Below, piece after piece: positions 1 through 64,000 of a stretch of DNA of 64,000 nt. The number at the start of each line of letters is the position of its first letter. The first letter of the stretch is position 1. This DNA comes from Trueperaceae bacterium (lineage in GTDB: Bacteria; Deinococcota; Deinococci; Deinococcales; Trueperaceae): contig CP070651.1 in the NCBI GenBank assembly GCA_020354625.1, positions 4,139,952 to 4,203,951 on the forward strand, in the 5' to 3' direction. Under the pieces are notes generated by a model. It was not told where the DNA came from, searched no databases, and saw only the letters and a list, made by a program, of their open reading frames with translations. Made by a program: the position numbers and the translations under genes.

Positions 1-130
1 AATATGACTAGCAAAGGGTTTTTTTGTAGACGGATCCAAAAGCTGCTAGGACGTTGATCTCTCACAGCTCACATACCACCTTTGGATCGATTAAGAGCTA
101 CCTTTGCACCCCACTCAAAACCCTACCCCT

Positions 131-154
131 GCGAAGAGCCTGTTAGCTCCTCGC
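131..154. other. Imperfect hairpin downstream of trkA
   Basis: GCGAAGAGC and GCTCCTCGC flank a six-base loop about 25 bases past the trkA stop codon, with one mismatch in the stem. No T-run follows on the minus strand, so a terminator role is only possible. Positions 1-130 hold no gene that I can support. Confidence 0.3.
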
Positions 155-179
155 AAGCTTTACTGAGCCTTTGCCGTCC

Positions 180-845
180 CTACCTACCGTTCTCCTCTAG
201 ACCCAGAACCCGCCTCACCTTCTTCAAGACCCCCTCGGTCTCGACCAGGGTAAGCAGCACGTCGTCGGCTTCGAGGTGGGTTCCGCCCCTCGGGATCAGC
301 ATCTTGTCGCCGCGCAGTAGCGCCACGAAGAGCGCCCCTTCGGGCAGGTGGAGCTCGCGGATGGCCCTGCCCTTGACGGCCCCGGCCTCGAGCTCGAGCA
401 GCTTCAAGCCGCTCTGGACCACCAGCGAGAAGTCGATGGTCCTGGCTCCCTGAAGCGCGGCCTTGATCCTGGCCGCGGCGGCGATCTTGGGCGCGACGAT
501 CTCGGTCACACCGATTTCTCTACAGGCGGCCCGCAGACCGAAGCCGTTGAGCTTGACGATAATCTTTTCAACACCGAAGCGGTGTCCCAACATGGCGATC
601 ACCGTGTTGATGGCATCCGACTCGGTGGTAGCCACCAGCGCATCCGCCTCTCGGATTTGGGCTTTGGTGAGGATCTCCGGGTCGGTGGCGTCGCCGTGAA
701 TGACCAACAGGTCGAACTCGCCGGCGAGCGCCTCGCACTTCGCCTCGTCCTCGTCGATCACCACCAGCTGGTCGCGACCGTTCTCCGAAAGGGTGTGGAC
801 CAGTTGGCGGCCGATATCTCCTGCGCCTGCTATCACGACTCGCAC
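180..845 (-). CDS. trkA: TrkA-type K+ uptake regulatory subunit
   Basis: Cytosolic NAD(H)-binding RCK protein that gates the TrkH potassium channel. It has 221 residues, about the size of single-unit TrkA/KtrA proteins and half of E. coli TrkA. The Rossmann glycine motif GAGDIG is at residues 7-12, an acidic residue at about 31 ends the second strand, and GDATD follows at 51-55. A TrkA_C-type domain covers roughly 140-215. The partner trkH is next upstream on the same strand, across a 306-base repeat-bearing gap, so the pair is probably functionally linked but may have separate promoters. Confidence 0.93.
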   Translation of the reverse strand: MRVVIAGAGDIGRQLVHTLSENGRDQLVVIDEDEAKCEALAGEFDLLVIHGDATDPEILTKAQIREADALVATTESDAINTVIAMLGHRFGVEKIIVKLNGFGLRAACREIGVTEIVAPKIAAAARIKAALQGARTIDFSLVVQSGLKLLELEAGAVKGRAIRELHLPEGALFVALLRGDKMLIPRGGTHLEADDVLLTLVETEGVLKKVRRVLGLEENGR

Positions 846-1151
846 GTTCTCTCCTTACTTCTTTGCTCATCCATCGCTACGACAATCGGTTGACTAGAAC
901 TGCGAAGTTTTTGGCTGATCCAGCCGCCTGTGACGGCAGTGTCTGAAAGAGAGGTAATGGGTGATGAGTGATGGGTAATGGGTGTTGCGAAGGTCGCGGC
1001 TGAGCCCGTATGCTTTCGCGTTCGTGTCTTTGGAGAAAATGAGCTCCATTTTCGCTCCTTTTCGCGGTTGCCCTACTCATCACTCATCACTGCTCACTCA
1101 TCACTGTCTTTCTCATCACCTTTTTGGCTGCGCAACCCTACGAGGAAGCGT
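846..1151. other. trkA-trkH intergenic region
   Basis: 306 bases without a supported gene. Most of it is a GTRATGR repeat element (953-1122). Short reading frames here lie within the repeat and resemble no protein. The trkA promoter should be in the part near 846-950, but I see no clear -35/-10 pair. Confidence 0.6.
953..1122. repeat. GTRATGR heptad repeat element, copy 1
   Basis: The left arm (953-985) is a run of GTRATGR heptads (GTGATGA, GTGATGG, GTAATGG) ending in TTGCGAAGG. The right arm (1073-1122) is the reverse complement type (CTCATCAC repeated). The arms can pair, so the element could form a long hairpin. It is preceded by GTCTGAAAGA, which also precedes other copies in the window. 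Confidence 0.75.
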
Positions 1152-2561
1152 TTACCTCCAGTTCCCCGGGTGGAGCAAGACTAGAATGGGCAAGATCTCC
1201 AGCCGGCCCGCCCACATGGTAAGGCAGAGCGTCAGCTTAGCCCAAACGGGCAGCTCTGGGGAGGTGACCCCAATAGAGAGCCCCACCGTACTCAGAGCTG
1301 AAACACTCTCGAAGAGCCCCTCTTGGATCGAGAAGCCAGCCATTACCAGGAGCAACGCCGATACGAAGGCGGTCACCAGATAGATCCCGAACAAAGAGAC
1401 CGTCTGACGGATCTCCAGGTCGTTGACCGCCTCGCCGTCCACCTTGACCGACAAGGTGGCCTCTTCGGGCAAGAGCGTCCGCAACACCGACCAACTCGCC
1501 ACCCGCCCCAACACCGCCAGCCGGAACAGTTTGATGCCGCCGGCGGTCGACCCCGCCGAACCGCCGATCACCATCAGGCCGATCACCAGAAGCGTGGTGG
1601 CGGCCGGCCAGGCGGCGGGGTCGCTGACGGTAAAGCCGGTGGTGGAGATGGCCGAGGCGAGGTGGAAGAGCGTCGACGAGAGGGCGGCCAGGTCTCCCCT
1701 CGCCAGGGCAAAGAGCAGCAGGGTCGCCGTGCCGACCAGCACCACCAGGTAGCGCACCTGGATGTCGCCTACGAATCGCCGCCAGCCGTAGCGCCAGGCG
1801 AAGTAGTAGAGCGGAAAGCTCACGGCCCCGAGGAGCATGAAGAGGGTCACCGCACCCGCCACCAGCTCAGAATCGTAGGCTCCGATACTCTCAGCCCGAG
1901 GCGAGAAGCCACCGGTCGAGATGGTGGCCAGGGCGTGGAGCAGGCCGTCGAAGGCGCTCATGCCGGCGGCCACGAACGCCGCGAAGGCGAGCACCGTCAA
2001 AATCCCGTAGACCGCCACCACCACCCGGGCGGTCGCTACCACGTTGCCGACCAGGTGCTCCTCGCCGAACTCCGAGGCGTAGAGCCGGAAGGCGGCCCGA
2101 CCCGGGCCTATCAACACCGCCAGCGACAAGATGATGATGCCGGCCCCGCCGACCCACTGGCTGTAGGCCCGGAAAAAGAGCAGGCTGCTCGGCAGGGCTG
2201 AGAGCTCGAGCACGCTGAGTCCGGTGGTAGTGAAGCCCGACATCGACTCGAAAAAGCCGTCCCAGAACGAAGCGAGTGGGAGGAACGGGACCGTACCCAC
2301 CAACGCAAAGGTCAGGTAGGCGAGCGCGGTAACGACCAGCGCCTCGCGCAGCGCTAAAGCCGGAGTCGGCCCGCGTCGCCCCAAAAAACCGAGCGAGAAG
2401 ACGAGCAGGATCAGCGCTGCGAAGATCGCCGCGTAGAGGAAGTCGCGAGCCAGCAGGCTCACCAGCAAGGGCGGCGCCAGCACCACGGCCAATAACTGCA
2501 GCAAGGCCGCGAAGTAGTAGCGAACCGAATGGGTATCGAGTGAGGGGATGAAACGGATCAC
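1152..2561 (-). CDS. trkH: TrkH family K+ channel subunit
   Basis: Membrane subunit of a Trk/Ktr potassium uptake system, 469 residues, normal for TrkH. The sequence is almost wholly hydrophobic helices and loops. Repeated selectivity-filter segments are visible, such as TTTGLS, STGGFSP, STTGFTV and STVGLS, and GGSAGSTAGGIK matches the conserved TrkH loop. It works with the TrkA gating protein encoded downstream. The start at 2561 begins MIRFIP. A palindromic motif shared with the CBS gene promoter lies about 70 bases upstream. Confidence 0.94.
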   Translation of the reverse strand: MIRFIPSLDTHSVRYYFAALLQLLAVVLAPPLLVSLLARDFLYAAIFAALILLVFSLGFLGRRGPTPALALREALVVTALAYLTFALVGTVPFLPLASFWDGFFESMSGFTTTGLSVLELSALPSSLLFFRAYSQWVGGAGIIILSLAVLIGPGRAAFRLYASEFGEEHLVGNVVATARVVVAVYGILTVLAFAAFVAAGMSAFDGLLHALATISTGGFSPRAESIGAYDSELVAGAVTLFMLLGAVSFPLYYFAWRYGWRRFVGDIQVRYLVVLVGTATLLLFALARGDLAALSSTLFHLASAISTTGFTVSDPAAWPAATTLLVIGLMVIGGSAGSTAGGIKLFRLAVLGRVASWSVLRTLLPEEATLSVKVDGEAVNDLEIRQTVSLFGIYLVTAFVSALLLVMAGFSIQEGLFESVSALSTVGLSIGVTSPELPVWAKLTLCLTMWAGRLEILPILVLLHPGNWR

Positions 2562-2626
2562 GAGACGTCTCTTTCAAACGCTATAGTCAAGCCTAAAAGA
2601 ATCCGCCCTGCAAGGCATCCGTAAGT

Positions 2627-2648
2627 CCCTTACAGCTACTGTAGGAGT
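2627..2648 (-). promoter_or_regulatory. Palindromic motif shared by trkH and CBS promoters
   Basis: On the minus strand it reads CTCCTACAGTAGCTGTAAGG, centred about 77 bases before the trkH start. The copy at 16041-16061 lies about 68 bases before the CBS gene start in the same orientation. The similarity extends outside the palindrome (GGTTTC before it and CGGAT..GCC after it), which suggests one regulator. Which regulator is unknown. Confidence 0.45.
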
Positions 2649-2711
2649 TTCACGGACGGAAACCGTCTGCAAACCCAACAGGGCCAGTGGTACCATAACG
2701 ACTATGGCAAA

Positions 2712-2822
2712 AGTGATGAGTAAACAGTGATGAGTAAACAGTGATGAGTGATGAGTAACCTGCTCGAGCACGACCCTTCGCAGCACTCATTACCCATTAC
2801 TCATTACTCATTACTCATCACT
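2712..2822. repeat. GTRATGR heptad repeat element, copy 2
   Basis: A short version. The left arm has heptads interrupted by AAACA (2712-2758), the middle is short, and the right arm is a run of CATTACTCATTAC-type units (2785-2820). It fills much of the trkH-nptA spacer. Confidence 0.7.
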
Positions 2823-2888
2823 CCTTACCCAACAAAGTTTTAAAAATCGTGCTCTCGAACTCGCTCTTGCATTGGGAAAGCTAACGAC

Positions 2889-4601
2889 ATGGATACCACC
2901 AGCACCCTCCAACTCGGCACCATGATGATGAGCCTCTTCGGCGGCTTGGCCCTCTTTCTGTTCGGCATGGACCAGATGACCGACGCCCTGAAGATCGTCA
3001 CCGGAGGGAGCTTGAAACAGCTCCTCGCCCGGGTGACGAGCAACCGCTTCAGCGCCGCGATAACCGGGGCAATCTTGACGGCCGTCATCCAGTCTTCCTC
3101 AGTAACCACGGTTCTGGTGGTGGGATTCATCTCGGCGGGTCTGCTGAGCCTCTCCCAGTCGATCGGCATCATCCTGGGCGCCAACGTCGGCACCACCATC
3201 ACCGCCCAGATCATCGCCTTCAAGGTCTCCAAGTACGGGCTGGTGCTGATCGCCATCGGTTTTGCGCTGCTCTTCTTCATCCAAAACGGCAGGCTCAAAC
3301 AGTACGGCACCATGCTGATGGGGCTGGGACTCATCTTTTTCGGTATGGACCTGATGGGAAATGGGATGCGTCCGCTCAGGACATATGGGCCGTTCATCAC
3401 GCTCTTGCAACAGATGAGCAACCCCTTTATGGCCGTGCTCCTCTCGGCTCTGTTCACAGCCCTGGTCCAGAGTTCGTCGGCCACCACCGGCGTCATCATC
3501 GTCTTGGCCAGCCAGGGGTTCGTCACGCTCGAGACGGGCATCGCGCTTACCTTTGGGGCCAATGTCGGCACCAGCATCACCGCCATGCTGGCCTCGATCG
3601 GAAAACCGCGCGAGGCCGTGCAGGCAGCGGTCATCCACGTTCTTTTCAACGTTCTCGGGGTGCTGATCTGGTTCGCCTTCATCGGTCAGCTGGCGTCGCT
3701 GGTACGCCTCATCTCGCCCGCCGCGCCGGAGCTCCTCGGCCAGGCAAAGCTCGCCGCCGAAACCCCACGCCAGATCGCCAACGCCCACACCCTTTTCAAC
3801 GTGGCGAATATGCTGATCTTCATCTGGTTTACCCAGCCACTCGCTTTCCTGGCGCGTCGTCTTGTACCCGAGCGACCCGAAGCCGCGCTGAAGCGCATCA
3901 GGCCGAAGTATCTCGACGACCTGCTGCTCGAAACCCCCGATCTGGCTCTCGACCGGGTACAACTCGAACTCGGTCGCTTGGGCGAGTGCGTGCTCAAGAT
4001 GGTCAGGCGTTCACTCTCCACCGTAATCCGGGGGGACCGCTGGGAACTCAACAATCTTTCCGAGCTCGACGACGACGTCGACGCGCTGCAGGGAGCGATC
4101 GTTACTTACCTCGGGCGCTTGTCTCAAGAGAACCTGCTGCACAGTCAGTCGAAGAAACTCTACGATTACATGGCCATTGCCAACTACCTGGAAAATATCG
4201 GCGACACCATCGAGACCAATATCGTCGAACTCGGCCTACAGAGGTTGGAGCACCAGGCGACCATCAGCCGCGAAACCCAAAAGATCCTCGAGGACTTGCA
4301 CGAGCGGGTGCTCTGGTCGGCAGCGCGCTCCTTGGAGGCCCTGGCCAACAACGATCACAGAGCCGCCGAAGAGGTGATCGCTGCCAAGTCGGAGATCAAC
4401 CTGCTGGCCGACAGAGCCGATATCCATCTCTCTCAACGATTGATCGTCAAGGAAGCCGACCGGCTGGCCCTCTTCCGCTTGGAGACCGATAGCATCGAGT
4501 ACCTCAAACGCATCTACTACTTCGCCAAAAGGATCGCCAAAGTCGTGGTAGAAATCGACCCCTCACCCCAAACACAGGCGGCCGAAGCGGTCGAAGTCTG
4601 A
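2889..4601 (+). CDS. Na+/phosphate cotransporter with PhoU-like tail
   Basis: NptA/PNaS-family inner-membrane transporter, 570 residues. The two inverted halves each carry the hallmark QSSS motif: QSSSVTT at 68-74 and QSSSATT at about 194-200. Each is followed by a GANVGT segment. From about residue 350 onward the protein is helical and soluble, as in the C-terminal PhoU-like domain of bacterial NptA. It probably imports or exports phosphate with sodium. The start ATG has a weak ribosome-binding site (GGGAAAG). The stop directly adjoins the stop of the convergent stress-protein gene. Confidence 0.9.
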   Translation: MDTTSTLQLGTMMMSLFGGLALFLFGMDQMTDALKIVTGGSLKQLLARVTSNRFSAAITGAILTAVIQSSSVTTVLVVGFISAGLLSLSQSIGIILGANVGTTITAQIIAFKVSKYGLVLIAIGFALLFFIQNGRLKQYGTMLMGLGLIFFGMDLMGNGMRPLRTYGPFITLLQQMSNPFMAVLLSALFTALVQSSSATTGVIIVLASQGFVTLETGIALTFGANVGTSITAMLASIGKPREAVQAAVIHVLFNVLGVLIWFAFIGQLASLVRLISPAAPELLGQAKLAAETPRQIANAHTLFNVANMLIFIWFTQPLAFLARRLVPERPEAALKRIRPKYLDDLLLETPDLALDRVQLELGRLGECVLKMVRRSLSTVIRGDRWELNNLSELDDDVDALQGAIVTYLGRLSQENLLHSQSKKLYDYMAIANYLENIGDTIETNIVELGLQRLEHQATISRETQKILEDLHERVLWSAARSLEALANNDHRAAEEVIAAKSEINLLADRADIHLSQRLIVKEADRLALFRLETDSIEYLKRIYYFAKRIAKVVVEIDPSPQTQAAEAVEV

Positions 4602-5057
4602 TCAACTGCCCTTCACCACCAACACCGGGCAGGTGGCAAAGTCGAGTACGTGGCCGGTCACCGAGCCGATGAGGATGCGCCGCGCCCCCCGCTGCCCGAT
4701 ATGACCCATAGCGATCAGGTCGACGCCGAGTTCGGCAGCAACGGCGACGATCTCCTCGAAGGGCGTCCCCTGGCGGATGAGCGTCTCTACACAGAGACCT
4801 TCCCGCTCTGCATCGCGCTCGATCAGCTTCAGGTAACGGCGACCGTGTTCCTCGAGCTCGATCTTGGCATCCACATGCGACCTACCGTTGAAACGGGTCA
4901 GCTCTCGCAAAACGAGTTCATCGACTACGTAGAGCACCGTGAGCCTCCCTGGCGAGCCTCTGAGCAAGTGGGTGGCCAACTGAGCCGCACGAACCGACGG
5001 TTCGGAACCGTCGGTCGGCACCAGAATATGGCGAAATACCGCGCTACTCACCTTCAT
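4602..5057 (-). CDS. Universal stress protein, ATP-binding type
   Basis: UspA-like cytosolic protein of 151 residues. The C-terminal motif G-x2-G-x9-GS is intact (GHIG...GSVTGHV), the signature of ATP-binding Usp proteins. The start at 5057 is preferred over the upstream one because GAGAAAGAGGGGGG precedes it and the sequence then matches the family (HILVPTDGSEPS). It overlaps the last 14 bases of the ATPase subunit D gene, so it is probably the terminal gene of that operon. Confidence 0.9.
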   Translation of the reverse strand: MKVSSAVFRHILVPTDGSEPSVRAAQLATHLLRGSPGRLTVLYVVDELVLRELTRFNGRSHVDAKIELEEHGRRYLKLIERDAEREGLCVETLIRQGTPFEEIVAVAAELGVDLIAMGHIGQRGARRILIGSVTGHVLDFATCPVLVVKGS

Positions 5058-5685
5058 CCCCCCTCTTTCTCTTAACCCGCTTGGCCTGCATGAAAGACTC
5101 GCGTTCTTGCTCCTCGAGCACCGCTTCGATCCGCTGAATCGCCCGCTCATAGCGAGGGATGAGCACGTGTTTGAGCGCATTCACACGCCTTTGGGTACGT
5201 TCTAACTCTGCAGCCAGCCGCCACACAGCCCCCACGACTTCCGTCCACGTTCCCAAGATCTCACCGACCTCGAGCCAGCGCTCTCGAGCCTCATCGAGCG
5301 TCGTGCTCGTACCCCAGCCACTGTAGGGTAGGGGCAGGGGTTCGATCCTGAGGTGGAGCTGTGGCAAGGCGACCCCCATGACATTGCGGAGCTCGATGGC
5401 GTAGTGGGTATAAGCCGCCGGCGCCAGCGCCGACCAGAGCACGCGCTCGCTGCCCAAGGCCAGCCGCGCCCGGCGCAGAGCGCGATAGGCTGCCTCGAAC
5501 CGCTTCCGGACATCCTTTTCGCTCTGCTCGACCTGGCGCAAAAGTCCCCAAAGTTCCTGCAAGAGTACCTCGCGCTTGCGCTCGAGCAAGCCGTACCCTT
5601 GCTCTGCCTCTCGTAGATCGCTGCGAAGTTGAAGCAACACCGTGCGTGTCGGTGGTAGCTGGTCGATATCAGCCATAGCGGCCAC
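5044..5685 (-). CDS. atpD: V/A-type ATPase subunit D (central stalk)
   Basis: Long coiled-coil rotor-shaft subunit, 213 residues, matching the ~200-220 of Thermus-type D. The N-terminal PPTRTVLLQLRSDL is typical of the family. The protein is nearly all charged helix with an RVNALKHVLIP segment near the C terminus, also typical. An alternative start is the ATG at 5676, which also overlaps the end of subunit B. It is the last ATPase subunit in the operon. Confidence 0.95.
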   Translation of the reverse strand: MAAMADIDQLPPTRTVLLQLRSDLREAEQGYGLLERKREVLLQELWGLLRQVEQSEKDVRKRFEAAYRALRRARLALGSERVLWSALAPAAYTHYAIELRNVMGVALPQLHLRIEPLPLPYSGWGTSTTLDEARERWLEVGEILGTWTEVVGAVWRLAAELERTQRRVNALKHVLIPRYERAIQRIEAVLEEQERESFMQAKRVKRKRGDEGE

Positions 5686-7060
5686 CGTGATCGAGTCTGC
5701 CGAGGTAGAAACGCTTCACCTCATCTTCGCTCAGACGTGTCAGCTCTCCGGCGGGCAACCGGGAAAGCACCTGCCAGGCCAGATCCAAGGTCTCGTCGAC
5801 GCTGCGGAACTCATCCACCTGCTGGGAGATCAGCTCGCGTTCGAAGCGTTGACCGAAATCGAGATAGGCCCGGTCCGTCTCGCTCAGCGCCGTCTCGCCG
5901 ATGATCACCGCCAGCGCCCGGACCTCCTGAACACGGGCATACGAGGCGTAGAGCTGCGCGGCAACCGCCGGGTGGTCGCTCCGAGTGCGGTCCCCACCGA
6001 TGCCGTCTTTCATCAGGCGGGAGAGCGAAGGTAACACGTCGACAGGGGGATAGACACCGGCGCGGTTCAGCTCGCGGCTCAGCACGATCTGGCCCTCGGT
6101 GATATACCCGCTCAGGTCGGGAACCGGATGGGTGATATCGTCACCCGGCATGGTCAGCACCGGGATCTGCGTGAGCGAGCCGGCGCGCTCCTGGACACGG
6201 CCACACCGTTCATACATAGAAGCCAAATCGGTATAGAGATAGCCGGGATAGCCTTTGCGGCCGGGCACCTCACCACGGCGGGTGGAGAGTTCACGGAGTG
6301 CTTCGGCGTAGTTGGTCATATCGGTCAGGAGCACCAAAACGTGAAAGTTTCGCTCGAAGGCCAAAAACTCCGCCAGTGTCAAGGCGATGCGCGGGGTCAC
6401 CAGGCGTTCCATCGGTGCATCGTCGGCCAGGTTGAGAAAGAGTGCCGTTCGGGAGAGCAAGCCGGACGCGGCGAAACGCTCCTGGAAAAATGTCGCCGTA
6501 TCGTGAGAAACACCGAGAGCAGCGAAGATGACTGCGAACGACTCACCCTCACCCGCAATGCGGGCTTGCAGGGCGATCTGGGCAGCGAGCTCGTTATGGG
6601 GCAGGCCCGAGCCGGAGAAGATGGGCAGCTTCTGGCCCCGCACCAAAGTGTTCATGCCGTCGATAGCCGAAATGCCCGTCTGGATAAGATCTTGAGGGTA
6701 GGCCCGTACCGAAGGATTCAAAGGAGCACCGTGAACGTCCATTCTCGCCTCGGCCAGCGGCGGCGGCAGGCCGTCTTTGGGACGCCCCAGACCGTCGAAG
6801 ATACGCCCTAACATCTCCGTCGAGACGCCCAAGCGCATGGGCTCTCCGAGAAAGCGAACCCGCAGGTCGCTGGGTTTGAGACCCGCCGAATCGCCCCAGA
6901 GTTCGACCACTGCCAGGCGCTCGCCAGTGAGAAGGATCTGACCCAGGCGAACCCCACCGTCAAAGTGAACCTCGACCAACTCGCCGTAGGCGGCGTCTCC
7001 ATACCCCTCGAAGAAGACCAGCGGACCCTCGATACGATCGGCTTTCTCATACTCTCGCAT
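5669..7060 (-). CDS. atpB: V/A-type ATPase subunit B (non-catalytic)
   Basis: Non-catalytic nucleotide-binding subunit of the A3B3 hexamer, 463 residues. It lacks a standard P-loop, having FSGSGLPHNELAAQIALQ at the equivalent place, as expected for B. TRSDHPAVAAQLYASYA near the C terminus is also family-typical. Its ATG overlaps the stop of subunit A by one base (ATGA), so the two are probably translationally coupled. Confidence 0.97.
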   Translation of the reverse strand: MREYEKADRIEGPLVFFEGYGDAAYGELVEVHFDGGVRLGQILLTGERLAVVELWGDSAGLKPSDLRVRFLGEPMRLGVSTEMLGRIFDGLGRPKDGLPPPLAEARMDVHGAPLNPSVRAYPQDLIQTGISAIDGMNTLVRGQKLPIFSGSGLPHNELAAQIALQARIAGEGESFAVIFAALGVSHDTATFFQERFAASGLLSRTALFLNLADDAPMERLVTPRIALTLAEFLAFERNFHVLVLLTDMTNYAEALRELSTRRGEVPGRKGYPGYLYTDLASMYERCGRVQERAGSLTQIPVLTMPGDDITHPVPDLSGYITEGQIVLSRELNRAGVYPPVDVLPSLSRLMKDGIGGDRTRSDHPAVAAQLYASYARVQEVRALAVIIGETALSETDRAYLDFGQRFERELISQQVDEFRSVDETLDLAWQVLSRLPAGELTRLSEDEVKRFYLGRLDHGGRYG

Positions 7061-8829
7061 CAGCCCTCCTCCCCAGTAGGCTCGAGTGCCTTGAACCGGG
7101 CCTCGAGTTCGAGCTGCAAGGTGCCGATCTCCGCCGACTGCTCGTTACTTACGGCCTCTTTGAGGCGCAGTAGCCTCGGCAGATCGAGGGCTTGCCGCAC
7201 ACGTAAAAGGGGGATGCCCGCCTCCAACAATTCTCGCCCAAGCTCAAAGAGGCGCACAAAGAGCTTGAGTAAATAGACCTGCCGTTCTGGCACACAGTAC
7301 GCGTCGATCAGATGGAGGGCGTTCTGCTGCAAAAAACCTTCTTTGAGGAGTCGCGCCACCTCCAGCACCCAGCGCTGCCGGTCGGGTAGCGCCTCGGCAC
7401 CGACCAAGCGCACCAGCTGTTGCAAACGAGCATCCTGCTCGAGGATGGAAGCAGCCTCAGCCCGCAGGGCCAACCAGTCGTTCTGGGTCTCCTGCTGCCA
7501 CCACGGCGCCACCACCTCGGAGTAAAAACTGTAACTCGTCTGCCAGTTGATAGCCGGGTAGTGCCGGGCACCGGCCAGGCTTCGATCTAGAGCCCAAAAG
7601 GCACGTGTGAAACGCTGCGTATGCTGGGTGACAGGCTCTGTGAAATCCCCTCCCGGTGGACTTACCGCTCCGATGATGGTGATCGCTCCCTCTTCTCCGG
7701 CCAGGGTACGGACTCGCCCTGCCCGCTCATAAAAGGCAGCTAGCCGACTCGGGAGGTACGCCGGGTACCCCTCTTCGGCCGGCATCTCCTCCAAACGTCC
7801 GGCGATCTCGCGGAGCGCTTCGGCCCAGCGGCTGGTCGAATCGGCCATCAAGGCGACGTGGTAGCCCTGATCCCGGTAGTATTCGGCCAGGGTGATACCG
7901 GTGTAGATGCTGGCCTCGCGCGCCGCCACCGGCATATTCGAGGTGTTGGCGACCAGGATCGTGCGCTCCATCAGCGGCCGGCCGCTCCAGGGATCGGTCA
8001 GTTCAGGCAACTCTTCGAGTACGTTGGCCATCTCGTTACCGCGCTCGCCACAGCCGACGTAGACGATCACTTCCGCGTTGGACCACTTGACGAGCGCGTG
8101 CTGCAACACGGTCTTTCCCGCACCGAAAGGGCCCGGCAGGGCGGCAGTACCGCCCTTACTGAGCGGAAAGAAGGTATCGAGTATCCGCTGACCGGTCACC
8201 AGCGGCGGTCCGGGCTCGAGACGTCCCGAATGCGGGCGTTCCTGGCGTACCGGCCAGCGATGAGTGAGGCCGAGCACATGCTCCTGACCGTCTTCGGCAC
8301 GAACCAGAGCGATACGGTCGTTAAGCTGATACTCGCCCTCCTCGACCAAATCGATGAGGGTGCCCGAGATACTCGGCGGGACGAGAATCCGGTGCTCGAT
8401 AAGGGGGGTTTCGGAAACCACGCCCAACAAGGCTCCAGAATGGAGGTGGCACCCCGGCTCTACAGAGGGGCTGAAGCGCCAGCCCCTCTCCGGCAGCGCC
8501 TCGGTCGTAGCACCACGCTGAATATAGATGCCTTGCTCGGTCTTGATCACCTCGAGGCGGCGCTGGACACCGTCGAAGACACTGCCGATCAGCCCAGGAC
8601 CCAACGTCAGCGAGAGGAGCTCACCGCTCCCGAAAAGCGGTTCACCAGCCCTGAGACCGCTGGTCTCCTCGTAGACCTGGAGGGTAGCTTCATCGTGCTT
8701 GAGAGCGATCACCTCACCGGCCAAACGCATCTCGCCGACCCAGACCTGCTCGAGCAGCCCGACACCCTCCCGAATACGCGCCTCGACAACGGGACCGTTG
8801 ACCTCAATAATCGTTCCAATCGGCTTCAC
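7060..8829 (-). CDS. atpA: V/A-type ATPase subunit A (catalytic)
   Basis: Catalytic subunit, 589 residues from the GTG at 8829, close to the ~580 of Thermus. Walker A is GPFGAGKT at about 233-240, followed by GCGERGNEM and the ADSTSRWAEALREI signature. The upstream in-frame extension to 8964 is rejected because it runs through the subunit E gene and has no family similarity. The GTG overlaps the TGA of subunit E (GTGA) and lies after a G-rich ribosome-binding site. No intein is present. Confidence 0.97.
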   Translation of the reverse strand: MKPIGTIIEVNGPVVEARIREGVGLLEQVWVGEMRLAGEVIALKHDEATLQVYEETSGLRAGEPLFGSGELLSLTLGPGLIGSVFDGVQRRLEVIKTEQGIYIQRGATTEALPERGWRFSPSVEPGCHLHSGALLGVVSETPLIEHRILVPPSISGTLIDLVEEGEYQLNDRIALVRAEDGQEHVLGLTHRWPVRQERPHSGRLEPGPPLVTGQRILDTFFPLSKGGTAALPGPFGAGKTVLQHALVKWSNAEVIVYVGCGERGNEMANVLEELPELTDPWSGRPLMERTILVANTSNMPVAAREASIYTGITLAEYYRDQGYHVALMADSTSRWAEALREIAGRLEEMPAEEGYPAYLPSRLAAFYERAGRVRTLAGEEGAITIIGAVSPPGGDFTEPVTQHTQRFTRAFWALDRSLAGARHYPAINWQTSYSFYSEVVAPWWQQETQNDWLALRAEAASILEQDARLQQLVRLVGAEALPDRQRWVLEVARLLKEGFLQQNALHLIDAYCVPERQVYLLKLFVRLFELGRELLEAGIPLLRVRQALDLPRLLRLKEAVSNEQSAEIGTLQLELEARFKALEPTGEEG

Positions 8830-9440
8830 ACGTCCCCCCCGAGGAGAGCGTAGGCACGCTCGCGTAACCGCTCGCGAGCCCAGGTCAGCCGGCTCGAGAA
8901 GGTGGCGTCGTAACGGAGCCGCCCATGCCGGGCGAGAAGTCCTCCCCAACAGTCGTCCAAGCACTCTGCACGCTCGAACACTACTCCGAATTCCCGACCC
9001 CAGTCACAAAGACGGTCGGCGGAGAGCAGCAGATATCCTTTGGGGTCTGCAGCGAGCACGAGACGTTCAACACCCAAAGAACGAGCGGCCTCGCAGGCCA
9101 AGGTCTTGAGAGTGAGTTCGTAGTCTGGTGTCTCGGTCAGGAGTCGTAATTCGACCTCGGCCTGCGCCCATACCCGTTCGAGCAGGGCTTCGCGCTCTAC
9201 GAGCAACCTGCGTCGTCGCTCGAGCGTCCCTTGGGCCACCAGCCGCTGCTCCAGCTGTTGAGCCTCCTTCACCGACTGACGCCTCAGCATCTCAGCCACC
9301 TCTTGAGCCCGCACCCTAGACTGCTCGATCACCTCGGCCGCACGCTGCTCTGCCTCGGCTTCGATCACCAGACCGCGCTGCTCCGCCCGCCGGTGGATGC
9401 TGGCGATCAGTACTTCGACGTCACCCATCACCTGCGACAT
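8826..9440 (-). CDS. atpE: V/A-type ATPase subunit E (peripheral stalk)
   Basis: 204 residues. The N-terminal half is a charged coiled coil (many Q, E and R). The C-terminal half is globular and ends in the family-like segment DATFSSRLTWARERLRE. It pairs with subunit G in the peripheral stalk. GTAGGA precedes the ATG at 9440. The 88 bases between E and F are the widest gap between ATPase subunit genes in this operon; the others overlap or nearly touch. Confidence 0.9.
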   Translation of the reverse strand: MSQVMGDVEVLIASIHRRAEQRGLVIEAEAEQRAAEVIEQSRVRAQEVAEMLRRQSVKEAQQLEQRLVAQGTLERRRRLLVEREALLERVWAQAEVELRLLTETPDYELTLKTLACEAARSLGVERLVLAADPKGYLLLSADRLCDWGREFGVVFERAECLDDCWGGLLARHGRLRYDATFSSRLTWARERLRERAYALLGGDV

Positions 9441-9528
9441 AGCGTCCTACTCCCTGTCGAACGACCGTTCAGCCGAACGCTGTTTCCCCTGCGAAGATAC
9501 CGTCGGAATCGCCTGACCATCGGCCCAC

Positions 9529-9846
9529 TCACCGCTCCAAGCTGATACCGAGGGCCCGCTCGACCCGCTTGTGAAGCGAACTACTTTGCTGCAGCGCCGT
9601 CAGCGAGGGGATCTCGACGATCAGCGGACCCTCCTCACGCGAGACCGCGGCAGCGACACTCTCTTGGAGTACCGAGGCCCAATCCTCACCGAGGAGGACC
9701 AGTGCCACCCCCAGATCGGCAAGCACGGTCTCGAGGGCCTGTTGCGCTTCGCCTTCGCTGGTCACGGCATACCCCTCGAGGCCGAGGAAGCCCAAGCCGA
9801 GGACAACATCTGGTCCACCGATCACCACGATGCGCCTCCCCTCCAT
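9529..9846 (-). CDS. atpF: V/A-type ATPase subunit F (rotor)
   Basis: Small soluble subunit of 105 residues that binds subunit D and modulates coupling. It has the CheY-like pattern of the family: IVVIGGPDVVLGLGFLGLEGY at the start, then LVLLGEDWA and PLIVEIPS. Its ATG overlaps the stop of the proteolipid gene (ATGA). F precedes E here, whereas Thermus has E-C-F. Confidence 0.9.
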   Translation of the reverse strand: MEGRRIVVIGGPDVVLGLGFLGLEGYAVTSEGEAQQALETVLADLGVALVLLGEDWASVLQESVAAAVSREEGPLIVEIPSLTALQQSSSLHKRVERALGISLER

Positions 9847-10154
9847 CAGGTGCCGAGCACGATGAAGGCGATGATCAACCCGTAAATCGCGATCCCTTCG
9901 GCAAGACCGACGAAAATAAGCGTACGCCCCAAGAGCTCCGGCTTTTCGGCGATGGCGCCGATGGCTGCTGCCCCGGCGATCCCCACCGCCAAGCCCGCCC
10001 CGATCGCGGCAAGTCCGGCGGCGACGGCTGCGGCCATGAAGCGGCCCTGGCTCAGCTCGGCTTCTTGAGCGAAGGCCAGCTGCCCAAGGAGCAACGACAA
10101 GAAGATGACCGAAGCGATGGTCACCTCACGACTGAACGGCCAAGCTCTCATCAT
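9846..10154 (-). CDS. atpK: V/A-type ATPase proteolipid (c-ring subunit)
   Basis: 102 residues with an N-terminal signal-like helix ending LAFAQ, then one helical hairpin: a Gly/Ala-rich helix (GLAAIGAGLAVGIAGAAAIG) and a second helix with the ion-binding glutamate in FVGLAEGIAIYGL. This single-hairpin form matches Thermus subunit L and differs from the double-hairpin NtpK. Only the glutamate is clear, with no obvious added sodium ligands, so proton coupling is likely but not proven. It starts inside the end of the subunit I gene. Confidence 0.93.
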   Translation of the reverse strand: MMRAWPFSREVTIASVIFLSLLLGQLAFAQEAELSQGRFMAAAVAAGLAAIGAGLAVGIAGAAAIGAIAEKPELLGRTLIFVGLAEGIAIYGLIIAFIVLGT

Positions 10155-12030
10155 GACCCCCTTTCAAGGAGAGAGGACGAAAGGAGTGACCCGTCCCTTG
10201 GAAAAAGCGCCCAAAGAACTCGTAGTATTCGAGGCGCAAGGTCTGGATCCCCACGATCAAGCCCTCGAACCCCACGATCAGTACGGTACCGACAACGAGT
10301 ATCACCCAACCAGACGGTCCACTCGAGTAGAGGAGCACGACTCTGGACAGACCCTCGTGAGCCACAGCAAAAGCCCCCAGCCGTACGAACGAGAGACTGT
10401 TGCTGGCGTAGCCGATCAGTGCCTCGAACAACTCGAAGAAGCCAGTCACCAGCGCTTCGCCCAGCGGCTCGGCATCGCCACCCCAGAGCCGGGTCAAAAG
10501 CGGTTCTTTCCACCAGAGCAGGAGGCTTAGCACGGCGAGAATGGTCAGCCACACGGAAACACTCAGCCACCCCCGGACGGCCAACACGCCCCCACCGAGC
10601 AACGTCCAATAGAGAGCCAGGCCCAAAACCCCGCTCTTGTCGAACCAGAAGCGGGGCCAATCCCTGATGCGTCCGGCGTTGAACAGGTTGAGAATGAACC
10701 CCAAATTGAGAAGGACCACACCGGCGACCACTGCGCTGACCAGAAGCGTCTGGATACTGTGAAGCGGCTGTAGCCACAAAGGGGGCATGAACGCCTTGCC
10801 GAAGCCGACACCGTAGAGCAGCCCGAAGAGCGCACCGCTGATGCCTGCTGCCGTGATGAGCGGGCCGAATATCCGGTTCCTGCGCCACACATAGAGTCCA
10901 GCGAGCGCCAAGAGACCTCCGTGACCCATATCCCCGAACATCATGCCGTACATCAGTAGGAACGCTCCGGCAGCAAACGCGGTCGGGTTCAGCTCGTGGT
11001 ATGACGGCAGGCCGAAGATGGCAACGAGCCGCTCGAAGGGCCGGAGCCAACGAGGGGTTCTGAGCAAGGTGGGCACATCACGACGCGCAGTGTCGGGTGG
11101 CAGGGTCTCGATCACCACCCGATCCCTGGCCGCCCGGTCCACCACCTGCCTGAACACCTCGATTTGCGAGGTCGGGATCCAGCCCGCGATCAGATAGACC
11201 TCTCCGTGGCGCGTAAAGCGGCGCATGGCCTCAGCCAGGGATACATCGGCCCTGATGCGCTGCCACAACTCGCTGAGTTCGGGCTTGAGCTCGTCGACAA
11301 GTTGCCGGCGCTCACTGGCTAGCTCAGCCAGATCCCGGCGCAAGACCGCCAGGTGTTCCTCCAGCACCGTACGGGCATCCACAGGCTGCCCCCGGGCCTC
11401 CAAGGGGAGCTCGATCGGTTCAAAGAAAGCGCTCTTCAAGGCACGATCCATCACCGCCGCATCCTGTTGGCTGCTGGCCGCTACCACCAGAGAGCGCTTC
11501 GCATCTCGAGCGATGGGAATCAGAACGAAATGGATCTGGAACAGAGCTTCCGCCACCCGGGCCACGTTGCCGCTCGGCATCATCCCCGTCACCAGGTGCA
11601 CATGCCTCAGGCCTCGCAAGGTCTCTACCGGAACCCCGAGCGGCTGCAGCGACGCAACCTGTGGCAACGCAGCTTGCAGACGCCGAAAGTCTTGCTCTCG
11701 CTGCTGTACTCGGTCGAGCAAGTGTGTCACTCGTGCTTCGAGGAGCGTGATATCGGCTTCCAACTCCTTGGCATCCTGCCGAGGTCGAAGACCCTGTACC
11801 GGCGAGTCCGGCGGTGAAAAATCTAGGGTAGCGAGCAGATGCTCGAGCCGCCGCTCGAGCGCGCCCAACCGACCGGCAATCTCGGCCCACTCGCCGACCG
11901 GTTCCCAGGCTTCGGGGTGAACCTCTTGTATGTGAAACACCTCGAGCCGGGCAATGGCCTCGGTCACCGGCTCGAGATCCTCGGCCAGCACGAAGAGATT
12001 GACCTCCTGCATGCGTTCAGGCACGAACAT
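10126..12030 (-). CDS. atpI: V/A-type ATPase subunit I (stator a subunit)
   Basis: 634-residue stator protein. The first ~310 residues are soluble with long coiled coils. The rest contains seven or eight membrane helices. The essential arginine is in the conserved segment LSFVRLGAFAVAHEGL near the C terminus. It conducts ions against the c-ring. Its 3' end overlaps the proteolipid gene by 26-29 bases, and its start overlaps subunit C by 14 bases. Confidence 0.95.
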   Translation of the reverse strand: MFVPERMQEVNLFVLAEDLEPVTEAIARLEVFHIQEVHPEAWEPVGEWAEIAGRLGALERRLEHLLATLDFSPPDSPVQGLRPRQDAKELEADITLLEARVTHLLDRVQQREQDFRRLQAALPQVASLQPLGVPVETLRGLRHVHLVTGMMPSGNVARVAEALFQIHFVLIPIARDAKRSLVVAASSQQDAAVMDRALKSAFFEPIELPLEARGQPVDARTVLEEHLAVLRRDLAELASERRQLVDELKPELSELWQRIRADVSLAEAMRRFTRHGEVYLIAGWIPTSQIEVFRQVVDRAARDRVVIETLPPDTARRDVPTLLRTPRWLRPFERLVAIFGLPSYHELNPTAFAAGAFLLMYGMMFGDMGHGGLLALAGLYVWRRNRIFGPLITAAGISGALFGLLYGVGFGKAFMPPLWLQPLHSIQTLLVSAVVAGVVLLNLGFILNLFNAGRIRDWPRFWFDKSGVLGLALYWTLLGGGVLAVRGWLSVSVWLTILAVLSLLLWWKEPLLTRLWGGDAEPLGEALVTGFFELFEALIGYASNSLSFVRLGAFAVAHEGLSRVVLLYSSGPSGWVILVVGTVLIVGFEGLIVGIQTLRLEYYEFFGRFFQGTGHSFRPLSLKGGHDESLAVQS

Positions 12031-13051
12031 AGCGGTCCTCTCCCAGAAAATAGGGGCCGAGTTTCTCTGCGGTCATGTCGTGGCGCTTTCCTTCGATCAG
12101 GGTGATGAGATCGTGGACTTCGGCTTCGAGGAGAAAGGCGTAGGCCAAAACACTGCCCACGTGAAAGAGCAAGCCGTCGAACGCCGCGTGCGCCCGGCGA
12201 ACGATCTCGCGAAAACCCGTCATCTCCAACTCCTCAAGCGCCTTGCGTTCATCGAGTTGAGATGAGAGCTCAAGCCCCAGACGCTCGGCTTCACGCCAAA
12301 GCGGAGAACCGGTGGCCGCGCGACGCACGGCATCGACGTCGATGCGAACGGCATGGTGCAGGGTGTAGTTGACGATCTCCTCTGGAGACAAGCGAGCGTA
12401 GACCCGGTAGCGGTACGCCCAGAGCAGGTTCTGCAGATCGATCCAACTCCCCAGAAGCCGTTCTGCCCATCTGCGGTCTTGTCCATCGAGACGGTTCATG
12501 AGCCGCACTAGGTGTTGAAAGTAGCCGAGATCGATAGACACCTCCAAGTAGAAAGGAGAGCCCTCTTGGAGGTACCGTTCGAGCGCATCGGTCAGGGGAG
12601 CGGCATAGGGGGTGTCCCGTAGCTCCGCGATGAGCGCTTGTACCGAGGCGACCTCGAGGAGTCTTGACCACGCTAACGTGGGCGGCTCGAGGGGCAGCAA
12701 CACCTCTTCGGCCCTACCGGGCAGTTGTCGGTAGCTCAGGGTGCGCAAAACGGTCTTGAGGTTATCGAGCTCAAACTTGCGCGCGTACCAACGCATCAGG
12801 TCGCGAGGGCCGCTGTGTAGGGAGTGGGTCAGGGTGTAGAGCTCTAAAGCCCAGTGCGCGATCAGGTTCCGCTCGAACTCGACGGGCGCCACTCGGAACG
12901 CCTGGCCGTAAGGGGTATCCCTGAGAATCTGTCCGAGATCCTCTAGCGTTTCTGCGGCAAGTAGTTCCCGCCACCGCTTCTCGGAAAGCAGATCTGAGTA
13001 CCGGGCTCGTACCCGCGCCTGCACGGAGGCGTAGAAGACGGGGCCGAGCAC
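12017..13051 (-). CDS. atpC: V/A-type ATPase subunit C (d-type, AC39)
   Basis: 344 residues, helical, funnel-shaped adaptor between the central stalk and the c-ring. Family features are the tyrosine/arginine-rich N terminus (FYASVQARVRARYSDLL), LKTVLRTLSYRQ in the middle, and ENLL-like motifs replaced by DLQNLLWAYRYRVY. The GTG start at 13051 follows GAGGAGG and is separated by one base from the stop of subunit G. In Thermus this gene sits between E and F, so its place here is unusual. Confidence 0.92.
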   Translation of the reverse strand: MLGPVFYASVQARVRARYSDLLSEKRWRELLAAETLEDLGQILRDTPYGQAFRVAPVEFERNLIAHWALELYTLTHSLHSGPRDLMRWYARKFELDNLKTVLRTLSYRQLPGRAEEVLLPLEPPTLAWSRLLEVASVQALIAELRDTPYAAPLTDALERYLQEGSPFYLEVSIDLGYFQHLVRLMNRLDGQDRRWAERLLGSWIDLQNLLWAYRYRVYARLSPEEIVNYTLHHAVRIDVDAVRRAATGSPLWREAERLGLELSSQLDERKALEELEMTGFREIVRRAHAAFDGLLFHVGSVLAYAFLLEAEVHDLITLIEGKRHDMTAEKLGPYFLGEDRYVRA

Positions 13052-13052
13052 C

Positions 13053-13388
13053 TCACACCTCCTCCCCCTTCACCCAACTCACTACCAGTCGAACCGCATC
13101 GGCTGTACGTGCCTGCGCCTGTTCCTCCATAATCCTCACCCGAGCTTCGACCTCGGTCGCACGTTCACGAAGCGTCTCCTGTGTCTGTTCGCGCGCACGC
13201 TCGAGGTAGCGCTTTGCTTCGGCCTCGGCCTCCTGTTGCAACTGCTGGACACGCACCTCGAAGTCACGATGGGCCTCGGCCAGAAGCGCTCGGGCGCGCT
13301 GCTCAGCCGCTTCGACACGCTGCTGCGCCTCCTGCTCCGCCTCAATGAGACGTATCAGGGTGGCGTTGCTGCCGGCTCGATCACTCAT
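13053..13388 (-). CDS. V/A-type ATPase subunit G/H (peripheral stalk)
   Basis: 111 residues, almost entirely a right-handed-type coiled coil rich in A, E, Q and R, ending RLVVSWVKGEEV. It is the partner of subunit E in the peripheral stalks and the first ATPase gene of the operon, as in Thermus. Only 47 bases separate it from the toast-rack gene upstream, so cotranscription from further upstream is possible. Confidence 0.85.
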   Translation of the reverse strand: MSDRAGSNATLIRLIEAEQEAQQRVEAAEQRARALLAEAHRDFEVRVQQLQQEAEAEAKRYLERAREQTQETLRERATEVEARVRIMEEQAQARTADAVRLVVSWVKGEEV

Positions 13389-13435
13389 ATTCTCAGGCCA
13401 GAGTGATGGGTCTAGGCGCTCTGGTCGCGCTCAGA

Positions 13436-14308
13436 CTATCCCCTCCGTTCGATCCTGATGGCGCCGACACCTCCTTCCACACTCAGATCGACGCGGTGCT
13501 CGGCCCCATCGTAATCTGGGGTGAGATAGAGTTCCCCCTGACGCTCAAAATCTCCCAGTACGCTGACGGCCCCGATACCGCTATCGATCTTGATGCGAGC
13601 CGCCAACGCCGAGGGGAGGTAGATGGTGGTCGCCCCCACCCCCGTTTCGATGCTCGCTTCGAACCTGCCACGCCCAGGCAAGCTCACAACAGACTCACCT
13701 ACCCCGGTATTCATGCGGAGGTCTTTGAGCTGCAACTCGCTCAGATCGAGATCGCTCCTACCGACACCCGAATCGATGTCGAGCTCGAGCGGGACCGACG
13801 TGCTGAGACGCAGATCCCAGATGTTGTCCCCACCCCTCGGCCCGGTCACACGAGCAGGGCCGCGGCGCTCACTTCTGAGGCTGAAGATCGCGGTATCTCC
13901 GCTCGTGCGAAAGTCTCGGTTCAACTGCTCTCCACGATGCGTATCGACCGTACCCGATAGCAGGGTTTCGGCGCTGTCCAAGGCGCCTATTTTCAACCTG
14001 CTGACCGAAACTCCGAGGTCGATTTCGGCCTGACGGGCCCCATCGAGCGATACCTCGATGGCGTGTGTCTCGGCAGGTTGTACCTTGAGACCGGGGACAC
14101 CGACCGTCAAAAGGAGTGCACCGACCACCACCGTACCGAGCACGACAGCGAGACGGTAACGACCCCGGAGGAAAATGTCCAGTCCGACCGCAATGAGGAG
14201 TAGCGGCCATAGCCGGAGGAGGGGGAGCAGCGCCGTGAAGTCCAACCATCCCTGATTGAATACCAGCAGCAGCGCCCCGGCTACGATCAAGATCAGCGGT
14301 AAAACCAC
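13436..14308 (-). CDS. LiaF-like membrane protein with toast-rack domain
   Basis: 290 residues from the GTG at 14308, preceded by AGGAGG at six-base spacing. The longer frame to 14350 is therefore unlikely. Residues 1-75 contain hydrophobic helices in the LiaI/LiaF (DUF5668) style. The rest is a beta-rich repeat domain with recurring D-x-G-x-G motifs (LDIDSGVGRSDLDLSEL, MNTGVGESVVSLPG, IETGVGATTIYLP, IDSGIGAVSVLG), typical of toast-rack or DUF2154-like domains. Such proteins often sense envelope stress. The GTG overlaps the ATG/TGA junction of the gene upstream. The exact role is unknown. Confidence 0.75.
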   Translation of the reverse strand: MVLPLILIVAGALLLVFNQGWLDFTALLPLLRLWPLLLIAVGLDIFLRGRYRLAVVLGTVVVGALLLTVGVPGLKVQPAETHAIEVSLDGARQAEIDLGVSVSRLKIGALDSAETLLSGTVDTHRGEQLNRDFRTSGDTAIFSLRSERRGPARVTGPRGGDNIWDLRLSTSVPLELDIDSGVGRSDLDLSELQLKDLRMNTGVGESVVSLPGRGRFEASIETGVGATTIYLPSALAARIKIDSGIGAVSVLGDFERQGELYLTPDYDGAEHRVDLSVEGGVGAIRIERRG

Positions 14309-14309
14309 A

Positions 14310-14948
14310 TCAGGCCTCCTTACGAGACCGCGGCTCGACTCTCCCGGCATCCCGGCGCCAAATCAGATAGGCACCGGCACCGATCAGCAACACGGGCATA
14401 ACGACGCCACCGACCGCGCTCGAGGTAAAGGTCAACAGGGCGAGCGCTGCACACCCGAGCGCCGGATAGATGGCCCATCGCTGCTTCCCACCCTCCTCAG
14501 GCAGCAAAAAGAGGGCTACGAAGGTCACAGCAATCCCGAGCAAGAACAGGAAACCTGTATCGAAGCTCGGTTGACGTTGGTCGAACCAGGCCACCAAGGC
14601 GAGCGTAGCCAGCGTACCCGCCGGGATGATCGCCCACCAACGACGGCGGTCGCTGGCGTACACCGCGGCGAATCCTATCCCCATAACGGCTAAGAAGAGC
14701 GGCCCACCAGCATCACCCATCCACACGGCCGCCGCCAACGCAAAAAGCCCGAAGCCAGGGATGAGAGCCCACCAATGGCTCCGCTCGGTGGCATAAAAAT
14801 AGAGAAAAGCGGCTCCGCCGGCTGCAAAGAAGAAACCCCACAGCCAGCCCACGCCCACGCCGAGCCAGCCGACATTGGTGAGGAGTGCAAGAAGACCGAT
14901 GCCGATGAGCAGACCGGCGAGAAGTTGCGATTTCCTATCCTTCATCAT
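14310..14948 (-). CDS. Polytopic membrane protein of unknown function
   Basis: 212 residues with about eight short hydrophobic segments in paired units, several ending in WW-A-I/L-IP (HWWALIPGFG, RWWAIIPAGT, RWAIYPALG), which suggests an internal repeat. The start at 14948 (or 14945) follows GGAGGAGG at eight bases. It is next to the toast-rack gene and probably cotranscribed with it. I cannot name the family with confidence; it resembles short membrane proteins found beside LiaF-like genes. Confidence 0.65.
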   Translation of the reverse strand: MMKDRKSQLLAGLLIGIGLLALLTNVGWLGVGVGWLWGFFFAAGGAAFLYFYATERSHWWALIPGFGLFALAAAVWMGDAGGPLFLAVMGIGFAAVYASDRRRWWAIIPAGTLATLALVAWFDQRQPSFDTGFLFLLGIAVTFVALFLLPEEGGKQRWAIYPALGCAALALLTFTSSAVGGVVMPVLLIGAGAYLIWRRDAGRVEPRSRKEA

Positions 14949-15015
14949 CAAAAAACCCTCCTCCGGCAAAGGTAACGCAAGTGAACCCGCGCTCACCTCC
15001 ATCAAAGGTTGGATA

Positions 15016-15378
15016 TCAGCCGTCACCGGCCGACGATTCTTCGGGACCTTCTCCCTCCCTGACGACCACGAGCTTCACCCGGCTGACCAGGGCGGCCAGG
15101 GCGCCGAGCGCTGCCAAGAGTGGGGCCGCCAGGGTGATCAGGCCGCCTGCCACCACGCCGACGGTCAGTGGCACCGTCAGGAGTTCGTGCCCGTCGTGGC
15201 TGCGGATGATGACCTGGCGGGTGTTGCCTTCCTGGACCAACTCCTTTACACGGTCGACCAGCTGGTTACCGGCCACCTCGACCTCTTCGACCCAGGTCTC
15301 TTTTGCAGCCTCTTGTTCCGTTGCTTCTTGTTTCATGATCTCGTCTTTGGTCTCTTTCGACTCGAGTTGCTCTACCAT
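15016..15378 (-). CDS. DUF4342 protein, copy 1
   Basis: 120 residues. The charged N terminus is followed by TWVEEVEVAGNQLVDRVKELVQEGNTRQ, a short beta-like part (VIIRSHDGHELLTVPL), and one or two hydrophobic helices rich in G, L and A (TVGVVAGGLITLAAP...). This is the DUF4342 pattern. The function is unknown. It shares a long nearly identical stretch with the paralogue at 16709. The upstream in-frame start at 15405 has no better ribosome-binding site. Confidence 0.8.
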   Translation of the reverse strand: MVEQLESKETKDEIMKQEATEQEAAKETWVEEVEVAGNQLVDRVKELVQEGNTRQVIIRSHDGHELLTVPLTVGVVAGGLITLAAPLLAALGALAALVSRVKLVVVREGEGPEESSAGDG

Positions 15379-15521
15379 CTCCAGCCTCTCTTTCTTCCGG
15401 CACAAGCCGGCCTAGTCACTGTTCTTTTTGTGAACTGGTTCTTCCACATCGTGATTCCCTTACCAGAAGGTGGGCAGGGAACCGAACCACCCCAAAGCAT
15501 CCTTCAGCAAACCAGCAAAAG

Positions 15522-15566
15522 CCGCGGGCCGTCACAAGGGAGAGATCCCTTCGTGCCGAACCGCGG
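15522..15566 (-). terminator. Candidate terminator after the CBS gene
   Basis: It starts at the base after the stop codon. CCGCGG arms (15522-15527 and 15561-15566) enclose an inner AAGGGA/TCCCTT stem. The minus strand then reads GCTTTTGC. The T-run is short, so the call is tentative. Confidence 0.4.
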
Positions 15567-15983
15567 TTAAGGGCTCTCCTGATCGATGATGCGCGCAACC
15601 GCCGACAGCTCGATCCCGAGCAGGTAGAGAACGTCATCGATGGAAAAAAACCCCGTAAGCACCCCGTCCGGATCGACAACCGGGAACCGCCTTACGCCAT
15701 GCTCCTTGACGATCTCGAGCGCTTCGAAGAGCCCGAGCTCTTCACCGAGGGTGATGGGGTCTTTGGTCATGACGTCGCAGGTGGCTGTCTGAACCGGATC
15801 GCACTCCCGTTTGACGACGCGAATAACAATATCTCGATCGGTAAGAATACCCATCGGTTTGCCGTTCTCTACCACGACCAGGCATCCCACGTTCTTCGCC
15901 GTCATCAAATTCGCCGCCTCGAGAACGGACGCCTCGGGAGTGATCGTTACGATATCGGTGCGAGCGAAGTTGAGCAAGCTCAT
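15567..15983 (-). CDS. Tandem CBS-domain protein
   Basis: 138 residues made of one CBS pair (Bateman module). Each half ends in the typical motif: GILTDRDIVIRVVKR for the first and GFFSIDDVLYLLG for the second, with VMTKDPITLGEELGLFEALEIV at the start of the second. Such stand-alone proteins bind adenine nucleotides and sense energy state. The ATG at 15983 follows AGGAGG at five bases and is preferred over a GTG two codons upstream. Its promoter shares a palindromic motif with trkH. Confidence 0.9.
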   Translation of the reverse strand: MSLLNFARTDIVTITPEASVLEAANLMTAKNVGCLVVVENGKPMGILTDRDIVIRVVKRECDPVQTATCDVMTKDPITLGEELGLFEALEIVKEHGVRRFPVVDPDGVLTGFFSIDDVLYLLGIELSAVARIIDQESP

Positions 15984-16040
15984 ACTCACCTCCTAACTAT
16001 CCTGAGCGTAGGGGAAGCACCCCCCGGCATAATCGGCACG

Positions 16041-16061
16041 TTTCCTACAGCTAGCGTAGGA
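16041..16061 (-). promoter_or_regulatory. Second copy of the trkH/CBS palindromic motif
   Basis: On the minus strand it reads TCCTACGCTAGCTGTAGGA, a near-perfect inverted repeat (TCCTAC/GTAGGA), about 68 bases before the CBS start. The flanks also match the trkH copy (GGTTTC before it and CGAT.ATGCC after it). Confidence 0.45.
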
Positions 16062-16175
16062 GTTTTTCCGACCCAGAAACCTGGCGAGGCACCTTACAAT
16101 GGGAAGGCTTGCCCAAATAATAGGGTGTCCTTGAAGTATAGCGAGCTTCGGAAAACTTGCCTCCAATGCCTCTTT

Positions 16176-16332
16176 GGTGATGGGTGATGAGTGATGGGTA
16201 ATGGGTGCGGCGAACTTCAGGGTTGATCCCGTCAGTTCCGACGGTTGCGTCTTTTGAGAAGCCGAACCCGTGTCTAGTTTTCGGTTGACAGCGGATCCAC
16301 GCATTACCCCCATTCCCGTTTACCCATTACGG
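16176..16332. repeat. GTRATGR heptad repeat element, copy 3
   Basis: The left arm 16176-16208 (GGTGATG GGTGATG AGTGATG GGTAATG) is followed by GCGGCGAA. The right arm (CATTACCCCCATTCCCGTTTACC) spans about 16302-16330. Same architecture as copy 1. Confidence 0.7.
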
Positions 16333-16337
16333 TTTAG

Positions 16338-16600
16338 GGTGATGAGTAATGAGTAATGGGTGCTGCGAAAGGTTGTGCTCAGACTGGTCCGCTCTTTCGG
16401 TCTTGTCTGAGAGAAAGGTGATGGGTGATGAGTGATGGGTAATGGGTGTTTCGAAGCATCGCGACTCGACCGCTCCAGCGCACGTTACTAACGCATTACC
16501 CATTGCCCATTCCCCATTACGATTTCGCATTACCCACTCCCCATTACCCTCCTGCCTTGGCGCTACTCATCACTCATAACTCATCACGCATCACTGTCCT
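16338..16600. repeat. GTRATGR heptad repeat element, copy 4 (compound)
   Basis: Two left arms in series (16338-16365 and 16418-16449), each ending with a GCGAAA/TCGAAG-type core. Two or three right-arm blocks follow (16492-16550 and 16563-16596). The part from 16418 closely matches 58759-58862, including the core CGACTC.ACCGCTCCAG. Confidence 0.75.
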
Positions 16601-16708
16601 GCTGCCACCATAAATGGCGTTTTTCTAAGGTAGACTATGGCTATTGCACTTGTCGTTGAAGTGAAGACCTTGAGACTGCCGGCATCAACCGAGAAAGGAA
16701 GTGCACGC

Positions 16709-17068
16709 ATGAGTGACGAACCTCAAGAAACCCAAGAGGCATCCGCAGAGAAAGAGGGCCAGACGAAGCGTACCTTTGTCGAAAATCTCGAGGTCGCTGG
16801 TCACGAGCTGGTCGACCGGGTCAAAGAGCTCCTGCACGATAGCAACGCCCGGCGGGTCATCATCCGCAGCCACGATGGGCACGAACTCCTGACGGTGCCC
16901 TTGACCGTCGGCGTGGTGGCAGGTGGACTGATCACCCTCTCCGCCCCGCTCTTGGCTGCGCTCGGCGCCCTGGCCGCTTTGGTCAGCCGGGTGAAACTCG
17001 AAGTCATCCGGGAAGAAGAGGATGAAGACGAACAAGAAGGGGCTGAAGCAACCGAAGAAGTAGGGTAG
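16709..17068 (+). CDS. DUF4342 protein, copy 2
   Basis: 119 residues from the ATG at 16709, preceded by AAAGGAAGTG. The upstream frame to 16637 lacks a good site. The N terminus is acidic, then FVENLEVAGHELVDRVKELLHD, then the hydrophobic segment, then an acidic tail (EEEDEDEQEG). The central ~45 residues are almost identical to the copy at 15016, so the two genes are recent duplicates or under strong constraint. They are transcribed divergently from opposite sides of the CBS gene and repeat region. Confidence 0.82.
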   Translation: MSDEPQETQEASAEKEGQTKRTFVENLEVAGHELVDRVKELLHDSNARRVIIRSHDGHELLTVPLTVGVVAGGLITLSAPLLAALGALAALVSRVKLEVIREEEDEDEQEGAEATEEVG

Positions 17069-17230
17069 ACAAGGCCGTGTGACAAGCGAGTGTGCGTCGC
17101 CGTAATGGTGTACGATCACCACTTGCGATGACGAGATCATCGTGAGGTGCTGTAGCGCTCCTGAGAAGCAGCACCCGCCGGCAACCTGGTATCTCTCCAC
17201 AAACTGGTATTCTCTGGCAAAGGAGAGTAC

Positions 17231-18892
17231 ATGGCGAAACCCGTTATTCTGGCCGTCGATGACGAACCGGCTGTCCTGAGCGCCGTCGAGCGCGACATCC
17301 GCAGCCGTTATGGCAGAGACTACCGCACCATCAAAGCAGGATCTGGTCGCGAGGCGCTCGCTACCGTGCAGCAGCTCGCCCAGCGCAACCGAGCGATCGC
17401 GCTATTTGTCGCCGATCAGCGTATGCCGGAGATGAACGGCACCGAGTTCCTGGCTGAAGCCATCAAACTCTACCCGGACACGCGCAGGGTACTGCTCACT
17501 GCCTACGCAGACACCGAAGCGGCCATCGCCAGCATCAACTCGCTCGGCCTCGACTACTACCTGAGGAAACCCTGGAGCCCACCTGAGGAAACGCTCTATC
17601 CTGTTCTGGACGACCTGTTGAGCGACTGGCAGGCTACCGTTCCCGTACCCTACGACGGGATTCGCGTGGCCGGCACCCAGTGGTCCGCAAAATGCCACTT
17701 TGCCAAGAATTTCCTGGCGCGCAACCAGATCCCCTACCAATGGCTCGATATCGAGAAAAATGCTGAGGCCAAGGAACTGGTCGACCGCATCGATCCGGGC
17801 GAACAGCGTCTCCCCATCGTCTTCTTTCCCGACGGGACCACCTTGGCTGAACCCGATAACGACACCTTGGCCAAAAAGGCGGGTCTCACCACCGAGGCAT
17901 CGAAGCCCTTTTACGATGTGATCATCATCGGTGGGGGCCCCGGGGGTCTCGGGGCGGCCGTTTATGGCGCATCCGAAGGACTTAGCACCGCCCTCATCGA
18001 GCGCGAGGCCGTCGGTGGCCAGGCCGGCACCAGCTCACGCATCGAGAACTATCTCGGTTTCCCCAACGGGCTCAGCGGCGCCGACCTGGCACGCCGCGCC
18101 GAAGCCCAGGCGCGGCGCTTCGGCGCCGAAGTCCTGATTCCGCACGAGGTCAGGGGCATTCGGGTGGAAGACTCCTACCGCATCGTCACCCTGGAAAACG
18201 GGAGCGAGCTGAGCTGTCACGCCCTCATCATCGCCACCGGCGTCAGCGCCCGCAAGCTCAGCGTTCCAGGCATCGACCACCTCAGCGGCGCAGGGGTTTA
18301 CTACGGAGCCGCCCTCACCGAGGCCGCCAATTTTAAAGATCAGCCCGTAGTGGTGGTCGGTGGGGCCAACTCGGCCGGCCAGGGCGCCATGTACTTTTCG
18401 CGCTTCGCCAGCAAGGTATTGATGTTGGTGCGAGCAGACTCGCTGGCAAAGCGGATGTCGCAGTACCTGGTCAATCAGATCGAAGGCACCGAAAACATCG
18501 AAGTGCTGGTCGATACCGAGGTGGTCGAGTTGCTGGGAGAAGACAGATTGACGGGCGTTTCCATCAAGAATAGGGAGACCGGAAACATCTCCACACTGCC
18601 GGCAGCTGCGCTGTTCAGCTTCATCGGGGCCGTGCCGCATACGCAGATGGTCGCCGGCGTGGTCGAGCGGAACGCCGCCGGCTTCATCGTCACCGGGCAA
18701 GATCTCATCCGAGATGGTAAGCGGCCGAGGGGGTGGGCCCTGAAGCGCGACCCCATGCACCTCGAAACGAGCGTGCCCGGTATCTTCGCCGTAGGCGACG
18801 TCCGCCAGGGGGCGATGGCCCGCGTCGCCTCGGCGGTCGGAACGGGAGCGATCGCCATCGGCCTCATCCACCAGTACTTAAAGACCGTATGA
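17231..18892 (+). CDS. Receiver / Grx-like / thioredoxin-reductase-like fusion
   Basis: 553 residues in three parts. Residues 1-125 are a CheY-like receiver with acidic pocket D10-D11, phospho-acceptor D62 and K113. Residues about 140-215 look glutaredoxin-like but the CxxC is SAKC, with only C155 left. From about 228 an FAD/NAD(P) oxidoreductase begins with IIIGGGPGGLGAA and ends with GIFAVGDVRQGA. In thioredoxin reductase the second Rossmann region carries CATC; here it is GVYYGAAL, so the redox disulfide is missing. The ATG follows AAAGGAGAG. The stop overlaps the kinase start (ATGA), so the two form a coupled pair. The output reaction is unknown. Confidence 0.88.
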   Translation: MAKPVILAVDDEPAVLSAVERDIRSRYGRDYRTIKAGSGREALATVQQLAQRNRAIALFVADQRMPEMNGTEFLAEAIKLYPDTRRVLLTAYADTEAAIASINSLGLDYYLRKPWSPPEETLYPVLDDLLSDWQATVPVPYDGIRVAGTQWSAKCHFAKNFLARNQIPYQWLDIEKNAEAKELVDRIDPGEQRLPIVFFPDGTTLAEPDNDTLAKKAGLTTEASKPFYDVIIIGGGPGGLGAAVYGASEGLSTALIEREAVGGQAGTSSRIENYLGFPNGLSGADLARRAEAQARRFGAEVLIPHEVRGIRVEDSYRIVTLENGSELSCHALIIATGVSARKLSVPGIDHLSGAGVYYGAALTEAANFKDQPVVVVGGANSAGQGAMYFSRFASKVLMLVRADSLAKRMSQYLVNQIEGTENIEVLVDTEVVELLGEDRLTGVSIKNRETGNISTLPAAALFSFIGAVPHTQMVAGVVERNAAGFIVTGQDLIRDGKRPRGWALKRDPMHLETSVPGIFAVGDVRQGAMARVASAVGTGAIAIGLIHQYLKTV

Positions 18893-20298
18893 ACGTCGAT
18901 TTTTTACGGCACGTGTCCCTCTTTGCAGACCTGCCGGAGGACGATCTCCAACGCCTTTGCGGCCGAACCCGGGAGTTGGTTCTCCACAAAGGCGAAGAGC
19001 TCTTCTGCGAAGGGAGTGACGGGAACGCCGCGTATGTGATCAAGGAAGGCGAGCTAGAGATCCACAAGGCTTCGGGGGGGCGCGACGTCCTCTTGGACAT
19101 CCGCCAACCCGGTGATGTCATCGGCGAAATCGCCCTGCTGGAAAACACCCCCCGCATGGCCGGGGTGGTGGCCCACACCGATGCGGTGTTGATCGAAGTT
19201 CACAAAGACCAGCTCGAGGAACTCCTGAAGATAAGCCCTTCGGCCGGCCAGATCCTGTTCCGAACCATCTTGGCGCGCTGGCGTCGCACCGAGGCCATGC
19301 TGCGAGAACGGGACAAACTGGCGCAACTCGGCACCCTGACCGCCGGGATCACCCACGAACTCAACAACCCGGCGGCGGCCGTCAGGCGCGGGGCCGAGCA
19401 CCTACAACTCACCCTAAAGCAGTTTCATGAAGCCCTAGAAGAGATCCAACAGATGTCGCTCGACGAGAGCGCCTACCGGGGTCTGATGGAACTCGCCGAA
19501 CGGGTCCGAACCCAGCCGAACCTCGAACTCGATGGGCTGGCGCGCAGCGACCGCGAACAGGAGCTCGAGGAGGTACTCGAAGCGCGTGGGATCGAAGACG
19601 CCTGGGAGCTCGCCCCGATTCTGGCCGATATCGACCTCGACATCATCCCCGAGCTGACCAGGCTTTTTTCGGCGGACCGGCTCGGTCCGGTCGTGCGCTG
19701 GATCGGCACCGAGCAGGCCATGAACAGCCTGCTCAGCGAGCTCGTCCAAGGGGCCTCACGCATTTCAGAAATCATCAAAGCGCTCAAGTCGTATGTCTAC
19801 TTGGATCAGGCCCCGGTGCAAAACGTAGACGTCCACGAAGGGCTCAACAACACCCTGCTGATCCTCCGCAGCAAGCTCAAGGCGGGCATCTCCGTCGAGC
19901 GCGACTACGCTCAAGATCTCCCCTCGATCCAGGCCTACGGCAGCGAACTCAACCAGGTGTGGACCAACCTCATCGACAACGCCGCCGACGCGCTTTCGGC
20001 GCAGCTCGAACAGGGGCGACCCGCCGTGATCAAGCTGCGCACCCGCCGAGAGGGAGACTTCGTGGCGGTGGAGGTCGAAGACAACGGCCCGGGTATCCCC
20101 GAGGAATTGCAGGGGCAGATCTTCGAGCTCTTTTTCACCACCAAGCCTCAAGGGCAGGGGACCGGCATGGGCCTCGACATCAGCTACAACATCGTGGTGA
20201 TGAAGCACGGAGGGGAGATCAAGCTCGATTCCCAGACCGGCAGAACGGTCTTTCAAGTGCTGCTACCGATCCAGAAGGACGCACAGAGTGAGAGATAA
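18889..20298 (+). CDS. cNMP-binding-domain histidine kinase
   Basis: 469 residues. Residues ~5-120 form a CRP-type nucleotide-binding domain with the phosphate cassette GEIALLENTPRMA (79-91). There are no membrane helices. The phospho-acceptor H-box is GITHELNNPAAAV (H156). The C-terminal ATPase has the N-box NLIDNAADAL, G1 DNGPGIP and G2 GQGTGMGLDIS. Its start ATG overlaps the stop of the upstream receiver-oxidoreductase gene, which is its likely phosphotransfer partner. The signal may be cAMP, cyclic di-nucleotide or another ligand; the sequence does not decide. The upstream in-frame extension to 18733 is rejected. Confidence 0.9.
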   Translation: MNVDFLRHVSLFADLPEDDLQRLCGRTRELVLHKGEELFCEGSDGNAAYVIKEGELEIHKASGGRDVLLDIRQPGDVIGEIALLENTPRMAGVVAHTDAVLIEVHKDQLEELLKISPSAGQILFRTILARWRRTEAMLRERDKLAQLGTLTAGITHELNNPAAAVRRGAEHLQLTLKQFHEALEEIQQMSLDESAYRGLMELAERVRTQPNLELDGLARSDREQELEEVLEARGIEDAWELAPILADIDLDIIPELTRLFSADRLGPVVRWIGTEQAMNSLLSELVQGASRISEIIKALKSYVYLDQAPVQNVDVHEGLNNTLLILRSKLKAGISVERDYAQDLPSIQAYGSELNQVWTNLIDNAADALSAQLEQGRPAVIKLRTRREGDFVAVEVEDNGPGIPEELQGQIFELFFTTKPQGQGTGMGLDISYNIVVMKHGGEIKLDSQTGRTVFQVLLPIQKDAQSER

Positions 20299-20335
20299 AG
20301 ATCGTGTGCGTCGTAGGTAGCGAGAGACAAAGCAC

Positions 20336-23300
20336 CTACAAGAACTCCTCGAACGCCATCTCGGCACCGCGCTTCTCCGCCTCGGCGAGCTCATCTGCCG
20401 AAAGACGTTTATTCAGCTCTGCCAAGAGAGCTTCTGCAACGACCTCGTCACCCTGTTTCATCGCCAGCTGCCTCGCTCGATGGACCAGTTCGGCTGCCGC
20501 CAGGCTCTGCTCTTGGCTCACCCTGACCACGGCGAGTTTCAGGAGGATGCCTGCAACGATCGACTGTTCACGCAACGATCGGGCGAGCTTGAGAGCCTGT
20601 CTATAGGAACTGTCGGCTCCGGTCAGATCGCTCTGCTCAAAAGCCACCCGACCCAGGTTGACCAGCGAGGATATCTCGACGGACTTCTCCCCCGTCTGGC
20701 GCGCCCAGGAGAGTGCCTCTTTGGTCAATTGCGCAGCCCGGTCAAACTCGCCAACGTCGATCAGAACATTGGCAAGATTGTTCATCAGGTGGGGGATGAG
20801 CTGATGAAGCCCTAGCTCCTCCGCCAGCTCCAAGCTTTCTTCGAGGAGGGCTCGAGCGCGCCGCGGTTGTCCGGTGCTCATCGCCAGGCTTCCCAGGTTC
20901 ATCATGGCGCGGACCTCTTGGATGCGGTTGCCCGATTCCCGAAAGAGAGACAGGGCCTCCTGAAGATAGCGCCCGGCTTGCTCGGGGTTGCCGAGCTCCT
21001 GCTCGAGCGGTCCCAAGTTGGACAGAAAGACGGCAGCGGTAGCGACCTCACGTTTCGCCTTGGCGAGTTCCAATCCCTCCAGGAAGTACCGTCGTGACCC
21101 CTGGTAGTCGCCAGTCCTTCTGGCGACGGCGCCGAGCGTATTGAGCCCGTGTAAGATCCCCCTGGCTTCTTTTAGAGGACGCAGGAGCACCAGGCTCCTT
21201 TCGGCGTCCATCAAGGCCTGCTGATAACTGCCGAGCCGGAAGCCGATCCAGGCTCTCTCCAGCAGCAAGAAACCGAGTGCGAGGTGGTCGTCGGCAGAGG
21301 CCTCGCTCAACCCGTCAACGGCATAGGAGAAAAGCTCATCGGCAAGCTGAAAGCGCCCACGCGCTTCACAGTAGGACCGTAGCAGAAAGCCGGTTTCGAT
21401 CAAGTCCTTGCGCTGCCTGGTATCCACAGCCCAGCGCCATGCCACGCGGATATTCTCCAACTCCTCTTCTACCTCCATCAGCACATCTTCGTGCCGGACG
21501 CGCAAGAGCGCTTCTTTTCTCTGTTGCACGAAACGGAGGAAGTATTTGCCGTGTTTCTCTCGGGCTTGGCCTTGCTCCTCGCTGCGTTCGGCAAGTTTCT
21601 CTTGCGTGTATTGATAGAGCAGGGGGTGGCGGTCGTAGCGTCCACCGGCGCTCACCCTCAAAAGGGATTTATCCACCAACGCCGCCAGCACGGCAATAGA
21701 CGAACCGGCAACGACCGCCGCGGCTTCCTTGCGAAAGCCCCCAAAAAAGATGGAGAGCTTGCGGAGTACAAGCTGTTCATGAGAGGACAACAGATCCCAG
21801 GAGTATTCGAACACCGCGCGGATACTCTGGTGCCTCTCTTTCAGATTGCGCGGGCTGGAAGCGAGAAAATCGAGACTCTGGCTCAGCTCCTGGGCGATTT
21901 CGGAGGTGGACATGAACCGCGTCCACACCGCAGCCAGCTCGATCCCCAAGGGGAAGCCATCGACCAACCGGCAAATAGTCAAAAGGTTCGCAACGTCCTC
22001 CTCACCGAGTTCGAACCGTGGTCGGACGCGCTTCGCACGCTCCGAAAAGAGCCGCACCGCATCGTAGTCTCCCGCAGTTTCAGGTGTGGACGCCTCTTGC
22101 GGATAGGACAGACCCGCAATGGGCAGAATCCACTCCTCTTCAAGGTTCAGGCGTTCTCGTGAGGTGATGAGCAGGTCGAGGTTGGGACAGGCACGCACCA
22201 ACTCGGAGGCTACCAGCGCACCCTCCAAGAGGTGTTCGTAGTTATCGAGCACCAACAGCAGCCGCATCTCCCCGATCGACCGGGTGAGTTGCCCTATGGA
22301 CTCGTCCTGTTCCTCCAGGTCGAGCCCGAGCACACCGGCGATCAGCCCAGGAATCGCCTGTGCGGAGCTGAGGGCCTCCAGCGGGATGAAATAGACACCG
22401 TCTTCGTACCCCTGCACGAGTTCCTCAGCAGCTCTCAAGGCGATCCGGGACTTGCCCACCCCCCCCAAACCCGTCAACGTCAACAGGCGGCAATCGGGCT
22501 GAGTGAGCAGCTGCACCAACTCGGCGAGTTCCGATTTGCGGCCTACGAAGGAGGTGACCGTCTCGGGCAATCTCGCCGCCGATCGGCTCGAGGCTTGGGG
22601 TTGGGGGGTGGGAGTAGGCATGGACTTCTGGGAGTCGCGCTCTGCCTGACGGATCTCTTCTGCCAGCTGCTCGGTTACCGTGGTGGGCGTCATGTCGAGT
22701 TCACGCTGCAAACGCTCGCTGAACACCTGGTAAACCTGAAGCGCTCTGGACGCATGCCCGGCTATAGCAAGCTGTCTCATGTACGCCCGCACGACCTCCT
22801 CATCGAGATCGTCGTGAGAGAGGAGCGTCGCCAGGAACTCGGCAGCTGCCAGAGAACGCCCCTGGGCTTCGCACTCTTTTGCGTGCTCGAGCAGTCCATC
22901 TCGCCAGGTACTGTGCAGATGCCGGCGCTCTACCTCGAGCCAGGTATCGAACTCGCTCTCTTCCCGGCCGGCCATGCCGGTCAACAGTGGCCCGCGGTAA
23001 AGAGGGTTGGCATCACTCCAGCGACCCTCTTCGAGCGCTTGCCGGAAAGCGGCCAGGTCGGTGGTTACCTGCCAGCGAAGTCGGTGCTGATCGGCTTCCA
23101 GCCCGGCCAGCCATTCGAGCTTGCGTAGGCGTTTGAGCAGCTGGCGCAGATGGTGCCGCGCCGCCTGGGGCGGGCTGTCGGCCCAAAAGAGAAAGGCGAG
23201 GTCTTCACGGCTTACCCAATCACCCGCGTAGGCGAGATAGGCCAAGGCCTGGTAACGCATGTCTGGAGCGACGGATCTCTCTTCACCGGCGAGCTGAATG

Positions 23301-23338
23301 CGCAATGGCCCCAACAGCTGTACCTGCACGGTAGCCAT
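20336..23338 (-). CDS. SARP/AfsR-like regulator with NB-ARC ATPase and TPRs
   Basis: 1000-residue cytosolic transcription regulator of the AfsR/LAL style. The N-terminal ~240 residues combine an OmpR-like DNA-binding fold and a BTAD helical domain (EEVVRAYMRQLAIAGHASRALQVYQVF). A P-loop ATPase follows: FVGRKSELAEL, Walker A GLGGVGKSR (~290), Walker B LLLVLDNYEH. The C-terminal half is a TPR array (repeated LNNLGxVARxxGDY-like units). It is convergent with the kinase pair. No target genes can be read from the sequence. Confidence 0.88.
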   Translation of the reverse strand: MATVQVQLLGPLRIQLAGEERSVAPDMRYQALAYLAYAGDWVSREDLAFLFWADSPPQAARHHLRQLLKRLRKLEWLAGLEADQHRLRWQVTTDLAAFRQALEEGRWSDANPLYRGPLLTGMAGREESEFDTWLEVERRHLHSTWRDGLLEHAKECEAQGRSLAAAEFLATLLSHDDLDEEVVRAYMRQLAIAGHASRALQVYQVFSERLQRELDMTPTTVTEQLAEEIRQAERDSQKSMPTPTPQPQASSRSAARLPETVTSFVGRKSELAELVQLLTQPDCRLLTLTGLGGVGKSRIALRAAEELVQGYEDGVYFIPLEALSSAQAIPGLIAGVLGLDLEEQDESIGQLTRSIGEMRLLLVLDNYEHLLEGALVASELVRACPNLDLLITSRERLNLEEEWILPIAGLSYPQEASTPETAGDYDAVRLFSERAKRVRPRFELGEEDVANLLTICRLVDGFPLGIELAAVWTRFMSTSEIAQELSQSLDFLASSPRNLKERHQSIRAVFEYSWDLLSSHEQLVLRKLSIFFGGFRKEAAAVVAGSSIAVLAALVDKSLLRVSAGGRYDRHPLLYQYTQEKLAERSEEQGQAREKHGKYFLRFVQQRKEALLRVRHEDVLMEVEEELENIRVAWRWAVDTRQRKDLIETGFLLRSYCEARGRFQLADELFSYAVDGLSEASADDHLALGFLLLERAWIGFRLGSYQQALMDAERSLVLLRPLKEARGILHGLNTLGAVARRTGDYQGSRRYFLEGLELAKAKREVATAAVFLSNLGPLEQELGNPEQAGRYLQEALSLFRESGNRIQEVRAMMNLGSLAMSTGQPRRARALLEESLELAEELGLHQLIPHLMNNLANVLIDVGEFDRAAQLTKEALSWARQTGEKSVEISSLVNLGRVAFEQSDLTGADSSYRQALKLARSLREQSIVAGILLKLAVVRVSQEQSLAAAELVHRARQLAMKQGDEVVAEALLAELNKRLSADELAEAEKRGAEMAFEEFL

Positions 23339-23469
23339 AGTGGCCCTATTCTACGCCGCCTCATCTCCCTTACGAGACCTCTCCTTACAGGCTTCTCCTA
23401 CCGTATCTGCTTTACGACGAAACGCTGGACAAAGATGTCGTCGTTGAACGAGGGGGTCTCGTTTTCATT

Positions 23470-23690
23470 TTAGGTCACAACCGGGATGGTAGGTGTTCGT
23501 CTCAGGGTGAAGGCGAAGATGTAGACTTCCCTATCGAGATCGACCTCGACCACATCTCCGCCTGAACCTCGGAACTGGTTACCGTTTTGATCAAACTTCA
23601 TCACAACCATATCCGCGCCGCCCCGGTTGGTGTTGCCGTCGAGCCCCCCTCTGTCCAACCGGTAAGGTGAAGTGCCCTTCACCGAAAGGC
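23470..23690 (-). pseudogene. Remnant of an SBBP beta-propeller protein
   Basis: The peptide GGLDGNTNRGGADMVVMKFD strongly resembles SBBP repeats (LDGNTNAGG-D-FV-KYD-NGN). The frame then continues as FRGSGGDVVEVDLDREVYIFAF and stops. No signal peptide, no complete repeat series and no good start are present. It seems to be a short leftover of a secreted repeat protein. The frame extends to 23811 only by running into a dispersed repeat. Confidence 0.45.
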
Positions 23691-23744
23691 GGTTTAAGAA
23701 CATCCAGGTTATGTTTGCAGAATTGGACCGCGGGCGCCCGCGGG

Positions 23745-23831
23745 ACGCAAGCTCGGCGCTCCGCTGACCCAACCTCGCTTCTGTAGCCTTACGTTTGAGG
23801 CATTGCCCCAAACTCGAGTTGGAGGTCCTTA
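23745..23831. repeat. Dispersed 87-bp repeat, copy A
   Basis: It begins ACGCAAGCTCGGCGCTCCGC and ends near GGAGGTCCTT. The first 28 bases differ at one position from 42195-42222, and the rest aligns with one indel. It lies between the SBBP remnant and the end of the large lipoprotein gene. Confidence 0.7.
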
Positions 23832-23842
23832 GGACCGGAGTA

Positions 23843-26800
23843 CTACCGCTCGAGCGCCCCCATATCAGGTGCCGAGCCTCTAGGCTGACCGAGGATGTCT
23901 TCCGTAGCGGCGTGTTGGCTTGCAGCAGCGCCCTCGACCGGGCTCCCCGCTTGGGGGGTGCCGTAGCTCGTCACCAAGCGCTCGAAGGCCTCACGGATGG
24001 TGGTCGACCCGTCTGCAAAAAGATCCGACTCGGCTTGCCAGCGAGGTAACACCAGACCGGCTTGAGAACCGAGCAGCGGATCAGCTATAACCGCTTGGCT
24101 ATCGTCACTCGGGTTGATGAGCTCAGCTGCGTCCTCTGGAATCGCCTCGCCACCGTTCCAGTAGAGGTTGTTGGTGAGTTCAAAAGAGGCCGTCTCCCCA
24201 ACAGGGGTATCCGAAAAGTCGTCCTCGCCACCAGGGCCGGCTGCTCCCATGCTCCCGCTCGGATCGGACCAGATGTTGTTGTAGAAACGGATATTCTGGT
24301 TGGCCGGGTTGTCCCCTTCGGTGTTGAGGCGCATGGCGAAGGTGGCAGCCGGGAGGTCTCCCACCACCGTGTTATGGCGAAAGGTGATGTCGCTCCCCCC
24401 CTTGACCCCAAAGGGTGCCCGCATGGCGCTCGAGCTGTTGCCGAGCATGAGGTTGTTCTCGACCAAAACCTCTTTGGCCTCGAAGTAGCTCTGCCCATCT
24501 TCGCCGACGAGCACGAAGTTGTGGCCGCTCGAGCCCTGCCAGTTGAGAAACACGTTGCGCCGCACGGTGACCCGTTCACTCCCCAAGATGGCGTCGTCAT
24601 CTGCGTTGCTGTCTTTGATGACGATGAAACTGCTGGTGTCGCCCCCATCCACCCGGCCACTGCCCTCGAAGTCGTTCATGAAGATATTGTCCTGAATGAC
24701 GAGGTCGGTCACGCTGTTGGCATCGATATGCTCGTCGCTCCCCGCTTGGTTGTAAAAGAGGTTGCCCTCTACCGTGATGTGGTGGGCCGAGTTGTTGATC
24801 TTGAGTAGGTCGTTGTCGAAACTATCGTGGATGACATTGTTTCTCAAAGTAATCTCGCTGACGTTGCCTTCGCCTGCACCGTCGATATGGACCACCAACG
24901 GTCCGCTGCCAGGCCCAAGGTGGGCGATGTCGAAACCTTCCAGGGTGACGCCGCGCACCTCACCGTCGTAGCCGTAGATGGTTACGGTCTGCTCGTCAAA
25001 ACTGCGGATCTTGGCTCGGTAGGGGACTTTCGAGCAGACCAGGACGCCCTCATCGAAAACACCTCTGATGCGCGTTCTCCCGGTGTAGGTGCCGGGCGCC
25101 ACCACAATGGTGCTCCCATCCGGTACTTGCGTGAGCGCAAAGGGGATCGATCCCCACGGCTCGGCAACCGAACCGTCGCCGGCACCGTCGCTGCCGTTTA
25201 CGGCTACGTGGAAGGTCTGGCCGCCGGTGGGTTGGCAAGATGCCGCCGGTGGCTGTGAAGAAGTGTCATCACTGATGATGGTGAGTTGCGCTGAAGCCGT
25301 TTCCAGGCTCACTCCGGCGCTCGGATTATCCAGTGTCAGGGTGAGCGTCTCGTTGGCTTCGGTATCGTCATCATCGATAATGTCGACGGTGAACGTCTTA
25401 TCCGCCATATCACCGTCCGTCCAGGTGAGCGTGCCCGCAGTGTGGCTGTAGTCACTGCCGGCAGTGGCGGTGCCGGCAGCTGTGGCGTAGCCCACCGACA
25501 CCTCTCCCTCGCTACCCCCACTCCTCCTCACGGTGATGGTGGCGCGCCCTTGTGGTTCCGTCACCGAATAGTTCGTCGAAGTAAACGCCAAACTTCCAGG
25601 CCCCGGTGTGAGGGAAGCAGCACCGCAACCGATGCCGATGTCGCTCACATCTCGATCGCTTAACGCTAGGAAGAAGCTACCGTCTGGCCCCATCACCTTG
25701 AGTTCGTGGACACCCGATCCACCGGGACGATCCAACCAGAGCGAGACAATTCGCCCGTCAGGAAGAACACACGGCGAGTTGTCGTTGTTGAACTCGGCCG
25801 TGAACCGCTCCGGGACAACCGACCCCACCGGAAGCCTCCAGATCTGCTCCCCATCCCAGTCGGCCTCGAACACAACGCCGCCATCAGGTGCATAGTCCGG
25901 GTGATGGAGCGCCCCTGTAGTGGGAAATCCCGCTGGGCTGTCCGCCGGCGTGAGCAGCACCTCGAAATTGCTCCCATCGGTGTCGACCTGGCAAATCGCT
26001 GTGCCTGCTCCCGCAAACGGCACGTCACCGCAGTCGAAGACCACCTTGCCGCCGTCACTTGAGAGCGCCGCTTGGTCGTTCCACTCAAAGGGTGAACTCG
26101 TCGTCAAGAGTTCGGGCTCACTCCAGCTGGGGCCGCTCCGCCTGGTCACCCACAGATCTTGATCGTGCGTCCCACCATCACTGTAGACCAAAAGATTACC
26201 GCCCGAAGCGATGGCGATGTGGCTCGTGAAGGGAACCTCGGCAAAGCTTTCAAACGGAACCACCTCCACCGCCGACAAGTCACTCGTCGGTACCACCAGC
26301 ACGCAGGGACCTCCCAGAGGGCACTCTGCAAAGGCGCCGTCGACGATGAGCACCAACCACTCGCCGTCCGGTGAGATGTTCACGAAGGTATCGCTGGCTC
26401 CAAGCGCTTGGTTGAGATCCTGCGGTGTCGCACCCTCTCGCGCCTCGAGCAGGAACGAGTCGGGTTCGATGGTGTAGGTGATAAAGCCACTACCTGTGGG
26501 CGTTACTCGCTTTGGCTGGACGACGATGCCAGCTTGAGCACTGGCACCGCAGGCAGTAGCGGTGACGGTGTCGGTCGCTTGTGCGCTGACGATAGCTGGG
26601 GGGGTGTACTCGATTGTCGTTCCTGTTTCTGAGAACACACTACCGACTGCACCGGGGTTCAGCGACCAGACAGGTTCTTCACTGCAGTCTTCAGCACCAG
26701 CCGTAAAGGTCACGGCGGGACCATTCGGTTGCACGATGATGCTTCCAGGAGTGATGGTGAGTGAGCCCCCGCGAGTTTCCGGCTGGGGTGTGACCGTTTG

Positions 26801-26866
26801 CCCACAGGCCACCAACATAAGAGCGGCGATCAGCAACCAACCTATCGACCTCAAGATCTGTGTCAT
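23843..26866 (-). CDS. Large lipoprotein with Calx-beta and beta-helix domains
   Basis: 1007 residues from the ATG at 26866, preceded by AAAGAGG. The longer frame to 26965 is rejected because this start gives a clean lipoprotein signal ([17 protein letters not shown], lipobox LVAC|G). An Ig-like or Big segment follows, then a region with PD40/WD40-like strands ([24 protein letters not shown]). A Calx-beta domain follows ([10 protein letters not shown] ... GTATAGSDY ... [16 protein letters not shown]). The rest is a right-handed beta-helix with a DUF1565-type start ([20 protein letters not shown]) and repeated N-N-V/I-ihnS-like turns. It is likely a cell-surface binding or polysaccharide-acting protein. 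No catalytic residues can be assigned. Confidence 0.78.
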
Positions 26867-27263
26867 GCCTGTCAACCTCTTTCCTTCTTCGCCGATGGGG
26901 AACACGAGTTCCGCTCTCTCTCGGATTTCGACTGTTTCGCTCATCTTTTCAAACTGATCAATCATCTAGGGCCTCCACGCTCACCCTAGAGAGGGGGGCG
27001 TGTTCTGGGCGTGTCGCGGCTCGAATGAATGCGCCACGCAACGCTTCTGCCAATCCCTGACGGTGCCGAGACGGAACGCTTCGGCAGCTCCCAGGATCAT
27101 GGACCGTCCAGGACTTTCTATGATGAGATAAATAGAGGGCCAACCTTTTCCGACGGTTGGCCCTACGCTGGCTCGGTACCGTGAGAGGTCGACTTCCGGC
27201 AAAGGGTAGGGGCCCGGCATCAGCCGAGCCCCAAACTGCGTTTAACGTCTCTTAAGTGTTTTC
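26867..27263. other. Spacer between lipoprotein and rhodanese genes
   Basis: About 400 bases without a supported gene. It must hold the lipoprotein promoter (near 26870-26960). A perfect inverted repeat lies at 27136-27164 (AGGGCCAACC/GGTTGGCCCT with a nine-base loop), probably structural RNA or a terminator without a T-run. Short frames here look like shadows. Confidence 0.5.
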
Positions 27264-27296
27264 GTTATTCGGTCTGGCTAGGCCAGAACGAATAAC
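27264..27296. terminator. Hairpin just after the rhodanese gene
   Basis: GTTATTCG + TCTGGC pair with GCCAGA + CGAATAAC around a TAG loop, with one G-A mismatch. It lies eight bases past the rhodanese stop codon, where an operon terminator would be expected. No T-run follows, so it may be factor-dependent or an mRNA 3'-end stabiliser. Confidence 0.5.
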
Positions 27297-27304
27297 AGGA
27301 TATA

Positions 27305-27748
27305 TCAGTTCGCAACCGGTAAGCCGGCGTCGACCCAGGCGGTAAAGCCCCCCGAGAGGTTCTTGACGTTGGCATACCCGAGCGACTTGAGGTAGAGCAG
27401 GGCGTAGTTGCCGCGTGTGCCCTTGGCGCAGTAGACGATGATCGGCTCGTTGACATCGCCGGGCAAAGCGTCCACGTTCGTCGCCAACTCGGTCACCGGG
27501 ATGAGCATGGCGCCTGGGATGTAGCCCTTTTCATCCCACTCGTTCTGGTTGCGCACGTCGATGACGAAGGGATCGATGGCGTCGATCTGGTTCATGGCGG
27601 TCTCGGGTGAGATCTGCAGCCAGCCTTGTTGACTCGCCTCGGCAATGACTTGGGCCATCACATCGGAGGCTGGAGTGATGGTCGGTACCTGGGCAACAGC
27701 GATCGAGGTGACGAGAAATGCGGACAGCAAGACGATGAACCGTTTCAT
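27305..27748 (-). CDS. Secreted rhodanese-like sulfurtransferase
   Basis: 147 residues with a Sec signal peptide (FIVLLSAFLVTSIAVAQ), so exported. One rhodanese domain: VIDVRNQNEWDEKGYIPGAMLIP and the active-site loop CAKGTRG with the catalytic cysteine. It probably accepts or delivers sulfane sulfur outside the membrane. It is the last gene of the molybdoenzyme operon, which supports polysulfide or thiosulfate as the substrate. It lies 37 bases after the NrfD gene. Confidence 0.9.
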   Translation of the reverse strand: MKRFIVLLSAFLVTSIAVAQVPTITPASDVMAQVIAEASQQGWLQISPETAMNQIDAIDPFVIDVRNQNEWDEKGYIPGAMLIPVTELATNVDALPGDVNEPIIVYCAKGTRGNYALLYLKSLGYANVKNLSGGFTAWVDAGLPVAN

Positions 27749-27785
27749 AAAAGCCTTCCTTTCTTACAGAGCGCCCTGGGACGCC

Positions 27786-28577
27786 CTACAATCCGAACGG
27801 TTGGAACTGACCGACCTCGACGATGAGCGTGCGGGCCAGTGCGGCCCCGGCGAAGGCGGCGAGACCCGCCAGCGCCGGAAAGCGCCTGAGGAGCGCTACA
27901 GCCGAGAGCATGAGCCCGAGGCCGACGAGAAATAGCCAGCCGGCGTGTTCCCAGAAGTGAACGAGTGCCTGGCGTGCTTCGAAGCCTCCTACCGCCAACC
28001 CCACCAGGTAGAGCCCGCCCAGGAATACGCTCGAGAGGCTCGCGGCCAAAAACCAGGGCTTGACCCAAGCCCAGCGGAGCAAGAGCACGCCGCCGAGTAC
28101 GATCACCAAACTCGTGACCGGTACAAAAGCGAGCAAAAGCGGGGTCCACAAGGGCCTGGCGTTGTTGGCTGCGAGCAGCAGGCCGGGATAGAGCAACGTG
28201 ATGGTCGCGGTCATCAGCAACAGGGTGGCCCAGAAGCGCCGTGGGCCCCATCCTAAGGCGATCAACGCCGAGGCCGCAGCGGAGCCGGTGAGCCCCCAGG
28301 CGCCCCACCACATGGCCGAGCCGGGGTGAAAGCCTAGGAAAAGCCAGATATGGGTCAGCCGGAAGCGGGCGGACGACTCGGCCCACAAGAGCAGGAGATC
28401 GAGCACGACGAGGATAAGTGCTACGAGCGCGTAGCGCCTGGCAGCCAGGTCCCGGCGGAAGGCGAGCACCGCCACCAGGAGCGCTGTCCCGCCGGCGAGC
28501 GCCACTACCAAGAAGTGGATCAGGGTGGGCCAGTGCCAGAAGGCGCCGCTGTTGGGCAGGCCGTAGAAGGTCGTCAT
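27786..28577 (-). CDS. NrfD/PsrC-type quinone-binding membrane anchor
   Basis: 263 residues with about eight hydrophobic helices and few charged loops. It anchors the Fe-S and molybdenum subunits and exchanges electrons with the quinone pool. Family-typical features are WHWPTLIHFLVVALAGGTALL near the start and HPGSAMWWGAWGLTGS. The ATG overlaps the stop of the Fe-S gene (ATGA). Confidence 0.85.
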   Translation of the reverse strand: MTTFYGLPNSGAFWHWPTLIHFLVVALAGGTALLVAVLAFRRDLAARRYALVALILVVLDLLLLWAESSARFRLTHIWLFLGFHPGSAMWWGAWGLTGSAAASALIALGWGPRRFWATLLLMTATITLLYPGLLLAANNARPLWTPLLLAFVPVTSLVIVLGGVLLLRWAWVKPWFLAASLSSVFLGGLYLVGLAVGGFEARQALVHFWEHAGWLFLVGLGLMLSAVALLRRFPALAGLAAFAGAALARTLIVEVGQFQPFGL

Positions 28578-29155
28578 GAGGCTACCTCCTCGAGATGGGG
28601 ACCGAACGCTGGGGGGGTATTGAGGTAGTAGAGTTTGGGCTTGGTACCTCGGTCGGCACGAAGAATGTCGATCCGTTCAGCCTCTCTAAGAGCGATCGAG
28701 ACGTCGCTGTCAGGATCGTCGAGATCGCCGAAGGTGCGGCAGAGCGTGGGGCAGGTTTCGACACAAGCCGGCAGGCGGCCTCCCTGGATACGATGTCGAC
28801 AGAAAGTACACTTGCCGACGTAGCCATCAGGGTGGAAAAAGCGGGCGTCGTAGGGGCAGGCCGCCACGCAAGCACCGCAGGCGATGCACTTCTCGGGATC
28901 GACCAGTACCAGTCCATCTTCACTTCGGTAGCTCGCACCAGTCGGGCAGACGGGGACGCAGGGGGGACGGTCACAGTGCATGCACTGCTCGGGCCGGTAC
29001 AGCACGGCGAGGTCGGGGAAGATCCCTTCCTCACGCATCCGAATCCAGAGCTGATGTTCGCCCGACGGCACTTCGTTCTCGAGTTTGCAGGCCACCGCAC
29101 AAGCGGCACAGCCGACACAGGCTGCGAGATCGATCGCCATGGCGTAGCGTGCCAT
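28574..29155 (-). CDS. Four-cluster [4Fe-4S] subunit (PsrB/DmsB type)
   Basis: 193 residues with four cysteine groups for four [4Fe-4S] clusters: CVGCAACAVACK, CMHCDRPPCVPVCP, CIACGACVAACP and CTFC...CVETCPTLC. It relays electrons between the molybdenum subunit and the NrfD anchor. There is no signal peptide; export would be by piggy-back on the Tat-signal partner. Overlaps on both sides (ATGA) show tight operon coupling. Confidence 0.95.
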   Translation of the reverse strand: MARYAMAIDLAACVGCAACAVACKLENEVPSGEHQLWIRMREEGIFPDLAVLYRPEQCMHCDRPPCVPVCPTGASYRSEDGLVLVDPEKCIACGACVAACPYDARFFHPDGYVGKCTFCRHRIQGGRLPACVETCPTLCRTFGDLDDPDSDVSIALREAERIDILRADRGTKPKLYYLNTPPAFGPHLEEVAS

Positions 29156-31473
29156 CAGATCCTCCTTTCACGCGCCAGCCTGGCGAGGTTCGGATGACGG
29201 GGCCTCGGCGCGCCAGGGATGAGCTTCACGAAGTTGTTGCGCAGGCCGGCTCCGCCTGAGATCGGGTCGAGGGTGTAGCGGGTCTGCAAGGCGTTGTCCG
29301 AGGCACCGCGCCCGTCAGCGATCGCGAGGCTCGAGCTCTTGTGGCCGAAACCGTGGACCAGATAGAGGCAATCTCTGCGAATGCGCTCTGTGGCGTACAC
29401 CTGAACCGGTCCTTCGCGCACGCCGTCCTGGTTCTCCAACCACACGTAGTCGCCGTTTGAAAGCCCCTGACGTTCTGCCTCAGCAACACTGACCCAGACG
29501 GCATTCTCACCGTGCATCTCCATCAGGATCCAGTTGTTCTGGGTGCGGGCGAAGGTGTGGACCGGACTCCTGCCGTAGAGGAGCCGGTAGTAGCCCTGGG
29601 GAACCTCTTCGGGCGGGGTGTAGACCGGCAGGGGATCGAGGCCGTTTTGGGCGAACGTCTCCGAATAGAGTTCGATCTTGCCTGAGGGGGTGCCGAATGG
29701 AGAACGGTTGCGCGCCTCCCAATCCTCGAGATAGGGCCGGCCCTTCTGGATGAGCGTGCCGACCTGTTTGGCCTGTTCCAAGCTCGAGCCGATGGCCGTG
29801 AGCCGCCGGTCGAGATACTCCTCGATGTCCTGCCATGCGAAGTAGGCTTCGAGCCCGAGCCGGATGCCCAGTTCGCGGGCGATCCACCAGCCGGGCTTGC
29901 TGTCCCACAAGGGCTCGATCGCCGGGGTGCGCAGCTCGATAAAGGGGGTCTTGTGGGCGATAGCGACAAGGTCGTCGTGCCGCTCGAGGTAGCTGGCCTC
30001 GGGCAGGATCACGTCGGCCCACATCACGTGCTCCATCGGCATGACGTCGATGGCCACGTAGAGGTCGAGCTCACGCAAGGCCTCTTTGGTCCGGGGCACG
30101 TTGGGGATGGAGTGGAACAGGTTGACCCCGTAGGCGATCAGACCCTTGATGGGGTAGGGTTCGCCGGTGATCATCGGCGGGATGAGCTCCTGGATCGCCG
30201 TGGTGCGGGCGAAGAACTTGCCCCGGTCGGCCGCCGGGCGGAAGTCGCTGTTGGACTCCTCAGTTGTGACCTCGGCGCCGCCGCAACCGCCGGCCGCGGG
30301 CTCGAGCACGAACGGGGGGTGGGGATAGGGTTCCAGGTAGGGGGGTTGGGCGATGTAGAAGCCGCCGGGGCGCCCGACATTACCGAGCAGGGCGTTGACG
30401 AGATACTGAGCTCGCATGCGTTGGGTATCGTCACCGTACCAGACGGTGTGCCGACCAGGAGGGATCACAGCCTCCGGGGCGTGGGCGGCCAGTTCTCGGG
30501 CCACGATGCGAATCGCCTCAGCCGGGAGATCGGTGATGGGCGCTGCCCACTCGGGGGTGAATTTTTTCACATGAAGGGCCAGCTCATCGAATCCCACGGC
30601 ATACCTATCCAGGTAGTCACGGTCGTACAGCTCCTCGTCCACCAGCACGTTGAGCCAGGCGAGCAAGAGCGCGGTATCGGTGCCCGGCCGGATCGGCAAC
30701 CAGCGGTCCGCTTTGGACGCCGCCGTCGAAAAGCGCGGGTCGACCACGACCAACTTGGCACCGCTCGCAAGCGCCAGCGAGAAGTCTTGGAGTTGGGTAT
30801 TGTGGGTGTCTTCGCCGATATGGTGGCCGATGAGGACGATGTAGCGGGTGTTCTCCCAGTCGACCGGCTCATGGCCACCCACCGGGCGGCCGAAAGTCCA
30901 TTGGCTCGCCGTCTCCCGTGGGGTGGTGCAGAGCGATACCGACGGCTTGGCGGCGTTGGGACTCCCCCAGGCACCGGGCAGGTACTCGACGAACCAACTG
31001 TCTCCTGAACAGTGTCCGAAAAAGGCCATCGACTCGCTGCCGTAGCGGTCCTTGATATCGAGCATATGGTCGGCTATGTAGTCGAGCGCCTCGTCCCAGC
31101 TCGCCGTGCGGTACTTGCCCTCACCGCGTGCGGTCCCTTCGACACGGATGAGCGGGTGCTTGAGCCTGTCGGGGTCGTAAACCTGGGCCACCGCACCCTG
31201 CCCGCGTGGGCAGAGCCTACCGCGCGATTTGGGGTTGCCCTGGTAGCCCTCAACCTTGAACACCTTGCCGCCGGCGACGTGCGCGGTGATACCGCACTTC
31301 CAGAAACAGTTCTCGCAGATCGAATAGCTCTGCGTCACCCCTGTTGCGTACCAGGGCGCAGGAACGCGGGCCAACGGATTGGGCAGGCTCGAGGCCCCAA
31401 CCTGCTCGCCGAGCGCCAGCGCACCCACCGAGGCAGCGGATAGCTTGAGAAACTCCCTACGCCGCAACTTCAT
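29155..31473 (-). CDS. Molybdopterin oxidoreductase, PsrA/PhsA-like
   Basis: 772 residues with a Tat signal (RRREFLKLSAAS, residues 4-15). An Fe-S site is formed by C53, C56, C60 and C88 (CENCFWKC...LCPRG). The molybdenum ligand is probably C182 in SVSLCTTPRE, as in polysulfide or thiosulfate reductases. Length and layout match the PsrA/PhsA group of the complex iron-sulfur molybdoenzymes. Substrate is inferred from the neighbours (rhodanese, TorD chaperone). Start at 31473 follows a perfect AGGAGG. It may work as a reductase or, in an aerobe, as an oxidase. Confidence 0.9.
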   Translation of the reverse strand: MKLRRREFLKLSAASVGALALGEQVGASSLPNPLARVPAPWYATGVTQSYSICENCFWKCGITAHVAGGKVFKVEGYQGNPKSRGRLCPRGQGAVAQVYDPDRLKHPLIRVEGTARGEGKYRTASWDEALDYIADHMLDIKDRYGSESMAFFGHCSGDSWFVEYLPGAWGSPNAAKPSVSLCTTPRETASQWTFGRPVGGHEPVDWENTRYIVLIGHHIGEDTHNTQLQDFSLALASGAKLVVVDPRFSTAASKADRWLPIRPGTDTALLLAWLNVLVDEELYDRDYLDRYAVGFDELALHVKKFTPEWAAPITDLPAEAIRIVARELAAHAPEAVIPPGRHTVWYGDDTQRMRAQYLVNALLGNVGRPGGFYIAQPPYLEPYPHPPFVLEPAAGGCGGAEVTTEESNSDFRPAADRGKFFARTTAIQELIPPMITGEPYPIKGLIAYGVNLFHSIPNVPRTKEALRELDLYVAIDVMPMEHVMWADVILPEASYLERHDDLVAIAHKTPFIELRTPAIEPLWDSKPGWWIARELGIRLGLEAYFAWQDIEEYLDRRLTAIGSSLEQAKQVGTLIQKGRPYLEDWEARNRSPFGTPSGKIELYSETFAQNGLDPLPVYTPPEEVPQGYYRLLYGRSPVHTFARTQNNWILMEMHGENAVWVSVAEAERQGLSNGDYVWLENQDGVREGPVQVYATERIRRDCLYLVHGFGHKSSSLAIADGRGASDNALQTRYTLDPISGGAGLRNNFVKLIPGAPRPRHPNLARLARERRI

Positions 31474-32065
31474 GCCTTACCTCCTGAAAAGCATCTCGTA
31501 GGAAGCGACCGAGTCGACCATAGAACCCGCTCCGATCTCGCTCCGAGACGATTTCTGCGTAACATTCGAACCAAGGGAGCAAAAAGCGCTCTCCAAGTAC
31601 AGCAGCTTCGCGGTCCCGATCGCCGGCCAATAATAAGAGGCCGGCTTCGGCCACCAGCGCCAGATGGTCGGGCAGTTCGCTCCAGCTTCGCTCTACGACC
31701 AAAGCGTTACGAGCGAGAAAGGTCAAGAGTTCTCTCGTGCTCGGCCCGAGCAACGCTCCATCCAGGGCATAGCCCGTATAGGGCGGCGCCGGGAGGCCGC
31801 CGGGATTGGAAACGAACAGCTCCACATAACTCGCTCGGATGACATCCCAGTCGAAGGTTGATGGCAGAGTCTGTTCGAAGCCGAGCAAATCCGCTAGCTG
31901 AGAGGTCAGTGCGGCAAACCGGCCCGTGGCGATATCGGTTTCGAGAAGGTCTGTGGGCGGCTGGAAGATCGCCGCCGTAAGTTGAAAGATCGGCCCGAGC
32001 AAGTCTTTTCGAGAACAGCCAGGAGGTTCTTCGGCTTCCTCATTGTCTGCGGTTGGCGTGACCAT
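31457..32065 (-). CDS. TorD-family molybdoenzyme chaperone
   Basis: 202-residue all-helical cytosolic protein, first gene of the operon. The segment AFCQ-like YVELFVSNPGGLPAPPYTGYAL resembles the TorD/DmsD motif E-LF-...P--PYES. Such chaperones bind the Tat signal of the molybdenum subunit until cofactor insertion. Its 3' end overlaps the enzyme gene by 17 bases. The promoter region holds TATACCCC-type palindromes. Confidence 0.8.
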   Translation of the reverse strand: MVTPTADNEEAEEPPGCSRKDLLGPIFQLTAAIFQPPTDLLETDIATGRFAALTSQLADLLGFEQTLPSTFDWDVIRASYVELFVSNPGGLPAPPYTGYALDGALLGPSTRELLTFLARNALVVERSWSELPDHLALVAEAGLLLLAGDRDREAAVLGERFLLPWFECYAEIVSERDRSGFYGRLGRFLRDAFQEVRHEVAA

Positions 32066-32080
32066 GATGCAACGTCCTCT

Positions 32081-32169
32081 CTATACCCTAAATCTAGTCC
32101 TGTTCCGCAACCCGCGTTAGGGATATTTGTCCCGGTTTATCTTTTTATACCCCATAGGGATATAAAAAG
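32081..32169. promoter_or_regulatory. TATACCCC palindrome and half-site before torD-like gene
   Basis: A near-perfect palindrome is centred at 32155 (TATACCCCATAGGGATATA, with longer CTTTTTATA arms at 32141-32149 and 32161-32169). A half-site TATACCC follows at 32086-32092, nearer to the gene. The G/C-tract dyad resembles CsoR/CstR-family operators. Related palindromes occur at 32251 and 61172. Confidence 0.55.
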
Positions 32170-32250
32170 ATCTAGGTTTTACACAGGTCACAGAAATGTT
32201 TTTCTAAACTGCATTTGAGAGCATGATAGCCAAAGATCTCAATATACATA

Positions 32251-32269
32251 AATACCTATATGGGGTATT
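32251..32269. promoter_or_regulatory. TATACCCC-type palindrome before hypA
   Basis: AATACCTATATGGGGTATT has arms AATACC/GGTATT and lies about 75 bases before hypA. A possible -10 (TATGCT, 32294-32299) follows. Its likeness to the site at 32155 suggests that one regulator controls both divergent units. Confidence 0.5.
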
Positions 32270-32341
32270 AACTTTAGAATTCGGGTCGTAGCGGTATGCT
32301 AAGGGGATAGCGGCAAGTCTCAAACAAGGAATCGGCCGATC

Positions 32342-32689
32342 ATGCATGAACTAAGCATCGCCAAAAACATCATCGAAATCGCCGAACAACACGCTCGACA
32401 AGAGGGGGCTGCTGCCATTACCAAAGTGGCGCTGCAGATCGGAACGCTCTCCGGTGTAGTGCCCGAAGCGCTCGAGTTCGCCTTCGAAGCAGCCAGGGTA
32501 GGTACGATGGCTGCCAGTGCCGAACTAGAGATGGAAATCGTACCGCTGATCTGTTCCTGCGGCGATTGCAAGCTCGAGTTTACCGTCGAAGACCGCCACG
32601 GAATCGCCCTCTGTCCGAAATGCGGGAAGCCGAGCAGCGACATCCGCCGCGGCCGGGAGTTGGCCGTACACTCTCTTGAAGTAGTATAG
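32342..32689 (+). CDS. hypA: Nickel-insertion protein HypA
   Basis: 115 residues with the family N terminus MHELSIAKNIIEIAEQ (His2 binds nickel) and a zinc site from two cysteine pairs (C-GDC and CPKC). It delivers nickel with HypB to NiFe hydrogenase or urease. It opens a hypA-hypB-hypF set. No hydrogenase genes, hypC, hypD or hypE are in the window. Confidence 0.95.
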   Translation: MHELSIAKNIIEIAEQHARQEGAAAITKVALQIGTLSGVVPEALEFAFEAARVGTMAASAELEMEIVPLICSCGDCKLEFTVEDRHGIALCPKCGKPSSDIRRGRELAVHSLEVV

Positions 32690-32703
32690 AGAGCGGGAGG
32701 TGA

Positions 32704-33420
32704 GTGGGCGTGGCTGAGGTGCGCACCATCGGACTGAGCGTCCTCACTGATAAGAACGAGAGTCGCGGTCGTACCATCGAAGTAGAAAAGGGCGTTTTGA
32801 GCCGCAATCAAGAGCTGGCCGACGAGCTCCGAAAGCGGTTTGGGGTCCACGGAATCTTGGCGCTCAACTTCGTCTCTTCCCCCGGATCGGGCAAGACGAC
32901 TCTACTGGCGCGAACCTTCACCGACATGCCGGATGTGCGTGCCGGAGTGATCGTGGGCGACCTGGCTACCGACAACGACGCCACCACCCTCAGGGCCAGC
33001 GGCGCCGAGACGGTGCAGATCATGACCGGCGGGGTATGTCACCTCGAGGCCTCGATGGTCTCGAAAGCTGTAGCCCCTCTCCCGCTCGAGGAGCTCGATC
33101 TTGTGGCGATCGAGAACGTCGGCAACCTGGTCTGCCCGGCGGCGTTCGACCTCGGCGAGGATCTCCGGATAGTGATGCTCTCGGTAACCGAAGGGGAAGA
33201 CAAACCGCTCAAATACCCGACCATCTTCAAAAGCGCCGACGTGGTAATCCTCACCAAGACCGATCTCGCCGAGGCCGTCGGCTTCGACCGCTCAGCAGCA
33301 CTCGAGAACCTCCGTTTGACCGCCCCTGGGGCGACTGTTTTCGAGGTATCCGCCCGCAGCGGTGAGGGGTTGAGTGACTGGTACGACTACCTGGCAAACC
33401 GTCTTGGTCGAGCCCAGTAA
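32704..33420 (+). CDS. hypB: Hydrogenase nickel GTPase HypB
   Basis: 238 residues, SIMIBI-class GTPase. The P-loop is SSPGSGKTTLL, the switch regions are GDLATDNDA and CHLEASM (metal-binding Cys-His), and the base motif is TKTD. The poly-histidine N terminus of some HypBs is absent. The GTG at 32704 is three bases after GGGAGG; the GTG at 32710 is an equally good alternative. It overlaps the start of hypF by 47 bases. Confidence 0.95.
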   Translation: MGVAEVRTIGLSVLTDKNESRGRTIEVEKGVLSRNQELADELRKRFGVHGILALNFVSSPGSGKTTLLARTFTDMPDVRAGVIVGDLATDNDATTLRASGAETVQIMTGGVCHLEASMVSKAVAPLPLEELDLVAIENVGNLVCPAAFDLGEDLRIVMLSVTEGEDKPLKYPTIFKSADVVILTKTDLAEAVGFDRSAALENLRLTAPGATVFEVSARSGEGLSDWYDYLANRLGRAQ

Positions 33421-35689
33421 AGAACCTTGCACCATCACGCTGCGGGTGAGGGGCGTGGTCCAGGGGGTCGGTTTCAGGCCCTTCATCTACCGGCTCGCCC
33501 TGCAGTATGGGTTGAGCGGCTGGGTTCTTAACGACGTCGAAGGCGTGCTCATCGAAGCCGCCGGCTCAGAGGACGCCTTGGCAACCTTTACACGCGCCAT
33601 TCGAGACGAGGCCCCACCCGCTGCCCGAGTAGAGAGCGTCGAGGAGCTCGAGCGGTGCAATGGCGTCGAGTCTAGCGGTTTCACCATTCGCAAGAGTGAA
33701 CGCACGGAGGACATCACGACCCTGATCTCCCCCGACCTCACTATCTGCCCGGACTGCCTACGAGAGCTCTTCGATCCGCAGGACCCGCGCCACCTCTACC
33801 CCTACATCAACTGCACCAACTGTGGGCCCCGCTACTCGATCATTACGGCGCTGCCCTACGATCGCCCCCACACCACCATGGCGCCCTACCCGCTCTGCCG
33901 AGATTGTGCCCACGAGTATGGTGATCCCTTGAACCGGCGCTTCCACGCCCAACCGGTGGCCTGCCCCCGCTGCGGGCCGGGCTACCGGTACCTCGACGCC
34001 GAAGGCACGCTGCTGGCACGCGAAGGCGCGGCCATTGCGCGGGCGGCACAAGCCCTCTGTGGCAGTCACATCCTCGCTATCAAGGGGCTGGGAGGCTACC
34101 ACCTCGCCTGCGACGCCACCGACGCGGCAGCGGTGCAGTCCTTGCGCGAACGCAAGTTTCGCAAAGAAAAACCCTTTGCCCTCATGGCCAAAGATCTTGC
34201 CACCGTAGAGCAGATCGCCAGCTTGGAGCCGGAAGCGCGGGAGGTGCTCGAGTCGGTGGCCCGCCCGATCGTACTGCTCCCCAAGGGGGGAAAGCATCTC
34301 CCTGACGGACTCGCCCCAGAGAACGCCGAGCTGGGAGTGATGCTGCCCTATACGCCACTACACCACCTGCTGTTCGCAGCTGGTGCGCCCCCTTTGCTGG
34401 TGATGACCAGCGCCAACCGCTCTTCCGAGCCGATCGCCTACCGAGACGAAGATGCCTTGGAACGGCTACCTGGCATCGCTGATGGCTTCCTGGTCGGCGA
34501 GCGGCCCATCGCCCGGCGGATAGACGATTCGGTGGTCGCCATCATGGACGGCTCCCCCAGCATGTTCCGCCGCGCCCGCGGGTATGCGCCGGCGCCCGTG
34601 CTCTTCAACAAACGGCTCGACGGACCGCTGCTGGGGCTCGGGGGTGGCCTCAAAAACGCCATCACCCTGGCGACCGGCGGCTATGCGTTCGTCAGCCAGC
34701 ACATCGGCGATCTCGACCATTTCGACGCCTTCGTAGCCTTTCAGGAGACCGTACACGACCTCACCACCATGTATGGCATCGAACTCGGGCAGACCACCGT
34801 TGTCCACGACCTCCACCCCGACTACCCCTCGAGCCGTTTTGCGGAGACGCTCCCCGGTGAGAAGCACGCGGCGCAACATCACGAGGCCCATATCGCCTCG
34901 GTGCTGGCAGAGCGAGATGCCTGGGACGTACCGGTGCTCGGCTTCAGCTTCGACGGGGCGGGCCTCGGTAACGACGGCAGCATCTGGGGCGGCGAGGTAT
35001 TCCACGGAACGCTCGAACAGGGCCTTCGCCGCGTCGCCCACCTAAGACAGGCCTACTTGCCCGGAGGCGACGCCGCAGCGCGCAACCCGCAGCAGGCAGC
35101 GATCGGCTTCTTGATAGAGCTCGACGCGTCGACCTGGCGGCCTTACTTGCCCGAAAGGCTTTCCAGGCGAGCATCGGGGCTGATCGAGAGCGGCCTCAAC
35201 ACCCCACTGACCAGCAGCATCGGCAGGCTGTTCGACACCGTAGCGGCGCTCACCGGCTTCGAGCGCAGCACGACCTTCGAGGGACAGGCCGCCGTGGCGC
35301 TCGAGGCGCTGGCGCGCAGCGCCACCGGGGACCACGGCAGCTACCCCTTGCCTTTCGACGGTCACACCTGGGACTACCGTCCGCTGCTCGAGGAGCTGCT
35401 CACCGACCGGCGGGCCGGCGAGCCGGCCGCGGTCATGGCGAAGCGCTTTCACCGGGCGCTCGCCGGGGCCGTGGCACAAGCGGCCTGTCACCTGAGCAGA
35501 CAACACGAGGTGGCTGCCGTCGCCCTATCAGGCGGCGTGTGGCAGAACAAGCTCCTGCACCGGCTGACGCTCGAGGCGCTCCGACAAGACGGTTTCACCG
35601 TCTGGTGGAACCGCACCGTTCCACCGGGGGATGGGGGGCTCTCCCTCGGACAGGTAGCGCTGGCAAGCGCGCGGAAGGAGATGGCATGA
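33374..35689 (+). CDS. hypF: Carbamoyltransferase HypF
   Basis: 771 residues with all parts of HypF: acylphosphatase-like RVRGVVQGVGFRPFIYRLA, zinc-binding CPDC...CTNC and CRDC...CPRC, a YrdC-like domain, and a Kae1-like C-terminal domain with VVHDLHPDYPSSRFA and QHHEAHIASV. It makes the thiocarbamate used for the cyanide ligands of NiFe hydrogenase, so its presence implies such an enzyme elsewhere. GTG start with GAGGGG upstream. Confidence 0.95.
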   Translation: MTGTTTWQTVLVEPSKEPCTITLRVRGVVQGVGFRPFIYRLALQYGLSGWVLNDVEGVLIEAAGSEDALATFTRAIRDEAPPAARVESVEELERCNGVESSGFTIRKSERTEDITTLISPDLTICPDCLRELFDPQDPRHLYPYINCTNCGPRYSIITALPYDRPHTTMAPYPLCRDCAHEYGDPLNRRFHAQPVACPRCGPGYRYLDAEGTLLAREGAAIARAAQALCGSHILAIKGLGGYHLACDATDAAAVQSLRERKFRKEKPFALMAKDLATVEQIASLEPEAREVLESVARPIVLLPKGGKHLPDGLAPENAELGVMLPYTPLHHLLFAAGAPPLLVMTSANRSSEPIAYRDEDALERLPGIADGFLVGERPIARRIDDSVVAIMDGSPSMFRRARGYAPAPVLFNKRLDGPLLGLGGGLKNAITLATGGYAFVSQHIGDLDHFDAFVAFQETVHDLTTMYGIELGQTTVVHDLHPDYPSSRFAETLPGEKHAAQHHEAHIASVLAERDAWDVPVLGFSFDGAGLGNDGSIWGGEVFHGTLEQGLRRVAHLRQAYLPGGDAAARNPQQAAIGFLIELDASTWRPYLPERLSRRASGLIESGLNTPLTSSIGRLFDTVAALTGFERSTTFEGQAAVALEALARSATGDHGSYPLPFDGHTWDYRPLLEELLTDRRAGEPAAVMAKRFHRALAGAVAQAACHLSRQHEVAAVALSGGVWQNKLLHRLTLEALRQDGFTVWWNRTVPPGDGGLSLGQVALASARKEMA

Positions 35690-35724
35690 GAGGCAAGCAA
35701 ACTACAAGAGTAAGATAGTTCCAT

Positions 35725-36420
35725 ATGCTCCGTTCGATTCACAGCCTCCTCCCCACCCTGCTCTGGCTGGCGCTCTTATCGGTCGGCATCTGGGGCGTGA
35801 TGTTCGGCCTGCAAAGACGCCCTCTCTCCCTCCTTTACCTGCGTGCCCTGGCCATTTTGCGACTCATCTTATATATACAGGCCGGGACCGGTCTGGTTCT
35901 CTGGCTCGTTCTCGGCCGGCCGCTCGGAGCACTTTTCCACGTCGTGGTAGGGACGATCACCGCCATCTTCGCGGGGATCCTTTCCGCTCTCGTCTACCGG
36001 GCGCCGGCCAAGCGTGCCCCCTGGACCGCCGCGGTGGGTATGCTGCTGCTCTTTGCCACGGTCTTTTTCGCCAGCCTCACAGGCTACGGCACGTCTCCTG
36101 CTGCCAGCCAGGCCGAACGCGACGCCTTGCGCCGGGATCTCTCAGCTTTTTTGCGAGAAGACGGTACCTGGACAGGTGAGCCCGAAGCCGGTCGGGAGCA
36201 CTACCAAACCTTCTGTCGAGCGTGTCACGGCGAGGACGGCAAGGCCATCGAAACCGACGAGTCGCCCTGGATCGGCATCAGCGCTCGCAAAGACCCGCTC
36301 GCCTTCATAGAAACGGCAGCCTTCGGTACTCAGCGATTCATGCCGGCCTTCAGAGATCGGCTGACTCTGCCAGAACTCATCGACCTGGCGTCGTATGCCC
36401 AGACGCTCCCGGTGGAGTGA
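35725..36420 (+). CDS. Membrane protein with C-terminal c-type cytochrome
   Basis: 231 residues. The first ~125 contain about four hydrophobic helices; the rest is a soluble domain with one heme site CRACH and a possible axial methionine in FMPAFRDRLT. The heme domain should face the outside of the membrane. It could transfer electrons from an oxidoreductase to the respiratory chain. It follows hypF after 35 bases, but may have its own promoter (TAAGAT near 35712). Confidence 0.8.
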   Translation: MLRSIHSLLPTLLWLALLSVGIWGVMFGLQRRPLSLLYLRALAILRLILYIQAGTGLVLWLVLGRPLGALFHVVVGTITAIFAGILSALVYRAPAKRAPWTAAVGMLLLFATVFFASLTGYGTSPAASQAERDALRRDLSAFLREDGTWTGEPEAGREHYQTFCRACHGEDGKAIETDESPWIGISARKDPLAFIETAAFGTQRFMPAFRDRLTLPELIDLASYAQTLPVE

Positions 36421-36447
36421 TGTGATCCCGTCTTTGTGAGGTGGGGC

Positions 36448-36490
36448 TTGACAAGGCTAATATTATTAGTAAAATGACTAATAGTATTAG
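36448..36490 (+). promoter_or_regulatory. Promoter with two palindromic operators
   Basis: -35 TTGACA (36448-36453), a 16-base spacer, -10 TAAAAT (36470-36475). Two CTAATAnTATTAG palindromes at 36457-36469 and 36478-36490, centres 21 bases apart, cover the spacer and the +1 region. This fits repression by the TetR-type protein encoded two genes downstream. Confidence 0.7.
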
Positions 36491-36509
36491 TTTTGTCAGG
36501 AGGAACACC

Positions 36510-37349
36510 GTGACAATCCCCAACCGATACCCACGCGAAACCGAATACCTCAAGCGGCCCAACGGCACCCTCGCCTTCGACGATAGCGGCGGCAGCGGTG
36601 AGCCGGTCATCATGATCCCCGGCATCGGCGACCTGCGGAGCGAATACCGCTTCCTGGCTCCTGAGCTTCAAAGAGCCGGCTACCGGGTTATCACCCTCGA
36701 CCTACGCGGCCACGGCGAGTCGAGCGCTGTCTGGCCCGAGTACAACGTTGAAGCGGTAGCAGGTGATATCCTGGCGCTCATCGACCACCTGCAAGCGGAA
36801 CCCGCCACCGTGATCGGCACCTCTTTCGCACCGGCGGCAGCGCTCTGGGCGGCCGCCGAAGCCCCGGATAAGATCCGCCGGCTAGTGCTCATCAGCAGCC
36901 ACCTCGAAGCCGCCGGCCAGACCTTCTCCGAAAAGGCCCAGAATGCCCTCCTCAAGCTGCTGATCAGCAGTCCCTGGAAGGCGCGCCTCTGGGAAACCTT
37001 CTACGCCTCGTGGTACCCGTCCGAGAAACCCCAAGACTTCGACGACTACCTGGCCAAACTCCGCGCCAACATCCGAGAACCGGGTCGCTTTGAGGCGATC
37101 AAGACACTCCTCTTCGCCGACCGCGACGGCCTGGCAGAGCGTCTCGCCAAGGTGAATACCCCGGCCCTGATCGTGATGGGCACCAGAGACAACCACTTCA
37201 AGGACCCGGCGGTCGAGGCGGAACGGATCGCCGCGAAGATCTCGGGGCAGGTCCGGCTGATCGACGGTGCTGGACACTATCCGCACGCCGAAATGCCCTC
37301 TCAAACTGCGCCCGCGGTTCTCGACTTTCTGGCGCATGGGGCCAACTGA
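36510..37349 (+). CDS. Alpha/beta-fold hydrolase
   Basis: 279 residues from the GTG at 36510, preceded by AGGAGG. The longer frame from 36441 runs through the promoter and is rejected. Features: GEPVIMIPGIGDL (oxyanion loop), DLRGHGES, nucleophile region VIGTSFAPAAAL, acid near MGTRDNHF, and the histidine in GAGHYPHAE. The nucleophile elbow is G-T-S-F-A, so serine is plausible. The TetR regulator follows directly. Substrate unknown. Confidence 0.82.
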   Translation: MTIPNRYPRETEYLKRPNGTLAFDDSGGSGEPVIMIPGIGDLRSEYRFLAPELQRAGYRVITLDLRGHGESSAVWPEYNVEAVAGDILALIDHLQAEPATVIGTSFAPAAALWAAAEAPDKIRRLVLISSHLEAAGQTFSEKAQNALLKLLISSPWKARLWETFYASWYPSEKPQDFDDYLAKLRANIREPGRFEAIKTLLFADRDGLAERLAKVNTPALIVMGTRDNHFKDPAVEAERIAAKISGQVRLIDGAGHYPHAEMPSQTAPAVLDFLAHGAN

Positions 37350-37922
37350 GTGCCACCGCGCCCCAGGCTCAACGAGCAGCTGCTCATCGAGGAGGCGATC
37401 GTACTCATCGATCGGGAGGGGCCTCAGGGCCTCTCCCTGGCCACGTTGGCGGCAAAGCTCGGGGTCAAACCCCCCTCCCTTTACAACCACGTCCAAGGCT
37501 TGCCAGGCCTCGAGCGGGCCCTCACCTTGCGCGGGCTCGAGGAGCTGTCGAAAGCGCTCCGCGACGCCGCGGTGGGCCGGGCCGGCAGCGACGCACTCCG
37601 GGCCATCGCCCACGCGTACCGCACCTTTGCCAAACAGCACCCCGGGCTCTACGCCATGACCCAACGCTCCCAAGAGGGACGAGACGAAGAGATCCAAGCT
37701 GCTGCCTGGCAAGCCGTCGAAGTCGTGCTGCGAGTCCTGGAGGCTTTCGATCTCAAGGGAGACGAAGCGATCCACGCCACCCGCTGTCTCCGGAGCGCTC
37801 TCCACGGCTTCGTCACGCTCGAGGCCACCGAAGGGTTCGGCCTCTCATTAGAGATCGATGCCAGCTTCGAGAAGCTCCTCACGATGGTCGATGGCGGTCT
37901 ACGTGCAGCTTTCAGCAGCTGA
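37350..37922 (+). CDS. TetR-family transcription regulator
   Basis: 190 residues. The N-terminal helix-turn-helix is clear (SLATLAAKLGVKPPSLYNHVQG), followed by a ligand-binding domain of the TetR_C_33/WHG type (FVTLEATEGFGL). The GTG start follows the hydrolase stop without a gap, so both are one operon and the protein likely represses it through the two palindromes at 36457 and 36478. Confidence 0.85.
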   Translation: MPPRPRLNEQLLIEEAIVLIDREGPQGLSLATLAAKLGVKPPSLYNHVQGLPGLERALTLRGLEELSKALRDAAVGRAGSDALRAIAHAYRTFAKQHPGLYAMTQRSQEGRDEEIQAAAWQAVEVVLRVLEAFDLKGDEAIHATRCLRSALHGFVTLEATEGFGLSLEIDASFEKLLTMVDGGLRAAFSS

Positions 37923-37982
37923 ATGCACGAGCGGGGAGTGCTAAGCTCGAACGAGAAATCGACAGCACGACCGGGAGAAACC

Positions 37983-38567
37983 ATGACAAGATACATGTCC
38001 CCACTCACCAGAACGATCGACCTCGCCAGCGGAACCATCCCGGACGCCGCCGAGGTGCAGACCCGGCGCCTCAGCGATCTCGAGGGGCTCTTTGCCGATC
38101 GCGAAGCCGAGAACGCCCTCCGCCACGAAAACCCTGTCATCTACCGGGTCTACCTGGCCGCCCACATCCCGACCGAGGAAGGACAACTTGGATACTCCAC
38201 CACGGTGATCTACCCTGGGACCGTCGGCGGTGAATACTTCATGACCAAGGGGCACTACCACGCCGTAGCGAACCGGGCCGAAGTCTACACCTGCCTCAAA
38301 GGACGAGGAGCCTTGCTGTTGCAGACGCCCGAAGGCGAAACGAGCGTCCAGCACATGACGCCCGGCGCCGCCGCCTACGTCCCCCCCTTCTGGGGCCACC
38401 GCACCGTGAACACCGGGGCCGAGCCGTTCGCTTTTATGGCGGTCTACCCGGCCGACGCCGGTTACGACTACGCCACCATCGCCGAGTACGGCTTCGCGGC
38501 CCTGATCGTCGAACGAGACGGAAAGCCCGAGCTCGTCCCCAACCCGCACTACCAGAGAGAGGGTTAG
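37983..38567 (+). CDS. Cupin-type glucose-6-phosphate isomerase
   Basis: 194 residues from the ATG at 37983, preceded by GGGAGAAA. The frame upstream from 37923 lacks support. The metal-binding cupin motif is intact: TKGHYHAVANRAEVYTCLKG and later HRTVNTG. This matches archaeal-type phosphoglucose isomerase (cPGI), which interconverts glucose 6-phosphate and fructose 6-phosphate with a bound metal. It opens a sugar cassette, so a different sugar phosphate is possible. Confidence 0.85.
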   Translation: MTRYMSPLTRTIDLASGTIPDAAEVQTRRLSDLEGLFADREAENALRHENPVIYRVYLAAHIPTEEGQLGYSTTVIYPGTVGGEYFMTKGHYHAVANRAEVYTCLKGRGALLLQTPEGETSVQHMTPGAAAYVPPFWGHRTVNTGAEPFAFMAVYPADAGYDYATIAEYGFAALIVERDGKPELVPNPHYQREG

Positions 38568-38575
38568 TTGGAAAG

Positions 38576-40126
38576 ATGAAGCGCTTCGTGCTCGCCCACG
38601 ACCTCGGCACCACCGGTAACAAGGCCTCGCTCTACGACGAGCAAGGGGGGCTGAGGGGCAGCGTGACCAGCAGTTACGAAACCGCTTTTGCACACCCCGG
38701 CTGGGCCGAGCAAGACCCAGAAGACTGGTGGCGGGCAGTCTGTAACTCGAGCCGGCAACTCCTCCATGAGGCGAGAGTTACCGGCCCCGAGATCGCCTGC
38801 ATCGTCTTCAGCGGGCAGATGATGGGCTGCGTAGCGCTCGACCGAACGGGCCAACCGTTGCGCAATGCCATCATCTGGGCCGACCAGCGCGCGACCGAAC
38901 AAGAACGGTGGCTCGCCGAAAGGATCGCTCCCGAAGAGGTCTATCAGCTCACGGGGCACCGGCTGAGCGCCTCTTACTCGCTCTGCAAGGCGCTCTGGCT
39001 CCGCGACCACGAACCCGACATCTACCGTAGCGCCTACCAGTTCGTACACGCCAAAGACGCCGTGATCGCAAGGCTTACCGGAAACTTCGTCACCGATCCC
39101 TCGGACGCTTCGGGCATGAACCTCTACCACCTGACCGGTGGGAAGTGGGCCGAGTCCATCCTCGAAGCCGCCGAGCTCGATGTCGATAAACTCCCTGAGG
39201 TGAAACCCTCCACCGAGGTGGTCGGCGAGGTACGCCGCGAGGTCGCCGACGAACTCGGGGTCGGCGCCGGCACCCCGGTCGTTCTCGGCGGTGGAGACGG
39301 CTGCTGCGCCGCCACCGGTGCCGGCGTCATCGAGGAGGGTAGCGCCTATACCTACCTGGGATCGTCTTCGTGGATCGCATTGGCGACCCGCGAGCCCGTC
39401 TTCGACCCGAGCTACCGCACCTTCACCTGGGCCCACCTGATACCCGGCATGTTCAGCCCTTGCGGCACCATGCAGGCGGCAGGCGCCTCCTACGAGTGGA
39501 CCCGTGACCGACTCGCCCCGCTCGAGCTACAAGCGGCGAGAACGCTCGAACTCGACCCCTTCGAGCTGATGAACCTCGCCGCCGAGAACGTCCCGGTCGG
39601 CGCCAACGGCCTCTTGTTTCTCCCCTACCTCCTGGGTGAGCGCAGCCCCCGCTGGAATCCCAAGGCAAGAGGCGCCTTTATCGGCCTCACCATCCGCCAC
39701 AAGCGGGCCGACATGCTGCGCGCCGTGCTCGAGGGCATCACCCTCAACCTACGGGTGATCTTGGATGCCCTGAGCGTCTCGGGTACGCGCATCGAGAGCA
39801 TGCGGCTCATCGGCGGTGGGGCTCGCGGCAGGCTCTGGAACCGGATCATCGCCGACGTCTTCGGCATGCCGGTCGAGCGCCTGGCGGTACTCGAAGAGGC
39901 TACCTCGATGGGTGCGGCTGTGGCCGGCGGCGTCGGGGTAGGGCTCTATCACGATTTCAGTATCATCCACCAGATGAACCCCGTCGATGAGACGAAGGCG
40001 CCTGACCCGGCAGCCGAACGAGCCTATCAGAACCTGCTGCCGGTCTTTGAAGCCGCTTACCGAGCGCTGGTGCCGGTCTTCGATGGTCTGGCCGCCTTCG
40101 ACCAAGGTACTCAGGCCCAGGGGTGA
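38576..40126 (+). CDS. FGGY-family carbohydrate kinase
   Basis: 516 residues, xylulokinase-like. FGGY features are LAHDLGTTGNKASLYD (phosphate 1), ACIVFSGQMMGCVALD, IIWADQRA, and the ATP-site segment RLIGGGARGRLWNRIIADVFGMPV. The catalytic aspartate should be in GGGDGCCAATGAG. It phosphorylates an unknown sugar or polyol. It lies between the cupin isomerase and a dehydrogenase that overlaps its stop (GTGA). Confidence 0.9.
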   Translation: MKRFVLAHDLGTTGNKASLYDEQGGLRGSVTSSYETAFAHPGWAEQDPEDWWRAVCNSSRQLLHEARVTGPEIACIVFSGQMMGCVALDRTGQPLRNAIIWADQRATEQERWLAERIAPEEVYQLTGHRLSASYSLCKALWLRDHEPDIYRSAYQFVHAKDAVIARLTGNFVTDPSDASGMNLYHLTGGKWAESILEAAELDVDKLPEVKPSTEVVGEVRREVADELGVGAGTPVVLGGGDGCCAATGAGVIEEGSAYTYLGSSSWIALATREPVFDPSYRTFTWAHLIPGMFSPCGTMQAAGASYEWTRDRLAPLELQAARTLELDPFELMNLAAENVPVGANGLLFLPYLLGERSPRWNPKARGAFIGLTIRHKRADMLRAVLEGITLNLRVILDALSVSGTRIESMRLIGGGARGRLWNRIIADVFGMPVERLAVLEEATSMGAAVAGGVGVGLYHDFSIIHQMNPVDETKAPDPAAERAYQNLLPVFEAAYRALVPVFDGLAAFDQGTQAQG

Positions 40127-41058
40127 ACCCGATCCGACTTTCGGTTCCGACATTCTACTTCATCGGCGTGAGCACCGAGCGCTCCTCGATCATGACGGTC
40201 TTCCCCGAGTGGTCCGACGCCCTCGGTCTCGACACGGTCATCGCCGGCTACGACGTGCCGCTCAAAGCGCCGCGCGAGGCCTACCGGGAGGTCGTAGGCC
40301 ATATCAAGGAAGACCCTCTCGCCAAGGGAGCGCTAGTGACCAGCCACAAGCTCGACCTCTACCGCGCGAGCGCCGACCTCTTCGATGTGCTCGACCCCTA
40401 TGCCCGGCTTTGCGACGAGATCTCTTGCATCTCTAAACGGGAGGGGATGCTCGTCGGGCACGCCAAGGATCCGATCAGTTCACGCCTTGCCATCGACGCC
40501 TTCATCCCTACCGGCCACTTCGGCCGGGGTGGCGAGGTGCTCTGCCTGGGGGCGGGCGGAGCCGCTCTGGCGATCAGCGTCACCCTAGCAATACAGGACA
40601 CCCCCGGCGACGGGCCGAGGCGCTTCACCCTGATCGATGTAGACCCCTCGCGCCTCGAGCACACCAGGCAGATCCACCAGCAACTCTCCCAGCCACTCGA
40701 GTTCCGCTACCTGCACAACACCGATCCGAGGGCAAACGACGCCCTCATGGAGGCGCTGCCGCCCGGCTCGCTGGTCATCAACGCGACCGGCCTGGGCAAA
40801 GACCGGCCCGGTTCTCCCATCACGGATGCTGGGATCTTCCCCTACGGAGGGCTCGCTTGGGAACTCAACTATAGAGGTGAGCTCGACTTTCTCCACCAGG
40901 CCGAGCAACAACGAGCCGAACGCGCACTCATTGTCGAGGATGGTTGGAACTACTTCCTGCACGGCTGGACCCAAGTGATCGCCGAGGTCTTCGACCTTCA
41001 GCTGACACCTGGGCTCTTCACACAACTCGAGGTGGTGGCTTCTGAGGCGCGGGCGTAG
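40123..41058 (+). CDS. Shikimate dehydrogenase-like oxidoreductase
   Basis: 311 residues with the AroE fold pattern: a shortened N-terminal substrate domain with VTSHKLDLY (catalytic lysine conserved), AKDPISSRLAID (in place of NTD-x-x-G), NAD(P) loop CLGAGGAALAIS, and NATGLGKDRPGSP. The C-terminal motif expected as MLV-QG is WNYFLHGWTQVI, so a conserved glutamine is missing. The SxS shikimate motif is not recognised. It probably acts on another substrate, such as a sugar-derived acid, in this cassette. GTG start overlaps the kinase stop. Confidence 0.75.
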   Translation: MNPIRLSVPTFYFIGVSTERSSIMTVFPEWSDALGLDTVIAGYDVPLKAPREAYREVVGHIKEDPLAKGALVTSHKLDLYRASADLFDVLDPYARLCDEISCISKREGMLVGHAKDPISSRLAIDAFIPTGHFGRGGEVLCLGAGGAALAISVTLAIQDTPGDGPRRFTLIDVDPSRLEHTRQIHQQLSQPLEFRYLHNTDPRANDALMEALPPGSLVINATGLGKDRPGSPITDAGIFPYGGLAWELNYRGELDFLHQAEQQRAERALIVEDGWNYFLHGWTQVIAEVFDLQLTPGLFTQLEVVASEARA

Positions 41059-41151
41059 CGTACTCTACTAGCCAAAGAAGAGTCCACTCGATGGCGGCTC
41101 GAAGAAGATACAATTCGCTCTAGTCGACTTGCGACCCTACGAGGAGGTCTC

Positions 41152-41826
41152 ATGGCACGCTTCGACCGGCTCACCGTCTACAAGATCATGCTCGAGGACG
41201 GCCTGGTGCCGCTCTACTACCACCCCGACGCTGCGATCGCCGACAGGATCGCAACATCCCTGGCCCATGGCGGTAGCAGGGTGCTCGAGTTTTTGAACCG
41301 GGGCGACGGCGCCATCGAGGTCTTCCGGGCACTATACCGAACCTGCGCCGAGAGGCGTCCTGAGGTCATCGTCGGGGCTGGGACCGTCGAAGACGCCCCC
41401 ACCGCCGCGCTCTACATCGCCCACGGAGCCAACTTCATCGTAGGATCCACCTTCTCGGAAGCCGTCGCCCGGCTCTGCAACCGGCACAAGATCGCCTACA
41501 TACCCGGCTGTGGCACGGTGGGCGAGATCGCCAGCGCCGAGGAGTGGGGCTGTGAGATCGTCAAGCTCTTCCCCGGCCCGCCGCTCGGCCCCGGTTTTGT
41601 CAAGGCGCTCCTCGGGCCACGCCCCTGGACCCGCCTGCTGCCGAGCGGCGGCGTCCCTTTAGACGAAGAGAGCCTGCAGGCTTGGTTCGGCGCCGGCATC
41701 GCCTGTATCGGCGCCGGTGGAGACCTCATCCGTAAAGAGTGGCTCGAGCAAGGGGATTTCGACCGCATCAGCGAGCTGACCCGGACAGTGCTGGCTCGCA
41801 TCCGAATCGCGCGCGGCACAGGTTAG
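41152..41826 (+). CDS. KDPG/KHG aldolase-family protein
   Basis: 224 residues, class I aldolase of the Eda type. The Schiff-base lysine is in CEIVKLFPG, with RVLEFLNRG (catalytic glutamate), VIVGAGTVEDA, and LPSGGVPLDEES as the phosphate-binding part. It splits a 2-keto-3-deoxy sugar acid phosphate to pyruvate and an aldehyde. GAGGAGG precedes the ATG. It lies 93 bases after the dehydrogenase and next to an enolase-superfamily dehydratase pseudogene, which supports an aldonic or uronic acid pathway. Confidence 0.88.
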   Translation: MARFDRLTVYKIMLEDGLVPLYYHPDAAIADRIATSLAHGGSRVLEFLNRGDGAIEVFRALYRTCAERRPEVIVGAGTVEDAPTAALYIAHGANFIVGSTFSEAVARLCNRHKIAYIPGCGTVGEIASAEEWGCEIVKLFPGPPLGPGFVKALLGPRPWTRLLPSGGVPLDEESLQAWFGAGIACIGAGGDLIRKEWLEQGDFDRISELTRTVLARIRIARGTG

Positions 41827-42120
41827 TTGCCGTACCTGCCTTAGACCAGCTAAGTCGTCCTGGGCCACCGGCTGTTCGAAGTACGCCAAGCGCGTCTCCC
41901 GGATCAGCTCGACCAGCTCACATGCTTTGGACGCGCTATAGCAGGCGTTGGCGTCTATGGAGAGCTCGATGTCTTCACCGTAACCGCACAAATCGGTGCA
42001 GCAGCACCGTACGACGGGGAGCCCTCGCATGCCTTTGAGGTGCGTGTTGTGGATGCGAAGGCCGACCTTCAGACGGCTTGGCAGCAACGCGACCTCGAGC
42101 GAGCGAATCCGGTTTCTCAT
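41827..42120 (-). pseudogene. Degraded enolase-superfamily (sugar acid dehydratase) gene
   Basis: The frame reads an N-terminal-like piece (RSLEVALLPSRLKV), a piece like DIKGKALGLPVY (THLKGMRGLPVVR), and then DIELSIDANACYSASKA and AYFEQPVAQDDLAGLRQVRQ, which are metal-ligand segments of mandelate-racemase-type proteins. The parts are joined with large deletions, and the frame then runs antisense into the aldolase. Only about a quarter of a normal gene remains. Confidence 0.6.
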
Positions 42121-42194
42121 CTATACCTCGTTGCCTGGCTTACGGTAAGCAGGGTCCGGCTAGGTCGTTACAATCGACTATGAGCATACTGGGA

Positions 42195-42281
42195 ACGCAA
42201 GCTCGGCGCTCCGCTGGCCCAAGCCCTCTTCTTTAGCCCTACGCTTGAGGCCATACCTCAAAACCTAGGTGGGAGGTACTT
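42195..42281. repeat. Dispersed 87-bp repeat, copy B
   Basis: Partner of the repeat at 23745-23831. The first 28 bases differ at one position; the later part (TTTAGCC.TACGCTTGAGGCC) also matches. It lies between the dehydratase pseudogene and the toxin-antitoxin locus. The surrounding 42121-42330 holds no supported gene. Confidence 0.7.
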
Positions 42282-42330
42282 GGTTCGCTGATCCGCTCAG
42301 GCCCGGCTCCCTGTTCAGACAGCGAGGGGG

Positions 42331-42366
42331 GTTAGTCTTGACTAACCTGTTAGGATAAACTAACCT
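42331..42366 (+). promoter_or_regulatory. HigBA promoter with two operators
   Basis: Two GTTAG-N6-CTAAC inverted repeats (42331-42346 and 42349-42364) overlap a possible promoter: -35 TTGACT (42338-42343), 17-base spacer, -10 TAACCT (42361-42366). The start codon at 42382 would leave a leader of only about nine bases. This fits autoregulation by the antitoxin. Confidence 0.6.
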
Positions 42367-42381
42367 TAAAGTGACTGTGTT

Positions 42382-42750
42382 GTGGCTGAAACGCGATATC
42401 ATATCGAGCTTTATCAAGAGAGAGACGGTCGCTGTCCTGTCGAAGACTGGCTTGGCTCACTTAGAAAGTCGAACCCCAAAACGGCTGCCAAAGCCGTCTG
42501 GCTACTCGACGTACTCGCCAACCAGGGGACCGAACTCTCAATGCCTTACGTCCAACACATCGAAGGACCTATCTGGGAACTCAGAGCTAGGCGTAGCAGC
42601 GACGCTATCCGCATCTACTACTGGCAGCAGGGTAAGACGCTCTTCGTCGCTGCTGCTGGCGAAGTCAAACAGCAAGACAAGGCCGACCCGCAGCTCGTGC
42701 ACTATGCGCTCTTGGCCCATAAGGACTATCAGGCTCGAAAGGAAGATTGA
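42382..42750 (+). CDS. higB: RelE/HigB-type toxin
   Basis: 122 residues, phage-derived Gp49-like/HigB group (VEDWLGSLRKSNPKTAAKAVWLLDVL, then WELRARRSSDAIRIYYW and LLAHKDYQ). Proteins of this family cleave mRNA on the ribosome. The start is GTG at 42382. A second frame from 42371 overlapping it is a shadow. The toxin gene precedes the antitoxin, as is typical for higBA. Confidence 0.85.
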   Translation: MAETRYHIELYQERDGRCPVEDWLGSLRKSNPKTAAKAVWLLDVLANQGTELSMPYVQHIEGPIWELRARRSSDAIRIYYWQQGKTLFVAAAGEVKQQDKADPQLVHYALLAHKDYQARKED

Positions 42751-43146
42751 ATGACAAAACCTGCCAAATCTTGGAGCGAAGTTAGAGAAACATACCTACG
42801 CGACCCGGAGTTCGCGGCTAGTTACCGAGAGCTCGTGAACGAAGAGATCGGCGCGGCGCTCAAAGAGACCAGAGAAAGCAGGGGTCTCTCCCAGCGTGAA
42901 GTTGCCGAGCGCATGGGGGTGACTCGTTCGCGCGTCTCGCAGATCGAAGGGACCGAAGGCACCAAGTTAACGCTCGAGGTCTTGAACCGTTACGCGAACG
43001 CGCTTGGCTACCATCTCACTGTCGGCTTGCAAGCGGACACGGGTCTTATACCGCTCTACATTTTCGATGCCGAGCCAGCAAAAAGGCAACCGGAACACCC
43101 ATACCGCGATGATGCGACGTTGGTTTCCGAAAGTCCGCGAGACTGA
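42751..43146 (+). CDS. higA: XRE-family antitoxin (HigA-type)
   Basis: 131 residues. A Cro/C1-type helix-turn-helix is clear: LSQREVAERMGVTRSRVSQIEG, followed by LTLEVLNRYANALGYHLTVGL. It immediately follows the toxin stop. It should neutralise the toxin and bind the GTTAG-N6-CTAAC operators. The long C-terminal tail overlaps the start of the AbrB-like gene. Confidence 0.87.
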   Translation: MTKPAKSWSEVRETYLRDPEFAASYRELVNEEIGAALKETRESRGLSQREVAERMGVTRSRVSQIEGTEGTKLTLEVLNRYANALGYHLTVGLQADTGLIPLYIFDAEPAKRQPEHPYRDDATLVSESPRD

Positions 43147-43408
43147 AGCTGAGAAGGAAGATCGGACCATTGTATGGCTCTCGAATCGCGGGCAGGTGAC
43201 CTTGCCTGCAAGCATCAGAAAGGCCCTGGATCTCGCTTCGGGTGACGCCTTCGAAGTTCACCTGGAAGACGGCCGGGTAGTGCTCGAGCCAGTCGAGGTG
43301 ATTGCGACCGAACGCTACACCAACGAGCGTATCAAGGAGTTCCTCACAGCGAGTGAGATGGGCGTTGAGGAGCTCGCTGAGAGCCGAAGGAAGTGGGAAC
43401 TTTCTTAG
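43112..43408 (+). CDS. AbrB/MazE-type swapped-hairpin protein
   Basis: About 98 residues if started at 43112 (43109 is also possible). The SpoVT/AbrB motif is VWLSNRGQVTLPASIRKALDLASGDAFEVHLEDGRV. A helical tail follows. No strong ribosome-binding site was found; the real start could be internal. It overlaps the antitoxin gene end in another frame. AbrB-type proteins are usually antitoxins, but no PIN-type toxin follows, so it may be an orphan or a third component. Confidence 0.65.
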   Translation: MRRWFPKVRETEAEKEDRTIVWLSNRGQVTLPASIRKALDLASGDAFEVHLEDGRVVLEPVEVIATERYTNERIKEFLTASEMGVEELAESRRKWELS

Positions 43409-43593
43409 GCGACCGGCTCCCGCCGCGCCCGCTGCAGGGCCAGTTCGGTCGCTTTGGCGCTGGTCTGGTTGAGCAGGTTGGCCCGCTCGAGCATGCTGAG
43501 CTTCCGGTCGCGCCGAATGCGGCTACAAAGCACTAGGAGTTCGTCAGCGTTCTGAGTCTTTTCGAGGATACGACGGTATCTGTGGTGGGCCAT
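43405..43593 (-). CDS. Small protein of unknown function
   Basis: 62 residues from the ATG at 43593 with GGAAGG upstream. Charged and helical (ADELLVLCSRIRRDRKLSMLERANLLNQTSAKATEL). It overlaps the last bases of the AbrB-like gene tail to tail. I do not recognise the family; it could be a leftover. Confidence 0.4.
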   Translation of the reverse strand: MAHHRYRRILEKTQNADELLVLCSRIRRDRKLSMLERANLLNQTSAKATELALQRARREPVA

Positions 43594-43971
43594 CCCAATC
43601 ACCTTCCCCAAGGGCTTTCCAGCCCAGTCGAACGGTGTGTTACTCCGGCGACATGCCTGCTTTATGGTTCGTGTTTCGCTTTCGTTTCTCCAACTTCACT
43701 TCTGAAAAGGGGGGGTACGCTACACCGACGAGCGTGTACCACCAGTAGATCACTTTCCACACCGGCCAGTCGGTAAAATAATCGACGGAAGATCGTCGCG
43801 ATAGAGCTCCGAGAGTCCCCGTAACGTCGCGCTACCGCTCCGGTTCCAATGCACCTTCATAGGGTTCTAATCTGGCTACGTGGTAAATAGCGATACGGAT
43901 GAGAATCTCCTTGCACCCTACCTTGAAAGAGTCCATCGAAACATTTCCACGGCATTGGAGTGAATAGAGTC
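43594..43971. other. Spacer before the HtrA gene
   Basis: 378 bases with no supported gene. It holds the promoter of the HtrA-type protease and the upstream region of the small minus-strand gene. A G-run (GGGGGGGTACG, near 43711) stands out, but I see no clear -35/-10 pair or hairpin. Confidence 0.5.
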
Positions 43972-45210
43972 ATGAACCTAAAGCGGTACCTCCTCCCCCT
44001 CAGCCTCACAGCGCTCCTCGGGCTAGGCGCGTTGAGCTTTCCAGAGCGAGCGAATCCGTTCGCAACGGCAGCGTTCGCCCAGAGCGAAACCCCATCTTTC
44101 AACGAGTCCCAAGCGATCCTCGAAACGGAAAAGAACACCATCGACATCTTCAAACGCTGGGGTCCCAGCGTGGTAGCGGTCAACGTAGAGGTAGCGGGCC
44201 AACGAATGGGCGCGCTCGACGGCGGACCCGGGAGCCAGGGCTCGGGGAGCGGCTTCTTGGTCGGAGAAAACGGTCACCTGATCACCAACTTTCACGTGGT
44301 CGTCGACGCCCTGCAACCCGACAGCGTCGAGCCGGTCGAGGGCGGGCAGATCAGCGTGGTCTTCCCAGGCTCCGAAGAAGCGTTTCCGGTACGGGTGGTC
44401 GGCGCCAACCCCTCTTATGACCTGGCGCTCCTAGAGCTCCTCGACCGTGAAAATCTTCCCGATTATGTCGCCCGAGCCGAACCGATCCCGATCGCCGACT
44501 CCGACGCGCTCGAGGTCGGACAGAAGGTCATCGCCATCGGCAACCCCTTCGGCCTTCAGTCCACCGTCACGACCGGCATCGTCTCCGCCATCGGGCGCGA
44601 TGTCCCCTCGATCGGACGCATCAATGTAGCGATGATCCAGACCGACGCGGCCATCAACCCCGGCAACTCTGGCGGGCCGCTCCTCAATTCGCGCGGGGAG
44701 CTGATCGGCGTCAACACCGCCATCATCCCCGGGTTCGGGGCTAACGGCCAGCGCGGTTTTTTGGGGGTCGGCTTCGCCATGCCGAGCAAGCGACTCGTCA
44801 ACAGCCTGGCACGACTCGAAGCGGGCGGGGTAAGCGACGTCTTCAGCACCCGGCCACGGATCGGTATCTCCATCCAGAGCGTAGACGCTTTTCCAGAAGC
44901 GGTGCGTGAGAGCCTCGAGCTACCCGAGCGCGGCCTTATCATCATCGCGGTTCAAGAGGGCGGCCCCGGTGCCAAGGCGGGGCTCATCGGCTCCGAAATC
45001 GAGACGGATGAGAACGGTTTGCAGCTCCCCAAAGGCGGAGACATCATCGTCGCCATCGACGGTAAAAAGATCACCAGCGCCACCCAGCTCCAGCAAACCG
45101 TGTTCGACAAGGAGCCGGGCGACCAGGTCACGCTCGATATCTTGCGGGGCGACACCGAGATAACGGTCGCCGTCACGCTCGAAGTCGTACCTCTAAGTCA
45201 ACAGAACTGA
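43972..45210 (+). CDS. HtrA/Deg-family serine protease
   Basis: 412 residues from the ATG at 43972 (a GTG at 43960 lacks a good site). N-terminal signal (LPLSLTALLGLGALSF...AFAQ) exports it. The trypsin-like domain has H108 (TNFHVV), D150 (SYDLALLEL) and S233 (GNSGGPLL). One PDZ domain covers about 300-405 (GLIIIAVQEGGPGAKAGL, GDIIVAIDGKKI). It degrades or chaperones misfolded envelope proteins. Confidence 0.93.
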   Translation: MNLKRYLLPLSLTALLGLGALSFPERANPFATAAFAQSETPSFNESQAILETEKNTIDIFKRWGPSVVAVNVEVAGQRMGALDGGPGSQGSGSGFLVGENGHLITNFHVVVDALQPDSVEPVEGGQISVVFPGSEEAFPVRVVGANPSYDLALLELLDRENLPDYVARAEPIPIADSDALEVGQKVIAIGNPFGLQSTVTTGIVSAIGRDVPSIGRINVAMIQTDAAINPGNSGGPLLNSRGELIGVNTAIIPGFGANGQRGFLGVGFAMPSKRLVNSLARLEAGGVSDVFSTRPRIGISIQSVDAFPEAVRESLELPERGLIIIAVQEGGPGAKAGLIGSEIETDENGLQLPKGGDIIVAIDGKKITSATQLQQTVFDKEPGDQVTLDILRGDTEITVAVTLEVVPLSQQN

Positions 45211-45247
45211 TTGCTGAACCCAGATCGGTAGCGAAACTCAAAAATAA

Positions 45248-45434
45248 GGTGATGGGTGATGCGTAATGAGTAATGGGTGCTGCGAAGGTCGTGGTCGAGC
45301 CAGGCTGCTATGACAAATGTGCCTTTGGGGCAAACAAACTCCGGTTCGGCTGGCGTTCGCTGTTGCCCCACGCATTCCCCATTACCCTCCTACCGTTGCT
45401 CTTCTCATTACTCATCCCTCATAACTCATCACCC
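45248..45434. repeat. GTRATGR heptad repeat element, copy 5
   Basis: Left arm 45248-45279 (GGTGATG GGTGATG CGTAATG AGTAATG GGTG, then CTGCGAAGG). Right arm blocks (CATTCCCCATTACCC, 45374-45390, and CTCATTACTCATCCCTCATAAC, 45404-45430). It lies between the convergent HtrA and sialidase genes, so it could also serve as a bidirectional terminator. Confidence 0.75.
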
Positions 45435-45461
45435 AGTCGGGTTGCTAACACTCACTCAAGT

Positions 45462-47486
45462 TCATGAGTCGCCAGCCTCGAGCCAAGAGAGCGCCAGTCT
45501 TACAAAGGCGATCCCCCCCTGGTTACCCCGCTCGTAGAGGAGGCCGACCGACCCGTCCTGTTGGTCCACCAGGTCGCTGTAGGCAGCCGGGCCGGGGTCG
45601 ACGAGCCGGCTTTGCGGCCAGCTCTTACCACCGTCAAAACTGAGCCTGACGGTCATGCCGAGGCGCGCCTTGGGGTGGGCGGGGTTGGCAAAAAGGAGGC
45701 GGTGCTTGCTGCCTTCATCCAGCTCTGCGTCACCAGCCAGGCTCAGCAGGCTCGCCTGGACACCCGAGTCGATCAGCGTTGGATGGTGGCGAACCGGGCC
45801 GAAGCGGAGCCTACCCTCACCCTCACGGTCGAACGCTCCCCGCGTCAGCGCGCGCCGGCCCACCAGGGAACCCTGCTGGTAGTTGCGGCTGCAGATCAGC
45901 AGCGAGCCGTCGGATAGTTCGGCCGCGGCGGCTTCGTTCAACCCTTTGGCGCTACTGCCGTCCTCGCGCCGCTCGATCGCAGGGCCGAGCTGCCAGCTCT
46001 CGCCGAGATCGTCGCTCCAGAAGGCGTAGTTCTGGGTGTGGAACACCGATTCGTCCCCGAGTGAGCGGCTGCCGATGTAAAAGAACCTACCACGGGTCGC
46101 CGGGTTCTCAGATGTTCCCCGCAACTGAATGGCGTGCCCCAAGGTCGGCACCTGCTTGCGCCAGTCGGCATCCTTATTCTCCGGTTCAGCAGCACCTGGA
46201 TAGATGCTCGTGTAGCTCGGGTTGTAGGGCCGGTGAACCTGCAGGGTGATGTCACGCTCGCCGCGCCAGCTCTCGCCGTTGTCGTCGCTGAAGATGCAGC
46301 AGACGCGGTTCATGCCCTCGCCCTCGACGATCCGCCACTCGGAAAACTCGAGCTTGTTGAAGACCACCGCAATCCGCCCGCTGTCACGAAGTTCATCGAC
46401 CACCGGGGCGGGGTTCATGCAGGCGTGTTCCCGGCCGGCGATGAGGTTGCGCGCCACCACCTGGAGCGGCTGCCAGCTGCGGCCGCCATCTGGGCTACGC
46501 TTGGAGACAATATGGATGATGGGGGTGCTGTCGCTGCAATCGGCCAGGCGCCCTTCGGCGAAGGCGACGAGGTCGCCGTTCACCGCCCGTACGATGGCGG
46601 GGATGCGATAGCAGGCGTAGCCCTCGGAGCCGTTGACGAACACGGGCGTCATCTCGAGCGGATCGGCTTCGCCGCCGACCACGACGGTGCGCTCTGCCAC
46701 GGCCTGTTCGTGCCGCTCGTCGACGACGCGCAAGCGGACTCGGTACTCGCCCGCATAGCGGTAGCTGTGCTCGACGCGCGGCCCCGCGCCCCGCGACCCA
46801 TCGCCGAAGTCCCACAAGTGGGCGATGCCCGGCGAAGTCGCCTCGAAGCGCACCGTGGCCGGCGCCTCGACCGATTCGGGCTCGAGCCGGAAGGAAGCCA
46901 CCGGCTCTCCATCACCTTGAGAGATGAACGACCCGATCTCAGCCAGCGACAAGGTCCGCCCATAGAGTCGAAAGTCGTCGACAAACCCCGTTCCCGAGCG
47001 CCCGAAGGTGTGATCGAAATGGCCACCAGCCGCATCGGTGTAGCCGCCGATCATAAGCTTGGGTTCCTCGGCCACAGATCCGGTGTCGACAACCTCTTCG
47101 ACTTCATGGAGCGGACCGGAAGCGGGCGAGCCGTCGAGATAGATCTCGAGCGAGCCCTGCCCGGGATCGACGAGACAAGTGACGTGATGCCACGATTCCG
47201 GGTCGCTCACCGGGGCACTCACCTCCAAACTGCGCGCCCGGCCAGGGTTGACACGGAGTACGAGCCTCTCATCTCGCAAGATCACCGACCAGCCCACCTG
47301 CGACGCGCTCTGGTTGCCCTGATTGGCGATGACGCTGGTACCGGAGAAGCGCGGCGTGAAGAACCAGAAGCAGATCGTATACGGGCCACCGAACGTGACA
47401 GCGTCCGTCTCGAAGGCGGACTCGTCGAGCACGGTGAGCTCGGCAAGGCTTAGGCGCAAGTGGTAGTCGGCAGGACCGTGGCTCAC
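45462..47486 (-). CDS. Exo-sialidase-like protein (LamG + PKD + BNR propeller)
   Basis: 674 residues. Residues 1-190 are a LamG/concanavalin-like domain (TICFWFFTPRFSG, GGYTDAAGG, VDDFRLYGRTLS). Residues ~195-272 are a PKD domain (WDFGDGS at 225). The rest is a GH33-type six-bladed propeller: YRIPAIVR (the RIP motif, 293-300) and Asp-boxes SPDGGRSW, SDDNGESW, SDDLGESW and SFDGGKSW. No signal peptide is visible, which is odd for a sialidase. GTG start overlapping the FAH stop (GTGA). Last gene of the operon. Confidence 0.85.
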   Translation of the reverse strand: MSHGPADYHLRLSLAELTVLDESAFETDAVTFGGPYTICFWFFTPRFSGTSVIANQGNQSASQVGWSVILRDERLVLRVNPGRARSLEVSAPVSDPESWHHVTCLVDPGQGSLEIYLDGSPASGPLHEVEEVVDTGSVAEEPKLMIGGYTDAAGGHFDHTFGRSGTGFVDDFRLYGRTLSLAEIGSFISQGDGEPVASFRLEPESVEAPATVRFEATSPGIAHLWDFGDGSRGAGPRVEHSYRYAGEYRVRLRVVDERHEQAVAERTVVVGGEADPLEMTPVFVNGSEGYACYRIPAIVRAVNGDLVAFAEGRLADCSDSTPIIHIVSKRSPDGGRSWQPLQVVARNLIAGREHACMNPAPVVDELRDSGRIAVVFNKLEFSEWRIVEGEGMNRVCCIFSDDNGESWRGERDITLQVHRPYNPSYTSIYPGAAEPENKDADWRKQVPTLGHAIQLRGTSENPATRGRFFYIGSRSLGDESVFHTQNYAFWSDDLGESWQLGPAIERREDGSSAKGLNEAAAAELSDGSLLICSRNYQQGSLVGRRALTRGAFDREGEGRLRFGPVRHHPTLIDSGVQASLLSLAGDAELDEGSKHRLLFANPAHPKARLGMTVRLSFDGGKSWPQSRLVDPGPAAYSDLVDQQDGSVGLLYERGNQGGIAFVRLALSWLEAGDS

Positions 47487-49303
47487 AAGCCGTCCTCTGC
47501 TGATTGACGCCGGAACACCGCCCGGACCTCATCGAGCCCTTCGATCCTGGCCACCGCACGACATTCAGCCGCCGTGGGGCCGTCCCGGGGCAGGGGGACC
47601 GCCTCCCCGCTGGGACCCAGCGTGACCACGTCGCCGGGGAACAGGGTGATCTCTTGCGTCAAGAACGCCAGCACGGCCGGGGCCTGGAGCAGGTATTCGT
47701 CCGTGTTGGCCCTGAAGTCTCCCAGACCCTCGATCGACAGCTCGACGGTTCGGCCCGCCAAGGCTGAGGGTTCCAGCCCCACCAGGCGCGGGGACACCAC
47801 GTTGAAGCCGTCGGCCCAGCGGGCGTAGACCGCCGGCAGGTTGGCCTCTTGGGGCGTGGCGGGATAGGCGATGGGATCGGCGAACGAAGAATCGCGTAAG
47901 ACCAGCAGGGGGCTGTAGCCGAGAATCGCATCCGCCGCTCCCTCTTCGCTGATACGGTAGGCGAGCCGCCGGATGACCAGGGCCAATTCGACCCCGAGTG
48001 AGAGTGCACCAGCGCGCTTGGGAACGGTGATCTCGCCGCCTGAAGCGCTGAGGGCGCTGGCCGGCGCGTTGAGCACCCGCGGCAGCGGACGCGGCGCCAG
48101 CCCCTCGACCGCTTCGACCGTGCGGTAGTTGCCGAACACCGTCCAGAAGTGACGGACCTCGGACAGAGACCAGTCGCCCACTCCCAGTGAGGTCCGGCCG
48201 CTCTTGAGCACGTCGCGCACCGCTGGTGCCGGGTGGATGCGGCGGCTCGGGCTCTCCTCAGCCCGCCAGTCGTCTCGTTCTGTCATGACGACGGGCAAGC
48301 GCAAGGTACCGACCGACTCGAGCTCCCCTTCGATATCATCCTCCGGACCGAAAGACATGTCGCCGGTGATGAACATGCCGTCGAAGGCTAGGGTACCCAT
48401 GTGCAATACATCGCCCGGCTGGAGAGTCATGAACGAAGACAACCAGCTGACGAGGCGCTCGAAGCCGATCATCATCGAACCCGTGTGGGCGCGGTCACGC
48501 AGCTGGCCCGACTGGCGCGTCGTGAGGAGCAGGTCGTACGGGTTCAGGACCTCGTCGGCCGTCTTCAGGTAGGGGCCCATCGCCGCCATGGCGTCGGACT
48601 TCTTGCCGAGCCAGGAGCCGGTGGCGTCTTCGAACCAGTCGAGCTGCCCACCGGCTGCCTCCATGAGCTGCTCGGTGTAGCGGTCGTGGGCGAGGTCCAT
48701 CACCAGGGTGTAGCCGGCGATATGGTGCTGCACCTCTCTGGTAGGAATGTCTCTGCCCGCCTTGCCGATAACGACGGCGGGTTCCGGAGTCCAGCAAAAC
48801 CCCGTCATGCCCGGGGTGACGACCACGGGGTCACCGGGACCGAGCAGCGAGCCTTGCGGGCGCTGGTGCCCTTGGGGATACATGTTGGCCACCAAACGCT
48901 CGGGGTTGTTGCGGATAAAGGTGGGGCTGTTTTGCACCAAACCGAAGAGCAGGCGCGGTCTGGGGATGGGCGCACGAAGCGTCACGCTCTCGAGCGGAAA
49001 GCCTGCACCCGTCAGGATCGCGCGGTCGCCGCGCGACAAAAACCACAAAAGAGTGTCCTGCAGACGCCGCAGGGCGTCCATGCCCGCCTCACCGAGCGTG
49101 AGAAAGTCTGCCAGCTCCTTCGGCCACACCTCCAAGAAGTGCAGCTCACGGTTGGCCAGCGCCGACGTCGGTTTGGAACCGTAGAGCCGAAGTCTCGCCT
49201 CGCTGAGCCCAGGATCGAACACCCACGGCTCCCCACTCGCGGGGTCCTCGAGCACCACACCGAAGCGTTCCCGACCACCTGTGACGAAGGTGGCGAGTTT
49301 CAC
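47483..49303 (-). CDS. Double-domain fumarylacetoacetate hydrolase-family protein
   Basis: 606 residues with two FAH-like halves. The N-terminal half has TPEPAVVIGKAGRDIP, AGYTLVMDLAHDR and SWLGKKSDAMAAMGP, in line with the metal-binding core. The C-terminal half has GVELALVIRRLAYRI but is less conserved. FAH enzymes hydrolyse or dehydrate 2-keto acids. The duplicated form occurs in sugar-acid catabolic clusters. The GTG start overlaps the Gfo/Idh stop (GTGA). Confidence 0.78.
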   Translation of the reverse strand: MKLATFVTGGRERFGVVLEDPASGEPWVFDPGLSEARLRLYGSKPTSALANRELHFLEVWPKELADFLTLGEAGMDALRRLQDTLLWFLSRGDRAILTGAGFPLESVTLRAPIPRPRLLFGLVQNSPTFIRNNPERLVANMYPQGHQRPQGSLLGPGDPVVVTPGMTGFCWTPEPAVVIGKAGRDIPTREVQHHIAGYTLVMDLAHDRYTEQLMEAAGGQLDWFEDATGSWLGKKSDAMAAMGPYLKTADEVLNPYDLLLTTRQSGQLRDRAHTGSMMIGFERLVSWLSSFMTLQPGDVLHMGTLAFDGMFITGDMSFGPEDDIEGELESVGTLRLPVVMTERDDWRAEESPSRRIHPAPAVRDVLKSGRTSLGVGDWSLSEVRHFWTVFGNYRTVEAVEGLAPRPLPRVLNAPASALSASGGEITVPKRAGALSLGVELALVIRRLAYRISEEGAADAILGYSPLLVLRDSSFADPIAYPATPQEANLPAVYARWADGFNVVSPRLVGLEPSALAGRTVELSIEGLGDFRANTDEYLLQAPAVLAFLTQEITLFPGDVVTLGPSGEAVPLPRDGPTAAECRAVARIEGLDEVRAVFRRQSAEDGL

Positions 49304-50295
49304 GCGATCGCGACCTCACGCCTCTGTTCCGCAGACACCTCGGCCGCGAAGGCGACCTCCATCACCTGCCGGGCATAGTCCCCGGTAATGGGCATCGGGT
49401 CGCCGGAGGCGAGCGCACCGGCGAACGCCTGCCATTCCCGCACCAGCCCCTGTGCCATCCAATCTTCCGCCGCCGAACCGGGTACCTGCTGCCAGGTCTC
49501 GCCGCGCCCAACGAAGGTGCCCTTGGCGTGGTCGATCCTGAGCAGTCCCTCGCTACAGGTGACGTCGGTGACAAAGCTAAACACACCTGTCCGGTAGCCT
49601 ATGCAGACCGCCGTAGCCGTCGTCCGGTTACGAAAGCGTAGTAGCGCCACCCCAACATCGTCGGCCTCCTGCCGGTGGAAGCGGGTCTGGAGCTCCGCCG
49701 TTACGCTCGCCACCGGGGCGGCCGCCAGCCAGCGGAGTTGATCGATCACATGGACGCCGATGGTGAGCCACATGCCACCTCCACTGGTCCGGTCGAGGTG
49801 CCAGTCGCGGCGGTTCGGGGTCATCCAGGGCCGGATCATGGTGCTGTGGGCGTAGATGACCTCGCCCAGCTCGCCCGAGTCCAAAAGCGCCTTGGCTCGC
49901 TGATACGCGGGCACAAAGTGGCTGGTATGGCCGACCATCAACCTCACCCCTCTAGCTTCAACCACTGCCAACATGGCATCACATTCCGCCAGAGTCGGCG
50001 CCATCGGCTTCTCTAACAGGATGTGCTTGCCCGCCACTGCAGCCGCTTCGACCACGCTGGTGTGCAGGTGGTGGGGAGTGGCGATCACGACGGCATCGAC
50101 ATCCCCCTGTGCCAACAGATCGCGGTAGTCGGTATACCCCTTGCCACCGTACGTCCGGGTGAATTCGGCCAGCGCGGCTTCGCTGGTACGCGAGGCCGCC
50201 ACCAGGCAGACCCCTTCGAGCGTCGAGATAGCCCGGGCGTGCTGCGCCCCGAAATCTCCGGCGCCGATGATGCCTACCCGGAGCACGTCAGGCAT
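49300..50295 (-). CDS. Gfo/Idh/MocA-family oxidoreductase
   Basis: 331 residues. Rossmann part with VGIIGAGDFGAQHARA at the start, VIATPHHLH and LLEKPMAPT (the EKP motif), then the alpha/beta domain with GGGMWLTIGVHVIDQLRWL. It oxidises or reduces a sugar or cyclitol with NAD(P). In sialic acid clusters, a member of this family (NanOx/YjhC type) acts on 2,7-anhydro-Neu5Ac; that role is only possible here. Confidence 0.88.
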   Translation of the reverse strand: MPDVLRVGIIGAGDFGAQHARAISTLEGVCLVAASRTSEAALAEFTRTYGGKGYTDYRDLLAQGDVDAVVIATPHHLHTSVVEAAAVAGKHILLEKPMAPTLAECDAMLAVVEARGVRLMVGHTSHFVPAYQRAKALLDSGELGEVIYAHSTMIRPWMTPNRRDWHLDRTSGGGMWLTIGVHVIDQLRWLAAAPVASVTAELQTRFHRQEADDVGVALLRFRNRTTATAVCIGYRTGVFSFVTDVTCSEGLLRIDHAKGTFVGRGETWQQVPGSAAEDWMAQGLVREWQAFAGALASGDPMPITGDYARQVMEVAFAAEVSAEQRREVAIA

Positions 50296-50358
50296 CCATC
50301 GCTAGAGTGTGTTGCAGACACCTTGTTGCGGAAACCTGTGAGGTGATGGGTGATCCAC

Positions 50359-51273
50359 CTACCCGCGTCCCCACTCGAAAAAGCCGATCGACTCCAGGCG
50401 GCGCTGTAACCCCTCGCACTCCTCAGGCGACAACGTCTGGAGTGGCAGGCGGCTGGCGCCACAGTCGAGCCCGATCAGCTTCATCATCGCCTTGAGCGAA
50501 GGCATCGCCTCGTAGTTCATGATCTCCCGGACCAGCTTGACCGAGAGCCCTTGCAACCGCTGCGCTTCCTTGAGGTCGCTCCGCTCGAAGGCGTCGATGA
50601 TACGCCGGTAGTGGGGCGTGGCGAAGTTGTAGGTGCTGCCCACCGCCCCGTGTGCACCCCCGGCCAGACCGCTCAATAGCATCTCATCGGTACCGAAGAG
50701 CACGTTATAGCGTCCGCCCTCCACCTCGGTGCAGGCCTGGAGCTCGAACACCGTAGTATAGCTGTACTTGATGCCCACGAGATTCGGCAACGCTCGGGCG
50801 CTTCGCTCGAGAAGCTGCACCGTGTCCACCTCGACACCCGTCTTTTTGGGGATATGGTAGTAGTAAAACGGCAATTCGGGGGCGGCGGACGTAATCTCTG
50901 CCAGGCAACGAATCAGCATCTCGAGCGACTCCGGTTTGAAGTAGGTCGGAGGTATGGCCGAGATAGCGTCTGCGCCGACCACTTGCGCATGCTCGGCGAG
51001 ACCCCTGGCCTCGGCCAGACTGTTGTGCCCGACCTGTACGATCACCGGAATCCGCTTGGCACTGGCCCTCACATACGCCTCGGCGACTGCACGGCGTTCC
51101 TCGCTGGAGAGCAAAACACCCTCACCCGTGCTACCACAGACGTAGAGACCGCGCACACCTTCGGCGATGAGCTTATCGACGATCGGCCCGATCTGCCCGA
51201 GATTCAACGATCCGTCCGCGTGCATCGGGGTAAATACGGCCGGCACTAGTCCTTGAATATGCAACTCCATCAT
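50359..51273 (-). CDS. nanA: N-acetylneuraminate lyase-like aldolase
   Basis: 304 residues, DHDPS/NAL superfamily. GSTGEG at 47-52, Schiff-base lysine K169 (GIKYSYT), catalytic Tyr 139 (YYYHIPKKTGV). The GSTYN motif at 212-216 is typical of sialic acid lyases and not of dihydrodipicolinate synthases. It should split a 9-carbon keto acid to pyruvate and a hexosamine-type sugar. The start overlaps the PhyH stop (ATGA). The operon has no recognisable nanE or nanK. Confidence 0.78.
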   Translation of the reverse strand: MMELHIQGLVPAVFTPMHADGSLNLGQIGPIVDKLIAEGVRGLYVCGSTGEGVLLSSEERRAVAEAYVRASAKRIPVIVQVGHNSLAEARGLAEHAQVVGADAISAIPPTYFKPESLEMLIRCLAEITSAAPELPFYYYHIPKKTGVEVDTVQLLERSARALPNLVGIKYSYTTVFELQACTEVEGGRYNVLFGTDEMLLSGLAGGAHGAVGSTYNFATPHYRRIIDAFERSDLKEAQRLQGLSVKLVREIMNYEAMPSLKAMMKLIGLDCGASRLPLQTLSPEECEGLQRRLESIGFFEWGRG

Positions 51274-52040
51274 CAGATCTTCCCTGCCTCCACCATCTCC
51301 TCTGCAAGCCTCTTCTGATAGGCTGCGTGGGCAAGTTTATCTTCTTTGGCGCGCTCCGAGTAGTAGATGAAGCCCAAGGCGCGCCTCGAACGGCTCGCGC
51401 TCCGATTACCATCAGCACGGTGGATCGTCATGGCGTGGTGAACGAGCAGATCGCCCGGCCTGGCCGGAAAGGCCACCTCTTTTTCGAGATCTTCAGCGGT
51501 GCCGTAGTCGGTGATGCCTTGCGAAAAGCCGAGCGTCTGGGTACGTCCGTGGCTGCGCATGCCACCGTGATTCGAAGCGCGCACGTAGCGAACGCAACCG
51601 TTCTCCTCGTCTACATCGTCGAGCGCCAGCCACATGGTGAGGGCCTCGCACGGCTCGAGCATGAAGTAGTAACCGTCTTGGTGGGGTGGGGTGGCCTGGC
51701 CGATCCTCGGGGGTTTGTTGAAGTACTGCATGTTCTTGCCCTCGACGCCACCGCCCAACAAGATCTCCGCCAACCTTTCGAACGCGCTGCCGAAAAAGAG
51801 CTTTGCAAAATAGGCGTCGTGTTCGAACAGGCGCTGAATCTGCTTGAGCGTGCCGGGATCGTCCTTGTCTTCAAAAAAGACCTGCGCCCTGGGGAGCGTG
51901 GGTAGGACTTCGGCAATGAGGCGCTCGAGGTTTTGGTGGACCTCGGCGACCTCGGCATCGCTCAAGAAACCGCGCAAGGCGACATAGCCGTCACGGTTGA
52001 AATCCTCACGCAGCTGTTCAGGTCGGTCTTGCCAAGTCAT
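51273..52040 (-). CDS. Phytanoyl-CoA dioxygenase (PhyH)-family protein
   Basis: 255 residues, Fe(II)/2-oxoglutarate dioxygenase. Iron ligands are H120 and D122 (PPHQDGYYF) and a distal histidine, probably H207 (TIHRADGNRS). The arginine(s) that follow (SASRSRRAL) bind 2-oxoglutarate. It hydroxylates or demethylates a small molecule; the target is unknown. A PhyH gene inside a sialidase/lyase operon is unusual. Confidence 0.82.
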   Translation of the reverse strand: MTWQDRPEQLREDFNRDGYVALRGFLSDAEVAEVHQNLERLIAEVLPTLPRAQVFFEDKDDPGTLKQIQRLFEHDAYFAKLFFGSAFERLAEILLGGGVEGKNMQYFNKPPRIGQATPPHQDGYYFMLEPCEALTMWLALDDVDEENGCVRYVRASNHGGMRSHGRTQTLGFSQGITDYGTAEDLEKEVAFPARPGDLLVHHAMTIHRADGNRSASRSRRALGFIYYSERAKEDKLAHAAYQKRLAEEMVEAGKI

Positions 52041-52100
52041 GGGGTGCTCCTTCTGCGGAAATGGTGTGCGAGCCTGGGTTCTTTCTCGATGTGCATCGTT

Positions 52101-54134
52101 CTACATCTCCTGGTCGGGGGGTAGAAAGTCCTCGGCGAAGTGGCAGGCCACAAAGCGCCCAGCCAGCTCGCGAAACTCGGGCTCGCTCTCCTGGCAGATC
52201 GCCTGGGCGTGGGCGCAGCGGGGGTGAAAACGGCAACCCGACGGCGGGTTGGCAGGGTTGGGAACGTCACCTTCCAAGACGATCCGCTCACGACCCGACT
52301 CTTCGTCGGGGTCGGGGATGGGGATAGCCGAGAGGAGCGCGATGGTGTAGGGGTGCAGAGGCGTATCGAACACCTCGTCCTTGTCGCCGAGCTCGACGAT
52401 CCGCCCCAGGTACATCACCGCCATGCGGTCGCTCAGGTAGCGCACCATCGACAGGTCGTGCGCGATGAAGAGGTAGGTGAGGCCCAGCTCGTTCTTGAGG
52501 TCTTGCAGCAGGTTCACGATCTGGGCCTGGATGGAGACGTCGAGAGCCGAGATCGGCTCGTCGGCCACGATGAACGAGGGCGAGGTCGCCAGCGCGCGCG
52601 CGATGCCAATGCGCTGGCGCTGGCCGCCTGAGAACTCGTGCGGGTAGCGATTGACAAAAGCCCGGTCCAACCCGACGAGATCGAGCAGTTCGAGCACCCG
52701 CTCATAGCGGCTCTGCGGGGTGCCGATTCCGTGGATCTGGAGCGCCTCGACGATAATGTTACCCGCCGTCATACGCGGGTTCAAAGAGGCGTAGGGGTCC
52801 TGGAAGATCATCTGCATGTCGCGGCGCGCAGCCCTGAGACCTTGGCGGTCGAGCTCCGTCAGCTCGCGGCCGTTCAAGACGACCTGGCCCTCGGTCGGGG
52901 AGATAAGCTGCAAGATGCTCTGGCCGGTGGTCGATTTGCCGCAACCCGACTCGCCGACCAGGCCCAGCGTTTCACCCCGGTAGATGTCGAAATCCAATCC
53001 GTCGACGGCTCGTACGAAACCCACCGTTCGCTGGATGATGCCCCGCTTGACGGGGAAGTAGGTCTTGAGGCCGCGCACCTCGAGCAGGGTCTCTTGGGCT
53101 TCAGCTTCACGGTCCGACCGAGCTTCTTCGCGGGTAACGCTGACAGACGGGGTCAGATCGCTCGTCACCTCCTGCCAGTTCCAACAGGCGGTGAGGTGGG
53201 CATCCCGGATCTCTTCGAGCGGTGGGACCTCTTGCCAGCACTGTTCGCTGGCAAAGCGGCAGCGCGGTGCAAAGGAGCAGGAGCTCGGTTCCTGCAACAG
53301 GTCCGGTGGCGTACCTTGGATCGGGATGAGACGCTCACGGGTGGTGGCGATGGTGGGGATCGACTCGAGCAACCCCAGGGTATAGGGGTGAGCGGGGGTG
53401 TGGTAGAGCTCGTGCACCGGCGACATCTCCACGATGGCGCCGCCGTACATCACCGCCACCCGCTCGACCAGCCCCGCGACCACGCCGAGGTCGTGGGTAA
53501 TCCAGATAATGGCCATGCCGAGGCGCTGCTGCAGCTCCGCGATCAGCTCGATGATCTGCGCCTGGATGGTCACGTCGAGCGCCGTGGTCGGCTCGTCGGC
53601 GATGAGAAGGGAGGGGTCGCAGGAGAGCGCCATGGCGATCCCGACGCGCTGCCGCTGTCCGCCGGAGAGCTGGTGAGGATAGTCTCTGAGCCGCTCCCTG
53701 GGGTTGGGAATGCCGACCAGATCGAGCAGATCACCAGCCCTTTCCCACGCCTCGCGGCGGCCGACACCCTGGTGCTCGGTGATGGCCTCGGTGAGCTGCA
53801 GGCCGATGGTCAGCACGGGGTTCAAAGACGTCATCGGGTCTTGAAAGACCATGGCGATCTCTTTGCCGCGAACGCGGCGCAACTCCTCGGCTGAGAGCTT
53901 GAGAAGATCCCGCCCTTTGAACCAGACCTCGCCGGTTTCGATCCAGCCGGGCGGCGAAGGGATCAGGCCCATGATCGAGAGCACCCCCACCGATTTGCCA
54001 GAGCCGCTCTCCCCTACGATGGCCAGCGATTCACCCGGATCGAGACGGTACGAGATACCGTTCACAGCGTGAACGATTCCGTTCTCGGTGCGGAAGCGGG
54101 TGACTAGGTTGCGAACGTCGAGCAAGGGTTCCAT
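52101..54134 (-). CDS. Fused OppD-OppF-type ABC ATPase
   Basis: 677 residues with two ABC ATPase units. Unit 1 (about 1-330): Walker A GESGSGKS, signature LSGGQRQR, Walker B LLIADEP, then an oligopeptide-type C-terminal cysteine motif ([15 protein letters not shown]). Unit 2 (about 345-677): [38 protein letters not shown]. It powers the importer with the two permeases downstream of it in map order. Separate OppD and OppF proteins are usual; the fusion occurs in many bacteria. Confidence 0.95.
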
Positions 54135-54145
54135 GGATCCTCGAA

Positions 54146-55033
54146 TCAGATGATGTGCTTGGGATCGAGCGCGTCGCGCAGGCCGTCACCGATGAAGTTG
54201 ACCGACAGCACATTGAGCAGGATCATGATCGCCGGCGGGATCCACATCCAGGGGCCGTCTTGGAGTACGTCGAGACTGCGGGCGGTCTCGAGCATGTTGC
54301 CCCAGCTCGCGGTCGGCAGCGGGATGCCCACCCCGAGGAAGCTGAGGCCGGCCTCGAGCAGCACCGCCCCGTTGATGGCGAAGGTGAGGCTGGCGAGCAA
54401 AGGAGCGATAACGCTCGGCAGGATGTGCTTGAAGATGATAGCGCCGTCGCTGGCGCCGAGCGAGCGGGCGGCTTTGACGAACTGCTCTTCGCGCAGTGAC
54501 AGCACCTGACCGCGAACCAGTCGCGCGGTGGGAGGCCAGCTGAAGAGACCGATCAGCAAGATGACGTTGAGCAGCCCTTGCCCGACGAAGGTCGCCACCG
54601 TGAGGATGATGACGACCTGAGGGAAGGTCATCACCACGTCGGTAAAGCGCATGATCAGCATATCGACCAGACCGCCGTAGTAGCCCGAGAGCGCCCCGAG
54701 GACGACGCCGATGGTCATGGCGACCAGCGCCGCGGCGAAGCCGACGGTGAGCGATACCCGGCCGCCGTGCAGGGTGCGGCTCCAGATGTCCCGGCCGACC
54801 CGGTCGGTGCCGAGGTAATGCGTGGCGCTGGGCGGCTGGAACTTGTCGCGCAAATTGAGCTTGTTGGGCGGATAGCGGTCGAACACCGGTGCGAAGGCCG
54901 ACAGGAGCAAGATGATAGAAAAGAGCACCAGCCCGGTCATGGCCAGCTGGTGGCGGCGGAAGCGCATCCAGGCCTTGCGGCCCGGAGAGACCGCCTTATC
55001 GCTAACGGTAGTGGAGCCGGTTAGGGTCGCCAT
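54146..55033 (-). CDS. Opp/Dpp-type ABC permease (DppC-like)
   Basis: 295 residues from the ATG at 55033 with GTGAGGCG upstream; the frame to 55078 is rejected because it would overlap the upstream permease. N-terminal soluble leader, then about six helices. The EAA loop is [43 protein letters not shown] before the transmembrane domain is typical for DppC. Confidence 0.93.
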
Positions 55034-55043
55034 TGGGATCGCC

Positions 55044-55997
55044 TCACTCGAACCGTATGCGGGGGTCCACCGCCGCATACACCAGATCGGTCAGCAGGTT
55101 GGCCAAAAGCACCACCACCGCGATAAGCAGCATGATGCCCATCACCATCGGGTAGTCGCGCACCAACACCGCGTCGACGAAGAGCGAACCCATCCCCGGC
55201 CAGCTGTAGATGGTCTCGGTGAAGAGCGCACCGGCCACCAGGATCGGCAAGGTATAGCCCACTACGGTCACTACGGGCAAAATGGCGTTGCGCACGGTGT
55301 GGCGCCAGGTGACGAGGCGCTCCTTGATGCCCTTGGCCTTGGCAGTGCGGATATAGTCGGCCCGCTTGACCTCGAGCACGCTGAAGCGGGTGTAGCGCAT
55401 AAAGGTGGCCAGCTGCAAAATAGCCAGCGTGCCGGCGGGCAGCACCAGGTGGTGGAGGAGGTCTAGCAGCGAAGGCGGTTGGCCCACGGTGCGCATCCCA
55501 CCCGACGGGAACCAGCCGAGCTGAACCGAGAAGATATAGAGGCCGAAGATGCCGGCGATAAAGGCGGGCATCGAGATGCCGACAAAGGAGAGGCCCGTGA
55601 GCGTGAAGTCCCAGAACGAATACTGCCTAAGGCCGATAAAGACGCCGAGCAGCACCCCACCGACAATCGCGACACTGAGCGCTGCACCCATCAGGATCAA
55701 GGTTCGCTGCAGCCGCTGCATCAACACCTCGGCGACGTCGTCACCGTTTTTGAAGCGGAAACCGAGGTCTCCCTGTGCGGCGTTGCGGAGCCACTTGAGG
55801 TAGCGCACGTGGATGGGATCGTTCAGGCCGAACCGCTCCTCGAGGAAACTCAGGTCTTCTCTGGACATCCCGACCTCTTCATTGACGAAAAAGTCGATCG
55901 GGTCGCCCGGGGCGAGGTTGATCAGCCCATAGATGACCATGGTCACGGCGAAGAGCACCGGGAGGTTGATGATCACACGGCGGATGAAATACTGCAT
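55044..55997 (-). CDS. Opp/Dpp-type ABC permease (DppB-like)
   Basis: 317 residues with six helices. Typical DppB start MQYFIRRVIINLPVLFAVTMVIY and loop APGDPIDFFV. The EAA motif is RADYIRTAKAKGIKERLVTWRHTVRN. It forms the channel with the DppC-like protein. A 194-base gap with two strong hairpins separates it from the binding-protein gene. Confidence 0.94.
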   Translation of the reverse strand: MQYFIRRVIINLPVLFAVTMVIYGLINLAPGDPIDFFVNEEVGMSREDLSFLEERFGLNDPIHVRYLKWLRNAAQGDLGFRFKNGDDVAEVLMQRLQRTLILMGAALSVAIVGGVLLGVFIGLRQYSFWDFTLTGLSFVGISMPAFIAGIFGLYIFSVQLGWFPSGGMRTVGQPPSLLDLLHHLVLPAGTLAILQLATFMRYTRFSVLEVKRADYIRTAKAKGIKERLVTWRHTVRNAILPVVTVVGYTLPILVAGALFTETIYSWPGMGSLFVDAVLVRDYPMVMGIMLLIAVVVLLANLLTDLVYAAVDPRIRFE

Positions 55998-56095
55998 CGC
56001 AAACCTTCGCTACAACTGCCCTCTAAAGATCTAAACCGGCTTTCAGTGCACTTGTCACGCTAACTGAACGCTTTTGCTTAACCTCGCTCTGCTCG

Positions 56096-56172
56096 GGTGA
56101 TCTTGGCAGTGCCAAGATCACCGAAAGACGGTTAGAAGGCCCCAACGGTTGGCATGTGTGCCAACCGTTGGG
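56096..56172 (-). other. Two strong intercistronic hairpins
   Basis: 56096-56122 is a perfect palindrome (arms GGTGATCTTGGCA / TGCCAAGATCACC around one base). 56141-56172 has 14-base arms (CCCAACGGTTGGCA) around TGTG. They lie between the binding-protein and permease genes of one operon. No T-run. They probably keep the binding protein mRNA more abundant than the rest. Confidence 0.6.
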
Positions 56173-56191
56173 TGAGAGACAACCGAAGCGC

Positions 56192-57772
56192 TTACTCGCC
56201 CTTATCCCAGAGGTGGGCGTTGTCGACGTAGGGGCCACCACCAGGGGCGGGGAAGTAGTGGAAGTTGTCGATACCGGCTTTGGCCACGCCGTAGCGGGTC
56301 GAGACCCAGAAGTAGGCGAAGGTGGCTTGCTGATTTTGGTAGCGGCAGAGTTCGGTACGGGCCTGCTGATACTCTTCGGGAGTGAAAGCCGCATTCATGT
56401 TGGCGACCAGCTCGTCGTAGGTGGGGTCGTCGAGTCCCCACTGGTTGCCCTCGGTATACCAGTCCGTGCCGATGAAGGCCGGGCCGGCACCGTAACCACG
56501 ATAGGTAAAGTCGAAGTCGGCGTTCTGATCGACCTTGACCCGCCAGGAGGGCACGTCGATGAAGAGCGGCACCGCGTTCACACCGATCTCGGCCAGATTG
56601 GCTTGCATGACTATAAGGATGTCCTTGGCCAGCTGCGAGGTGTAGTAGGTGGGAATCTCGTAGTTGACGCTGGTGACATCAATCCCGTCGGCAGCCGCTT
56701 CGGCCAGGAGCTGGCGCGCTCTGGCTGGATCGTACTCGTAGTACTCGGCGTCCTCGGGCCAGAAGGCGGGGTAGGGGTCGTTGCAGGGCGTGGCCTGGGC
56801 AGTGCCGTTGAAGACGTCGCGCAAGATCGACTCGCGGTCGATGCCGTGCATGATCGCCTGGCGCACGCGGATATCGTTCCAGGCCTCACGCTGGTAGTTG
56901 AAGTTGTAGAGGTTGGCGACGAACGACGGTCCTGCATAGACCTCGAAGTCGGGGTCGTCCTGGAAGCGCGCGGCCACGTCGGCACTCACGTAGGTGAAGT
57001 CGATGTCGCCGCTAGAGAGCGCCAGCACCGCTGCCGTCTCATCCCCGAAGTAGCGGTTGACCAACTTGTCGAGCTTGGGGGCGCCGTCCCAGTAGAGTTC
57101 GTTGGGCACCAGCTCCATGAACTGGTCTTTCTCGAAGGCGTTGAGCTTGAAGGGTCCGGTGCCGACCGCGCGGGTGAACCACCAGTCGGTGCTCAAGTAT
57201 TCGGAGGGTTCGAAGTCGATGGCGTGCTCGGGCAGGATGTAAAACCAACGAAGGGCGTCGAAAAAGCGAGCATTGCCTTGGGTGAGATGGAACTCGACGG
57301 TCAGATCGTCGACCACCACGATGCCCTCGACCTCGTCGGCCTCACCTTCGTTGTAAGCCGTCCAACCGCGGATATTCGTAGGTTTGTCGGTGCTCGAATA
57401 GATCGAACGGGCTAACCCGGTATTCGGTGCAGAGACCAGTTCGACGGTGAACTTGACGTCGCTGGCGGTAAAGGGCTCACCGTCGTGCCACTTGACGCCC
57501 TCGCGCAGATTGAAAGTCCACACGGTGGCGTCCTCGTTGGGCTCCCAACTGGTCGCCAGGGCGCCCTCCGAGGTATGCTCGCCGAAATCGGGCGTCATCA
57601 TGATCAACGGGGTATACATCTTGACCAACCAGGTTTGACCCGCCAGGTTGTTGAAGGGGACGACCTGCGGGTCGCCGCCGGGACCGACATCGAAACCGCC
57701 GACCAGGGTGCCACCGGCCAGCGCAGCGGTGAGTACGAGCGAAGCGAATAACGCCAACAACAGTCTCTTCAT
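56192..57772 (-). CDS. Periplasmic substrate-binding protein (SBP_bac_5)
   Basis: 526 residues with a Sec signal (LLLALFASLVLTAALAGG) and no lipobox cysteine. SBP family 5 pattern: TWTFNLREGVKWHDGEPFTASDVKFT, GTGPFKLNAF, and DIRVRQAIMHGIDRESIL. This class imports peptides, but also sugars, nickel and, in SatABCD-type systems, sialic acid. The operon context favours a sugar-acid substrate. Confidence 0.93.
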   Translation of the reverse strand: MKRLLLALFASLVLTAALAGGTLVGGFDVGPGGDPQVVPFNNLAGQTWLVKMYTPLIMMTPDFGEHTSEGALATSWEPNEDATVWTFNLREGVKWHDGEPFTASDVKFTVELVSAPNTGLARSIYSSTDKPTNIRGWTAYNEGEADEVEGIVVVDDLTVEFHLTQGNARFFDALRWFYILPEHAIDFEPSEYLSTDWWFTRAVGTGPFKLNAFEKDQFMELVPNELYWDGAPKLDKLVNRYFGDETAAVLALSSGDIDFTYVSADVAARFQDDPDFEVYAGPSFVANLYNFNYQREAWNDIRVRQAIMHGIDRESILRDVFNGTAQATPCNDPYPAFWPEDAEYYEYDPARARQLLAEAAADGIDVTSVNYEIPTYYTSQLAKDILIVMQANLAEIGVNAVPLFIDVPSWRVKVDQNADFDFTYRGYGAGPAFIGTDWYTEGNQWGLDDPTYDELVANMNAAFTPEEYQQARTELCRYQNQQATFAYFWVSTRYGVAKAGIDNFHYFPAPGGGPYVDNAHLWDKGE

Positions 57773-57841
57773 AGATATCTCGCCTTAAAAAAGTCTCCGG
57801 ATATTTCCGTTCGGGAAAGAAAGCGCGGTCGAACACACGAC

Positions 57842-58564
57842 TCAGCTATCACCCCCTTCAGCAGTGTCGAGTTGCCGCAAACGCCCATAGATGCCGTCGT
57901 AGTGGCGATCGAGGGCCGCTCGAGCGCCCTCGACATCGCCGCTACGGAGCGCGTCGACGATGGCAACGTGATCGCAGTAGGTACGCATCGGCCGGGGATC
58001 GGCGATGTTGACGTGTTGTGAGGCCTTGCTAGAAGCGAGCCAGAAGATATCGATGAGCCGCAGCAACATGCGGTTCCCCAGGTTTTCGAAGAGAAGCCGG
58101 TGAAAGCGGCGATCTTCGTCAGGAAACCCTTCACCCCGCTCCGCCTTTTCCTTCATGGTAGCCAACACCGCTTGGAAGGCTGATAACTGGGTATCATCCA
58201 GCGCCTCGATGGCGGCATCCACCTTGGCGAGCTCCAAGATGCGGCGGATCTCCAGAAGGTCCTTGAGATCTCGTAGATCGCCCATGAGACCGTACGGGAG
58301 GTTGTCGAGCAGAGGCTCAAACGAGAACGCGCGCACGTAGACGCCGCTGCCCCGGCGGGTCTCCAGAATGCCCATCGATTCGAGCGCCTTCACGGCCTCC
58401 CGCACCGAGTTGCGGCTGACGCCGAGCTGGCGGGCCAGCTCCGTCTCGGAGATCAGGGAATCTCCCGGCTTGAGACTGTTCTCGTGGATGTATCCCTTGA
58501 TGGCCTCTTGCACCGACTGGAAAACCAGCGGGGCACGCGTCAGTTTTTCGAGGGGCTTAGCCAT
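57842..58564 (-). CDS. FadR/FCD-type GntR regulator
   Basis: 240 residues. N-terminal winged helix (LISETELARQLGVSRNSVREAVKALESMGILETRRGSGVYV), C-terminal FCD ligand domain with metal-binding histidines (FHRLLFENLGN, HVAIVDALRSGD). The ATG at 58564 has a weak site; the frame runs up to 58813 through the repeat array but this extension is not protein-like. It is the first gene of the catabolic operon and probably its repressor. Confidence 0.9.
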   Translation of the reverse strand: MAKPLEKLTRAPLVFQSVQEAIKGYIHENSLKPGDSLISETELARQLGVSRNSVREAVKALESMGILETRRGSGVYVRAFSFEPLLDNLPYGLMGDLRDLKDLLEIRRILELAKVDAAIEALDDTQLSAFQAVLATMKEKAERGEGFPDEDRRFHRLLFENLGNRMLLRLIDIFWLASSKASQHVNIADPRPMRTYCDHVAIVDALRSGDVEGARAALDRHYDGIYGRLRQLDTAEGGDS

Positions 58565-58578
58565 TACTACTAACTGCC

Positions 58579-58961
58579 GGGTGATGGGTAATGGGTAATG
58601 GGTGATGGGTAATGGGTGCTGCGAAACCTCGTGGCCGAACTCGTCTACACCGACCATCGCGTCTGAAAGATAAGGTGATGGGTGATGAGTGATGAGTAAT
58701 GAGTGCTGCGAAACCTCGTGGCCGAACTCGTCTACACCGACCGTCGCGTCTGAAAGATAAGGTGATGGGTGATGAGTGATGGGTAATGGGTGTTTCGAAG
58801 CGTCGCGACTCAACCGCTCCAGTGCACGTTACCAACGCATTCCCCATTACCCATTCCCCATTACGACTCTCAGTTTCTCGTTGGGTACGGCGCGAGCCAA
58901 ACCGTTTGCCCGTCACCCACTCATTACTCATCACTGTTTACTCATCACCGTCTTGCTCATC
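58579..58961. repeat. GTRATGR repeat array with 87-bp tandem units, copy 6
   Basis: Three left-arm units in tandem with a period of 87 bases (cores at 58619, 58706 and 58793), each with a heptad run and a GCGAAACCTCGTGGCCGAAC-type core. Right-arm blocks follow (58838-58864 and 58918-58960). It lies directly before the GntR start, so it belongs to its 5' region. Confidence 0.8.
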
Positions 58962-59000
58962 ACCATAGACAACGCCCTACCGAAACAGGACACCTTCAAC

Positions 59001-59067
59001 TTGTAGACAAGAGCCGAGATTCTTACGCAACAGATTGCGGTTGATATCGTTGGTAGCAGTCTACCAA
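59001..59067. promoter_or_regulatory. Candidate GntR operators
   Basis: TTGTAGACAA (59001-59010) is a palindrome in the T-n-GT-n-AC-n-A style of FadR-type regulators. TTGGTAGCAGTCTACCAA (59050-59067) has perfect seven-base arms. Both lie about 440-500 bases before the GntR start, beyond the repeat array. Confidence 0.4.
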
Positions 59068-59130
59068 TTTGTAGGATATCTGTCAAATATTCCTGGCCCG
59101 TGCCAGCCTGCATCAGGGCTCCTGGGCCTG

Positions 59131-59376
59131 CTACCGACTCAACGCGATATACCAGCTATACCCTTCGGCAAAAACCCGTGGCGACGAGCTGCCTTCGTGA
59201 AGGTGCATCACCTTCACCAAGAAATACTCGGTGATCTCCCGGCTCGAGAACGGTCCGATCACGCACCCGGTCTCTCCCTGCCAGCTGTTGGGAGAAATCG
59301 GCTCGAGAAAGACCATGCCGGCACCCTGCTTGATCGCCACACGGTTGAACTCGGCAGCGCGACGTCGTGCTTTCAC
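59131..59376 (-). CDS. Small conserved-looking protein, unknown function
   Basis: 81 residues from the GTG at 59376, preceded by GGAAGGGAG at good spacing. The sequence (AAEFNRVAIKQGAGMVFLEP, TGCVIGPFSSREITEYFLVKVMHLHE, SPRVFAEGYSWYI) is compact, hydrophobic/charged balanced and protein-like. I cannot assign a family. It is transcribed toward the GntR region and lies behind the SulP gene. Confidence 0.6.
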   Translation of the reverse strand: MKARRRAAEFNRVAIKQGAGMVFLEPISPNSWQGETGCVIGPFSSREITEYFLVKVMHLHEGSSSPRVFAEGYSWYIALSR

Positions 59377-59549
59377 GGCACTTCTCCCTTCCACTACATC
59401 TCCAAAACACAGCCACAGAGGCTATCGGCTAATACCTGAGCTATATAGAGCTAGAAAAATGGGGCTTTAATGTATGCAAGGACCGAAAAAACGGTACGTA
59501 TTACCTTGAGTATATCATGGGTGAATTACAAAGTTTGGGGAAACGTTTT

Positions 59550-61097
59550 TTACACCCCACCCACGTTTCGCTCGAGCACGTCCCGCCACACGCGCCGCAC
59601 CCAGCTCTTGGCCATCGGTGGCACATCCAGCAACTCGAAGTCGAGCCCTGCCGACTCGATATCCTCCATCAAGCGCCGCAAGGTCATGGCAGCACTGAGA
59701 TCGATTCGCCCCAGACCACCGAGGTGGAAGTGAACCGTCTGGACCTCAGGATGGCTGACCAGCAGGTCGGTAAAGGCTTCTTCCAGCTTGGCAGCCGATG
59801 CGAACCAGAGCACGCCGAGCGGCCGGAAGTGGAGCGTAGTTCCTTCAAGACGGTGCTCTAACACGAGTTGCTGTTCGCGCCTTAGGTGCTGGGCGATAGC
59901 CAACCCAACCCCGATGATGACGGCCACATCGATGCGTGGCGCGAGGATGAGTGTCAAGACGAAGGTAACCCAGCCGATATACGCCTGAGGCCGGGAGAGT
60001 TGCCGCAGCCTCACCAACTCACGCAACTTGATGAGGTTCAGTACTGCAGAAACGACGATCGCTGCCAGGATCGCCTTGGGTAGCGCGGAGAGCACCCCGG
60101 TAAAAGGCAGAAAGGCGAGGATCACCAGCCCGGTAACGGCGCCGCTCCAACGCGTCTTGGCCCCCGCCATTCGGTTGACCGAACTGCGTGCAAACGACCC
60201 ACCCACCGGGAAGGCAGAAAACATGCCGGCCGCGACATTGGACACCCCCTGGCTGATGAACTCCCGGTTGGCATCCCACTTTGCCCGGTCCTGGGTGGCG
60301 TAGGTCCTCGAAATCGAAGCGGTGTCGGCAAATCCCACCAGCGCGATGATGAGGCCGCCGATGAGCAGGCTCGGAAAGTCGCCCCAGGGCAACACAAGGT
60401 TGAGGCGGGGCAGGCCGGCCGGAATGTCACCGACGACGACTCCGTCATAACCGATCAGCAGCTGATAACCGATGCCGATGCCCGCTGCCAGCAGCACGCC
60501 GGGAAAGAGCGGGTGGAAACGGCGCCCCAAGAGCACCACCGCAACCGTCATGATCGCGAGACCGACAGCACTCGGATTCCACAGGTCGGGGCGGGCAAGC
60601 GCACGCAAAGCACTGATCATGACACCGCCTCCACCCGGCGCGACCCCCAAAACAGCCGGGAGTTGCGAGGCGAGGATGAGGATGGCCGCAGCGGAGGTGA
60701 AGCCCATCAGTACGGGTTGGGACAGCAGATAGGCCACCGCACCGAACCTGAAAAAGCCGATAAAGATGCGGATGGAACCCACCACCAGCGCGAGCAAGGC
60801 GGCGAGACCGAGGTACTCGCTACTACCCGGGACGGCGAGCTGGCTGAGCGTTCCAAAGACCAACAGTGAGGTAAGCGCCACCGGACCGGTCTGCAAATAG
60901 GGCGAAGACACGAAGAAGGCAGCGGCCAAAGAGGGCAGCGCCACCGCGTACAGCCCGGTGTAAGCCGGCATCCCGGCCAACTCGGCGTAGGCCAGCGACT
61001 GGGGGATGGCCACCAGCGCCACGCTGATACCGGCCAACAGGTCCCCAAACCGGATTCCTGATAAGCGCCCGTTTCGCCCTGGTCTTCCGTCTACCAC
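59550..61097 (-). CDS. SulP-family anion transporter with STAS domain
   Basis: 515 residues, GTG start at 61097. About eleven helices (IPQSLAYAELAGMPAYTGLYAVALP, QTGPVALTSLLV, NVAAGMFSAFPVGGSFARSSVN), then a STAS domain from about 410. It imports sulfate or another inorganic anion. Conserved GLYA and the GSFARSSVN motif are intact. It is divergent from the second molybdoenzyme system and shares its upstream region, with a TATACCCC palindrome about 75 bases before the start. Confidence 0.92.
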   Translation of the reverse strand: MVDGRPGRNGRLSGIRFGDLLAGISVALVAIPQSLAYAELAGMPAYTGLYAVALPSLAAAFFVSSPYLQTGPVALTSLLVFGTLSQLAVPGSSEYLGLAALLALVVGSIRIFIGFFRFGAVAYLLSQPVLMGFTSAAAILILASQLPAVLGVAPGGGGVMISALRALARPDLWNPSAVGLAIMTVAVVLLGRRFHPLFPGVLLAAGIGIGYQLLIGYDGVVVGDIPAGLPRLNLVLPWGDFPSLLIGGLIIALVGFADTASISRTYATQDRAKWDANREFISQGVSNVAAGMFSAFPVGGSFARSSVNRMAGAKTRWSGAVTGLVILAFLPFTGVLSALPKAILAAIVVSAVLNLIKLRELVRLRQLSRPQAYIGWVTFVLTLILAPRIDVAVIIGVGLAIAQHLRREQQLVLEHRLEGTTLHFRPLGVLWFASAAKLEEAFTDLLVSHPEVQTVHFHLGGLGRIDLSAAMTLRRLMEDIESAGLDFELLDVPPMAKSWVRRVWRDVLERNVGGV

Positions 61098-61171
61098 GTT
61101 CTTGGGCTCCCCCCAACGATGCCGGCGGACCTCGCCAGGCCATTACGTAAGTTGTAATATAGCGTAGCTTC

Positions 61172-61190
61172 TATACCCCTATAGGGTATA
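61172..61190. promoter_or_regulatory. TATACCCC palindrome between sulP and second molybdoenzyme operon
   Basis: TATACCCCTATAGGGTATA, nearly perfect, extended by C and G on the outside. Lies about 75-93 bases before the sulP start, next to a possible sulP -10 (TATATT on the minus strand near 61161). Matches the palindromes before the torD-like gene and hypA. Confidence 0.6.
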
Positions 61191-61266
61191 GAGCCTAGCT
61201 GCCGGAACAACCCGAATAGTTGATAGGAAAGGTATTTTCCTAACCGTAGTTCACTCGTATTCCCTT

Positions 61267-61296
61267 TTGACACTCAAGCCGACAGAAAGGTACATT
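61267..61296 (+). promoter_or_regulatory. Promoter of the second molybdoenzyme operon
   Basis: -35 TTGACA (61267-61272), 18-base spacer, -10 TACATT (61291-61296). Transcript start expected near 61303, giving a leader of about 90 bases that contains a short open frame. Confidence 0.5.
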
Positions 61297-61344
61297 ACAG
61301 GAGAAGCGAACGCATCAGCGGAGATCCCTTCTAGGAGCATCATC

Positions 61345-61392
61345 ATGACCATCAAGTGCGCGTCCCGATACCGGTTTTTCTCCAAAGGCTGA
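61345..61392 (+). CDS. Candidate 15-residue leader peptide
   Basis: ATG after AGGAG, encoding MTIKCASRYRFFSKG and stopping two bases before the GTG of the next gene. One cysteine is at residue 5. It may couple translation or sense cysteine supply; or it may be chance. Confidence 0.35.
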   Translation: MTIKCASRYRFFSKG

Positions 61393-61394
61393 CC

Positions 61395-62966
61395 GTGCAG
61401 CTCATCGACCTCGAGCCCGAGTTCAACCCTGACCCCCAGTGGATCAAAGTCCTCGACCAGCGGCGCTGCATCGGTTGCCACGCCTGTACCGTGGCCTGCA
61501 AGAGCGAAAACGAGGTGCCCTTAGACGTCACCCGCACCTACGTCAAACAGGTCGAGACCGGCCGCTTCCCCGACACGCGGCGGCACTTCCAGATCACGCG
61601 CTGCAACCAGTGCGCCGACCCGCCCTGCGTGCACGCCTGCCCTGTCACCGCCATGTACCAGCGCAGCGACGGCATCGTCGACTTCGACAAAGACATCTGT
61701 ATCGGCTGCAAGGCCTGCATCGCCGCCTGCCCCTACGATGCAATTTTCATCAACCCAGACGACCACAGCGCCGAGAAGTGCAACTTCTGCACCCACAAGC
61801 TCGATAAGGGGCTCGAGCCCGCCTGCGTCACCGTCTGTCCAGCCGAGGCCATCCTCATCGGTGATCTCAACGACCCCACCACCAAGGTGGCCCAACTGGT
61901 CGGCCGTGAGAGCGCCCAGGTGCGCCGCCCGGAAAAGCACACCGGTCCCAAGCTCTACTACCTCGGCGTCGACCAGGCCACCTTGGACCCGCTGGCGGCC
62001 CAGACCCCTGAAGGGGGGCTCTTTCAGTGGAGCGAGCAGAAGAACGATCTCTCTAACGGCTACGTGGCGAGCGGCATGCCGGCCGGCTGGCGCAGCAACA
62101 ACGCCGCCGCCTCGCTGCTGGCTTATGACATCAACCACAAACGCCCCTGGGACTTCCGGGTCAGCCTCTACACCTGGACCAAGTCGATCAGCGCCGGCGC
62201 CATGTTGTTCGCCAACCTGGCCGTGCTCTTGGGCCTGCTCCCCTTGGAGAGCGTCTTGGCTCAGTGGCTGGCCCCCCTTACCGCCGGCCTGTTCCTGGCC
62301 GCGACCGGCCTCTTGCTCATCTGGGACCTGACCCACCCCTGGCGCTTCTACACCATCTTCACCCGGCCTCAGTGGCGCTCGTGGCTCACAAAGGGCGCCT
62401 TCATCATCGCCGCCTACGGCGCTCTGATCGCCCTGTGGCTGCTCGCCTCGCTCCTGGGCGCTCAGGGCCTGCAGCGGCTATTGATCTGGCCGCTGCTGCC
62501 GGCCGCCCTGATGACCGCTGTCTACACGGCTTTTCTGTTCGCGCAGAGCAAGGCCCGCGACCTGTGGCAAAACCCCCTTCTCCCCTTCCACTTCGGCTTG
62601 CAGGCGCTTTTGGCCGGCGCGGCCATCCTGGGCTTGCTCGCCGCTTTTACGGGTAGCGGCCTCGTGACGGCGGCGCTGTGGACGGTGGCCGGCTCGGCGC
62701 TCCTCCACCTGCTCATCACCTGGGGGGAGATCGCGCTACCCAGCGTGACGGCCCACGCCGCACTCGCCGAACGTCACATGACCGAGGGGGTCTTCAGGAA
62801 TTTCTTCTGGGGCGGTTTACTGGGCGGTGGGATCCTGCCGGTGCTGTTCGTGGCACTGCTCCCCACTCCGGTTGGCTTAGTGCTCGCCTCTCTCGCCGCG
62901 CTGGCAGGCTTGCTCGCTTTTGAACACGCCTACGTCCAAGCGGGCCAGGCCGTCCCTCTGGCGTAA
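61395..62966 (+). CDS. Fused Fe-S / NrfD membrane subunit of a molybdoenzyme
   Basis: 523 residues from the GTG at 61395, preceded by AAAGG at six bases; the longer frame from 61356 is less likely. Residues ~20-205 are a four-cluster ferredoxin (CIGCHACTVACK, CNQCADPPCVHACP, CIGCKACIAACP, CNFC...CVTVCP). From about 260 follow eight or nine helices of the DmsC/NrfD kind. Fusion of these two subunits is not the usual arrangement. It passes electrons between the molybdoenzyme and quinones. Confidence 0.9.
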   Translation: MQLIDLEPEFNPDPQWIKVLDQRRCIGCHACTVACKSENEVPLDVTRTYVKQVETGRFPDTRRHFQITRCNQCADPPCVHACPVTAMYQRSDGIVDFDKDICIGCKACIAACPYDAIFINPDDHSAEKCNFCTHKLDKGLEPACVTVCPAEAILIGDLNDPTTKVAQLVGRESAQVRRPEKHTGPKLYYLGVDQATLDPLAAQTPEGGLFQWSEQKNDLSNGYVASGMPAGWRSNNAAASLLAYDINHKRPWDFRVSLYTWTKSISAGAMLFANLAVLLGLLPLESVLAQWLAPLTAGLFLAATGLLLIWDLTHPWRFYTIFTRPQWRSWLTKGAFIIAAYGALIALWLLASLLGAQGLQRLLIWPLLPAALMTAVYTAFLFAQSKARDLWQNPLLPFHFGLQALLAGAAILGLLAAFTGSGLVTAALWTVAGSALLHLLITWGEIALPSVTAHAALAERHMTEGVFRNFFWGGLLGGGILPVLFVALLPTPVGLVLASLAALAGLLAFEHAYVQAGQAVPLA

Positions 62967-62975
62967 GGAGACCCT

Positions 62976-64000
62976 GTGGATAGTCAAAGGCTCAAGAATC
63001 TCGGCAGCAAACTCCGCGACAGGTTGCGGGGCAAGCCGCGGCTCGCTGTCAGCGACACCGGCCCCACCTTCGCCTCGCCAGAGGGTCACGCCGCCACCTT
63101 CCCAGGGCCGAGCGAGATCGGTCTCGACACCTACCCGCCGGTCGACACCTGGGACCACTGGAGCGAACACGACGCCCGCGCCTGGCCCAAACAGCTCGAG
63201 CGGAGCTACGCGCTGGTCCCCACCACCTGCTTCAACTGCGAATCCGCTTGCGGCCTGCTCGCCTACATCGACAAAGAGACAGACCAGATCCGTAAGATCG
63301 AAGGGAATCCACTCCACCCCGGCTCGCGCGGCCGTAACTGCGCCAAAGGGCCGGCCACGCTCAACCAGCTCACCGATCCCGACCGTATCCTCCACCCGCT
63401 CAAGCGCAGCGGCAAGCGCGGCGAGGGCAAGTGGCAGCGCGTCAGTTGGGATGAAGCGCTCGACGACATCGCCGCCCGAATTCGCAAAGACATCACTGCC
63501 ACCGGAGGTCGCGGTGTGGTCTACCACGTAGGACGCCCCGGCGAAGATAGCTTCACCAACCGGGTCCTGCAGGCCTGGGGCGTGGATGGGCACAACAGCC
63601 ATACCAACATCTGCTCATCCAACGCCCGCGCCGGCTACACCTTCTGGATGGGCATGGACCGCCCCTCGCCCGACTTCAGCGAGGCCGACTTCATCCTGCT
63701 GGTCTCGGCTCACCTCGAATCCGGGCACTATTTCAACCCACACGCCCAACGCATCGTCGAGGCGCGCGCCCGGGGCGCCAAGGTGGCCGCCTTCGACCCC
63801 AGGTTGTCGAATACCGCCTCTGGTGCAGACATCTGGCTGCCCAGCTACCCGGGGAGCGAGGCCGCGGTGCTGCTCGCCATCGCCAACTATTTGATCCAAA
63901 ACGAGCTCTACGACCGTGACTTCGTTCGGAACTGGTGGAACTGGGAGCAATACCTCACCGACGAACACCCCGAGCTCGAGCCGACCTTCGAAACCTTCGA
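62976..64000 (+). CDS. Molybdopterin oxidoreductase (partial, SoeA/TtrA-like)
   Basis: GTG start five bases after AAGGAG; the frame is open to the window end (at least 341 residues). An Fe-S site is in TTCFNCESACG...GRNCAKGP. The molybdenum ligand is probably the cysteine in HTNICSSNARAG. No Tat or Sec signal is evident at the N terminus (SQRLKNLGSKLRDRL), in contrast to the first molybdoenzyme, so the catalytic site may face the cytoplasm. This fits sulfite dehydrogenase of the SoeABC type, or a related enzyme. The 3' end is outside the window. Confidence 0.85.
   Translation, partial: MDSQRLKNLGSKLRDRLRGKPRLAVSDTGPTFASPEGHAATFPGPSEIGLDTYPPVDTWDHWSEHDARAWPKQLERSYALVPTTCFNCESACGLLAYIDKETDQIRKIEGNPLHPGSRGRNCAKGPATLNQLTDPDRILHPLKRSGKRGEGKWQRVSWDEALDDIAARIRKDITATGGRGVVYHVGRPGEDSFTNRVLQAWGVDGHNSHTNICSSNARAGYTFWMGMDRPSPDFSEADFILLVSAHLESGHYFNPHAQRIVEARARGAKVAAFDPRLSNTASGADIWLPSYPGSEAAVLLAIANYLIQNELYDRDFVRNWWNWEQYLTDEHPELEPTFETF

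Follow-up and report, generated by a model that had tools for sequence, protein, structure and literature searches.

Palindromes between the psr and hyp genes

An inverted repeat lies between an operon for a PsrABC-type reductase and the hypABF genes in a 64-kb stretch of a bacterial genome (C1:4139952-4203951; hereafter the window, to which positions without a prefix refer unless otherwise stated). What does it do there, and which protein might recognize it? The dyad, CTTTTTATACCCCATAGGGATATAAAAAG at 32141-32169, has 12 of 14 symmetric pairs, including perfect 9-bp A/T-rich outer arms. Pairing of 12 of 14 at this 29-nt length occurs at only five places in the 64-kb window, while first-order Markov resamples gave zero to two. 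Hence the dyad flagged in the initial annotation is real. Its core 17-mer, ATACCCCATAGGGATAT at 32147-32163, is separated from the torD start codon by 81 bp and is a predicted operator of torD-psrABC-rhodanese. The annotation had also placed similar dyads at 32251 and 61172, and both are present within one base. The former, ATACCTATATGGGGTAT (32252-32268), is a second palindrome that agrees with the consensus frame given below at 11 of 12 positions; a gap of 73 bp divides it from the start codon of hypA, and it is a predicted hypABF operator. The latter, ATACCCCTATAGGGTAT (61173-61189), is a perfect-frame palindrome. Searching the window for TATACCCCTATAGGGTATA with up to three mismatches returned only 32146 and 61172, with 0.00 in shuffles.

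The operon to the left of the first dyad runs on the minus strand. It begins with a TorD/DmsD-like chaperone gene (31457-32065; PF02613, 1.3e-12, with the DmsD/TorD models below cut-off) and continues with a PsrA/PhsA-type molybdopterin subunit (29155-31473; PF00384), a PsrB-type 4Fe-4S subunit (28574-29155; PF13247, 7e-27), a PsrC-type membrane subunit of the NrfD_2 kind (27786-28577; PF14589, 1.4e-61) and, at its end, a rhodanese-domain protein (27305-27748; PF00581, 5.8e-20). The best solved match of PsrA, and a close one, is 2VPW (E=0), the thiosulfate/polysulfide reductase of T. thermophilus. On the plus strand to the right are hypA (32342-32689; PF01155, 8.8e-35), hypB (32704-33420; PF02492, 4.7e-22) and hypF (33374-35689; PF22521, PF07503, PF17788). 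The intergenic region between them is 276 bp long, holds both sites and has 41% GC compared with 62% for the window. Between torD and the first dyad (32084-32125), we also observed extra half-sites, TATACCC near 32082 and GGGATAT at 32120. A promoter scan made no call overlapping the 32147 or 32252 site.

The third palindrome separates a minus-strand gene for a SulP family permease with a STAS domain (59550-61097; PF00916, 3.4e-78), whose start is 75 bp from the site, from a plus-strand gene fusing a 4Fe-4S subunit to an NrfD-type membrane subunit (61356-62966; PF13247 and PF03916). Beyond the window, the fusion gene is followed by a molybdopterin subunit gene and a TorD-like gene. A site of this type also lies between the orthologs of the SulP and fusion genes in one relative (G012).

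Palindromes precede sulfur genes throughout the genome

The initial annotation had called for a genome-wide motif scan. We ran pattern searches of the genome (4.29 Mb, one contig) with the consensus frame ATACCC-N5-GGGTAT, using the reversed frame as a control and simple longest-ORF calls as genes. Four perfect sites were found and none for the control. Allowing one mismatch, we found 13 frame sites (the 4 perfect ones and 9 others) and 11 control sites. This raw count shows no excess, so the number of one-mismatch sites proves nothing. Placement does: 10 of the 13 frame sites precede genes, compared with 0 of the 11 control sites, all of which fall within predicted coding sequence (Fisher p=1.5e-4). 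The sites are not randomly placed. For 7 of the 10 gene-preceding sites the gap to the start codon is 60-82 bp. A looser pattern, TACCC-N3..6-GGGWA, gave counts equal to its control and was uninformative. Sites at genome positions 115565 (inside prfB), 951322, 2173750, 1421656 and 3842978 were judged to be chance occurrences.

What do the palindromes precede? Besides the window sites (C1:4172098 and C1:4172203, equal to 32147 and 32252, and C1:4201124, equal to 61173), we found one at C1:1124845 before a gene for PDO (protein disulfide oxidoreductase, thioredoxin-like; TIGR02187 above cut-off) that is followed by a CsoR-family gene roughly 100 codons long. Others precede two YeeE/YedE-type sulfur transporters (C1:815017), SQR (C1:4255931; the best solved matches are mitochondrial SQR, E 1.7e-121), TrxB (C1:583060) and a redoxin (C1:2261670). 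The palindrome covers the yeeE start codon both here (L009:1500-1516) and in a relative, G013 (L269:2828-2844), which suggests that the yeeE transcript is leaderless, with the operator over its start.

Two further sites lie before genes of other kinds. An MnmG-like gene follows the site at C1:1481126-1481142, and its ortholog in another relative (G002) is also preceded by a site. The palindrome here is thus found in two genera of the family, with dnaA divergent from mnmG; one would not expect a sulfur sensor to target a tRNA modification gene. The site at C1:4266415 precedes a small membrane protein gene with a paralog near SQR. Neither paralog has a Pfam match (L063:15715-16092 and L064:5064-5432; one lies near SQR and the other behind a perfect-frame palindrome).

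The clearest [NiFe] hydrogenase identified carries beta and gamma subunits of the sulfhydrogenase type. We searched the hydrogenase operon itself and found no palindrome. Its large subunit is split over separate frames (C1:3013631-3014770), either through an error in sequencing or because the gene is broken.

A CsoR-family gene without the copper histidine

Could a regulator be named from the same genome? The initial annotation had suggested looking for a CsoR-family gene with the same palindrome, and such a gene was found. The genome has two PF02583 genes. The candidate (C1:1125606-1125905; 80.8 bits against a cut-off of 22.8) is the gene behind PDO, itself downstream of the palindrome ATACCCCATAGGGGTAT. 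Alignment with solved family members shows two cysteines kept, 29 residues apart, and a Tyr in place of the His ligand of copper CsoR. The protein therefore lacks the Cys-His-Cys ligand set of copper CsoR, having Cys-Tyr-Cys, and its gene lies in a PDO-cstR operon and not with copA/copZ. The cstR-operon site has the features of the CsoR/RcnR operator class: it is a pseudo-palindrome with TAC..GTA ends and C/G runs, near a family gene. Over 17 bases, the 32147 site differs from it at one, and a match this close is expected about 0.03 times per genome. In a different family of the order, moreover, a site next to cstR matches the 32147 site at all 17 positions.

The second family gene encodes a Cys-His-His protein and lies in copZ-csoR-copA (L019 10076-10306 and upstream), preceded by a GC-rich palindrome, ATCCACCCCAGGGGGGGGTGGAT. 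No ATACCC-type site was found in the 20 kb that surround this operon. Since copZ-csoR-copA carries a different site, we set aside the copper/nickel CsoR as the regulator.

Palindromes in relatives and other bacteria

The order probably belongs to Deinococcota, given its V-type ATP synthase genes, an RF2 whose nearest matches are T. thermophilus release factors, and a PsrA closest to 2VPW. We searched 61 of its genomes for the 17-mer, allowing two mismatches, and obtained 45 matches, against 4 for the control. The relatives' sites precede PDO-cstR, a gene of persulfide-dioxygenase type that joins MBL and rhodanese domains, yeeE/yedE, and rhodanese, TrxB and peroxiredoxin genes. The family includes 28 genomes with a close regulator, of which 18 have the motif, and 9 without one, none of which has it (Fisher p=0.001, ignoring relatedness). 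Among 35 regulators of the order that were examined, 33 are Cys-Tyr-Cys, one is Cys-Phe-Cys and one is Cys-His-His.

Is the palindrome conserved before psr and hyp? Many relatives have psr and hyp orthologs. We checked those of PsrA and HypF, including one genome (G015) in which psr and hyp lie side by side, and found no palindrome, which makes the predicted control of these genes a local addition in this genome. With the phylogenetic footprint negative, the support for both sites comes from this genome alone, from the presence of two sites within 276 bp and their likeness to the cstR site and not from conservation. Our search of this genome gave no close copy of the MBL-rhodanese protein encoded directly behind several of the relatives' sites (best match, 33% identity); we speculate that sulfane sulfur may therefore have a reductive outlet here instead.

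Scanning named genomes for the exact 19-mer gave 80 readable stretches among the matches listed. A CsoR-family gene is present in 58 of these listed stretches, in 49 of them within 200 bp, and the neighboring regulators, again among the matches listed, are mostly Cys-His-Cys proteins from many phyla; two Streptococcus genes encode Cys-Asn-Cys. The palindrome thus represents a CsoR-family operator class common to copper and sulfur sensors. The interpretation in the initial annotation is largely supported, and neither outcome that it had listed as refuting (a motif common at random positions, or a genome with no CsoR-family gene) occurred. However, because most listed exact matches neighbor Cys-His-Cys regulators, the motif alone cannot separate copper CsoR from CstR, and the choice between copper and sulfur rests on the regulator and the targets.

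A persulfide-responsive repressor is the probable regulator

We propose that 32147 and 32252 are operators of the CstR-like CsoR-family repressor encoded at C1:1125606-1125905, released by persulfide or polysulfide, and we put the probability of this reading at roughly three in four. In the absence of the signal, the reduced repressor would occupy a site about 60-80 bp before each start codon, blocking the two divergent operons, torD-psrABC-rhodanese and hypABF. As persulfide or polysulfide accumulates, the two cysteines of the repressor would react and the protein would let go of the DNA. Levels of SQR, YeeE/YedE, PDO, TrxB, redoxin, SulP/Mo-NrfD, PsrABC and the Hyp proteins would then rise. 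The DNA itself shows the motif and where it lies, a regulator gene that lacks the copper histidine and, in relatives, the link between motif and sulfur genes; binding, repression and signal, and with them this block-and-release mechanism, are inferred by analogy with CstR. A persulfide or sulfane-sulfur signal, which had been put forward on the basis of the window, fits the predicted regulon (SQR, yeeE/yedE and PDO here; persulfide-dioxygenase-type and rhodanese genes in relatives). Since the hydrogenase has sulfhydrogenase-type beta and gamma subunits, a polysulfide signal would also give hyp a reason to respond. Weighing against the proposal are the lack of a promoter call at the two sites, the absence of a palindrome from the hydrogenase operon, and the failure of a related sulfur regulator, TTHA1953 of T. 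thermophilus, to respond to NaHS in vitro (PMC10318464).

Might the psr/hyp sites instead be chance look-alikes in an A/T-rich intergenic region, with true operators only before the core sulfur genes? The low GC content of the region, the lack of conservation before psr and hyp in relatives and the finding that one-mismatch sites are no commoner genome-wide than the control would all agree with this, and each of the two sites does carry one frame mismatch, which counts against the operator reading. However, the 276-bp region has two such sites, each with the typical spacing to a start codon, and 32147 is nearly identical to the cstR-operon site and fully identical to the site beside cstR in another family. 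We consider chance resemblance unlikely. A transcription terminator or other RNA structure is very improbable. The near-perfect inverted repeat with its long arms at 32141-32169 might invite that interpretation, but the dyad is flanked by divergent start regions, a place where transcripts are not expected to end, a terminator scan called 32120-32133 instead, and copies of the dyad core are found in front of unrelated genes and, in other genomes, next to cstR genes.

Perhaps the sites are bound by the other CsoR-family protein of the genome, a metal sensor, in response to nickel or copper? HypA and HypB function in nickel handling, and hypAB is adjacent to a site; the palindrome class adjoins Cys-His-Cys regulators in many phyla among the matches listed, and in one relative (G044) a similar site lies between a Cys-His-His csoR gene and copA. 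Against this, the Cys-His-His gene here sits in copZ-csoR-copA behind its own GC-rich palindrome with no ATACCC-type site in the surrounding 20 kb, and there is no metal exporter among the targets. We regard a metal sensor at these sites as quite unlikely and favor the CstR-like repressor.

The two palindromes thereby lead to a predicted, testable regulon of a CsoR-family sulfur sensor outside the Firmicutes; it extends over the genome, and a regulator, a consensus and some 10 targets can be named for it. The target set (psr, hyp, trxB, mnmG) appears new, as does the clade of Cys-Tyr-Cys regulators; a limited literature search found no precedent for a CsoR-family sulfur sensor controlling polysulfide reductase and hydrogenase maturation. 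A tentative extension is that sulfane-sulfur sensors of the Cys-Tyr-Cys type are a line of their own, apart from firmicute CstR, and that in this lineage the sensor has become connected to both ends of sulfur metabolism. Its targets would then span the oxidation of sulfide and the reduction of polysulfide, the maturation of a [NiFe] hydrogenase of sulfhydrogenase type, the reduction of thioredoxin and, through mnmG, the modification of tRNA.

Comparison with known CsoR-family systems

The targets of CstR include SQR, rhodanese, persulfide-dioxygenase-type and sulfur-transport genes (PMC10318464). Like CstR of Staphylococcus, Enterococcus and Streptococcus, the regulator here is a small CsoR-family protein with a two-cysteine pair and no copper histidine, and its sites precede SQR and yeeE/yedE in this genome and persulfide-dioxygenase-type and rhodanese genes in relatives. 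It differs in having Tyr at the histidine position, where the Streptococcus rows have Asn, and its predicted regulon is scattered over the genome and includes psr, hyp, trxB and mnmG. In our tree, which has few columns and some long branches, the Cys-Tyr-Cys clade is supported (97/87) and lies apart from both the Cys-Phe-Cys clade and the Streptococcus rows.

TTHA1953 of T. thermophilus HB8 represses Sox genes, binds TACNNTACNNNNGTANNGTA and does not respond to NaHS in vitro (PMC10318464). It resembles the present regulator in being a CsoR-like protein with two cysteines and with sulfur genes scattered over the genome (PMC10318464), and it is probably from the same phylum. However, TACNNTACNNNNGTANNGTA lacks C/G runs, whereas in the palindromes of this genome TAC and GTA are spaced by nine bases and C/G runs are present. 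We take the Cys-Phe-Cys clade to be of the TTHA1953 kind: the apparent orthologs of TTHA1953 in the order are Cys-Phe-Cys proteins, in a clade separate from the Cys-Tyr-Cys regulator, and we found no TTHA1953 motif beside them. Given the Sox genes that TTHA1953 represses and the sequence that it binds, we conclude that the present system is not its copy. In three f4 genomes, a palindrome lies before a peroxiredoxin gene and the only close CsoR-like protein is Cys-Phe-Cys and TTHA1953-like; the operator of the TTHA1953-like protein in these genomes may differ from the published one.

Copper CsoR (Cys-His-Cys) belongs to the same family, and the exact 19-mer adjoins such genes in many bacteria. 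Unlike it, the regulator proposed here has no histidine ligand, and the site at the copper operon of this genome is a different one, rich in GC. Hence a copper CsoR and a sulfur CsoR can be told apart within one genome by their sensor residues and their operators.
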